A stretch of 38,802 bases of DNA, from the NCBI GenBank assembly GCA_027451885.1, contig DAIDHX010000161.1, positions 1 to 38,802 of the forward strand, written 5' to 3'. Each line of letters begins with the position of its first letter. Within the stretch, counting starts at the first letter, position 1. The translations under genes were made by a program, and so were the position numbers. Of the stretch, positions 1 through 38,802 are shown piece after piece. The DNA is from Planctomycetales bacterium (GTDB taxonomy: Bacteria > Planctomycetota > Planctomycetia > Isosphaerales > Isosphaeraceae). The notes below the pieces were generated by a model that worked only from the letters and a program-made list of their open reading frames with translations, had not been told where the DNA came from and did no database searches.

Positions 1-431
1 GCCGGGAAGAGGTTGCGCTCGTCGACCGCGCCGTAAGCCTCGGCAAGCGCGAGCGTGGCGAAGCCATGGTGGTACATGCTCGGACCGATGATCCCGGTGT
101 TGGCGTCCTGAGCCTTGAGAACGCTGCGAAGCGCTCTGCGAATGTGGTTCGAATAGGGGCCGAAGTTGGGATCCTCTCCCGAGGCCAGAAAGACCATGAG
201 AGCAAGCCCGGTGCAACCGGGCCCTTGCTCGCCGCCGCCCCCTTGCCACTCGCCGTTTTCGCCCTGGGTTGTGGCCAGGTAATTGAGCCCCCGGTCGTAC
301 ATTTCGCGCACGTCGCGGGGTACAACCTCGCCAAAGCGCTGCGTGGGAACTTGCGCCCTTGCGGCCGGCATCACGGCCAGGAGACCGGCCGCGACCATGA
401 AAACCAGGGGGAGTTTGCTCTTCCAGCTCAT
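1..431 (-). CDS. secreted terpenoid-cyclase-fold (prenyltransferase/squalene oxidase repeat) protein, 5' part
   Basis: The reading frame starts at an ATG at 429-431 and runs left off the window, so only about 143 N-terminal residues are seen. Residues 1-27 form a Sec signal peptide (MSWKSK, a hydrophobic stretch, then AARAQ). The mature part contains a stretch GLNYLATTQGENGEW followed by a Gly-rich turn and GCTGLALMVFLASGE, then MYHHGFATLALAEAYG. These are typical of the alpha-alpha barrel repeats of prenyltransferase/squalene-oxidase proteins. In planctomycetes such proteins are common and usually not linked to terpenoid synthesis; the substrate is unknown. A purine-rich GAGAGG lies about 10 bases before the start. 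It is the last visible gene of the minus-strand cluster that begins with the MoxR gene and lies 63 bases after its neighbour, so it is probably cotranscribed. Catalytic residues cannot be judged because the C-terminus is missing. Confidence 0.8.
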   Translation of the reverse strand, partial: MSWKSKLPLVFMVAAGLLAVMPAARAQVPTQRFGEVVPRDVREMYDRGLNYLATTQGENGEWQGGGGEQGPGCTGLALMVFLASGEDPNFGPYSNHIRRALRSVLKAQDANTGIIGPSMYHHGFATLALAEAYGAVDERNLFP

Positions 432-494
432 GCGATCGATCCTCTCGTGTCGCGCTTGCCCAGCGGGTGCCGCGATCGACGGTTCATATCTGGA

Positions 495-1538
495 TCAGTC
501 TGCCTGCTTCTTGGTTTGGGCGTCGGACTTCTTTTGATCCCTGGCCCGGGCGACCTCCCTGGCGTCAGCCTTCGCCTGGCCGGCCTTGCGGTCCTCTTCG
601 CGAACCGCGGGCTCCGCTGGCTTTAAAAGCATCATCGGGGCAACCTGGGCTTTCTTGACCTCAGCCTTTTTCTGGGGCGGCGGATCGTCCTCGACGACCC
701 CCTGATTCTTGAGCCACTGGAGCATGCCCTTGCCTTGCTGGATCTGCTGGCTGAGCGCCTTCCACTGCTGCTCCGAAAAGATCGGCCTGAGGTCGTTTTC
801 GTCGATCCTGGAAACCTGGTAGATCATGTAGTAATAATCGCTCTGGCCGAAGCGCTTCGGCGGGCGCGTCTTCGCGCGGATGAGCGCCAGGAATTTGTCG
901 CTCTGTTCGTGGCTGAAGCCCATCCCCTTATCAAGGTGCACGACGAACCAGGCGGTCATCGAATCGTAATGTTCCCGCCGCCTGCGCAGGGCCAGCTCGT
1001 CATACTGGCTGGATTGCTCGGAGGTGAGCATTCCATGGAGCGCCTTCGTGAACAGCGAGTCCTGATCGAAGATTCCCGATGTGAGCCGCGTTTGCAGCGG
1101 TTGGACGTCGTTCCAGATGTTGCCGTTGTTGTCCTGGATCTTCGCCCATTTGCGTTTCTGTTCGTCGATGGTGTTGAAGAAACGCTTGACATCGCCGCGG
1201 CCGGCGAGCTCCAGCTTCTTGCGCTGGACCGGCGAGAGGCGGCAAAAGCGCTCGAGATCGTCCAGTTTGAGGCTCAAGAGCGAGTCGAGCCGGTTGTGCG
1301 CCTGGCCGGGCCCGCCCACTTGATTGAAGACCCACTGGTCGAACATCTCGGCATTATTTTGATTGTTCATGATCACGACGTTCTGCATCATGCCGTTGTC
1401 GACCGCGGCGTCCTCGGGAACGTCGAAATCATCTTGCGCACGCGCTCTACCGGCGGCCAGGCCGAGCCAGGCGAGGGCCAGAAACGCACTCACACGCAGC
1501 GGGCGAACGCCAGGTGCAGTTGGGCGGATTTGTTTCAT
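495..1538 (-). CDS. secreted protein of unknown function, paralogue A of a three-gene set
   Basis: This is a 347-residue protein that I do not recognise as a named family. Residues 1-34 are a signal peptide ending GRARAQ, and the mature N-terminus begins DDFDVPE. The body is predicted helical and charged, with the blocks LSPVQRKKLELAGRGD (about 100-115) and YYYMIYQVSRIDENDLRPIF near 240-260. The C-terminal 55 residues are Lys/Ala/Gln-rich and probably disordered. The same blocks occur in the next gene upstream (1590-2594), so the two are tandem paralogues. It lies 51 bases after that gene and 63 before the terpenoid-cyclase-fold gene, on the same strand as the MoxR/vWA cluster. No Shine-Dalgarno stands out. 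A periplasmic or surface role is an inference from the signal peptide only. Confidence 0.8.
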   Translation of the reverse strand: MKQIRPTAPGVRPLRVSAFLALAWLGLAAGRARAQDDFDVPEDAAVDNGMMQNVVIMNNQNNAEMFDQWVFNQVGGPGQAHNRLDSLLSLKLDDLERFCRLSPVQRKKLELAGRGDVKRFFNTIDEQKRKWAKIQDNNGNIWNDVQPLQTRLTSGIFDQDSLFTKALHGMLTSEQSSQYDELALRRRREHYDSMTAWFVVHLDKGMGFSHEQSDKFLALIRAKTRPPKRFGQSDYYYMIYQVSRIDENDLRPIFSEQQWKALSQQIQQGKGMLQWLKNQGVVEDDPPPQKKAEVKKAQVAPMMLLKPAEPAVREEDRKAGQAKADAREVARARDQKKSDAQTKKQAD

Positions 1539-1589
1539 GTTCTCGAGCTTCCGGCTGGGTGCGGCTCAGCCAGGCGAGCCGCGTTCTTC

Positions 1590-2594
1590 TCAATTTTGCT
1601 GGTTTTTTACCGCGGGTGGACCGCTGCCGGTGGCTCTGGCCGCGGCGGGTTTCTCGGGCGCTGCGCGTTTTTCGGTTTCCGGCTCCGCGTCCTCCTCCAG
1701 GTATCCGAGCCGGACAAGCTGCTTCGATCGAGCCACCCCCGCTTGCAGAAAACTCTGAAACGCGAGCCATTGCACCTCGTCAAAGATCGGCTGGAGCGCG
1801 TGCTCATCCATCTTGCCAACCTGGAGCATCAGGTAGTAGTACAAATAAGTAGTTTTGTTGCGCGGCAAGTGAATCCGGTCATTCAGGAGCCGTGCGAGCG
1901 CTTCTTCCTGCTCCTGAGTCAGCGCCAGGCCGCGGCCCATGTTTCGCGCGAACCAATCAATGGTGTTGGATTGCAACCTGCCCTGGCGATCCGCCACCTT
2001 CGAGGATTCTGGCTTTGGCGTGTCTCGGGAGATGTTGCGGAGGGTGCCGGCAAAGAGCGACCCCTCGTTCAGAACCCCGTCCAGGACGCGTGCCCTGAGC
2101 TGCCGCGCCTGGAGGAGGACCGAGCGAATTCCTGGGTCGCGGGTGGGCTGGGGGCGTGTGAGCGCATCGGCTTCCTTGTAGAACCGCTCGATATCGCCGT
2201 GGCCAGCCAGCCTGAGTTTTCGCTCCTGGATGGGGCTTAGGGCGAATTCGCGTTCGACGGTTTCAAGCCGCAGATCGAGCTGGGCTTCGAGCCGTTCGCG
2301 CAGTTTTTCCCGGCCGCCGAAGGTGTTGAAAACCTGCTGGTCGATCGTGCGCGCGATGGCTTGCTGCTGATCGACCTGCTGGACGACGCGCACCATCGCG
2401 CCCTGCTGCACTTCCGCGGATTGTTCGGGGACGTCAAAGTCATCCTGCGCGCGCGCCTGGCCGGCCTCGCCCATGGCGAGAACGAGTGCGTACAGGCAGG
2501 CCCGGCGAACTCCACGCGACAACCCGCTCGAGCTTCCGAGATGTGTCATGGGTGCGGGGTCCAGGAGGTTCAAGGAGGATCTCGCCCGGCTCAT
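1590..2594 (-). CDS. secreted protein of unknown function, paralogue B
   Basis: The protein is 334 residues if started at the ATG at 2592-2594, which overlaps the stop of the preceding gene as ATGA and so suggests translational coupling. An internal ATG at 2547-2549 (MTHLGSSS) would give a more conventional signal peptide ending GQARA; neither start has a clear ribosome site. The mature sequence starts QDDFDVPEQ, nearly the same as in paralogue A. It shares the blocks QVFN..GG, LSPIQERKLRLAGHGD and LYYYLMLQVGKMDEHALQPIF with that protein. The middle is helical and charged and the C-terminus is Pro/Ala-rich. Function is unknown. Its position between paralogue C and paralogue A, downstream of the DUF4175-like gene, suggests that all three work with the vWA membrane cluster outside the cytoplasmic membrane. 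Confidence 0.8.
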   Translation of the reverse strand: MSRARSSLNLLDPAPMTHLGSSSGLSRGVRRACLYALVLAMGEAGQARAQDDFDVPEQSAEVQQGAMVRVVQQVDQQQAIARTIDQQVFNTFGGREKLRERLEAQLDLRLETVEREFALSPIQERKLRLAGHGDIERFYKEADALTRPQPTRDPGIRSVLLQARQLRARVLDGVLNEGSLFAGTLRNISRDTPKPESSKVADRQGRLQSNTIDWFARNMGRGLALTQEQEEALARLLNDRIHLPRNKTTYLYYYLMLQVGKMDEHALQPIFDEVQWLAFQSFLQAGVARSKQLVRLGYLEEDAEPETEKRAAPEKPAAARATGSGPPAVKNQQN

Positions 2595-3637
2595 TTGGGC
2601 CTGGCTTGAGCTTTCTTGGATTCGGCCGGGGCGAACACGTCGCGCGGCAGGTCGGCGGATTCGCCTTCCAGATAGGAGGTAAACGGCGACTCGTTCCCCT
2701 GGAACATCCAGATGCCGCCAAAGCCCCAGAAGCCGCTCACGCGCTGGGTGGTCCCCCAGACGGTCTTTTGGGTCTTTGTGAGCGTGGGCGTGACGAACTT
2801 ATCGATCTCGTTGGGGAAGAAGCGGTTGCCGTAGAGCAGGTAATCGACGTAAATGACCCAGCGATCGTCCCAGTTTTTGAGAATCGCGTCGCTGATTCTG
2901 GTGCGTTGATCGTCCGAGAGATAGAGCTCGCGATCGATCGCGTCAACCATGAAGCGGGCGGCGGCCTTGCGCTGGTCGGCGATGCGCAGGGCCGACTGGG
3001 CTTCGTATCGCCGGTATTGATCGTCGCTGACGTGTTTTTTGAGGACTTCCGCGATTTTTTTTCGCAGCTCCTGCATGGCGTCGGGCTGGTTATTCGCCTG
3101 GTTCATGCGCTCTGCGAGCGTCTTTGCCACTTCCTCGAGTGCCTTCCTGGCTTCGGGATACATGCGGCGCAGGTTGGCGCGATCGAGGCCGCAGACCTTG
3201 CCGGCGAAGATGAGCTCGGCGAGCATCATCGGCTGGCCCTGCTGAATGTACTGCTGGATCATTGGGTTGACGTTGGCGTTGCGGATCACGACGCGCTTGG
3301 CGGCGACGGCCTTGCGCGCCACGACCGTTTTCTTGGCGACCGCCTTTTTCGACTCAGCCTTCTTGGCTTGCGGGTTCTTGCCGTCCGCAACCCTGGCCTT
3401 TGCGGCGGGGCCAGCGCCGTCATCGGCCGGCACGGCCTTGACCACGACCTGCTTGGTCGTGACCACGGCCTGCTTTTCCTGGTCTTGCTCGTCCGCGAGC
3501 GGTTCCGCGCCCGCGCCTGCAAGGCCGGCGGTGGTCAACACCGCGGCAGCGGCAATGGCGGCCAGGCGGCGGCGCCAGGAGTTGCCAGGCGGGTTTGCAT
3601 CCATCGCCGATTCTGGAGCAGGCTTATCGAGACGCAT
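2591..3637 (-). CDS. secreted or membrane-anchored protein of unknown function, paralogue C (distant)
   Basis: I chose the ATG at 3635-3637 (348 residues); the frame stays open to a TTG at 3685 without better support. After about 20 residues comes a signal-type stretch, RRRLAAIAAAAVLTTAGLAG, then AEPLADE. Residues about 60-125 are a Lys/Ala/Val-rich low-complexity linker (repeats such as KKAVAKKTVVARKAV). The rest is helical: MYPEARKALEEVAKTLAERM, a YRRYEAQSALRIADQRKAAARF block, LSDDQRTRISDAIL, and LTKTQKTVWG near the end. The helical part resembles paralogues A and B only in layout (an LS.xQ block, an aromatic block, then a xQxxVW block), so the relationship is tentative. It sits 95 bases after the DUF4175-like gene and overlaps the next gene by 4 bases. 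Confidence 0.75.
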   Translation of the reverse strand: MRLDKPAPESAMDANPPGNSWRRRLAAIAAAAVLTTAGLAGAGAEPLADEQDQEKQAVVTTKQVVVKAVPADDGAGPAAKARVADGKNPQAKKAESKKAVAKKTVVARKAVAAKRVVIRNANVNPMIQQYIQQGQPMMLAELIFAGKVCGLDRANLRRMYPEARKALEEVAKTLAERMNQANNQPDAMQELRKKIAEVLKKHVSDDQYRRYEAQSALRIADQRKAAARFMVDAIDRELYLSDDQRTRISDAILKNWDDRWVIYVDYLLYGNRFFPNEIDKFVTPTLTKTQKTVWGTTQRVSGFWGFGGIWMFQGNESPFTSYLEGESADLPRDVFAPAESKKAQARPK

Positions 3638-3732
3638 CACGCGAGGTCGCTCCGGATTGATCGCCTGAGTGTTCGCTCTGTTCAAGGCCGCAAGCGCCGA
3701 GGCCCGCCTCGAGCCCCGGCGCCGGCTTGCCT

Positions 3733-6700
3733 CTAACGCGTGCCTCCGGCGGACCTGTCGAGCCGGTTGAAGTACTCGTCGAGCCCCGCCCGGTATTCTT
3801 CCGGCAGCCCTGCGCCGGATTCACCAGTTGCCTGGGAGATGCCGTGATCCTCACGGACTTCCTTTTCGTTGACGCCGCTGCCTAGAAGCGCGAGCGCGGA
3901 GTCGACGGTCGAGCCGTGGCCGCCGCCGCCCGGGTTCGGTCCGCCGCCGCCGCCCCCCCTGGGATTGATCCGCTTCGACTGCAAGAAAAGCTCAATGGCC
4001 TCGGTCTCGGCCGCGATGGCCGGCGGGCCGGTGTCCGGCCGCGCCAGGATCTCGGTCGCGTCCCCCATCGCCTCGGAGATCTTGCCCAGAAGCGCGATCT
4101 CGTAGCCGAATTCCTTCTCGCCGTCCTCGAGCTCCCGGATCTTTTGCTGGAGCGTGAGCACACGTTCGTCGAGCGTCTTCTGGGTGGTCGAAAGCTCGCT
4201 GGCGCGCTTCTCGTAAGCCTTGGTCTCGGTCGCGGCCCTGGCCTGCTGGGTGATGCGCGTATCCTCGCGGAGGTTGATCTCGCCCTCGAGGATGAGCATG
4301 GCCTCGAGCACATACGAAGGGGGCAGGCTCGAGCGCGACTTCGCCTTGCAGGTGCCCGACCCCGCGGCGTCGACCAGGTCCTCCGCCCAGCGGTCGAGCG
4401 TGTCGGACCAGTACTCGCAAAGCGACATCGACACGCCGTTTTCCTTCTTGACGTCGTCGCCAAGCTGCCGCAGGCCGCCCACGACGTCCTGCTCGCGCAT
4501 CTCGTCGAGCACGGTCTTGAGCTTCATGAGCCTGCGCCGCTCGAAGAACGACGCCATGTCGTCCATGATGTAGGAGACACTCTGGCTGGCCCTGGCTTCC
4601 TGCTCGGCGAGCTCGCCGAGGAGCTTGCCGGTCGGGGCGTCGTTCGTGGCGAGCGCACCGAATGTCCTGGTGATCACGTCGGCAATCCGGCCGCCGACCT
4701 TGGTTTGCTTGCGTGCCTCGGCCTTGAGCCGCTTGACGAGCGTGCTGCCTTCGAGATTGGCGAGCACGCGATTGAGCTCGTCGGCGATTTTTTCGAACTC
4801 GGCGAGCAGGTCGCGCTGGCGGTTGATCGCCTCGTCGACCTTTTGCTCGGCCGGAGTCTCGGGTGGCGGCTGGCTTTCACTCGGCTTGCCCGGCAGCGTG
4901 GTGACCGGGAAGCCGAGCCGGGGCGCCTTGGGCTTGCTGGGTGCGCCTGGCTTCGTGCTGGCTTTCTCGTCGGGAGGCTGCTGCGACGATTCCGCGTCCG
5001 CGAGCTGGGGTGCGTTCGGCAGCGGCTTCGTGGCCGGAGGCGTGGCCTTGCTCCCCGAGCCGGCGGGGTTGGACTTCACCTGGCCGGCGAGCGCGGTCTT
5101 GCCCCCCTTCTGGGCCTGCGCCAACCTGGGCGCCGCAGCCGCTTCCTTGAGCATATCCGCCACCGAGGGCATGCGATTGCCCGCGATGTCCTTCAAAATC
5201 TGGAGCATCTCAGCCCATTTCTCGAGGCTGGCGATGGCGAACTCGGGGTTGCGCATCGCCTGTTTGACCAGATCCTCGCCGGAGACCACAAGCGACGACA
5301 GCCTGCGGCCGTTGGCGAGCTCCGCGGCGGCCTGATTCTCGATCTTGCGCCTGACCTCAGGCTTGTCGAGCTCGCTGGAAGCGAGCGCCCGGATCTGCTT
5401 GTTTGTCTCATAGAGCTTGAGCTCGCGGTCGCGGACCTCGAGCGACTGGCGGTGCCATTTGCTGAGCTGCTCGGTGAGCCAGATGGCGTGCTGTTCGGCG
5501 TTCAGCACATAGAAGGTGTAAACCGGCGAATAGACGCGGGGGCGGCCGGGGAAATAGTCCTCGGCGAAGAGCCGGACCTCGACGGCCTGGGGCTCGATGC
5601 CCAGCGTTTTGGCCGTGAACGAGCCGGGGCACTGCACCGAATCCTGGGTCGGCCCGCCGGCGTAGAAAATTCGCTCCCCCTTCGCCGGGGTCTTCACGGT
5701 GGGGTCCTCGACCCCTTGCCATTCGATGCCGATTTGCTTGACGCCGAAATCGTCCGACGCGCGGATCTTGAAGGCGAGGGCCTCGATGTCGAGCAGCACC
5801 TTTTGCCGGGGCATGTCCTCGACGGCGATGCTGGGCGATTCGTCGTCGCGGGCGGTTACGGCGAGAGTGAAAGGAGCCGCCGATTCGAGCCCAAGCACAT
5901 CCTGCCAGGCGAAGACGACGCTCCGCGAAGCATCGATCGAGGTCGCGGGGCTTGTGACCTTCGCTCCCTCGGGCTGGCGCTCCTGGCCGTCGACGGAGGC
6001 CTTCGCCAGGTCGCGGCTCACGGTCGCGGTGAAGGTGGCCTTGCCCCCCTTGACGACCGTGACCGCGCCGCCGCGGACGTCCTTCTTGAGCGGCTCGGTG
6101 CGGCGCAGATAGGCGGGGAGCTGGACCACGGCCGAGGCGTGCAACAGCTCAGGCCGCAGCGTGGGCTCGACGCGGGAATGGATCCGGGCGTCGCCGACCT
6201 TGATCTCCAGCGGGGCGGAATCGAGCTGGGGCGGGAACTCGAGCTTGTAGCCGTTCTCGGTGCCAAGCGCGGCGGCCACGGGGGTCTGCGCGCCGAGCTG
6301 GGCGACGGCCTTGTTGGGATGCCATTCGCTTTCCGGCCTGAGTTTAAGCGCCACGTCAAACGCCTCGCCGTGGGGCACGACGAGCCGGTCGGGCACCGTT
6401 TCGAGGCTCGCGAACGTGTACCGCGGCGTGGGTAGCCAGGGCATGAGCAGGCGCTGCCAGGTGTTGGTCGCGGCCGCGGGATAGACCACCAGCAAAAGCG
6501 CGGCGACCGCCGCCGGGATGGCCGCGGCGATCGTGAAGCCCACGTGGCGGGGATTGGGCACGGCGGAGCGAAAGTCGCGGCCGCGCGCGTCCTGGGCCAC
6601 GTTCTCGATCGCCGCCTGGACGAGCTGGGGCGAACGCGCCTGCTCGAACTCGTTGTGCTCGAGCTCGATGATTCCCAGGAGCTGGTCCCCCACCGCCGGC

Positions 6701-7008
6701 AGCTTCTTCGCCAGCAGCCGCGCAAGCTGCTCGAGCTTGCGGTTGCGATAGACCCAGCGGTGCAAGGCGCGGGGAATGTTCGCCGCCGCGACCGCCACCA
6801 CGCAGAACAGCCCAAGCCGCGCCCACCCCGGGGTTTCGAAGAGCCGGTCGAGCCCGAACAGGGCGAGCTGGGCGATCGAGATCCCCAGCACGGCCGCCGC
6901 GATCGCCTCGACGAGCTTGATCGTCCAGACGCGGCGGCGGAACGCGAGTAGCTGCGCCCGTAGCGTGTCGGGCAAACGCAGACGATCCGGCGCACTGGCG
7001 AGACTCAT
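3733..7008 (-). CDS. large DUF4175-like membrane protein with coiled-coil C-terminal half
   Basis: The ATG at 7006-7008 follows a GGGGAGG with six bases of spacing, so I prefer it to the GTG two codons upstream; this gives 1091 residues. Three hydrophobic segments lie near residues 33-53, 64-82 and 157-178, followed by a large beta-rich region (about 195-500) of the kind found outside the membrane. Then come long charged helices, a Pro/Lys/Ser-rich linker (about 640-710), more coiled coil, and a C-terminal Gly-rich patch (NPRGGGGGGPNPGGGGHG). This layout matches the DUF4175 proteins often found beside MoxR, DUF58 and vWA genes; the family assignment is from layout and context, not from catalytic motifs. 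Its N-terminal 180 residues face or span the membrane. It follows the vWA gene by 60 bases. Its biochemical role is unknown. Confidence 0.8.
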   Translation of the reverse strand: MSLASAPDRLRLPDTLRAQLLAFRRRVWTIKLVEAIAAAVLGISIAQLALFGLDRLFETPGWARLGLFCVVAVAAANIPRALHRWVYRNRKLEQLARLLAKKLPAVGDQLLGIIELEHNEFEQARSPQLVQAAIENVAQDARGRDFRSAVPNPRHVGFTIAAAIPAAVAALLLVVYPAAATNTWQRLLMPWLPTPRYTFASLETVPDRLVVPHGEAFDVALKLRPESEWHPNKAVAQLGAQTPVAAALGTENGYKLEFPPQLDSAPLEIKVGDARIHSRVEPTLRPELLHASAVVQLPAYLRRTEPLKKDVRGGAVTVVKGGKATFTATVSRDLAKASVDGQERQPEGAKVTSPATSIDASRSVVFAWQDVLGLESAAPFTLAVTARDDESPSIAVEDMPRQKVLLDIEALAFKIRASDDFGVKQIGIEWQGVEDPTVKTPAKGERIFYAGGPTQDSVQCPGSFTAKTLGIEPQAVEVRLFAEDYFPGRPRVYSPVYTFYVLNAEQHAIWLTEQLSKWHRQSLEVRDRELKLYETNKQIRALASSELDKPEVRRKIENQAAAELANGRRLSSLVVSGEDLVKQAMRNPEFAIASLEKWAEMLQILKDIAGNRMPSVADMLKEAAAAPRLAQAQKGGKTALAGQVKSNPAGSGSKATPPATKPLPNAPQLADAESSQQPPDEKASTKPGAPSKPKAPRLGFPVTTLPGKPSESQPPPETPAEQKVDEAINRQRDLLAEFEKIADELNRVLANLEGSTLVKRLKAEARKQTKVGGRIADVITRTFGALATNDAPTGKLLGELAEQEARASQSVSYIMDDMASFFERRRLMKLKTVLDEMREQDVVGGLRQLGDDVKKENGVSMSLCEYWSDTLDRWAEDLVDAAGSGTCKAKSRSSLPPSYVLEAMLILEGEINLREDTRITQQARAATETKAYEKRASELSTTQKTLDERVLTLQQKIRELEDGEKEFGYEIALLGKISEAMGDATEILARPDTGPPAIAAETEAIELFLQSKRINPRGGGGGGPNPGGGGHGSTVDSALALLGSGVNEKEVREDHGISQATGESGAGLPEEYRAGLDEYFNRLDRSAGGTR

Positions 7009-7068
7009 GCCCACCCTCCCCGGGTTGACCGATTGGAAACCGCACTGACACCACTGACGTTAGTCGGA

Positions 7069-9267
7069 TTATACAAGACCCACCACCTTGCGTCCTACCC
7101 AAAATACCCCAAGCAAGGTGATGATTGCGGCCGCCACGGCCGGATGGCACCACAGCGGGATGCGCCGGGTGAGCGGCGAGGGCTCGGGCAGCTCGGAAAG
7201 CAGCCGCGCGACCTGATCGATCTTGTCGACATCGAAGACCTTGCCGTTGGTCACCCGGGCAAGCTCCTCGAGCACTTCCGGCCGCGCGGGCCGGCCGACC
7301 GGCTCCGCCGCCGCACCCTGCACAAAAAACGACGTCTCCAGCCTGGCGCCCGTCTCCTTGCAGACGAGCACGACCTTGCACGATCCCGCCTCGTTTGCCG
7401 TGTACTGGCCCGAGAATTCGCCCCACTCCTCACCCGTGGCCTGGAGATGCACGAGCTCGGTCTTACCCGTCGGAGTGGTGATCCGCGCACTGACGTCGCC
7501 GCGATGCAGCGGCTCCCCCGAGCGCTCCATGACATTGGCCCTGAGCGCGAGCGTTTGATTCATCTTGGGCTGGTCGGGGGTGTAATAGAGCCGCATCGAC
7601 TCTCCCTTGGCCATGTTCCGCTGGTAGGCCATCCAGCGCACCACCTGGCCCCAGAATCGATAATGGTACTTGTCCTCAACCCCCTTGCGCCAGCGCCAGG
7701 CGCCGTCGGTACCCATGAAGAGCACCTTCCCCGCGCCGAAGGTCCGCGTGGCCAGAAGCGGAATCCGGCCGTCCTCGTTCGACGCGTCCTTGTGCACGGC
7801 CAGCACGTCCGCGCCGGGCTTGGCGCGGAGCACGGGGGCGTACCACTGGAAGCCCGGAAGGTTTTCCCAGACCTCGGTATTGTCGTCCTGGGTGTCGGCC
7901 AGCTTGGTCAGCAAGCTGCGGCGGCCGAGCTCGGTGAGCTCGAAGTGGTTGGGCGTGCGCGAACCCCAGCCGCCGGGCTGGGTGGGGTCGAGCGCGACCG
8001 GCATCAGGTCCGCGAGCTCGGTCTCGAGCAGTGAGAATTCCCGCCCCTGGACCCCCGGCATGAATACCAGTCCGCTCGCCTGGTGCTCCACAAGCCCCTT
8101 CAGCAGCCGGCATTGCTCGGCCGTGAGCTGCCCGTCCTCGAGCCCCACGTCCCCCAGAAAGACCACGTCGTATTTCGAGAGCTCGTCGAGCCCGCCGGGG
8201 AACTGCTTGATATAGTCCTTGTTGCCCCCGCCGACCTTGGAAAGCCCCGGGTGGAACAAAAGGCAGGAGACATCGACCCCAGGATCGCGCGAAAGCGCAT
8301 TGCGCAGGTAGCGGTATTCCCAGCGCGGGTAGCTTTCAATCACGAGTACACGCAGCTTCTCCTCGCGAATTGAGATCGGCGCGGAGAGCTTGTTGTCGTC
8401 GGGAATGGTTTCTTCGCTGCTGCGCGGCACCTCGAGCGAGACGGTGAAGTCGCCGGTGGTCCGCGGCCGCCAGACCACGGCGTCGCTGGTGCGCCCCATG
8501 GCGGCGATGCGCACCTCGCGCGTGACCTCGTCGCCGTCGGACGACTTGAGGGTGACGATCGTGGTGAGGTCGCGGGGAAGCGAGCTGGCGATCGTGAACG
8601 GCACCCGCACGGATTTGCCCGCGACGCCGAAGGTGGGCAGGTCGAGCGAGAGCAGCTCGAGGTTGGGAAGCTGCACGCGGCTGCCGACCGGCACCGCCAT
8701 GAGCGGCACGCCCTTCAGCCGCAGCCGCGCGGCGGTTTGAACCGGGGGCGTGCCCTCGTTCCAGTCGCCGTCGGAGACGAGCACCACCCCGCGCAGGTTG
8801 GGTGTGCGATCAATCGCCTGACCCAGCGGCGAGGCGAGATCGGTGCCGTGGCCCGAGCTGGGGGACGCGATCGATTGCACGACCACGTTCATCCGCTTGC
8901 GGAGCTCGGCCCAGGTGTTGTCCTGGCGGGCGGCCGCGACCGCCTCGCGGCGGGTGGCCGCGCTTGCGCTCGGCTTGCCCGCGGAGACCACGTCGCGGGT
9001 GTCCATGCTCGCCGAATCGTCGACCAGAACGGCAATCGCCGGCCGCTCCTCGGGGCGGTATTCCTCGACCCACTCCGGCTGGTTGAGCAGCAGGACAGCA
9101 GCGATGGTGAGCAGAACCCGAAGCGCCTCGAGGCAGGCCACCGAACGCGACCGGCCGCAGCGCAGCCAGGTGGCCACGGCGAAGCCGGAGACCACCGCGA
9201 TGGCGATCACCCCCAGCACGATGGTCCAGGGCGTCCAGAGAAAGACAAGGGTGCGTGAGACGTTCAT
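7069..9267 (-). CDS. membrane protein with vWA and class I glutamine-amidotransferase-like domains
   Basis: The start is the ATG at 9265-9267, which overlaps the previous gene's stop as ATGA (732 residues). The frame is open 14 codons further, but those codons lie inside the neighbour. Two transmembrane helices lie near residues 8-33 and 45-62 (VLGVIAIAVVSGFAVATWL; LRVLLTIAAVLLL). A von Willebrand A-type domain follows, with the MIDAS signature DDSASMDTRD and the later VLVSDGDWNEGTPP. The middle carries a GATase1-like fold (YDVVFLGDVGLEDGQLT, then GLVFMPG, and GKVLFMGTDGAWRWR) without an evident catalytic Cys/His pair, which is usual for this group. A C-terminal hydrophobic helix ends at VVGLV. 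Such proteins accompany MoxR/BatA clusters in planctomycetes, and probably act as a metal-dependent adhesion or assembly scaffold at the membrane; that role is inference. Confidence 0.85.
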   Translation of the reverse strand: MNVSRTLVFLWTPWTIVLGVIAIAVVSGFAVATWLRCGRSRSVACLEALRVLLTIAAVLLLNQPEWVEEYRPEERPAIAVLVDDSASMDTRDVVSAGKPSASAATRREAVAAARQDNTWAELRKRMNVVVQSIASPSSGHGTDLASPLGQAIDRTPNLRGVVLVSDGDWNEGTPPVQTAARLRLKGVPLMAVPVGSRVQLPNLELLSLDLPTFGVAGKSVRVPFTIASSLPRDLTTIVTLKSSDGDEVTREVRIAAMGRTSDAVVWRPRTTGDFTVSLEVPRSSEETIPDDNKLSAPISIREEKLRVLVIESYPRWEYRYLRNALSRDPGVDVSCLLFHPGLSKVGGGNKDYIKQFPGGLDELSKYDVVFLGDVGLEDGQLTAEQCRLLKGLVEHQASGLVFMPGVQGREFSLLETELADLMPVALDPTQPGGWGSRTPNHFELTELGRRSLLTKLADTQDDNTEVWENLPGFQWYAPVLRAKPGADVLAVHKDASNEDGRIPLLATRTFGAGKVLFMGTDGAWRWRKGVEDKYHYRFWGQVVRWMAYQRNMAKGESMRLYYTPDQPKMNQTLALRANVMERSGEPLHRGDVSARITTPTGKTELVHLQATGEEWGEFSGQYTANEAGSCKVVLVCKETGARLETSFFVQGAAAEPVGRPARPEVLEELARVTNGKVFDVDKIDQVARLLSELPEPSPLTRRIPLWCHPAVAAAIITLLGVFWVGRKVVGLV

Positions 9268-11246
9268 GCCGCGGCCCCCCGCGCGGGCCTGGCCCGGTTG
9301 GGCAAGCACAGGACCGCCTCGGCGGTCATGGCGCCGATCATTGAAACCAGGAACATGCGCCAGATTTCCTCGATCAGGGAGCCGAGCCGGCCAGCTTGCT
9401 CATCCACGCGTGAGAAATCGAGCCCCTGAAACAGCTCGCTCAGCCGGGAGTCGGCGATCAGGCGCGTGGAATCCTCGGGGAGCGAGCGGTTGACGGCGTA
9501 GAGCAGGTCCCCCGCGCCGTAGACGCCGGCCTGGTTGCGAAAGTCGGTGGAGAGCGCATCGTTGCCGCCGGCGATGCGATTCCACTCGCTGGAATCGACC
9601 GCGCCCACACCGGCCACAAGCTGCCGCGCGCCTCCCTGCGCCCGCGCCCCCTGTTCGATGGCGCGCTGCACGAGCACGTAGAGCACGACGCCGCCGGAGC
9701 CCAGGGTCGAATCCGACGGGGTGGGAGTGGTCGCGAGAAAATACGCGGCCCCGGCGGCAGTCGCCGGCCGCGCGAGCAGCGCTGCGCCCCCCTTGAGACT
9801 CGCCAGGGGAGTGAACTCACCCGTGAGAGTGCGGTAGCGTTTGACGACGAGCTCGCCGACGGGCAGTGACCGGCCGCTCTGACTGGCGGCGAGCAGGTCC
9901 TCGTCGCCACGCCAGCTCTCCACCGCGATCTCGCCCGGCCTGTCGCTCCAGGGCCCGTACTTCACGCCCAAAAACGCCCCCCCCTCGCCACCCGCGGGGG
10001 GCAAGAAAATCGCGGTCCCGCCCCGACCCAGGAACGCCTCGATCAGCCTGGCCGTTTCCCCCTCCGGCACAGGCGCGCTCCAGACCAGCAGGGAAAGCGT
10101 GCTCCAGTCCACGGAAGCGAGCTGAGCGGGAGGGATGACCTCGGACTCGAGCACGACCCCGGGGTCTGGCGAGATCGAGGCGGCAAGCGCGAGCGGGCGC
10201 GTGCCGACCGGGTCGTCCGAGACCACCACGGTCCGCCTGGTCGGCGCCTTTTCAAACGTAAAGTAATACTCGTTGTCGGCGGGATTGGAGTCGGCGGGGA
10301 TCGCCACTCGGCCCCAGCCCCGGTCTCGCCCCTTCTCGAGCGGGATCGCGTGATCCTTGAGCTCGCTCGCGGTCCCCTCGAGCTCGAGCGTGGCCTGCGA
10401 ACGCGCCCCTTCGATCTCAAATTGCACGGGGACCGCGCGCTTCCCCTCGGTCGCCCGGTCGCGCTCCACCTTGATCGACACGAGCAGCTCCGAGCCGTCC
10501 CCCGCCTTGCGCCTGCGCACGCTCTGAACGCGAAGCCGCAGATTCTCGGGATCGCCCTCCGTATAAGCGAGCAGATGGAACCGCACCGCCTGGCCGCGCT
10601 GGGCGAACGCTTCGCGGAGCGCCCGCCAGCGCCCACTGTCGGAATTCCAGTCGTTCTCGCGCAGGTCGGAGAGAATCCAGAGTTCAGTGCGGCCAAGCTG
10701 GTTCGTGGTCACGTAGTCATAAGCCGCCTGGAGCAAGGCCGGCAGGTCGGCCGACGCGCTCGAGGGACCGACCTCCGGCATGCGCGCCAGGTCGGCCGGC
10801 TTTTCGAAGGGACGAGGCGACCGGGTGTCGCTGTCGATGAGCACGTAGCGGGTTGAGCCCAGGGTCTCGAGCGTGGGGATCAGGCGGGCGACCGCGGTGT
10901 CGAGCTTGCCGCGCTCGCGGCCGGCGGGGGCGTCGCGCATGCTGGGCGAGCGGTCGAGAATCACGATCGTCGCGTCCGCCTTGCCCCCCGCGGCCACGCC
11001 CAGCCAGCCCCCGGCGAGCGGGCGGCTGATCGCGAAGATCAGGGCGGCGATGGCCAGGATCCGCATGACCATGATCAGAATCTGCCGCAGCCGGGCGTAG
11101 CCGCGGTACATCCGGTTCGCTTCGAGCAGGAACATCATCGCGCCCCAGCGGACCGTCTGATAACGACGCTGGTTGATGAGGTGGATGATGAATGGCAGCG
11201 ACGCGAGGGGCAACGCCGCCAGCATGATCGGCTCGAGAAAGCTCAT
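9264..11246 (-). CDS. BatA-type N-terminal domain plus vWA membrane protein
   Basis: The protein has 660 residues. The N-terminus, MSFLEPIMLAALPLASLPFI then IHLINQRRYQTVRWGAMMFL, is the signature of the BatA/aerotolerance-operon N-terminal domain. A second helix follows near residues 58-76 (LIMVMRILAIAALIFAISRP). The vWA domain begins around residue 93 with TIVILDRSPSMRD, a MIDAS variant in which the usual second Ser is preceded by Pro. The middle contains a beta-rich region and a degenerate GATase-like segment. A C-terminal hydrophobic helix (FLVSMIGAMTAEAVL) precedes a short basic tail. Start and stop codons overlap those of both neighbours by 4 bases, so DUF58, this gene and the next vWA gene are likely translated together. 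Known relatives act with MoxR ATPases; the exact client is not known. Confidence 0.87.
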   Translation of the reverse strand: MSFLEPIMLAALPLASLPFIIHLINQRRYQTVRWGAMMFLLEANRMYRGYARLRQILIMVMRILAIAALIFAISRPLAGGWLGVAAGGKADATIVILDRSPSMRDAPAGRERGKLDTAVARLIPTLETLGSTRYVLIDSDTRSPRPFEKPADLARMPEVGPSSASADLPALLQAAYDYVTTNQLGRTELWILSDLRENDWNSDSGRWRALREAFAQRGQAVRFHLLAYTEGDPENLRLRVQSVRRRKAGDGSELLVSIKVERDRATEGKRAVPVQFEIEGARSQATLELEGTASELKDHAIPLEKGRDRGWGRVAIPADSNPADNEYYFTFEKAPTRRTVVVSDDPVGTRPLALAASISPDPGVVLESEVIPPAQLASVDWSTLSLLVWSAPVPEGETARLIEAFLGRGGTAIFLPPAGGEGGAFLGVKYGPWSDRPGEIAVESWRGDEDLLAASQSGRSLPVGELVVKRYRTLTGEFTPLASLKGGAALLARPATAAGAAYFLATTPTPSDSTLGSGGVVLYVLVQRAIEQGARAQGGARQLVAGVGAVDSSEWNRIAGGNDALSTDFRNQAGVYGAGDLLYAVNRSLPEDSTRLIADSRLSELFQGLDFSRVDEQAGRLGSLIEEIWRMFLVSMIGAMTAEAVLCLPNRARPARGAAA

Positions 11247-12154
11247 CGCACTCCCCTCGTCCGGGTTCGCCCGATGAGGAACCGGACCAGAACCTGCTCG
11301 TAATCCTCGTCGATGGCCACCTTGTGGTAGTCGACCGCCGATTCGAGCAGGACCTGCTTGAGTCCTGACAGATAGCGTTCGAGCGAGGCGTGGTAGCGTT
11401 CCGCGATCTCGCTCGGATCGGCAAAGAGCGCGGGTCCACCTTCCATATCCAGGAACCGCATCGGGCGGCGAAAGTCGAACGCCAGCTCCTGCGGATCCAG
11501 CAGATGAAAGACCGCCACGTCATGCTTGCGGAACCGCAGGTGCTGGAAGCCGCTGCTCAGGAGCTCGGGCTCGATGAAGAGATCGGACACGATCACCACG
11601 AGCGCCCGCTGCGAGAGCGTCTCGGCAAGCTCGTGCAGCACGTCCGGGATCTGGGAAGGGCCGCTCGGCACGATCCCTTCCAGGACGTCGAATACGTTCA
11701 TGAGATGCGAGGGATTGCGCCGGGGGGGTATGTCGCGAACGATTCCCCTGGCCATGCAGGCCAGTCCCACCGCGTCTCCTTGCTGGATCGCCAGGTAACC
11801 GAGCGCCGCCGCGATCTTGCGCGCGTATTCGAGCTTGGTGGTCCCCTTCGATCCGTAATCCATCGAGCCGGAGGTGTCGACCACGAGGCAGAGCCTGAGA
11901 TTGGTATCGGCCTCAAATTCCTTGACGAAATGGCGGTCGGACCGGCCGTAGGCGCGCCAGTCGATGCGCCTGGGGTCGTCGCCGGGGACGTATTTGCGAT
12001 ATTCCGCGAACTCGATGGAGGAGCCGCGGTGTGGGCTGGGATGCCGCCCCGACACGGTGCCCTGCATCGGCCGCCGCGCATAGAGCGGGAAGCCGGAGAG
12101 CCGCGAAAGCACGGCGGTATCAAGAAAGCTGCGCTGGCGGCTCTCGGTGAACAT
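11243..12154 (-). CDS. DUF58 domain protein (vWA-like)
   Basis: I take the ATG at 12152-12154 (MFTESRQRSFLD, 303 residues); the frame is open to 12199 but the extra residues do not look conserved. The DUF58 hallmark VPGDDPRRIDWRAYGRSD is at about residues 70-87, preceded by SSIEFAEYRKY, and is followed by a vWA core with CLVVDTSGSMDYG. The protein lacks membrane helices, so it is probably cytoplasmic and peripheral to the membrane complex. In many bacteria DUF58 and MoxR are adjacent and work together, MoxR being a chaperone-like AAA+ ATPase for vWA proteins. Here DUF58 sits 99 bases after MoxR and overlaps BatA by ATGA, the standard order. Confidence 0.9.
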   Translation of the reverse strand: MFTESRQRSFLDTAVLSRLSGFPLYARRPMQGTVSGRHPSPHRGSSIEFAEYRKYVPGDDPRRIDWRAYGRSDRHFVKEFEADTNLRLCLVVDTSGSMDYGSKGTTKLEYARKIAAALGYLAIQQGDAVGLACMARGIVRDIPPRRNPSHLMNVFDVLEGIVPSGPSQIPDVLHELAETLSQRALVVIVSDLFIEPELLSSGFQHLRFRKHDVAVFHLLDPQELAFDFRRPMRFLDMEGGPALFADPSEIAERYHASLERYLSGLKQVLLESAVDYHKVAIDEDYEQVLVRFLIGRTRTRGVR

Positions 12155-12253
12155 GGCTGGGCGATCGTCTCCGTGACGCGCTCGGACTGGCAACGCCACG
12201 CCCGGCCGGTGAGAGGACCAGCGCGGGCGGGGCGTGAAGGGATGAGCCGGGCG

Positions 12254-13279
12254 TTAGACGTCCGGCGTGGTCTCCTCGATCAGGCGGCGCACGATTTTCT
12301 TGGCGTCAATTCCTTCCGCCTGGGCCGCGAACGTCGTGATGATCCGGTGCGTAAGCACCGGCGCGGCGGCCTCCTGGACATCCTCGAGCCGGACCATGTA
12401 ACTGCCATGAAGCGCGGCACGGGCCTTGGCGCCCAGGATCAAATACTGCACAGCGCGTGGCCCCGCGCCCCAGGAAACAAGAGGCTTGAGCCACGCCGGA
12501 GCGCTCGAACCGTCCGGGCGGGTCTTCCGCGCCAGCCTGGCCGCGAACGCGTAAATATGGTCCGGCACCGGCACCCGCCGAATCAGCGCCTGGTGCTTCA
12601 CAACCTCTTCCGGCGTCATCAGCCGGTCGAGCCGAGGCAGCGATTCTCCCGTCGTCGTCCGGGCGATCTGAATCTCCTCGGCCTCCGACGGGTAATCGAG
12701 CTCGATCAGGAACATGAACCGGTCGAGCTGCGCCTCGGGCAGCGGGTACGTCCCCTCCTGCTCGATCGGATTCTGCGTGGCCAGCACCAGGAAAGGCGGA
12801 TCCAGATGGAACACCTTTCCCATCACGGTCACGTTCTGCTCCTGCATCGCCTCGAGCATCGCCGCCTGTGTCTTCGGTGGGGCGCGGTTGATTTCGTCGG
12901 CCAGGACGATGTTGGCGAAGACCGGGCCGGGTACAAACTCAAACTCGCGCCGGCCGTCCGCCGTCTCTTGCAGGATGTCCGTACCCGTGATGTCCATCGG
13001 CATCAGGTCGGGCGTGAACTGGATCCGGCTGAACTTGAGCTCGAGCGTCTCGGCAAGCTTGTTGACCATGAGCGTCTTGGCCAGCCCTGGCACGCCCATC
13101 AGGAGCGCATGGCCGCGGGCGAACAGGCAAATCGACAGCCGTTCGATCACCGCGTCCTGGCCCACGATGACCTTGGCGAGCTCGCGCTTGAGCCTGGTGT
13201 GGGCCTCGCGCAGCCGGTCGATCGCCTCGACGTCGCTGCCGCTCAGGCGGTCCGCGACTCTCTCGTTCGGATCAGCCAT
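12254..13279 (-). CDS. MoxR family AAA+ ATPase
   Basis: A 341-residue MoxR/RavA-type AAA_3 ATPase. Walker A is GVPGLAKT (about residues 60-67), Walker B is VLADEINRAPPKTQ, sensor 1 lies in VLATQNPIEQEGTYPLPEAQLDRF, and the C-terminal lid has the ARRLIEET-type tail typical of the family. Start: ATG at 13277-13279 after CAGGGAG with six bases of spacing. It is the first gene of the minus-strand vWA cluster, with about 200 bases between it and hemG, so the promoter for the cluster is probably in 13280-13400; I could not pick out a clear -35/-10. MoxR proteins are thought to use ATP to mature or load metal on vWA-domain partners. That is family knowledge, consistent with three vWA-type genes next door. 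Confidence 0.95.
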   Translation of the reverse strand: MADPNERVADRLSGSDVEAIDRLREAHTRLKRELAKVIVGQDAVIERLSICLFARGHALLMGVPGLAKTLMVNKLAETLELKFSRIQFTPDLMPMDITGTDILQETADGRREFEFVPGPVFANIVLADEINRAPPKTQAAMLEAMQEQNVTVMGKVFHLDPPFLVLATQNPIEQEGTYPLPEAQLDRFMFLIELDYPSEAEEIQIARTTTGESLPRLDRLMTPEEVVKHQALIRRVPVPDHIYAFAARLARKTRPDGSSAPAWLKPLVSWGAGPRAVQYLILGAKARAALHGSYMVRLEDVQEAAAPVLTHRIITTFAAQAEGIDAKKIVRRLIEETTPDV

Positions 13280-13400
13280 TCCGTGCTCCCTGATGCTCGT
13301 TCTACCTGCGCCGTCCTTTGAAACGGCCGCCCTGAGAGTTGCCGCCCGGCTTCACCTCTGACAAGGATCAGACGAATGTAACCGGCTTTTTGTTCCCAAG

Positions 13401-13432
13401 AAAAGCCCCCGCATCAAAAAAACGCGGAAGCT
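13401..13432 (-). terminator. intrinsic terminator after hemG
   Basis: On the minus-strand transcript AGCUUCCGC (13432-13424) pairs with GCGGGGGCU (13412-13404) through nine base pairs, two of them G-U, with an 11-base loop, followed by UUU then C. It lies 48 bases after the hemG stop codon. The G-U pairs would be A-C mismatches in the plus-strand RNA, so the structure works in one direction only. It would separate hemE-hemG from the MoxR cluster. Confidence 0.6.
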
Positions 13433-13479
13433 CAGGATGTGTTCGCAACCGCGGGTTGAATCTTGTACCAGAATTGGGC

Positions 13480-14952
13480 TCATGCGGCGTTCGCCGCGGC
13501 CTTGGTGAGGGCGTCGACCAGTTGATCCGCCGTGGTGCTCGCCGCGTGCACGCAGTCGGGAATACCCACGCCGTCGTACGCGACTCCCGCCAGGTAGAGC
13601 CGATTGTAGCGGGAGAGGCAGCGGCGGATCGCGGCCACGCGGTCGAGATGGCCCAGATTGTATTGCGGCATCGCGCGGGGATGGCGGCTGATGCGGCAAA
13701 AGAGCGGCTCGCCCGTAGCACCCAGGAGCTCAGCCAGTTCGCGCTCGACAATGCCCTTGACGGCGTCGTCGTCGAGGTCGATCTTGCCCGGGTCCATTGC
13801 GCCCCCCAGGAACACGCGGATGCACACGGTTCCGGCCGGGGCTCGGCTGGGGAATTTCACGCTCAGGAACGAGGCCGCCAGGATTGAGCGCCCTTCGACC
13901 GCGGGCACCACCACGCCGAAGCCGTCGAGCGGGTGGCTGATCTGGTCGCGGCGGTAGCCGACGTTCACGATCACGGACGACGCGTATGGGATCGCGCGGA
14001 GCTGATGGGCGAGCGCGGGATCCTGGGCGTCGAGCAGTCTCGCGGCCACGTGTGCCTCGGTGGCGAGCACGACCGCGTCGGCCTCGATCGCAGGCCCGTC
14101 GAGCAGCTCCACGAGCCAGTTGGAATCGGGCTCGTTGCGGCTCACCCTGCGCACGGCCGTCTCAAGCTGGACCGATCCTTCCGGGAGCGCTGCCGCAAGC
14201 GCATTCGGCAACGCGTCCATGCCGGGCGCCAGCGACACGAACATGCCGTACCGCGCGCCTGAGGCGCGAAGCTCAAGCGCCCGCGGCCCCTTCCTGCGCG
14301 ACTCGCGCCAGCCCGCCAGGATCAAGCTGCGGTGCTCGCGCTCCATCGCCAGAAACTGCGGCAAGGTCGCCTTCAGGCTCAGGTCGTTGGGATCCGCGGT
14401 GTAAATCCCCGCCACCAGCGGCTGAACCAGCCGATCGAGCGCTTCACGCCCCAGTCTGCGCCTGACGAACGACGCCAGGCTCTCCTCGCCGTCGTCGTCG
14501 CGGCGGGGGATCAGAAGGTCCATGAGAAAGCGGATTCGTCCCCGCCAGGAGAGGATCGGACTCGTCAGGATCGGCGATAACCGGTGGGGCGCCATGAGCA
14601 CGAAGCCCTCGGGCACCGGCGCAAGCTTGCCCCCGCGGACCACAAACGAACGCCTGCGCCCCGCATCGGTCTCGATTAACTGGTCGCCCAGACCAAGCTG
14701 ATGGCACAGGTCAAGCGCCCACGGCTTGTTCGTGATAAACGAATCCGGCCCGCACTCAACCGTGAAGCCGTCGAACCGGTCGGTCCAGATCACACCCCCC
14801 ACGCGGTCCCTGGCCTCCAGGACCAGAAGCTCCACAGGCCGTCTCAGGGCGCGAAACCGCTCCATCACGCGGCGGCCGGCCGTCAATCCCGACAGCCCCG
14901 CTCCGATGATCACCACGCGCGCCGGCCTTGACTGATCCCCGCCGCGTTCCAC
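13480..14952 (-). CDS. hemG: protoporphyrinogen oxidase, FAD-dependent (HemG/HemY type)
   Basis: A 490-residue flavoprotein of the oxygen-dependent protoporphyrinogen oxidase family (called hemY in Bacillus, not the small flavodoxin-type HemG of Escherichia coli). It oxidises protoporphyrinogen IX to protoporphyrin IX in haem synthesis. The N-terminal dinucleotide motif VVIIGAGLSGLTAG and the following LVLEARDRVGGVIWTDRFDG bind FAD, and the C-terminal motif LYLAGVAYDGVGIPDCVHA closes the FAD site. A mid-section LVAGIYTADPNDLSLKATLPQF is typical of the family. The start is a GTG at 14950-14952 after AGAGGA with nine bases of spacing. It follows hemE on the same strand with about 220 bases between them (14953-15173, no clear gene), so the two may share a transcript. 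A paired terminator lies 48 bases downstream. Confidence 0.95.
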   Translation of the reverse strand: MERGGDQSRPARVVIIGAGLSGLTAGRRVMERFRALRRPVELLVLEARDRVGGVIWTDRFDGFTVECGPDSFITNKPWALDLCHQLGLGDQLIETDAGRRRSFVVRGGKLAPVPEGFVLMAPHRLSPILTSPILSWRGRIRFLMDLLIPRRDDDGEESLASFVRRRLGREALDRLVQPLVAGIYTADPNDLSLKATLPQFLAMEREHRSLILAGWRESRRKGPRALELRASGARYGMFVSLAPGMDALPNALAAALPEGSVQLETAVRRVSRNEPDSNWLVELLDGPAIEADAVVLATEAHVAARLLDAQDPALAHQLRAIPYASSVIVNVGYRRDQISHPLDGFGVVVPAVEGRSILAASFLSVKFPSRAPAGTVCIRVFLGGAMDPGKIDLDDDAVKGIVERELAELLGATGEPLFCRISRHPRAMPQYNLGHLDRVAAIRRCLSRYNRLYLAGVAYDGVGIPDCVHAASTTADQLVDALTKAAANAA

Positions 14953-15173
14953 GGGATAAATCCTCTCCGTTGCTCTCCCTCTAAACTGCCATTACTAACC
15001 GGGAATGAACGCCACGTCGAGAGAACGCAACGAAAAACTCGCTAACCGTGAATGCGTGCGGGCGTGGCTGCTGCCAGGTTCCACACGTTTCACCACGCCC
15101 TGCATTCACCCTCTTCGCGGGCAGTCTCTGCTTCCCCAGAGCGCTTCCTGCCCGGGCGCTCCGATCGCTGGCT

Positions 15174-16259
15174 TTATGGGATATTTCGCCGCGATTCATT
15201 ATGGACCAGGTCGACGAGGCGGAGCACGTTATCGACCGGGGTTTGGGGCAAGATGCCGTGGCCAAGGTTGAAGATGTGGCCTGGCCGGCCGCCTGCCTGA
15301 TCGAGGACGCGCCTGGCCATGCGTTCAAGCTCTTCCCAGGGTGCCAGCAGTGCGACGGGGTCGAGATTGCCCTGGACGGCGACCTCGGGGCCGAGACGGT
15401 ACCAGGCCTCGTCGAGGTCGACGCGCCAGTCGAGCCCGATGACCGAACCCCCGGCGTCGCGCTGAAGCTCGATGAGCTGGCCGGTGCCCGTGCCGAAGTG
15501 GATCACCGGGGTATGCGGGTCGAGCAGGCGGAAGAGTCTGGCCATGTGGGGCTGGACATAGCGGGTGTAATCGCCGGGACTGAGTGTTCCCACCCAGCTA
15601 TCGAAGAGCTGGACGACCTGTGCCCCGGCCTGGATCTGTTCGTTCAGGTAGACCGCGGTCGCGTCGGCGAGCCGTTCCATGAGCGTGTGCCAGGCGCCTG
15701 GGTCTCGGTACATGAAGGTCTTGGCGTGATCGTAGTGCCGGGATCCCTTGCCCTCGATGGCGTAGCAGGCGAGCGTGAAGGGCGCTCCTGCGAAGCCGAT
15801 CAAGGGGATGGCCGGCTCGAGCGCGCGGCGGATCAGGCGCACGGCCTCGAGCACGAAGCCCAGCGGCTCTGCGCTTGCGAACGGCGCCAGGCGGTCGATG
15901 TCCTCCGCGCTCCGGATCGGGTTATGAATCACCGGCCCGTCTCCCCTGGCGAATTCGAGCTGGAAGCCGAGCGGCTCGAGGATCAGCAGGATATCGGCGA
16001 AGAGGATCGCGGCGTCGACCCCCAGTCGCTTCGCGGCGGTGACCGTGACCTCCGTGGCGAGGTCCGGCCGTTTGCAAAGCTCGAGAAAGCCCACGCGGTC
16101 TCGAATCGCCCGGTATTCCTCCATGTAGCGGCCAGCCTGCCGCATCAGCCAGATGGGCGTCACGGAGGCAGGCTGCCGCAGGCAGGCGCGGAGGAAGGGG
16201 CTCGATTCGAACGGGTTGGCCGGGCTGGGCGCTGGGGTGGGAGCGTGGTTCATGAACAT
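15174..16259 (-). CDS. hemE: uroporphyrinogen decarboxylase
   Basis: A 361-residue HemE that decarboxylates the four acetate chains of uroporphyrinogen III to give coproporphyrinogen III in the cytoplasm. The first signature TPIWLMRQAGRYMEEYR is at about residues 33-49; the catalytic Asp is in FADILLILEPLG, and the substrate Tyr region is in FAGAPFTLACYAIEGKGS. The C-terminal block GRPGHIFNLGHGILPQTPV is the second standard signature. The protein starts at an ATG at 16257-16259 or two codons later (MNHAPTP); no Shine-Dalgarno is evident. It is divergent from the LOG-family gene, with a 240-base promoter region between, and probably heads a short hemE-hemG unit. Length and motifs are complete. 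Confidence 0.96.
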   Translation of the reverse strand: MFMNHAPTPAPSPANPFESSPFLRACLRQPASVTPIWLMRQAGRYMEEYRAIRDRVGFLELCKRPDLATEVTVTAAKRLGVDAAILFADILLILEPLGFQLEFARGDGPVIHNPIRSAEDIDRLAPFASAEPLGFVLEAVRLIRRALEPAIPLIGFAGAPFTLACYAIEGKGSRHYDHAKTFMYRDPGAWHTLMERLADATAVYLNEQIQAGAQVVQLFDSWVGTLSPGDYTRYVQPHMARLFRLLDPHTPVIHFGTGTGQLIELQRDAGGSVIGLDWRVDLDEAWYRLGPEVAVQGNLDPVALLAPWEELERMARRVLDQAGGRPGHIFNLGHGILPQTPVDNVLRLVDLVHNESRRNIP

Positions 16260-16365
16260 CCGAGGGCTAGGTGCGGGTTGTAACCAGGATTATTTTCCGC
16301 GATTTCGCTCCGTTCGTCGATTTCTTGCAACCATTTCGTGCTGCCGAGCGAATGGATTGGTGTGT

Positions 16366-16386
16366 GCATAGGCATTGCGCCTATGC
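16366..16386. promoter_or_regulatory. perfect inverted repeat in the hemE / LOG divergent promoter region
   Basis: GCATAGGC and GCCTATGC form perfect 8-base arms around a 5-base loop (ATTGC). It lies between two divergent genes, 107 bases from the hemE start and 114 from the LOG start. No U-run follows on either strand, so it does not look like a terminator. An operator for a dimeric regulator or a leader hairpin are both possible; which one is not decided by the sequence. Confidence 0.4.
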
Positions 16387-16499
16387 GGGGTTTACGTGGC
16401 TCCCTAGAATTCTGGGGTGCGAGGCAACATTGGATCAAACCTGGCGGTCCAGGGTTGGGCGCGGGTTTGTGGAAATCCCGTGAGGGGAGGTTTACTTCG

Positions 16500-17441
16500 A
16501 TGGATCGAGACGCGGAACGCGAGCCCGCGAATGGTCACGCGGGGGCGGATCGAGAGCCTGCCAGATCGCAAGCCTCTCGCTCTGTGAATGGGAATGGGAC
16601 CCGGGGTGGAATGGGGAGCATGCGGGCGCGGCGGGTAAGGCTGACCGAGGACGAGCGGATGCTTGACCGGCCGATGCCGGCCGACCCGACGCCGCGGGTT
16701 GAGGAACTGGGCAAGTTCACGCACACGGATACCTGGCGCATCCACCGGATCACGGGGGAGTTCGTGGCTGGGATCGACGCTCTCGCGGAAGTCGGCGCGG
16801 GGGTGAGCGTCTTCGGCTCCGCCCGCTTCGGCCCGACTCATCCCATGTATGCCGAGGCGAGAAAGCTCGGCGAGCTGCTCGCCAGGGCAGGATTCGCCGT
16901 GATCACAGGCGGCGGCCCCGGCATCATGGAGGCCGCAAACCTGGGCGCCAAGGAAGCGGGCGGGTTGTCGATCGGGCTCAATATCGAGCTCCCCTTCGAG
17001 CAGATGAGCAACCCGCACACGAATCTCAAGGTCGACTTCCGCTACTTCTTCGTCCGCAAGACGATGTTCGTCAAGTACTCGAACGGGTTCGTGATCTTTC
17101 CAGGCGGCTTTGGCACGCTCGACGAGCTGTTTGAGGCCCTCACGTTGGTTCAGACCCACAAGATCAACCGGTTCCCGATCATCATGTTCAACCGGGAATA
17201 CTGGCACGGTCTCATGGAGTGGATCGAGAAAACCCAGATCGAACAGGGTGCGGTGTCGCCGGAGGATCTGAACCTGCTGATGATGACGGACTCGGTTGAG
17301 GAGGCGCGGGACATGCTGGTGGATTGTTATCATGCGCGGTGCTGGGCAACGTGGAAGCGGTCGGTGGGTGCGCGGCTTGATGCCGACCCGCCGGGCGCGC
17401 CTTTGTCCGCGATTGATCCCACCAAATCGGGCGGCGAGTAA
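16500..17441 (+). CDS. LOG family protein (nucleoside-5'-monophosphate phosphoribohydrolase-like)
   Basis: The start is the ATG at 16500-16502 after GGGGAGG with about nine bases of spacing; upstream in-frame codons are ignored. The 313-residue product has a 65-residue charged, probably disordered N-terminal extension, then a Rossmann-type LOG/lysine-decarboxylase-like domain. Key motifs are GAGVSVFGSARF, TGGGPGIMEAANLGAKEAGG, the RKTMFVKYSNGFVIF segment, and FPGGFGTLDELFE, which carries the PGGxGTxxE signature that marks the active site. Family members cleave cytokinin or other nucleoside monophosphates to free base and ribose phosphate. Whether it acts on cytokinins here is unknown. It is cytoplasmic and divergent from hemE; the next gene follows 41 bases later on the same strand. 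Confidence 0.9.
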   Translation: MDRDAEREPANGHAGADREPARSQASRSVNGNGTRGGMGSMRARRVRLTEDERMLDRPMPADPTPRVEELGKFTHTDTWRIHRITGEFVAGIDALAEVGAGVSVFGSARFGPTHPMYAEARKLGELLARAGFAVITGGGPGIMEAANLGAKEAGGLSIGLNIELPFEQMSNPHTNLKVDFRYFFVRKTMFVKYSNGFVIFPGGFGTLDELFEALTLVQTHKINRFPIIMFNREYWHGLMEWIEKTQIEQGAVSPEDLNLLMMTDSVEEARDMLVDCYHARCWATWKRSVGARLDADPPGAPLSAIDPTKSGGE

Positions 17442-17482
17442 CACTCCCGTCCGGCCTGTCCCTTGCGAGAGGAAGCCGAGCC

Positions 17483-18694
17483 TTGAAGCCACCCGCATCC
17501 GCCTGCGTTCAGGCGCCCGAAGCAGAGGCTGAGATCACCCGGATCGACCAGGCGCTTGAGACAGGCGGGCCGGGCGCGGCGATCGACGCCGCGATCGAGC
17601 TGCTCGAAGCGGCCGATGATCATCGCGGCCTGCTTGATGCCCTTGTGCTGAAGGCAAGGCTCGAGCTGGGGCTGCCGCTGGTTGCGCCTGGGCCCTCGAG
17701 CGCGATCCCCGAGCCGACTCGTACCGAATTCGAGGATCGCTACATTGCGGCGATCAGGCGCGTGGGCGAGCGCTGTCTCGCCGCCGGCGACATCCCCGCG
17801 GGCTGGACGTACCTGCGCGTGATCAGCGAGCTCGAGCCGGTCGCGGCCGCCATTCGCGCCTATCAGCCGCGGGATGACGAGATCACCGGCCAGGTGATCG
17901 AAATCGCATTTCACCACGGAGTCGAGCCGGTGCGCGGCTTCGAGCTCTTGCTCGAGTACCACGGCGCGTGTCCCGCGATTTCCGCACTCGAGCAATCGCC
18001 GCCGCGCGAGGAATCGGCCCGCGTGGCCTGCGTGGAGCGCCTGATCGCGCGGCTCCATCGCGACCTCCGCGCGAGCATCGTGGCGGAGATCACCGAGCGC
18101 GAGCAATCCACCCCCGCGGCAGCCGACAGTATTTCTCAGCTTATCACGGAGCGTGGCTGGCTTTTCGGCGAGGATTCGTACCATATCGACGTCTCGCACC
18201 TGCTGGCCGCGGTACGCTATTCGGTCCTCGCGAAGGCGCCCGCGGCGATCGCGCACGCCATCGACCTGGCCGACTACGGCAAGCGCCTGGCAGCGCGATT
18301 CCGCTACGACTGCCCTGCTCCGTTCCAGGATTCCTATGCCGATTACCATGCCTACTTGACCGGTCTCGCCGGCCGATCCGTGGACGAGGCAGCGCGGCTT
18401 TTCGAGGCCAAGCTGGCCGAGGCTGTGCGGGAGGGTGACGACGCGCCCGCGTGTGCCATGGCGCTTGTCAATTTGCTTGAACGAAACGGCCGCCTTCTAG
18501 CGGCTGTGGATGTGGCCTCGCGGCATCTGGCGGAGATTCCCGAGGCAGCGCTTTCCTGCCCCACGATCGCTCAGCTTTGCACCCGCGCGGGCCGGCTCGA
18601 TGTGCTTGCGGACCTGGCCCGCGGCAAGCGAGATCTGGCGGCGTACGCCGCGGCTCGGATCGGGCTCGCGCGGACGCGCAGCACGCCCGGATGA
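17483..18694 (+). CDS. alpha-helical protein of unknown function
   Basis: A 403-residue protein I do not recognise. Its start is a TTG at 17483-17485 preceded by GAGAGGAA about ten bases upstream; no ATG occurs in the first part of the frame. It has no signal peptide or membrane helix. The sequence is almost entirely helical with alternating short helices (for example RCLAAGDIPAGWTYLRVISE, HHGVEPVRGFELLLEY, PACAMALVNLLERNGRL), suggesting a TPR-like or other solenoid repeat. The GWTYLRVISELEPVAAAIRA and EDSYHIDVSHLLAAVRYS blocks look conserved-family-like but are not named motifs I can identify. It lies 41 bases after the LOG gene and may be cotranscribed. Its stop codon directly abuts the stop codon of the M50 protease gene coming the other way. 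Confidence 0.8.
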   Translation: MKPPASACVQAPEAEAEITRIDQALETGGPGAAIDAAIELLEAADDHRGLLDALVLKARLELGLPLVAPGPSSAIPEPTRTEFEDRYIAAIRRVGERCLAAGDIPAGWTYLRVISELEPVAAAIRAYQPRDDEITGQVIEIAFHHGVEPVRGFELLLEYHGACPAISALEQSPPREESARVACVERLIARLHRDLRASIVAEITEREQSTPAAADSISQLITERGWLFGEDSYHIDVSHLLAAVRYSVLAKAPAAIAHAIDLADYGKRLAARFRYDCPAPFQDSYADYHAYLTGLAGRSVDEAARLFEAKLAEAVREGDDAPACAMALVNLLERNGRLLAAVDVASRHLAEIPEAALSCPTIAQLCTRAGRLDVLADLARGKRDLAAYAAARIGLARTRSTPG

Positions 18695-19492
18695 TCAGAT
18701 CCACGGGCCAGGACCGGCCGGCCGGCTTGCACTTGCCGAGCGCGGCCGAAGCTGCCACTGGCCGTTGCCGCGATCTTCCCAGAAATAGCCCGCCGGCGCG
18801 GATGTGAGCGGGTCAAACGTACCGCCGAAGATACGCCTGCGCTCCTCGAAATAAACCTGCGACTCCTCCGCGCGCGACGCCAGGAAGATGAAGATGGCAA
18901 GCGCGATGTGCAGCAGCGACTGCGTTACAAACACCCCCACAAGCCCGAACACAACCGCCAGCAACCGGCCCAGGCCCGCGGCAAACGCCGTGGCGCGCGC
19001 CCGCCCAAACGGCATCGACAGAAACGCACGCAGCACACGCCCGCCGTCCATCGGAAACGCCGGAATCAGGTTGAAAAGCCCCAGCCCAAGATTCACCAGA
19101 CCCAGCTCGGTGAAAAACGAATCCTCCCCGAAGCCCAGGTCGAACGTTTTAAATGAAAACAGGCCGAACAGCCACAAAAGCCCCACAATGACGAAGTTCA
19201 CCGCCGGACCCGCGAGCGCGATCACAAGCTCCGCCCCGGGCGCGCGTGGCAATCGCTTCAGCCGCGCAACACCGCCGATCGGATAAAGCGTGATGTCCAG
19301 CGTGTCGATCCCAAACCGACGCGCAGTGAGCGCATGACCATATTCATGCAAGAGCACGCACCCAAAAAGCGCAAGGATGAGCGGTAACGAGTCGAGCTCC
19401 CCAAAGATCCCCGGCAAAAGAACGAGCAGGAACGTCGCGTGGATGAACACGTCGATCCCCGCGAACCGCCCCAGCTTCCAGGAAAGTCGCAT
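18695..19492 (-). CDS. M50 family zinc metalloprotease (site-2 protease-like, membrane)
   Basis: The start is the ATG at 19490-19492 (MRLSWKLGRFAGIDVFIHAT, 265 residues), preceded by a weak AAGGGA. The active-site helix is LHEYGHALTARRFGID (HExxH), and the second zinc motif is NLIPAFPMDGGRVL (NPxxPxDGG type). Several hydrophobic segments around these motifs make it a polytopic membrane protease of the sporulation-factor SpoIVFB/S2P-like branch, without the CBS domains that many relatives carry. The C-terminal 40 residues are soluble and Trp/Arg-rich. It may cleave an unknown transmembrane substrate within the membrane. It is divergent from the SPFH-tail-like gene, with a 309-base intergenic region. 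Confidence 0.9.
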   Translation of the reverse strand: MRLSWKLGRFAGIDVFIHATFLLVLLPGIFGELDSLPLILALFGCVLLHEYGHALTARRFGIDTLDITLYPIGGVARLKRLPRAPGAELVIALAGPAVNFVIVGLLWLFGLFSFKTFDLGFGEDSFFTELGLVNLGLGLFNLIPAFPMDGGRVLRAFLSMPFGRARATAFAAGLGRLLAVVFGLVGVFVTQSLLHIALAIFIFLASRAEESQVYFEERRRIFGGTFDPLTSAPAGYFWEDRGNGQWQLRPRSASASRPAGPGPWI

Positions 19493-19801
19493 GATCGATC
19501 CCTTTTCTGAGAGGTTCTGGCCTCTCTTCCTTTCACTCATTGTAGTTCGAATCCCTGCTGGGGAAAGTTCGAATCGCCGCCTGCATCCATCGCGGCCGTG
19601 CTGTCCTCGTGTGCCATTCCGCGCTTGTCTGAAACGGTGGATCTGTGTATTTCGAACCCCTGGGCCGTTAATAACGCAAGCTCTCGGACGAAATCTTGCT
19701 CAGGATCTCCCCTCGGCCGGCTCGACTTCAGGCGCGGTGGACTGGGCTTCCGCGTGTGCTGGATCGAAGCGAGTCGGTTTTCGTGGGAATGGGGCTTGAA
19801 G
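19493..19801. other. 309-base divergent intergenic region with three TTCGAA sites
   Basis: No gene is supported here. TTCGAA occurs at 19546-19551, 19568-19573 and 19651-19656; the first two share the longer core GTTCGAATC and are 22 bases apart, about two helical turns. The region lies between the M50 protease (leftward) and the SPFH-tail-like gene (rightward), so it must hold both promoters. No -35/-10 pair was clear. Confidence 0.3.
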
Positions 19802-20215
19802 ATGAAAGCCGCTGCCAAACGCGTTCTGCTCGCCGCCGCGATCGTGCTCGCTGCTCTCCTGGCGCCGGTGTGCGCACTCATGTTCCTGTTGCCCAAATAC
19901 TGGATCTGGCAGCAGGAGCAAGACGGCAGGGCTGAGCTTGCGAAGGCCACGTTTTCGCGGCAGATCGCGGTTCAGGAGGCAAATGCCAAACTCGAAGCGG
20001 CCAGGAGCCTCGCCCAGGCTGAGATTGAACGGGCGAAAGGGGTCGCGGAGGCCAATCGCATCATTGGCGATTCACTCAAAGACAACGAGGCGTACCTTCG
20101 CTACCTCTGGATTCACAATCTGGAAGCGGGTCAACACGACGTGATTTATGTTCCAACCGAGGCCGGCTTGCCAATCCTCGAGGCGGCAAGGTTGAACCAG
20201 GGAAAATCACCGTGA
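19802..20215 (+). CDS. small membrane protein resembling the C-terminal tail of SPFH/prohibitin proteins
   Basis: I start at the ATG at 19802-19804 (137 residues), which places a membrane helix at about residues 8-30 (VLLAAAIVLAALLAPVCALM). The codons before it give no sensible protein. After the helix comes an Ala/Glu/Arg-rich coiled coil with RQIAVQEANAKLEAARSLAQ and AEIERAKGVAEANRIIGDSL, followed by NEAYLRYLWIHNLE and the end VIYVPTEAGLPILEA. These blocks strongly resemble the tail of prohibitin/HflC/stomatin-like proteins (the region that reads EANRIIAESL, then an aromatic block, then VIYVPTG..LPI), but the SPFH core domain is absent. It is thus a short anchored protein that may interact with SPFH assemblies; this is inference. 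It is convergent with the M24-like gene. Confidence 0.75.
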   Translation: MKAAAKRVLLAAAIVLAALLAPVCALMFLLPKYWIWQQEQDGRAELAKATFSRQIAVQEANAKLEAARSLAQAEIERAKGVAEANRIIGDSLKDNEAYLRYLWIHNLEAGQHDVIYVPTEAGLPILEAARLNQGKSP

Positions 20216-20216
20216 C

Positions 20217-20258
20217 CATGACACGCACGGTTCAGCCCATGACACGCACGGTTCAGCC
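20217..20258. repeat. perfect 21-base tandem duplication
   Basis: Two exact copies of a 21-base unit (20217-20237 and 20238-20258, starting CATGACACGC) lie directly after the stop of the SPFH-tail-like gene and end eight bases before the stop codon of the convergent M24-like gene. It is probably a slippage duplication. Confidence 0.8.
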
Positions 20259-20266
20259 GGGCGGCA

Positions 20267-21538
20267 TCAACGCTCCAGAATTCCCGGCCGGGGGATCACG
20301 AACCCTTTCACGGCCACGTCGATTTGCGGCCAGTCCTGGGCCGCGGTCACGATCTCGTACCCACGCGCGTCGACCACCACGGTATCTTCCGACGACGCGC
20401 CTCCCACGCTCGGCCGCCAGGCGATGGGCATGTTCGATTCGAGCTTCATTTTCGAGTCCGGGCGCAGGCAAATCTCGCGCGGAGAGTACCCAATCACAAA
20501 CCCCTGGTAGTCATGCGTCCATGCGTGGGGATGGCTGAATTTTTCATAGAGCCGTTTGGAGCGGCGGAAGACCTCGGTGACAAGCTCGCCGGGCCTGGAG
20601 AAGAAGATCGAGGAGCCGTCGACCATCGCGGCCACATTGTGGCAAGACCTGAGCTCGTCCGAGGCCCTTCCAAAGGCGATGGTCCTTGAGGCACAGGCGC
20701 ACAGGCCGTGGCGGCGGCCGACGGCCTTGATGGTCGCGTGGCGCGCGATGGGATTCGATTTGGAGGGCGCCTGGCGGTAGCGTTCCATGCGCTCGTCGCC
20801 GGTCACGCGGATGTCGACGGGAGTGATGCCCTCGCGCAACAAGCGGTGTGCCAGGTGGCCGGCGACGTCGGATTCGCGCTCGCCCCGATCGAAGTTGCGG
20901 CAGGTCGCTTCGAGCGCGACCGCAAGTGCCCGGCCGAGCTCGCGGAGCCGCTGCCGTTCCAGGCTGGTCAGGCAGCGTCGGAGGACGCGAATCGGTCCTG
21001 GTGCAAGCCGCTCGGGGTTCAGTGATCCGACCAGCACGTCGCTTGTCACACGCTTGCTGCCGGTGAGCTCGCTCACCACCTGCTCCGGGTCGTCGTACCA
21101 GGGCCGTTCCTTGAGCTGAAACCCCAGCCCCGCAAGCTCTTCCTCAAATACGCGGCAGCTTTGCACATTGTCGCAAACCACGGCCCGCGAGGTCCGGTTG
21201 ACGAACAGAAAGATCGACGCCGCCTCGCCGTTGAGACTGATGCCAAGCTCTCCGCCGGATGTAAACCACGCCACCGAGTCGGCGGTACCGAGCACGACCG
21301 CGTCCAGGCCGCTGTCGTCGAGGTATTTGCGCACGCGATCGTGCTTCTCCTCGACGTCGGCCCTGCGCTTGCGCAGCTCGAGATCACTGTGGTCGGCTGC
21401 CGGGTCGCTCATCACCGGCAGGCTGGCGGGGTCAGGCCGCTCCGCGGCCGTGATCAGGACCCGGTCAAACTCCCCAGAGAGATCGAGCGCGCCCGGTATC
21501 GACAAAAGCAGGCCGCTCGCCTGGGTTTGGCTCGACAC
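20267..21538 (-). CDS. M24 (Xaa-Pro aminopeptidase-fold) protein, apparently lacking metal ligands
   Basis: A 423-residue protein starting at a GTG (21536-21538) with a strong AGGAGG and seven bases of spacing. The N-terminal half has the creatinase/prolidase N-domain features RRADVEEKHDRVRKYLDDSG, LDAVVLGTADSVAWFTSGG. The C-terminal half follows the pita-bread order: a VDIRVTGDERMERYRQAP segment, then RSCHNVAAMVDGSSIFFSRPG, HAWTHDYQGFVIGYSP, and DTVVVDARGYEIVT. The five residues that bind two metals in M24 enzymes (two Asp, one His, two Glu) are mostly absent: the strand that normally reads DxGxxxxGYxxDxTR reads ATIKAVGRRHGLCACASRTI. So I infer a non-catalytic relative that may bind substrate or act as a regulator. 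It is the third of three co-directional genes (after two alpha/beta hydrolases), 77 bases after the second. Confidence 0.8.
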   Translation of the reverse strand: MSSQTQASGLLLSIPGALDLSGEFDRVLITAAERPDPASLPVMSDPAADHSDLELRKRRADVEEKHDRVRKYLDDSGLDAVVLGTADSVAWFTSGGELGISLNGEAASIFLFVNRTSRAVVCDNVQSCRVFEEELAGLGFQLKERPWYDDPEQVVSELTGSKRVTSDVLVGSLNPERLAPGPIRVLRRCLTSLERQRLRELGRALAVALEATCRNFDRGERESDVAGHLAHRLLREGITPVDIRVTGDERMERYRQAPSKSNPIARHATIKAVGRRHGLCACASRTIAFGRASDELRSCHNVAAMVDGSSIFFSRPGELVTEVFRRSKRLYEKFSHPHAWTHDYQGFVIGYSPREICLRPDSKMKLESNMPIAWRPSVGGASSEDTVVVDARGYEIVTAAQDWPQIDVAVKGFVIPRPGILER

Positions 21539-21615
21539 GGCGCGTCCTCCTGCTTACCGGTCCGGTCCGCAAGCGGCGGAGATCTGGTGTAATCACGTGG
21601 AGTTGAACAGCTTAT

Positions 21616-22548
21616 CTAACTATTCCATACTGCTTTAAGAAAATCAAGAATCTGTGGTATGAGATCGGCATCGTGAATGGGAAAGTCGAGCTTATGGCCT
21701 CCTGGGACAATCACAAGCCGGTTCGGCACGCCGGCTGCGGCCAGGGCGTGGCCAAGCAACACGGATTGGGACGAGGGGACGAGCGGATCCTGGCCGCCAT
21801 GGACGAGAAACATGGGGGCATCGCCGGGCGCGACATGATCGAGCGGCGAGGCAGCCGCGTACTCACCGGGAATCTGGCCAGGCGTGCCGCCCAGGAATTG
21901 CTTCTCAGCCAGGCCCGCCAGCGGGCTCTGAGAATAAAGCCGCGTGAGGTCCGTTGGACTCGAGAATCCAATCACCGCGCTGACCTGGGGCGGAACGGGA
22001 ACTCCCGCGGGCTCGGTCGTGACTCCCAGGAGCGTGGCCAGGTTGCCCCCGGCTGATTCACCAATGGCCACGATCCTGCGCGAATTCACTCCCAGTGAAG
22101 AGGCATTGTCACGAATCCAGGCGACCGCGGCCTGAACGTCTTCCAGGTTCGTGGGCCACGAGGATCGATCGTGGGCGGAAAGCTGGTAGTTGGGCGCAAC
22201 CACCACAAACCCGCGCGGCACAAATCCGCGGGCGATCCGGGGACCGTACTCGTCTTTGCTGAAGCGTCTCCAGCCGCCGCCGTGGATGGCCAGCATGACG
22301 GGCCAACCCCCTGGCGGTGGTGTGCCGGCCGGCGAATAAACGTTGAGCTGCTCACTGGGACCGGACGGCGTGGGGTAAGTGATATTCACCGCCGCGTGGA
22401 TCCGGTCGCGCGCGATGCGATTCGAGTCAATCACGGCGGGTGGACGGGCGAGATCAGCCGAGCACAGCGTGCGCGGTTCCAGCGCTCCATCGCAGCTTGG
22501 AAGCAAACGCCTGGGTCGACGGCGAAGATTGGTCCGAATCCGTGTCAT
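21616..22548 (-). CDS. alpha/beta hydrolase (BD-FAE/esterase-lipase type) with LEPR-like N-terminal motif
   Basis: The start is the ATG at 22546-22548 (310 residues); a GTG at 22614 would add 22 residues and overlap the neighbour. The N-terminus is basic (MTRIRTNLRRRPRRLL), then ALEPRTLCSAD, which resembles the LEPR-XLL motif of planctomycete surface proteins. The hydrolase core has the oxyanion HGGGW, nucleophile elbow GESAGGN, the acid in VHGGQDPLVPSS, and the His in PGGHKLDFP. This is the layout of carboxylesterases that act on acylated sugars or small esters; the substrate is not predictable. It ends FLKAVWNS, and the next gene upstream ends FLQSVWNAR, so the two are paralogues. It is followed by the M24-like gene. 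Confidence 0.85.
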   Translation of the reverse strand: MTRIRTNLRRRPRRLLPSCDGALEPRTLCSADLARPPAVIDSNRIARDRIHAAVNITYPTPSGPSEQLNVYSPAGTPPPGGWPVMLAIHGGGWRRFSKDEYGPRIARGFVPRGFVVVAPNYQLSAHDRSSWPTNLEDVQAAVAWIRDNASSLGVNSRRIVAIGESAGGNLATLLGVTTEPAGVPVPPQVSAVIGFSSPTDLTRLYSQSPLAGLAEKQFLGGTPGQIPGEYAAASPLDHVAPGDAPMFLVHGGQDPLVPSSQSVLLGHALAAAGVPNRLVIVPGGHKLDFPIHDADLIPQILDFLKAVWNS

Positions 22549-22598
22549 GGCTGTCGACCTGGGGCTGGGCGAAAGTCGAGGGAATCCTTTCGGAGAGC

Positions 22599-23519
22599 CT
22601 ATCGAGCATTCCACACGGATTGCAGAAAGGCAAGAATCGCGGGCAAAAGGTCGATCGAGATCGGATACTCCACACCCGCCTCAAACCCGTGCCGCGCGCC
22701 CTCGACCTCGATCAACCGAGAACCCGCGCCCAGCCGCTCGGCAAGAAGGCGCGATTGTTCGATGGGAACCCAGCGATCCTCCGTCCCATGCAGGATCAGA
22801 TGCGGAGGATCGTCGGACGAGGCGTATGCAACGGGCGACGCGCTGGAAGGATCCGCCGGCCCCAGAAAAAGATCCACCGGCTCCCGAAACAGCTTGCGCT
22901 CGGCCTTGAGCGATTTCAGATCGGCTGGGCCATAGAAGTCGATCACCACGCTGGGCCGGGTGGATTCCAGGGGACGAGCCCCGGCTTCTGGCATCGTTCC
23001 CAGCAGGCTGGCGAGGTGCCCCCCCGCCGAAAAGCCAATGACCCCCAGGCGTTCTGGATCGACTCCGAGCGAATCCGCGTTTGCTTGCATCCAGCGCAAG
23101 GCGGACCTGGCGTCCTCCAGCGCCCGGGGCCAACCAGGCGCACCAGGTCGCGCCAGGGTGTATTCAACTCCAACGATCACGATTCCGGTCTCGCAGAGCC
23201 GGACCACGGTGCTTTTTCGTCCGAGTGTTGTCAGGTCGGTCGACCCGCCGCGCCAGCTTCCGCCATGCAGATACAGAAGCGCGGGCCTCTTCCGCTTCCA
23301 GAGATCCGGCCGGTCTGTTTCGCCAGGTTTCAAGATGGATAGCAGGATCTCGCGGCCGTCGGCTGACGAAATGCGTTCAAGGGTCGTCTCTGGCGTGGCC
23401 TGGCCAGGTGCGATCGATCCCCGCGTGGCAATCAGCAGGCTGACGGTGCAAAGCGCGAGCAGCCCCCAGGCCGCGATGATCCAGAACCCCGGCGCGCTTG
23501 TGGAACGTTGCCAACGCAT
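22599..23519 (-). CDS. membrane-anchored alpha/beta hydrolase (esterase-lipase type)
   Basis: The start is taken at the ATG at 23517-23519 (306 residues, MRWQRSTSAPG), since extending to 23624 would run into the divergent gene's promoter. A hydrophobic anchor follows at about residues 12-33 (FWIIAAWGLLALCTVSLLIAT). The core shows HGGSWRGG (oxyanion), GFSAGGH (nucleophile), HGTEDRWVP (acid) and GARHGFE (His). All three catalytic positions are present. It is a tandem paralogue of the hydrolase at 21616-22548, with only the membrane anchor differing, and heads a co-directional set with that gene and the M24-like gene. Its likely location is the outer face of the cytoplasmic membrane. The substrate is unknown. 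Confidence 0.85.
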   Translation of the reverse strand: MRWQRSTSAPGFWIIAAWGLLALCTVSLLIATRGSIAPGQATPETTLERISSADGREILLSILKPGETDRPDLWKRKRPALLYLHGGSWRGGSTDLTTLGRKSTVVRLCETGIVIVGVEYTLARPGAPGWPRALEDARSALRWMQANADSLGVDPERLGVIGFSAGGHLASLLGTMPEAGARPLESTRPSVVIDFYGPADLKSLKAERKLFREPVDLFLGPADPSSASPVAYASSDDPPHLILHGTEDRWVPIEQSRLLAERLGAGSRLIEVEGARHGFEAGVEYPISIDLLPAILAFLQSVWNAR

Positions 23520-23612
23520 CTCGCGGAAGGGCTCCAGCGCCGGGCGGATCGATGACCTGGCGGACGCAACGGCGTATAACAGAGTATATCTGAGTTCTGG
23601 AGGCAACCGACC

Positions 23613-24098
23613 ATGGCCGACCAACCCGTCAAGCTACCACTTCTCGCCCAGCGCGAGCTCGAAGCGAGGATTGTCGGCCCGCTGGTTCGTGCCTTCGCCG
23701 ACGAGATTGGTGATGAGCGGGCGCTCGAAATCGTCCGCGGTGTGATTGCCAGGCTGGCTTGCCAGGCGGGCGATGACCTTGCGAATCGGCTCGGCGATCG
23801 CTCGCTCGAAGCCTTCGTTTCCGCTCTCGGAAGCTGGAGCGAAGGTGGTGCACTCGAGCTCAAAATCCTCGAACAATCCTCGGATCGGCTGAGCTTCAAC
23901 GTCACGCGCTGCCGCTATGCCGAAATGTACCGGGCACTTGGCTTGCAAGACCTGGGCGCAAGCCTCTCCTGCTCGCGCGACCTGCATCTGATCGCCGGCT
24001 TCAACCCCGGTATTACCCTCGAGCGCACCCAGACGATCATGGAAGGCGCGGAGTTCTGCGACTTCCGGTTTCACAACCGAGCGCCCGCCGAGCCGTAA
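23613..24098 (+). CDS. L-2-amino-thiazoline-4-carboxylic acid (ATC) hydrolase family protein
   Basis: A 161-residue soluble protein with the ATC-hydrolase family pattern: an N-terminal helical part, then RLSFNVTRCRYAEMYRALG with the invariant CRYAEMY block, a SCSRDLHLIAGFNPGITL region, and RTQTIMEGAEFCDFRFHNR. Known members (first described in Pseudomonas) open the thiazoline ring in conversion of ATC to L-cysteine. Many relatives do not act in that pathway, so the substrate is uncertain here. The start is supported by a TGGAGG nine bases before the ATG. It is divergent from the anchored hydrolase (93 bases between starts) and convergent with the following secreted-protein gene six bases later. 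Confidence 0.9.
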   Translation: MADQPVKLPLLAQRELEARIVGPLVRAFADEIGDERALEIVRGVIARLACQAGDDLANRLGDRSLEAFVSALGSWSEGGALELKILEQSSDRLSFNVTRCRYAEMYRALGLQDLGASLSCSRDLHLIAGFNPGITLERTQTIMEGAEFCDFRFHNRAPAEP

Positions 24099-24104
24099 TC
24101 GTGA

Positions 24105-24881
24105 TCATGGCCGGGGCGCGGATTTCGCCGCGGCGGGGGTGTTTGCCACGGGTTTGGGGAGCGGAACTGGTGCCGCGGCGGGGGTGTTTGCCACGGGTTT
24201 GGGGAGCGGAGCCGGCCCCGCGGCCGGCGTGGGGGGCGCGACCTTGCTCGTAGCAGCGCTGTTCGCAACCGGCGGAGGCGGAGGCGCAATGGTGAAACGG
24301 CAGGGCGGGCCGATCAGCCGGGACCACACGGCACGCTGTTTGTCGTTCAGCACGCCATGTGCCTTTTTCAGCAACGCCGTTTGATCCGCGATGCTCCAGA
24401 ATTGATTCTGCTGAAGTGCGTGCCTGCGCGTTTCCGCGAGCCGAATGAGCGCGGTTTTCTGGGCTGGTTCAAGCCTCAGCGATTCCTGGATCATCGGGCG
24501 GGAGAGCATCGCCGTCACACCTTCCCATTGCAGATCAACCTGCGTGAGCCGGTCGAGCTGGCTCGACGAAAGGTGCGTGGTGAGCCATTGCGTTTGCTCC
24601 TCGTCGATCGCCCGCCGCGCGGCCACAATCGCCGGACCAGCCTTCCCCTTGAGTCCAAGCGCCTGGCGATAAAGTGCTTCACCGGCGTGGAGCGCCTCCG
24701 ACTTCTGGTCAGAGTCGAAGCCCAGCTCATTTTGAACGTCAAGCCGCATCAACAGCAGGATGGGCGCAGCACGGATACCGAAGCGGTCGTCGAGGAAATC
24801 CTCTGCACGAGCCGCATGAGACAGGAGAACGCTGGCCAGGGCCAGCAACGCGATTCCGCGAAGGGTCAATCCGTGACGCAC
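24105..24881 (-). CDS. secreted protein with repeated Pro/Ala C-terminal tail, unknown function
   Basis: The 258-residue protein starts at a GTG (24879-24881) with AGGAG and seven bases of spacing. Residues 1-26 are a signal peptide (LLALASVLLSHAARA). The mature half is helical and charged with DFLDDRFGIRAAPILLLMRL, DSDQKSEALHAGEALYRQAL, SSSQLDRLTQVDLQWEG, LEPAQKTALIRLAETRR and LNDKQRAVWSRL, a series of xxxQ helices. It resembles the planctomycete proteins at 495-3637 in style (xQ helices after a signal peptide), but no clear common motif is visible. The last 60 residues are Pro/Ala-rich, with two tandem copies of a 15-residue unit PLPKPVANTPAAAPV. Function is unknown; an extracytoplasmic location is inferred. 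It is followed by nothing on its strand until the divergent ATC-hydrolase gene. Confidence 0.75.
   Translation of the reverse strand: MRHGLTLRGIALLALASVLLSHAARAEDFLDDRFGIRAAPILLLMRLDVQNELGFDSDQKSEALHAGEALYRQALGLKGKAGPAIVAARRAIDEEQTQWLTTHLSSSQLDRLTQVDLQWEGVTAMLSRPMIQESLRLEPAQKTALIRLAETRRHALQQNQFWSIADQTALLKKAHGVLNDKQRAVWSRLIGPPCRFTIAPPPPPVANSAATSKVAPPTPAAGPAPLPKPVANTPAAAPVPLPKPVANTPAAAKSAPRP
24127..24210. repeat. 45-base tandem repeat inside the secreted-protein gene
   Basis: A 39-base identical block recurs with a 45-base period (24127-24165 and 24172-24210), which gives two in-frame copies of a 15-residue Pro/Ala unit. The variable six bases encode the only residue changes. Confidence 0.85.
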
Positions 24882-25081
24882 TGGTCAGCTCCTGGTCGGA
24901 ACGCTGGCGGATCGCGATCAGGATCGCACGGTTCGAGCTCTGCGCTCAAAACACAATCGGCCGAAGCTTCCACCGCATCTATACGCGGAGAAGCCCCGGC
25001 CGAGAAGATCAAATTGGAAATCGAAGACCGCTTCAGCCCATCCTGGCGTGGGCACGGCCTGGGCCGTAATGGCCTCAAATA

Positions 25082-26467
25082 TCAGGAGTTCGAGCCCGAG
25101 CTGCTCCCCCGAATCTCACGGAGGCTCTTGCGTTTGGGCTTGGCGGCGGCAGGCTTCTGGCTAGTCGGCGTCGATCCGGCGGAACTCGTGTTCGCGGTTG
25201 AGCTGCTCGAGCCCGTCGAGGTCCTGGCGGTTGCGTTCGCGGCTGGACCGCCAAACGGCCCACCAGGCCCGCCCCACGGCCCGCGCCCGCCCATCTTCGT
25301 GCGATCGAAGGGCGCCCCCAGCATCTTGGCGTAAATCCCCCGCTGCCGCTTCGAAAGCCGGCCCAGAATCGCGCGGGAGGCAAGCTCCCGGATCTCGTCT
25401 TGCTTGCCCTGGAGGGACTTCATCCGCTCCTGAACCTCGGGCGCTGCCATCGCCTTCTTCATGAGCTCCGGATTGAAGCGGCGATTCCCCCGGTTCCCAT
25501 TCGCGTTATTCGCGTTGTTGCCCGCGGCACCAGCCTGACCCTGGTTTCCCGTCGAATTGCCCGAAGCCTGGTCCTCCGCCTGGACCTTCTTCATGACGTC
25601 GCGGAAGAAGTTGCGCTGGGCGTTGCCGACTTCACGCTGTGCGGCCCGTTCTTCCGTCAGCGCCTGCTGGATGTCGGCCACCGTGAATTCATCCATATTG
25701 AGCTTCTCGATCATGTCCGGGCGAATCAGGGCGCGAGGACCCTCGAGCTGGAGCTGGATCTGGCGGAGGCGGGCGATCTGGCCCTTGTTCAGAATGTCGG
25801 AGAGCGAGGCATCGCTTTCCTGGCGGAGCTGGTCCATGGCTTGCCTCATCTGAGCAAAACGCTGGAGCTGGGCAGGATCCAGCATCGGTTGCTGACCCCG
25901 ATTGCCCCGCCCGCCGCCGGGCGCAGCACCGCCGGGGCCAAACCCACCGGGACCGAATCCGCCGCCCGCCGCGCCTCCACCGCCAGGACCAAAGCCACCC
26001 CCAGCGCCGCCTGCTCCGCCAGGGCCGAAACCACCGGGAGCAAATCCGCCCCCAGGCGCTCCCCCGACAACTCCATTCGCACCGCCGCCGCCCTGGTTTG
26101 CACCACCCGCACCACCCGGGCCAGCGGCTCCCCGATTCGCACCGCCAGGTCCGCCCCCTGGTCGACCGAACCCAAGATCATTGAACATTTGACGCCGCCG
26201 GGTGTTCAACTTCTCGTTCAGGGCGGTTAGCTCTTTTTTCTGAGCATCCGACGGCTTGTAATCTTCCTGGACGCCGGCATTCATCGCCAGGCCGAGCAGG
26301 CCGCCGCCAAAACCACCAAAACCCCCTCGGCCCCCGCGACCACCGCCGCCAGGGCCGCCAGGGCCGCCCCCGGGTGCTTGCGCCTGCTGTGCCTGGGCCG
26401 TTACGGCGGATAGCGACAGGAGCGCAAGAAGCCCCGTCGCGTAAAAGGTGCGAAGAGCTCGATTCAT
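25082..26467 (-). CDS. secreted glycine-rich protein, unknown function
   Basis: The start is the ATG at 26465-26467 (MNRALRTFYATG, 461 residues); the frame is open 25 codons further without support. A signal peptide ends near LSAVTAQA-QQ. Three parts follow: a Gly-rich stretch (residues about 30-60), a helical region EDYKPSDAQKKELTALNEK, a second very Gly/Pro/Ala-rich segment (about 100-200), then a long charged helical region (QRFAQMRQAMDQLRQESDAS, MIEKLNMDEFTVADIQQALT, RNFFRDVMKKVQAEDQ) and a Ser/Thr/Lys-rich tail. I do not recognise a family; secreted helical proteins with xxQ-rich helices are common in planctomycetes. The Gly-rich parts could be surface-exposed or flexible linkers. About 200 bases separate it from the following gene and from the Ig-domain gene upstream; neither gap shows a gene. 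Confidence 0.75.
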   Translation of the reverse strand: MNRALRTFYATGLLALLSLSAVTAQAQQAQAPGGGPGGPGGGGRGGRGGFGGFGGGLLGLAMNAGVQEDYKPSDAQKKELTALNEKLNTRRRQMFNDLGFGRPGGGPGGANRGAAGPGGAGGANQGGGGANGVVGGAPGGGFAPGGFGPGGAGGAGGGFGPGGGGAAGGGFGPGGFGPGGAAPGGGRGNRGQQPMLDPAQLQRFAQMRQAMDQLRQESDASLSDILNKGQIARLRQIQLQLEGPRALIRPDMIEKLNMDEFTVADIQQALTEERAAQREVGNAQRNFFRDVMKKVQAEDQASGNSTGNQGQAGAAGNNANNANGNRGNRRFNPELMKKAMAAPEVQERMKSLQGKQDEIRELASRAILGRLSKRQRGIYAKMLGAPFDRTKMGGRGPWGGPGGPFGGPAANATARTSTGSSSSTANTSSAGSTPTSQKPAAAKPKRKSLREIRGSSSGSNS

Positions 26468-26668
26468 GGTGGGAACCTCGAAACGGTTGGCTGGCGGGTC
26501 CTTGCGGCGGTCAACCGATGGACGGCGAACGCATGGCAACACCTTATCTTAGCGACGTACCCACCCTCCCTGGCCGTCCCGGATTGATGAAAAAAACTTC
26601 ATCGGCAGGAGTGGACGCCAGATCACAAGATTCGTCGCAAGCCCCAGCAAATCCTGGCCTTGCCGGAG

Positions 26669-27433
26669 CTAGTGGACCAGCCCAGGCGGCCACACCAGCC
26701 AGATCCCCAGACCACAGGCCACGCCGAGAGTGCCAAGGCGGACCAGCCAGCGATAATGGCTGAACCTACGGCCAAGCACAACCTCTTCCGCCGTATTGAG
26801 ATCTGCGCGAGCTGCCTGGTGTGAGGAACGCTCCAGAGCGGCGATGGCGTTCATCCCCACGAGATGAACGAGCCAGAGAATCAGGAACCCCACCCCTTGC
26901 TCGGCCCAGGCTTGCCAGGGTACCGCACGCGAGGAAGCAGCCCACGAAAGGAGCGTCGGTTCGGGCTCGGCCACGAGCACGCTAATTCGGGCCGTCGAGC
27001 TCGCACTGCCGGTTCGATCGGTCACCCTGACAACGAAGGGCTCAGCGGAAGAGTCTGCCTTGTCTGGGGTTCCGTGAAGCTGCCCGGTCTCCTCATCGAG
27101 CTCGAGCCAGGCGGGATGGTCACCCAGGAGCGACCACCTCGGCTTGCCTGTTGTCCCCACGGCTGCGAGTGCAAGTGTGTATGGACGCCCGGCAACAGCA
27201 TCTGGGAGTTGCCCGGGTGTCGTGATGGCCAGTTGGGGCTTTTCCTGGTCACGTGCGCCCGAGGTCGCCTGGCCGACTTCGACCGCCTTGGGAATGAGCG
27301 CCATGATCACCATGGTCAGCAGCAATATGAACAGAAGTGCACCGGTGAGCTTGGTCACCACGACGGCGACGAAGGAGTCTTCACCCGAGCTACCGAATTC
27401 CGGGCTGCTCCCGGCGCGACGTGAACGACGCAT
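26669..27433 (-). CDS. membrane protein with an Ig-like (He_PIG-type) domain, partner of a MotA/TolQ-like protein
   Basis: The protein has 254 residues. One hydrophobic helix lies near residues 21-47 (FVAVVVTKLTGALLFILLLT and MVIMALIP), preceded by a charged segment with E18 and D19. Residues about 67-155 form a putative Ig-like domain of the He_PIG class (PGQLPDAVAGRPYTLALAAV, LELDEETGQLHGTP, FVVRVTDRTGSASSTARISV). Two more hydrophobic segments follow (181-200 and 229-249). It lies 33 bases after the MotA/TolQ-like gene, as expected for an ExbD/MotB/ZorB-type partner. Unlike those partners, the first helix has no acidic residue. Ion coupling is therefore uncertain. Function is unknown; a force-transmission or anchoring role is inference. 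Confidence 0.75.
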   Translation of the reverse strand: MRRSRRAGSSPEFGSSGEDSFVAVVVTKLTGALLFILLLTMVIMALIPKAVEVGQATSGARDQEKPQLAITTPGQLPDAVAGRPYTLALAAVGTTGKPRWSLLGDHPAWLELDEETGQLHGTPDKADSSAEPFVVRVTDRTGSASSTARISVLVAEPEPTLLSWAASSRAVPWQAWAEQGVGFLILWLVHLVGMNAIAALERSSHQAARADLNTAEEVVLGRRFSHYRWLVRLGTLGVACGLGIWLVWPPGLVH

Positions 27434-27466
27434 TGGCTGGTCCCATCCCTGGACTGCGGGCGCGGA

Positions 27467-28810
27467 TCACGCCACACGGATCGAATCGCCGCGACTCGAT
27501 CCTTGATCGGGTCGCTCGTCGAACAGCTTTTTGACAATGCTGCGGTAGAGGGCGTTGCTTTGCTCCATGGAGACATTGAGCAGGTCGAGCGCATCCCTCA
27601 GGCTGGTGAGGCTTCTCGCGAGCTGTTCCTGGGTGGCGCGGCTGGATTTCTCGTACGCGCTCGACCAGGATCCGGCGAGCGAGTCGATCGAATTCCCTGC
27701 GCGGTCGACTCCGCGTTTGAGTTCTTCCCAGTGATTGGTGTTTGCCTGGGATTCGACCAGGAATGTTTCGATTCGTGCAAGGCTGCCCGTCCCGCGTTTC
27801 ACGGCCTCGCCGGCCGCGGCGAGCGACTCGAGCTCGTTGCCCAGCCGGCCGATTTCGATCGCCCCTTTTTCGAAGGAGCCGAGCGACCTGGGCAAGCGCT
27901 CAACGGCCTCTGCAAACCGGGCGACCGGCTCGGCCAGCCGGCCGGCGAGCGCCTCGGCCTGGGCCTCGAGCGCCTCTGTGGCGGGTGCGATCGCACGCTC
28001 CAGGGTCGCGCCCAGCGCATCGAGCCTGGGCCCAAGCACGGCCGCGAGTTGCTCCGCCTGCGAATCCACGGCCGACACGCTGGGTAAAACGTGTTCCACA
28101 ACCCAGCGATCCACTCGAGCCAGAAGATCCTCCGAAAGTCGCTGCAGCACCGTCTGCACAAGCATGAGCGCTGCACTCAGGAAGAGCGCAAGCAACGTGC
28201 TGTCAAATGCGATCTGAAGGGCGGCGGTAACCGAGGTCAAATTGCCCAGAAACGCGTCCAGGTCACGCACCAGCGGTAACACCTTGCTGATGTTCATGAG
28301 GGCCTTCGAGATGCCCTCGACCGTTCCGATAAAGCCAATCACGGGCAAAAGATAGAGAATGTACCGGGTGAGCGTGAAGCGGCCGGCCATCTGCTCCTGG
28401 TCGAGGCCCGAGCTCTCCCGGTTGACCTCCATGACCTGGCTAACGGTGGGTGTGCGGCTTTCCTTCAAAAAGCCCGCAAGTTGACGCACCCGCCGGCCCA
28501 GAATCAGCCGGGTCTCTGGCTCCTGGGCTGGGATTTCGTCTCCCGCCGTCGTCGCCCGCTGGAGCAGCTTGAGCAATCGCCCCGAGCTCGCGAAGCCAGT
28601 CTCGTCCCGCCAGAGTCGAAAGAGCTCTCGGGCCAGCGTCAGCACCGCCCAGAAATAGATCGCCGTGCCAACGTATTGTTCCCAGCCGCGCTCGAACATG
28701 AGCGTGGGATTCGTCACCATGAGCCCGATGGGAAAGAGCGCGGCGAGTGCGAGCATGGCCGCTGCTCCGACGTAACTCATTGTCTGGCGAGATTCTCGGT
28801 CTTGAGCCAC
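27467..28810 (-). CDS. MotA/TolQ/ExbB-like membrane channel subunit with long coiled-coil tail
   Basis: I start at a GTG (28808-28810) after AAAGGA with eight bases of spacing (447 residues); an ATG 10 codons later lacks a ribosome site. Four hydrophobic helices lie near residues 13-33, 46-62, 150-168 and 193-221. The third and fourth carry the family blocks LYLLPVIGFIGTVEGISKAL and TAALQIAFDSTLLALFLS, as in MotA/TolQ/ExbB ion-channel subunits. From residue 245 to the end is a long Ala/Leu/Glu-rich coiled coil (RLDALGATLERAIAPATEAL, EALEAQAEALAGRLAEPVAR), much longer than in TolQ. That tail is reminiscent of ZorA and of planctomycete/cyanobacterial TolQ-like proteins. It is followed by the Ig-domain membrane protein. 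No other Tol or Zorya genes are in the window. Confidence 0.85.
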   Translation of the reverse strand: MAQDRESRQTMSYVGAAAMLALAALFPIGLMVTNPTLMFERGWEQYVGTAIYFWAVLTLARELFRLWRDETGFASSGRLLKLLQRATTAGDEIPAQEPETRLILGRRVRQLAGFLKESRTPTVSQVMEVNRESSGLDQEQMAGRFTLTRYILYLLPVIGFIGTVEGISKALMNISKVLPLVRDLDAFLGNLTSVTAALQIAFDSTLLALFLSAALMLVQTVLQRLSEDLLARVDRWVVEHVLPSVSAVDSQAEQLAAVLGPRLDALGATLERAIAPATEALEAQAEALAGRLAEPVARFAEAVERLPRSLGSFEKGAIEIGRLGNELESLAAAGEAVKRGTGSLARIETFLVESQANTNHWEELKRGVDRAGNSIDSLAGSWSSAYEKSSRATQEQLARSLTSLRDALDLLNVSMEQSNALYRSIVKKLFDERPDQGSSRGDSIRVA

Positions 28811-28943
28811 CGGCCGAATCCTTTCTGGCCTGGGGAAGCGTTGCCGCGCGCGGGAGCAATCCTGCGCGGGGCGGATCGTTGATATCGCCGGGTTTGCCCG
28901 CTTCGTCAAGATCAGCGCGGGGGCGGACCTGACAAATCCCCTC

Positions 28944-28975
28944 CCCAGGCGCGAGGCCCTGGGCTTGCGCCTGGG
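28944..28975 (-). terminator. stem-loop after the VCBS-repeat gene
   Basis: Perfect 9-base arms CCCAGGCGC (28944-28952) and GCGCCTGGG (28967-28975) enclose a 14-base loop. The structure lies 34-65 bases after the stop of the VCBS-repeat gene. Downstream of it on the minus strand comes GGGGATTTG, so the U-run is weak and termination is only suggested. Confidence 0.45.
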
Positions 28976-29008
28976 CGCTCAAACGGGTCGTGAGGTTCGC
29001 TGGTTCGA

Positions 29009-31393
29009 TCAGGGGCGCGGCGACTGAAGTGCGGTCGCCGCGGGTTTCGCCCTGGTGCCGCCATGGTCCTGGCGGTAGATCACAACGCGATCGTGAATGA
29101 TGAGCACCAGATCGTCGCGGTGGTCGTTGTCGACGTCGCCGGTCACCATTTCCCTGGGCTCGATCAGGCCGGCCATGTTGCGGTAGCTCTTGTGCTCGAA
29201 GATCTTGAAGGTGAGGGCGGGCATGAGTGTCTTTTCGCCGGTGTAGGTGGCGATTTCGAGCGACTGCTCGGCAATGTCGCTGAAGACCACGTCGGGCAGG
29301 CCGTCGCCGTTCAGGTCGCCGGCGGCAAGATCACCGAGCCTGGCCTTGGAGCGTTTGGATTCGAATTCGGCGATCAGCTTGAGCCTTGGCCCGGTTCCAC
29401 CGGTGTGCAGGACGCCGAAGCGGTCGGTGCCGGCGATGAGCAGGTCGTCGCGATGATCGCCATCGAAATCCGCCGTGAAGAAGCCGTCGAAGTTGATCGA
29501 ACCGACCGGAACCCGCCCGGCCGGGCGATATACCCCATCCTTGCGTTCGAGCACGATGATGGATTTTGAGGGCTTGTCGAACGCCACCACTTCCTTGTGG
29601 CCGTCGCCGTCAACGTCGAGCGCGGTGGCAGCCTGCAAGGTCGCGCCCGATCGGCCGGCGTTGTACTGATCCTTGACCATCCACTGATCCTTGGCGTCGA
29701 GGACGATGCGGCGGGCAAAGGCGCCCTGGGCGAGAAGGATCGCCTTGCCGTCAAGTTCAGTGGCCACGAGTCCGGTGGCCGTGGCACTCGAAAACGGCCC
29801 GAGAGCAGCCAGCCGCCGGGGCGCTGCGTCCGCCCGGCTGACGAGCACGATCGGCGGTCCGTAGCTTGCAAACAGCACGATATCCAGCCGGCCATCGAGA
29901 TTGAGATCAATCAACTTCATGGCCGTGGGCGCATTGGAGACCCCGGCCAGGTCGAATGTCGAGGTGCTGCCGAATCGCCCGGCTTCAAACTCGCCGTTCG
30001 ATTTCCCCGTGAGCCACCGCAGGGCGTATCGATCCTTGCCCGGCTCGATCCGAGCGATATAGACGACATCCGCCAATCTGTCGTTGTTCAGGTCCCCCAC
30101 ATCCATGGCGACCGGGTCGCCCTCGATTCCCAGCGGTGTCGGAAAACTGAGCCGGTTGTCCGTGAGCATCGAGACGCCGATCTGCTTCTCGGTGTCGGAA
30201 AGCACGAAGACCGCGTCGCCCTTGTGGCCTGGTCGAGGAGCAAGCCGAATTGTCCTGGCGCCTGAGAGGCCAGGGAAAGAGCGGCCGACGGAAAGTCCAA
30301 CCTTCGCGGTCTGGGTGTAGCTCCAGACCTGGGCGTTCGCGGGATCGGTCACGAGCACATCCGCGCGGCCATCGCCGTCCAGATCTCCCACGGCGATCGA
30401 GCGCCCGCGTTCGCCGCCGGCCGGCAGTGCAAAGAACGAGAGCCGGCCGAACTTCTCGGTCTCATCCCGGGCGGCTTCCTCGAGCGACATCACCCGCGCC
30501 CGACTGGTGCGGCCGTCGAGCGCCAGGATCTCATCACCCCCCTTGCCGTCAATTTGACCGAACGTGACAGCGCGGGGCGCCTCGCCCGCCAGTCGAATCT
30601 CGGGACCCAGCCGCTTCTCGACCGTCGCCAGCCTCAGGTGGTACGCGTGATCTCCCTCGGTCTCGATCGTGATCAGATCCTTGGCCTTGTCGCCATTGAG
30701 ATCGATTGCCTTCATGATCCACGGGCTCGAGGCCACATGCGGCACTCGCTCCGGCTCCGACAGCCCGCCCGCCGCCGTTTGATAGACGAAGATCAGCTCC
30801 TTCTCCGAGAGGAGCACCACATCCTCGCGCCCGTCCTGGTTGAAGTCGCCGATTGCGATCGCGCCCGGCCGCTCGAGCGCGTCGCCGCAGGCAATCTTCT
30901 TGGGCAGGCTGAACGCCCCCTGCCCTTCGTTGTAAAGCACCTGGAGCTCGGCCGGGGAACCGTAAAACGCCAGATCGGCCTTGCCGTCGCCATTCAGATC
31001 GCCTGCCGCGAGCGCGTGCACCTGCCGGTTCACCGCAATGCTCACAAGCCGCATCCGCCGGTCGTATTCAAGATCGTTGGACTCCGGCTTGGACGGCCGG
31101 GCCACGGCTTCCACCGCCGGTTTCTTGCCACTGAGAAGCAGGTCGATCCGGGAGCGGCGATTGTTCGCCACGATCACGTCGCTCGCGCCGTCGCCGTCCA
31201 GATCCTTGAGCGCGAGATTCGCAATCCCGATGTCGAGCTTGTAAATCTCGAGCGGCAGGAACCCGAAGTAATCGGAAAGACGCTCCTGCGGAGGATCGGC
31301 CTGCGCGGTACTCGCAGTGAGAACACAGGCAGTAAGAACAACCGCGGCAAGAAGCTGGACGCGGGGCATAGTCAGGCTCGAAATGGCCGCCAT
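29009..31393 (-). CDS. secreted FG-GAP/VCBS-repeat protein
   Basis: The protein has 794 residues, with a signal peptide at 1-32 (LLAAVVLTACVLTASTAQA); an internal ATG at 31367-31369 would also give a signal peptide. About eleven short Ca-binding loops of the FG-GAP/VCBS kind are spaced through the protein: DLDGDGASD, DLNGDGKAD, DFNQDGRED, DLNGDKAKD, DLDGDGRAD, DLNNDRLAD, DLNLDGRLD, DVDGDGHKE, DFDGDHRDD, DLNGDGLPD and DVDNDHRDD. Together they suggest one or more beta-propellers of the integrin-alpha-like type. Such proteins are frequent in planctomycetes, where their ligands are mostly unknown; surface adhesion or carbohydrate binding is possible. It is preceded by the DUF362 gene (116 bases upstream on the same strand) and followed by a stem-loop. 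Confidence 0.85.
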   Translation of the reverse strand: MAAISSLTMPRVQLLAAVVLTACVLTASTAQADPPQERLSDYFGFLPLEIYKLDIGIANLALKDLDGDGASDVIVANNRRSRIDLLLSGKKPAVEAVARPSKPESNDLEYDRRMRLVSIAVNRQVHALAAGDLNGDGKADLAFYGSPAELQVLYNEGQGAFSLPKKIACGDALERPGAIAIGDFNQDGREDVVLLSEKELIFVYQTAAGGLSEPERVPHVASSPWIMKAIDLNGDKAKDLITIETEGDHAYHLRLATVEKRLGPEIRLAGEAPRAVTFGQIDGKGGDEILALDGRTSRARVMSLEEAARDETEKFGRLSFFALPAGGERGRSIAVGDLDGDGRADVLVTDPANAQVWSYTQTAKVGLSVGRSFPGLSGARTIRLAPRPGHKGDAVFVLSDTEKQIGVSMLTDNRLSFPTPLGIEGDPVAMDVGDLNNDRLADVVYIARIEPGKDRYALRWLTGKSNGEFEAGRFGSTSTFDLAGVSNAPTAMKLIDLNLDGRLDIVLFASYGPPIVLVSRADAAPRRLAALGPFSSATATGLVATELDGKAILLAQGAFARRIVLDAKDQWMVKDQYNAGRSGATLQAATALDVDGDGHKEVVAFDKPSKSIIVLERKDGVYRPAGRVPVGSINFDGFFTADFDGDHRDDLLIAGTDRFGVLHTGGTGPRLKLIAEFESKRSKARLGDLAAGDLNGDGLPDVVFSDIAEQSLEIATYTGEKTLMPALTFKIFEHKSYRNMAGLIEPREMVTGDVDNDHRDDLVLIIHDRVVIYRQDHGGTRAKPAATALQSPRP

Positions 31394-31509
31394 TCGGAAT
31401 CCAGTACAACGTCACTCAGAGTACGAGGCATGAGCCCGCTCGACAAGAGCACCATGCACTCCGGGCGCGCGCGCTGGATTCCGGCGCGCGGCGTTCAGCG
31501 CGTGGTGGC

Positions 31510-32514
31510 TCAGGTTCGCAGCACTGTGAGCGCGGGAATATCGAGCAGCTTGAATTCCTGAACGCGGCTGGCGATTGTTTCGCCGCGCTGTGCAATGTGG
31601 CGCTCGGAGATCGGCCCAAGCTTGCCGGACGCACCCACAAGATACGGCACGCGCCAGGGGTTGAACCCCATCAGCCGGGTGCAGGTGGCGTCGACCGCGG
31701 GGAGATTGGTGCCAAGCACAAGTGCGCCCAGCCGGCGTGGCTCCCCCATGAGCGGACCGTCCCCTTCCATGCCCACGATCGCGTCCACGATCGCAAGATG
31801 CGGCTTCACGGCCGCCACAATATCCAGGATCGATTCATTGATCCCGGCAAAATGAAGCACATTCTTGGGCCAACCGTAAACCACCCCCGGCATCACCCCG
31901 AAGAAGTTCTTCATCGCGAGGGTGACGCCAACCCAGTGGTGCGTTTTGAGCTTCGGGACCGAGACGATCAGGTCGGCGGCAAGCAGCGAGACCGGCAAGG
32001 AGAGCTCGCCCAGGGTGGTTGCTCGGAATGGATTGGGGGCAGGCGCGACGTCGTCGTTGTTGAGGTCCACGAATGGCAAGCGGGATTCCTTGAGGATCGG
32101 GTACAGCCCCGACTGGTCCACCACGAGCAGGGCGTCTCGGCAATGGCCGGGCCCTTCTCCGACCGCGACCGATCTTGCTCCCCAGGAGCGAAATGTCTCG
32201 GCGGCGGCCCGAATCACCAGCGGGTGGGTGTTAATCTGCGGCCGCCCAAGGCTCGTTTCCACCAGGTTTGGCTTGAGCAATACCCGCTTGCCCTTGCACC
32301 AGGCTGGCCCCAGCCCAAGCTCGCCAAGACCACGCTTGAGAATCGATTCGAGATCAACCTCATACGAGGGAGCATCGACGATCATCACGTCCGCGCGGCG
32401 ATTCCATTCGTTCCAGTCGCCAACCTCCTTGCCCGCCATTCCCAGGGCGACCGTCGCCCCCGCGCTCGTCAAGAACGCGCGACGGCCAAGATAGGCAGGA
32501 TGGGGCGGATTCAT
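31510..32514 (-). CDS. DUF362 domain protein with Tat signal
   Basis: The protein is 334 residues and starts at ATG 32512-32514, overlapping the stop of the terpenoid-cyclase-fold gene as ATGA. The N-terminus LGRRAFLTSAGATVALGMAG is a twin-arginine signal, so the product is probably folded and exported with a cofactor. The DUF362 domain is visible as VLLKPNLVE, VAVGEGPGHCRD, VSVPKLKTHHWVGVTLAMKN, FFGVMPGVVYGWPKNVLHF and VDAIVGMEGDGPLMG. No Cys cluster for a ferredoxin-type iron-sulfur centre is seen, unlike some DUF362 proteins. It is followed by the VCBS gene. The pair DUF362 plus terpenoid-cyclase-fold protein is a recurring neighbourhood in planctomycetes and acidobacteria as I recall; its function is not known. 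Confidence 0.85.
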   Translation of the reverse strand: MNPPHPAYLGRRAFLTSAGATVALGMAGKEVGDWNEWNRRADVMIVDAPSYEVDLESILKRGLGELGLGPAWCKGKRVLLKPNLVETSLGRPQINTHPLVIRAAAETFRSWGARSVAVGEGPGHCRDALLVVDQSGLYPILKESRLPFVDLNNDDVAPAPNPFRATTLGELSLPVSLLAADLIVSVPKLKTHHWVGVTLAMKNFFGVMPGVVYGWPKNVLHFAGINESILDIVAAVKPHLAIVDAIVGMEGDGPLMGEPRRLGALVLGTNLPAVDATCTRLMGFNPWRVPYLVGASGKLGPISERHIAQRGETIASRVQEFKLLDIPALTVLRT

Positions 32515-33425
32515 CGTGAAAGTCCTCCAACCTCAAGACCGCGCTTCAGGGCCGATTCCGACAGGAAGAAGCCGAGGGAGCCGTTCGAGCCGGCCAGCAA
32601 GAGCAGCGCCAGGCCCATGGTTGTCTCGCTGCGCTCGAGGGCAAGTGCCGAGGCGTCTTCCAGCTTGCGCTCGAGCCCGTCGATCGGGACCTGATGGGCC
32701 TGCAGGGCGAGGATCGACCACCCCAGCGAGGCCGCCGCGCGGGTGTCGTCCAGGGCGCTCGTGAGCCATTCAACCCCCTTTTTGACCACGGCGGGCCGGT
32801 CGCCGCGCGACGCCAGCGCCAGCAGCGCCAGGGCGGTCGATGTGGCCTGGGGCCGCAGCTCACGATCAAACACGCGGGAATTGCCCGCATTCCATCCGCC
32901 GTGTTCGATCGCCCGTTCCAGCAGAACTCCAATCCCCTCCACAACACGCGGGTGCTCGCGCTCGCCGCACCTGGAAAGCGCCAGGATCGCAAGCGCGGTG
33001 GGCTCGACCCAGGTGAAGGTCCCCTCGACCCACGGCCATCCACCGGGCGGGGGATCGATCGCTTCGCCAACGTACCGTGCCCCACGCGAACGGTCATGGC
33101 CGAGCAGCCAGTCGCACGCCCGTTCCATCGATTTCGGCTCAGACTCGGTTCCGCTCCAGTACAGAATCGCGCACGCCGTGGACCAGCTTGATGCGTCCAG
33201 TCCTTCAGAAAGCGGTAGAGCCCCAGTCGGACGCTGTTGCCGCGTGACCCAGCCACCCACCTCACCGGCGATCGACTTCACGGCCGGATCGTGCGCCAGG
33301 CACGCAAGCGCAGCGAGGGTCGTTGGCTCGACGCGCAGTCTGCTGCCCGCGTAGGCCCCCCATACGCCCGCCCGCTTGTCCTTCCGGCTGAGTAATTCCT
33401 CGAACAATCGCCGACGCCAGTCCAC
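32511..33425 (-). CDS. terpenoid-cyclase-fold (prenyltransferase/squalene oxidase repeat) protein
   Basis: I start at the GTG at 33423-33425 (VDWRRRLFEELLS), which has GGGAGGG nine bases upstream; an ATG at 33465-33467 is possible but has no ribosome site (304 or 318 residues). No signal peptide is seen, so it is probably cytoplasmic. The sequence has several alpha-alpha barrel repeats typical of prenyltransferase/squalene-cyclase proteins: GVWGAYAGSRLRVEPTTLAA, SSWSTACAILYWSGTESEP, GGWPWVEGTFTWVEPTALAI, QATSTALALLALASRGDRP and ASLGWSILALQAHQ. No DxDD or other terpene-cyclase motif is visible. It overlaps the DUF362 gene by four bases, so the two are probably translated together. The gene begins 355 bases from the divergent Flp pilin locus. 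Confidence 0.85.
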   Translation of the reverse strand: MDWRRRLFEELLSRKDKRAGVWGAYAGSRLRVEPTTLAALACLAHDPAVKSIAGEVGGWVTRQQRPTGALPLSEGLDASSWSTACAILYWSGTESEPKSMERACDWLLGHDRSRGARYVGEAIDPPPGGWPWVEGTFTWVEPTALAILALSRCGEREHPRVVEGIGVLLERAIEHGGWNAGNSRVFDRELRPQATSTALALLALASRGDRPAVVKKGVEWLTSALDDTRAAASLGWSILALQAHQVPIDGLERKLEDASALALERSETTMGLALLLLAGSNGSLGFFLSESALKRGLEVGGLSR

Positions 33426-33780
33426 GACTGAATTCCCTCCCGTTCCATGCAAGAACTGAATACGCATCAGGGAATAACCACGGGATGTTGCCTCCGCGCA
33501 CGAAAGCTTAGCTCACAAGTCACACGTCCACCGGGAAAAACAGATTCGCCGGCCGCGATGTCCTGTGGATTCAACACCCGGCAATCGCAGGCCGGAATCT
33601 CCTCTCGCGCCCACTCGCATCCGCTGGACGTGTCCTACTGTTGGATTGAGCTTGGCGACCACCGCAAACGGGCTTACCAGCAACGATGCGGCGGACTGAC
33701 GATTGACTCGCCAGCCGAGGAGCATGTTGGCTTCGCCTCGACTTCACTGACATTCACCCCCCCTTGAGGAGAGCAAGGTC
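33426..33780. promoter_or_regulatory. 355-base intergenic region, divergent promoters of the DUF362 pair and the tad locus
   Basis: No gene is supported; a small open frame on the plus strand (33447-33767) has an unlikely composition and no ribosome site. The region must hold the promoter for the first Flp pilin gene, whose ribosome site (GAGGAGAGCAAGG) lies at the right end. No convincing -35/-10 or -24/-12 pair was found. Confidence 0.4.
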
Positions 33781-33954
33781 ATGACCACTTATCTGTCTCG
33801 CGCTCAGCGCTTCATCGTGTCCGAGGACGGTCCGACCGCGGTTGAATACGCTGTCATGGTCGGCCTGATCGTGGTTGCGATCGTGGCCGTCGTGAGGAGC
33901 CTCGCTAGCAGCATCTCGACCACGTTCTCGCAGGTCTCGAGCACGCTGAGCTGA
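33781..33954 (+). CDS. Flp-type prepilin 1
   Basis: A 57-residue type IVb (Flp) prepilin. The basic leader MTTYLSRAQRFIVSEDG ends in Gly, with cleavage expected before PTAVEY; Gly-xxxx-Glu-Tyr is the class III prepilin site. A hydrophobic helix follows (AVMVGLIVVAIVAVVRSL), then a Ser/Thr-rich tail ending SSTLS. The start is supported by a GGAG about nine bases upstream. It is followed 190 bases later by the second pilin gene, with a stem-loop between, and heads the tad locus on this strand. The sequence is nearly the same as pilin 3 in the processed region, and differs from pilin 2. It probably forms the main pilus fibre, by analogy with the first flp of other tad loci. Confidence 0.9.
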   Translation: MTTYLSRAQRFIVSEDGPTAVEYAVMVGLIVVAIVAVVRSLASSISTTFSQVSSTLS

Positions 33955-34029
33955 CGTTCGCACGAGTCCAGAAGTTCCGGGAGGGAGCGCACTGGAAGCC
34001 CCATCCAAAATGCGACAACCGAGTTCGAG

Positions 34030-34056
34030 CCAGGGCGGGACGGACCCCGCGCCTGG
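34030..34056 (+). terminator. stem-loop between pilin 1 and pilin 2 (terminator or attenuator)
   Basis: CCAGG-GCGGG pairs with CCCGC-(G)-CCTGG, a 10-base-pair stem with one bulged G and a six-base loop, followed by TTCTGCTTG. The U content after it is low, so partial termination or mRNA end-protection is more likely than full termination. It would let pilin 1 be made in excess over the downstream genes. Confidence 0.45.
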
Positions 34057-34144
34057 TTCTGCTTGATTCCTGTCGGGATTGAGTTGAGCAACGCGGTTCC
34101 AGTCAGCCTTACCCATCTTCATCAAGTATCCACGGCGGCAAGCG

Positions 34145-34315
34145 ATGCATCTCCCGACCCGCCTCACGCGGTTCCTTGAATCAGAGGAAGGCCCGACGGC
34201 GGCTGAATACGCGCTCATGATTGGCGTGATCGTCATTGTCATCGCCGGGGCCGTCAGCGGCCTGGGGCAGGCGGTCAGCGGCTGGTTTAGCAGCGTGTCG
34301 AGCGCAATGAATTAG
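34145..34315 (+). CDS. Flp-type prepilin 2
   Basis: A 56-residue prepilin: leader MHLPTRLTRFLESEEG, cleavage before PTAAEY, then ALMIGVIVIVIAGAVSGL and a short tail with GQAVSGWFSSVSSAMN. The hydrophobic part and the tail differ from pilins 1 and 3 (which share AVMVGLIVVAI and SSTLS), so this is a distinct subunit, perhaps a minor pilin. The Shine-Dalgarno is weak. It lies between the two similar pilins, with no overlap with them. Confidence 0.88.
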   Translation: MHLPTRLTRFLESEEGPTAAEYALMIGVIVIVIAGAVSGLGQAVSGWFSSVSSAMN

Positions 34316-34380
34316 CCAGGCCTCGGGCGGCTTATCTCCCGATTTCTAACGCGAGGCGGTCGCTTGTGTCCTAGGTTGGG

Positions 34381-34404
34381 ACGTACCGTCGTTTTGCGGT
34401 ACGT
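34381..34404 (+). promoter_or_regulatory. perfect stem-loop in the leader of pilin 3
   Basis: ACGTACCG and CGGTACGT form a perfect 8-base-pair stem with an 8-base loop (TCGTTTTG). It lies 65 bases after the stop of pilin 2 and ends 18 bases before the start of pilin 3, just ahead of its GGAGG. It could stabilise the pilin 3 message or terminate transcripts of pilin 2; a TTTC follows, which is too short for a strong terminator. Confidence 0.45.
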
Positions 34405-34422
34405 TTCACCCTGGAGGTTCCC

Positions 34423-34593
34423 ATGTCAAGCTTCGCGCGACTTCGCCAGTTTCTTGAATCCGAGGATGGTCCCACCGCCGTGGAATATGCGGTCATGGTC
34501 GGGCTGATTGTGGTTGCGATCATCGCGGTTGTTCGCTCCATGAGCCAGAGCACCAGTCGTACGTTCAGTTCCGTCTCAAGCACGCTGAGCTGA
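34423..34593 (+). CDS. Flp-type prepilin 3
   Basis: A 56-residue prepilin: leader MSSFARLRQFLESEDG, cleavage before PTAVEY, then AVMVGLIVVAIIAVVRS and a tail ending in SSVSSTLS. It matches pilin 1 over nearly the whole processed helix and tail, so the two are recent duplicates or under the same constraint, while pilin 2 between them is different. GGAGG is six bases before the ATG. The prepilin peptidase gene follows after 181 bases. Confidence 0.9.
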   Translation: MSSFARLRQFLESEDGPTAVEYAVMVGLIVVAIIAVVRSMSQSTSRTFSSVSSTLS

Positions 34594-34623
34594 ATCGACC
34601 CCGATACAGGGAGAGAGACTTCT

Positions 34624-34680
34624 CAGGGACCTTGCGAATCCTGGCTCGAACACGAGAAGCCACGATTTGACAGGTCCCTG
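34624..34680 (+). promoter_or_regulatory. long-range stem between pilin 3 and the prepilin peptidase gene
   Basis: CAGGGACC (34624-34631) pairs perfectly with GGTCCCTG (34673-34680) across a 41-base interior that can itself fold (TGGCT with AGCCA). It lies after the pilin 3 stop and before the peptidase ribosome site. No U-run follows. It may be an mRNA structure separating abundant pilin message from the assembly genes. Confidence 0.35.
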
Positions 34681-34774
34681 GACTCGACCCAAGTTTCTGA
34701 AGACAGGCCGCGTGGAACCGTTCCGCGCGGCGACGAAAGAGCCAGGGCTGATTGCGGGGATGTGGAGGAGTTTC

Positions 34775-35317
34775 ATGCCGGCGGTATCGCGAGAAGTCGC
34801 ATGGCTTGTGACCGTGATCTTGATCGAGGCCGCGGTGATCGACGGCAAAAAGCTCAAGGTCCCGAACTGGCTCACGTTCCACTTCCTGGCGGGAGGGTTG
34901 CTCTTCGCGCTCTGGAAGGGAGGATGGCCGCTCGCCGCGTGGTCCGCGGCAGGCGCTGTGACCGGACTGCTGACGCTCCTGCCGCTCTACGCCATCGGCG
35001 GCATGGGTGCGGGCGATGTCAAATTGATGGCGGGCATGGGCGCCTGGATCGGTCCCCTGTGCACGCTCTGGGCCTTCGCGGCCACGGCGATCACGGGAGC
35101 CGCCATGGCGCTAGTGATGATGGGGCTCTCGGGCGCAATCTTTCATCATGTCGGCATGATTCAAACCATCGGACGCGAGATCATGGTCGTCCGCGATCCG
35201 GTGGCTCTCTCGGCCCGCGCGGCCGAACGTAAACCGTCGATGACGCTCTTGCCCTACGGCATCCCGATCGCCGTCGGCTCGATCGCTTACCTGGCCTGGG
35301 CGGGGCTGCTCTATTAA
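34775..35317 (+). CDS. cpaA: prepilin peptidase of the tad/Flp system (A24 family, CpaA/TadV-like)
   Basis: I take the ATG at 34775-34777 (180 residues) because GGAGG lies six bases upstream; the frame is open to a TTG at 34667. The two aspartates of A24 peptidases are seen in AAVIDGKKLKVPNWLT (about residues 18-33) and in the GxGD motif GGMGAGDVKLMAGMG (near residues 75-89). Hydrophobic helices flank both, giving the usual short, polytopic CpaA-like protein that lacks the methylase domain of PilD. It would remove the leaders of the three Flp pilins encoded just upstream. The next gene follows after 33 bases. Confidence 0.93.
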   Translation: MPAVSREVAWLVTVILIEAAVIDGKKLKVPNWLTFHFLAGGLLFALWKGGWPLAAWSAAGAVTGLLTLLPLYAIGGMGAGDVKLMAGMGAWIGPLCTLWAFAATAITGAAMALVMMGLSGAIFHHVGMIQTIGREIMVVRDPVALSARAAERKPSMTLLPYGIPIAVGSIAYLAWAGLLY

Positions 35318-35350
35318 CCCTGCACGCACCTTCGCGTTTGAGGCTTCTCC

Positions 35351-36343
35351 ATGAACGGTAAATCACTCGTCATCCTGGGGCTCGCGATCGTCTTCGGCCT
35401 GGGGGCGATGATTCTCACACGCTCGCTCCTGGGGCCATCACAGGTCAAAAAAGAAGAAGAAACCCAGGAAGTTCTGGTGGCCGCGCGCGACATGAAGGAA
35501 GAAGAGCTCCTCAAGTCCGATATGCTCAAGGTCGTGCGGATGGTCAAATCCGCCGTGCCCGCAGGCGCCTTTTCCTCGATGAAAGACGTCGAGGACCGCT
35601 GGGTGAAGACCGCCCTGCTCGAAGGCGACATCCTGATCGAAAAGAAGCTCGGCCCCAAGGGAATGCCCCCCGGTCTCGTGGCCAACATCCCCAAGGGCAT
35701 GCGCGCGTTCGCAATCGACGTCACCGAGCAGTCGAGCGTGTCGGGATTCATTCTTCCCGGCCATCATGTCGATGTCGTCAAGTTTGATAACTCCGATCCC
35801 AAGCAGCAGCACGGCGAAACGATCCTTCAGGACGTGCTCGTGCTGGCCGCGGGGCAAGTCTTCACTCGGCCCGAGGAGCGGGCGCTCCAGACGCGCACAG
35901 TCACGCTCGCGCTTTCGGTTGAGGACGTGCACGTGATTGTGGCAGCGCGGGCCAAGGGATCGCTCTCGCTCTCGCTCCGGGGGGTGAACGACCACAATAT
36001 CGTGGCCAGACCCAAGCCCACGATCGACCCCGAACACGAGGCCAGGTTCAAGCTCGAGTCCGAGAAACGGCAGCAGCTCGAGAAAGAGCTCGCCGAGCTC
36101 AAGCTGGCCATCGCGCGCAAGGCGGCCGAGCCGCCCCCCGCGCCCAGGCCGCCGCCCCACAAAATTGCCACGATTTATCGCGGGATCGGCAATGTCCAGC
36201 GTATCAACCTGACGCGCCCGGGCGCGTCCGAGCTCCCCCCAAGCGGCGTCTCGGTCGCCGCGGCCCCCGCGAAGCCGGGCACGCTCGCTCCGACCGCGAA
36301 TCTCGACGGGGATGGGTTGCTCGACGAGGACGAAGGGCCCTGA
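35351..36343 (+). CDS. cpaB: Flp pilus assembly protein CpaB/RcpC
   Basis: A 330-residue protein with an N-terminal membrane helix (LVILGLAIVFGLGAMILT) and a periplasmic part. The SAF-like domain reads VLVAARDMKEEELLKSDML, then LLEGDILIEKKLGPKG, and the RcpC-type domain reads MRAFAIDVTEQSSVSGFILPGHHVDVV, matching the CpaB family. A charged coiled coil (KLESEKRQQLEKELAELKLA) and a Pro-rich tail ending DGDGLLDEDEGP follow; the extended C-terminus is longer than in Caulobacter CpaB. It is thought to act in the periplasm with the secretin. No secretin gene follows; cpaE comes next after 108 bases. Confidence 0.92.
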   Translation: MNGKSLVILGLAIVFGLGAMILTRSLLGPSQVKKEEETQEVLVAARDMKEEELLKSDMLKVVRMVKSAVPAGAFSSMKDVEDRWVKTALLEGDILIEKKLGPKGMPPGLVANIPKGMRAFAIDVTEQSSVSGFILPGHHVDVVKFDNSDPKQQHGETILQDVLVLAAGQVFTRPEERALQTRTVTLALSVEDVHVIVAARAKGSLSLSLRGVNDHNIVARPKPTIDPEHEARFKLESEKRQQLEKELAELKLAIARKAAEPPPAPRPPPHKIATIYRGIGNVQRINLTRPGASELPPSGVSVAAAPAKPGTLAPTANLDGDGLLDEDEGP

Positions 36344-36451
36344 TCGCCTCATTCCCAGGGCGCTTCTCGCCCACGGCAACATGGTGGAATACCCTTGTAT
36401 CTTATGCGTGAACAAGTGCGATCTGATTGAACTCTTCGCGTAGCACGAACC

Positions 36452-37636
36452 ATGCTGGATCTGATTCGAGTCGTCCTGATCGATCCCAGCGAGCCCACAC
36501 GCGAGCCGCTCAAGCGTCTCCTGGGCGGCATGAGCCGGGTCTGGCTCGCCGAGTCGCTGACCGACTACCAGGACGCCGCGCGCCAGATGAAGGATCTGGC
36601 GGTCCAGGCCGCTCTCGTTGTGCTCGACCACGATCCCGGCCGGGCGATCGAGCTGATCGCCACGCTCACTCAGGCCGATCCAGAGCTCGTCGTCGTCCCG
36701 GCCAGCAGCAAGAGCGACGGTTCGCTGATCATCAAATCGGTCCGGGCGGGAGCGCGCGAATTCGTCACCCTCCCCGCGGAACCGGCCGAGCTGCTCGAAA
36801 CCTTCTCCCGCCTGGTCAAACCGCGGGGAAACCTCACCTCCGGTGGGAACTCCGGCCCGCGCGTGATCACGGTGACAGGCGCATCGGGGGGGATTGGCTG
36901 CACCTCGGTGGCCGTCAACCTCGCCGCCACGATCGCCAGCCTGAAACAACACGAGAGTCTACTCCTCGATCTCGATCTGGCCTTCGGCTCGGTCGACGCC
37001 GGGCTCGATGTCGCCGGCGACTACACCCTCACCCAGGTGCTCCAGTGCTTCGATCGCCTCGACCTCACCTTGTTGAAACGGTCAATGACGCGGCACCAGT
37101 CGGGGCTTTACGTCCTCCCCAGGCCGGTCGATATCCACGAGGCAGCAACCGTTGATCCCGAGGTGTTCCGCCGCCTGCTCGGCCTGCTCCGCGCCGCTTA
37201 CGGCACCGTGATCATCGACGCCAGCAAGGGCTTGCAGGCCACGGACTTCGTCGCCTACGAGATGTCGGACGTCATCCTCGTGGTTACCCAGCTCGATCTG
37301 ATCTGCCTGCGCAACACCACCAGGCTGGTTCAGCTCCTCAGGCAGTTCGATGGTCTCGGCGATCGGATCAAGATCATCGAGAACCGCGCGGGCCTGTTCG
37401 ATGGGGAGATTTCCCGGGCCAGGGCCGAGGAGACCCTCAAACTGCCGATCTCCTGGCAAATACCCGACGCGGTGAAGCCATTCCAGGCCGCGAGGACCCA
37501 GGGCTCTCCCATCGCCGATGTCGCCAAGGGAAGCCGCGCACACCAGGTGTTTCTCGAGGCGGCAAGGGCGCTTTGGCCCCAGCTCGAGGAGGATTCCAAC
37601 AAGCCGCGCAGAGGGCTTTTCGCGGCCTTCTTCTAG
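36452..37636 (+). CDS. cpaE: CpaE/TadZ-like pilus localisation ATPase, degenerate Walker A
   Basis: A 394-residue protein with an N-terminal receiver-like domain (LIRVVLIDPSEPTREPLKRL, ALVVLDHDPGRAIELIATL, VRAGAREFVTLPAEPAELLE) and a C-terminal MinD/ParA-like domain, as in CpaE and TadZ. The nucleotide loop reads GASGGIGCTSVAVNLA: the signature Lys and the second Lys/Thr pair of the deviant Walker A (KGGxGK(T/S)T) are replaced by Ser and Cys. The switch I region LLLDLDLAFGSVDAGLDV is intact. The N-terminal phosphoacceptor position is not clear, so it is probably a pseudo-receiver. It acts in placing the pilus machine at the cell pole in known systems. It lies 108 bases after cpaB and 99 before cpaF. 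Confidence 0.92.
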   Translation: MLDLIRVVLIDPSEPTREPLKRLLGGMSRVWLAESLTDYQDAARQMKDLAVQAALVVLDHDPGRAIELIATLTQADPELVVVPASSKSDGSLIIKSVRAGAREFVTLPAEPAELLETFSRLVKPRGNLTSGGNSGPRVITVTGASGGIGCTSVAVNLAATIASLKQHESLLLDLDLAFGSVDAGLDVAGDYTLTQVLQCFDRLDLTLLKRSMTRHQSGLYVLPRPVDIHEAATVDPEVFRRLLGLLRAAYGTVIIDASKGLQATDFVAYEMSDVILVVTQLDLICLRNTTRLVQLLRQFDGLGDRIKIIENRAGLFDGEISRARAEETLKLPISWQIPDAVKPFQAARTQGSPIADVAKGSRAHQVFLEAARALWPQLEEDSNKPRRGLFAAFF

Positions 37637-37735
37637 GGCGGAGCGGGCATCGTCGACCCCTACCTGTGAGCTGTTCTGGACGCGACCTGTCATCCGGATC
37701 CGAAGTGGCGAGAGCACTTCGAGGGAGCAAAAGGA

Positions 37736-38802
37736 ATGTTACGAGGAATCGGACTCGGGGCGTTTGGACCCAGGCAAGGAACGAATGGCGCGGCGAACAC
37801 CGGCTCCACGCTGGAGCCCCCTGCCGCCAAGCAGCCGATCGAGCCGGACTCCCCAGCCGCCGCCAGGCCGGCTCCGGAACCCGCGCCCGCACCACCACAA
37901 CCCCCCCCCGCGCCCGAGCTGCCTCCCCAGGGACGCAGGGAAGTCAAGGTCGATCCCGCCCAGGAACAGTACGACGCCCTCAAACGCACGATCCACCTGC
38001 GGCTCGTCGACCGGCTCGATATGAACCGGGTCGGCGAGATGGACCCCAAGAACCTCCGGAACGAAATCCGCGGCGTCGTCGAGCAACTGTGCGACGTCGA
38101 AAACCCCCTCCTCAATCGCAACGAACGCCAGCGGCTGATCAGCGAGATCCTCGACGAAACATTCGGCTACGGCCCGCTCGAGCTCCTGCTCAAGGATGAT
38201 AAAATTGGCGATATCATGATCAATGGACCCAAGCAAATCTTCATCGAAAAAGGAGGTCGGATCGCACGCTCCGAGGTCACATTCCGCGACAATGAGCACC
38301 TGCTCCAGATCATCGACCGCATCGTTTCCCGCGTCGGCCGCCGCGTCGATGAAACGTCCCCCATGGTCGACGCCCGCCTGCCCGACGGCTCCCGCTTCAA
38401 TGCGATCATCCCGCCCCTCGCGCTCGACGGGCCCGTCGTCACCATTCGTATGTTCGGCTCAAAGCCGCTCTCGAAGGACGACCTGCTCCGCTTCAAGGCC
38501 TTCACGCCGGAAATGATCGCGCTTATGGAAGGTGCTATGAAAGCGCGTTTGAATATCATTATCTCGGGAGGCACCGGCTCTGGTAAAACCACGCTTCTCA
38601 ACACGCTCTCCCGCTTCATTCAGGCGGATCACCGCGTGATCACGATCGAGGACGCGGCTGAGCTCCAGCTCCAGCAAGAGCACGTTGTTCGCCTTGAGAC
38701 GCGCCCTCCCAACATCGAAGGCCGAGGCGCCGTCACCGCCACGGATCTTGTCAAAAACGCCCTCCGTATGCGGCCTGACCGGATCATCATCGGCGAGTGC
38801 CG
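37736..38802 (+). CDS. cpaF: Flp pilus assembly ATPase CpaF/TadA, 5' part
   Basis: The ATG at 37736-37738 has GGGAG eight bases upstream; the frame runs off the right edge after about 355 residues. A Pro/Ala-rich N-terminal segment (about 25-70) is followed by the CpaF N-domain ([54 protein letters not shown]) and the ATPase domain with the Walker [10 protein letters not shown] and, near the edge, the region leading to the His and Walker B boxes ([14 protein letters not shown]). This is the hexameric GSPII_E-type secretion ATPase that powers Flp pilus assembly. The remainder, and any downstream tadB/tadC, lies outside the window. Confidence 0.96.

Follow-up and report, generated by a model that had tools for sequence, protein, structure and literature searches.

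We analysed a stretch of 38,802 nucleotides from a Planctomycetales bacterium of the family Isosphaeraceae (GenBank assembly GCA_027451885.1, contig DAIDHX010000161.1), hereafter the window, in which the gene for a MotA/TolQ-like membrane protein (the ring protein) is followed on the same strand, after 33 nt, by the gene for an Ig-domain membrane protein (the partner). The initial annotation had described a four-helix MotA/TolQ-like protein with a tail, a 33-base gap and a partner with one helix, a He_PIG domain and two further helices, and this proved correct in coordinates, order and strand, with domains and helices borne out by Pfam and AlphaFold2 (Table 1). The ring protein was taken to start at a GTG, with a further TTG upstream in the open frame at 28909.

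Table 1. Features of the gene pair and of the adjoining genes, in window coordinates.
Feature	Position	Strand	Evidence or remarks
Ring protein gene (GTG start at 28810)	27467..28810	-	MotA/TolQ/ExbB fold, 447 aa; Pfam, AlphaFold2, PDB matches, 28-sequence alignment
Ring protein TM3-TM4 core, residues about 153-205 (E165 and D203 beside T163 and T205)	28196..28354	-	Alignments
Partner gene	26669..27433	-	254 aa; Pfam He_PIG, AlphaFold2, 24-sequence alignment
Near-invariant helix of the partner, SGEDSFVAVVVTKLTGALLFILLLTMVIMALIPK, codons 16-49	27287..27388	-	pN/pS
Gly-rich exported protein	25082..26542	-	Homologue adjacent to the two genes at 7 of 27 loci, of which several have short flanks
Small exported helical protein, Spy/CpxP-like by eye	24105..24881	-	Homologue in 15 of 27 loci

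We found that the ring protein matches the Pfam family MotA_ExbB (PF01618) at 2.9e-7 with 30.7 bits against a cut-off of 22.9, and that it scores 33.8 bits, again over the cut-off, in the genome-wide search. Its best matches among solved structures are TolQ, ExbB, MotA and ZorA, with TolQ reaching a Z of 13.7 and 3.7 Å over 202 residues (VIA-align); a query restricted to the core was needed, as the whole protein retrieved coiled coils. The layout comprises TM1-2, a cytoplasmic region, TM3 with the motif GTVEG (T163, E165) and TM4 with AFDST (D203, T205). AlphaFold2 predicts the TM helices, the helical cytoplasmic region and a long helical tail, which in the 28-sequence alignment ends in a conserved C-terminal tip, SLRDALDLLNVSMEQSNALYRSIVKKLF. 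For the partner, AlphaFold2 predicts a helix at 17-54, an Ig domain at about 66-155 (pLDDT mostly >90) and C-terminal helices at 173-208 and 214-247. He_PIG (1.4e-7) is the sole Pfam domain of the partner over the cut-off, with no ExbD, OmpA-like periplasmic or peptidoglycan-binding domain among the matches. An ordinary ExbD/OmpA partner overlooked by annotation is ruled out by the lack of a Pfam match and by a first helix without Asp.

Across the 45 genomes of the window's order, the partner is found in 43 and the ring protein in the same 43, with both genes absent from the other two (G302 and G309). The genes are in tandem on one strand in 34 of the 43, linked within about 16 kb in 7, and on separate contigs of fragmented assemblies in 2, indicating that the pairing is conserved and outlasts rearrangement; a lack of conserved adjacency, which would have spoken against the reading of the initial annotation, was not observed. 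A single scan of 84,980 species genomes returned 28 relatives of the ring protein, and the partner was also present at 23 of these loci. Since the same pair occurs in 43 genomes, a sequencing or assembly oddity is ruled out. Upon searching the phylum with the whole partner, mainly Ig-domain matches of unrelated proteins were obtained, and a query with the helix only was needed. Besides the ring protein gene, the window's genome carries five MotA_ExbB and seven ExbD genes, all on other contigs, and the pair is therefore extra to the ordinary Tol/Ton-type motors. That nearly all genomes of the order have the pair points to a housekeeping function in the envelope. The pair is also carried by three records titled 'Candidatus Kuenenia stuttgartiensis' (L024, L025 and L026); these titles are apparently wrong, because the genomes with identical contig coordinates (G326, G328 and G329) are assigned to the same family as the window.

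Next, we investigated the first helix of the partner. Wherever the structure of a MotA/TolQ-family motor has been solved, the axle bears the Asp that binds the ion, and the critical conservation of this residue is a central premise of how such motors are understood to function. Residues 16-49 of the partner are near-identical across all 24 aligned sequences, with a pN of 0.034 as against 0.34-0.36 in the Ig domain and the C-terminal helices, while pS is about 0.5-0.65 along the whole partner, helix included. Because synonymous sites vary here about as elsewhere, overlapping DNA or RNA signals are ruled out as the cause of the invariance. The helix contains K28 and has neither Asp nor Glu after D19, and, among the invariant TM-core residues, K28 is the only ionisable one that lies well within this helix. 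Both K28 and D19 are invariant in all copies examined, namely the 24 aligned partners and 34 + 11 further loci, partly from the same species, the most divergent of which (G305) likewise keeps both. The initial annotation had pointed to the Lys and the missing acid, an observation that lies far beyond chance given near-invariance alongside freely varying synonymous sites, and none of the partner's homologues examined has an acid in the same helix.

A phylum-wide search revealed more distant relatives of the ring protein. Downstream of their genes, one or two proteins are encoded that begin with an N-terminal helix, initially spotted by hydropathy alone. Two axle types occur among them, an acid-less type with the pattern LFPFL..L.C..G and an Asp-bearing type with FLDxxxNxxG; they are often in tandem and, by profile comparison, clearly related to each other. 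The Asp-bearing set (alignment A7) was chosen by a pattern requiring Asp and Gly, and the invariance of these two residues in A7 is thus by construction. The profile of the partner's near-invariant helix matches the relatives' Asp-bearing type of axle helix with a probability of 80% (E 1.3e-5) and, more weakly, the acid-less type (probability 12%). In the profile alignment, which is short and includes a one-residue gap, Asp stands opposite A23/V24, Asn opposite K28, and the first acid of 'DSFLD' opposite D19. The Asp position is A23/V24 in every homologue examined, and K28 lies one turn periplasmic of it. As relatives also possess acid-less axle helices of the LFPFL type, an axle without Asp does not by itself imply that the mechanism is inverted.

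At several loci of relatives (L142, L144, L145, L137, L141, L146 and L147) a MotA-like gene precedes two axle-type genes, of which often just one encodes the Asp, and the two-axle operons of other planctomycete families are candidates for mixed-dimer axles. The partner could likewise be one of two axle proteins, with an Asp-bearing axle encoded elsewhere completing a mixed dimer, as might be expected from relatives that often have two axle-type genes, one of them lacking the Asp, and from the seven ExbD genes in the window's genome. We regard this as decidedly unlikely: each of the seven ExbD genes lies on a contig that also holds another MotA_ExbB gene, and the profile of the Asp-bearing second axle has convincing matches in only 2 of the 45 genomes of the order and none in the window's genome, which speaks against a hidden second axle of this type there.

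Turning to the ring protein, we observed that E165 in TM3 and D203 in TM4 are invariant in the 28 aligned members of the clade, with Glu at position 165 also in the further clade loci examined, and that they are the only ionisable residues in the ring among the invariant TM-core residues. In a set of 28 relatives the position of E165 is occupied by L, I, V, M, Q, W or R and never by an acid, and that of D203 is usually Asp, sometimes Glu and once His. T163 and T205 are invariant and align with T145 and T178 of Escherichia coli TolQ, which are the polar residues encountered by TolR D23 in the proton channel of TolQR (PMC12583513). E165 lies two residues past T163 and D203 two residues ahead of T205; because TM3 and TM4 are antiparallel, the two acids are at the same depth, just periplasmic of the threonines. 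E165 and D203 may touch K28, but the angle between each acid and the lumen threonine of its helix, about 200 degrees, counts against such a contact. Among relatives, one locus (L064, G266) has an Arg at the corresponding position (GTVRG), and its second axle keeps the Asp.

In the tree of ring proteins the window's clade forms one branch (100/100). The neighbouring group, which includes G057, G037, G018 and G131, has moderate support (86/82), and its visible axles carry the Asp; the branch of G057 is long and its exact position unsure. Since the gains of K28 and E165 both sit on one branch, their covariation counts as a single event, with support coming from the strong conservation that followed. 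In the nearest relatives in the phylum, one or more of the axle helices bear the ion-binding Asp. Operons of other planctomycete families with a MotA-like gene and axles (such as those of G057, G048, G167 and G205) share the ring subfamily (AFDTT) and have homologous axle helices; they differ from the window's pair in that one or more axle helices retain the Asp and that GTVxG lacks the Glu. In two loci of the neighbouring group (L063 and L065, from G037 and G018), roughly 400-500 uncharacterised residues precede the MotA-like domain in the same open frame.

The initial annotation had also stated that the Ig domain and the extra helices match no known motor partner; the layout is not unique, however. 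In G057, a member of another planctomycete class, a gene adjoining a MotA-like gene (L135:2853-3998, reverse strand) encodes a protein that combines three He_PIG domains and a C-terminal helix with an axle helix bearing the Asp. As this similar layout is found with the Asp retained, the Ig layout and the change of charge are separable. Upon searching the class of G057 for more Ig-type partners, the one full match was G057's own gene.

When comparing the pair with characterised systems, we find that it resembles TolQ-TolR and ExbB-ExbD in the ring fold, the polar-ring threonines and the N-terminal axle helix. In contrast to these, the ring protein is built from four TM helices with a long tail, the axle Asp (D23 of TolR) is absent and K28 present, and the Ig domain with two C-terminal helices replaces the periplasmic domain of TolR/ExbD. 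A ring acid combined with a basic axle is known from GldL-GldM, in which the strictly conserved E49 of GldL is both required and titratable (PMC8986121) and an ion pair between Arg9 of GldM and Glu49 of GldL has been proposed as proton carrier (PMC12239597). In the window's pair the equivalent contact would be that of K28 with E165 and D203, as judged from sequence. The two systems differ in the ring, with four TM helices here and two in GldL, and in the periplasm, with one Ig domain here and four domains in GldM, and neither a GldL nor a GldM profile (NCBIfam, E 1) matches. Because its sequences set the pair apart from GldLM and place it in the MotA/TolQ family, the chemistry of ring acid and basic axle is probably convergent. 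Our literature search for the pair, or for a Lys-bearing axle in the MotA/TolQ family, returned neither.

The ZorA profile matches the ring protein weakly (8.7e-6), the partner has no match to ZorB, and the ten neighbours checked have no PADLOC match, which rules out a Zorya defence system, in agreement with the initial annotation, which had seen no ZorC/D genes nearby. The pair is like ZorA-ZorB in having a MotA-like ring with a long tail, and differs from it in lacking the axle Asp (D24/D21 of ZorB; PMC11890865), a peptidoglycan-binding domain and defence neighbours. In place of a rotary motor, one might still envisage a gated ion channel, in which a pull on the Ig domain would shift the K28 helix and open the ring, as has been suggested for ZorB upon binding to peptidoglycan. 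ZorAB has been proposed to open upon periplasmic engagement (PMC11890865), and the weak ZorA-like match and the tail would fit. Such a channel is nevertheless unlikely, given the missing ZorB and PADLOC matches and a near-universal presence in the order that is unlike the patchy one of a defence system.

Overall, the pair is real and strongly conserved, and we infer from its sequences a known kind of machine whose new element would be inverted charges, with ion binding suggested to have shifted from the axle to the ring. The initial annotation had proposed a motor- or channel-like pair with altered ion coupling; at the sequence level, the loss of the axle Asp, the invariant Lys and the Glu gained in the ring support this well, although the ring side, with E165 as candidate compensating acid and the older D203, had been missed. 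The reading that we favour, and whose chances we consider evenly balanced, is a 5:2-type motor or gate with ion-binding acids on the ring and a basic axle. Five copies of the MotA/TolQ fold would form a ring in the inner membrane, with TM3 and TM4 lining its centre and the tails forming a bundle on the cytoplasmic side. The axle threading this ring would be made of two copies of the partner's first helix. The role of the axle Asp in binding protons or another cation would fall to E165 and/or D203, which lie level with the T163/T205 polar ring, and K28 would form a changing ion pair with the ring acids while ring and axle slide past each other. The Ig domain, kept near the membrane by the two C-terminal helices, might bind a periplasmic target or immobilise the axle, and output would pass through the ring tail and/or the Ig domain. 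The partner lacks a peptidoglycan-binding domain and its Ig domain, placed between helices, should have limited reach, so that output may go through the tail or an Ig-bound target. A more specific version is a tentative possibility, namely a rotary motor of the MotA/TolQ family in which the ion-binding acid would have moved from axle to ring and the axle become basic independently of GldLM, with the axle membrane-fixed at both ends and output through the cytoplasmic tail.

The main rival to a ring-acid motor or gate, which we hold to be somewhat doubtful, is a non-conducting scaffold or sensor, in which ion flow would have been abandoned, a fixed salt bridge from K28 to E165/D203 would lock the axle, the Ig domain would sense or bind an envelope target and the tail would signal or anchor in the cytoplasm; a structural or sensory complex had also been considered in the initial annotation. 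A buried Lys-Glu pair may be purely structural, and a partner fixed in the membrane at both ends, devoid of the axle Asp and of a peptidoglycan-binding domain, suits a static complex. A relaxed ion path would be expected of such a complex, whereas the whole TM3/TM4 core, both polar-ring threonines and the second acid, D203, are invariant.

As a near-universal and constrained pair without the axle Asp, whose close relatives have it, the system amounts to an experiment done by nature. With it one can address whether the task of binding the ion is exchangeable between axle and ring, whether chemistry of the GldLM type has had more than one origin and which step is essential for torque. The Isosphaeraceae are a group with unusual cell biology, for which the pair provides a tractable uncharacterised system.

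Finally, we examined the neighbouring genes. Both exported proteins of Table 1 are candidates for the same pathway as the pair. The homologue of the smaller protein, for which Pfam gave no match over the cut-off, is also present at loci from which the partner has moved off. The phage-protein collection PHROGs gave no match, ruling out a phage origin. Elsewhere in the window, a forward-strand gene (36452-37636) has an AAA_31 match and weak response-regulator and TadZ_N matches, and possibly encodes a localisation protein of the Tad-pilus type.
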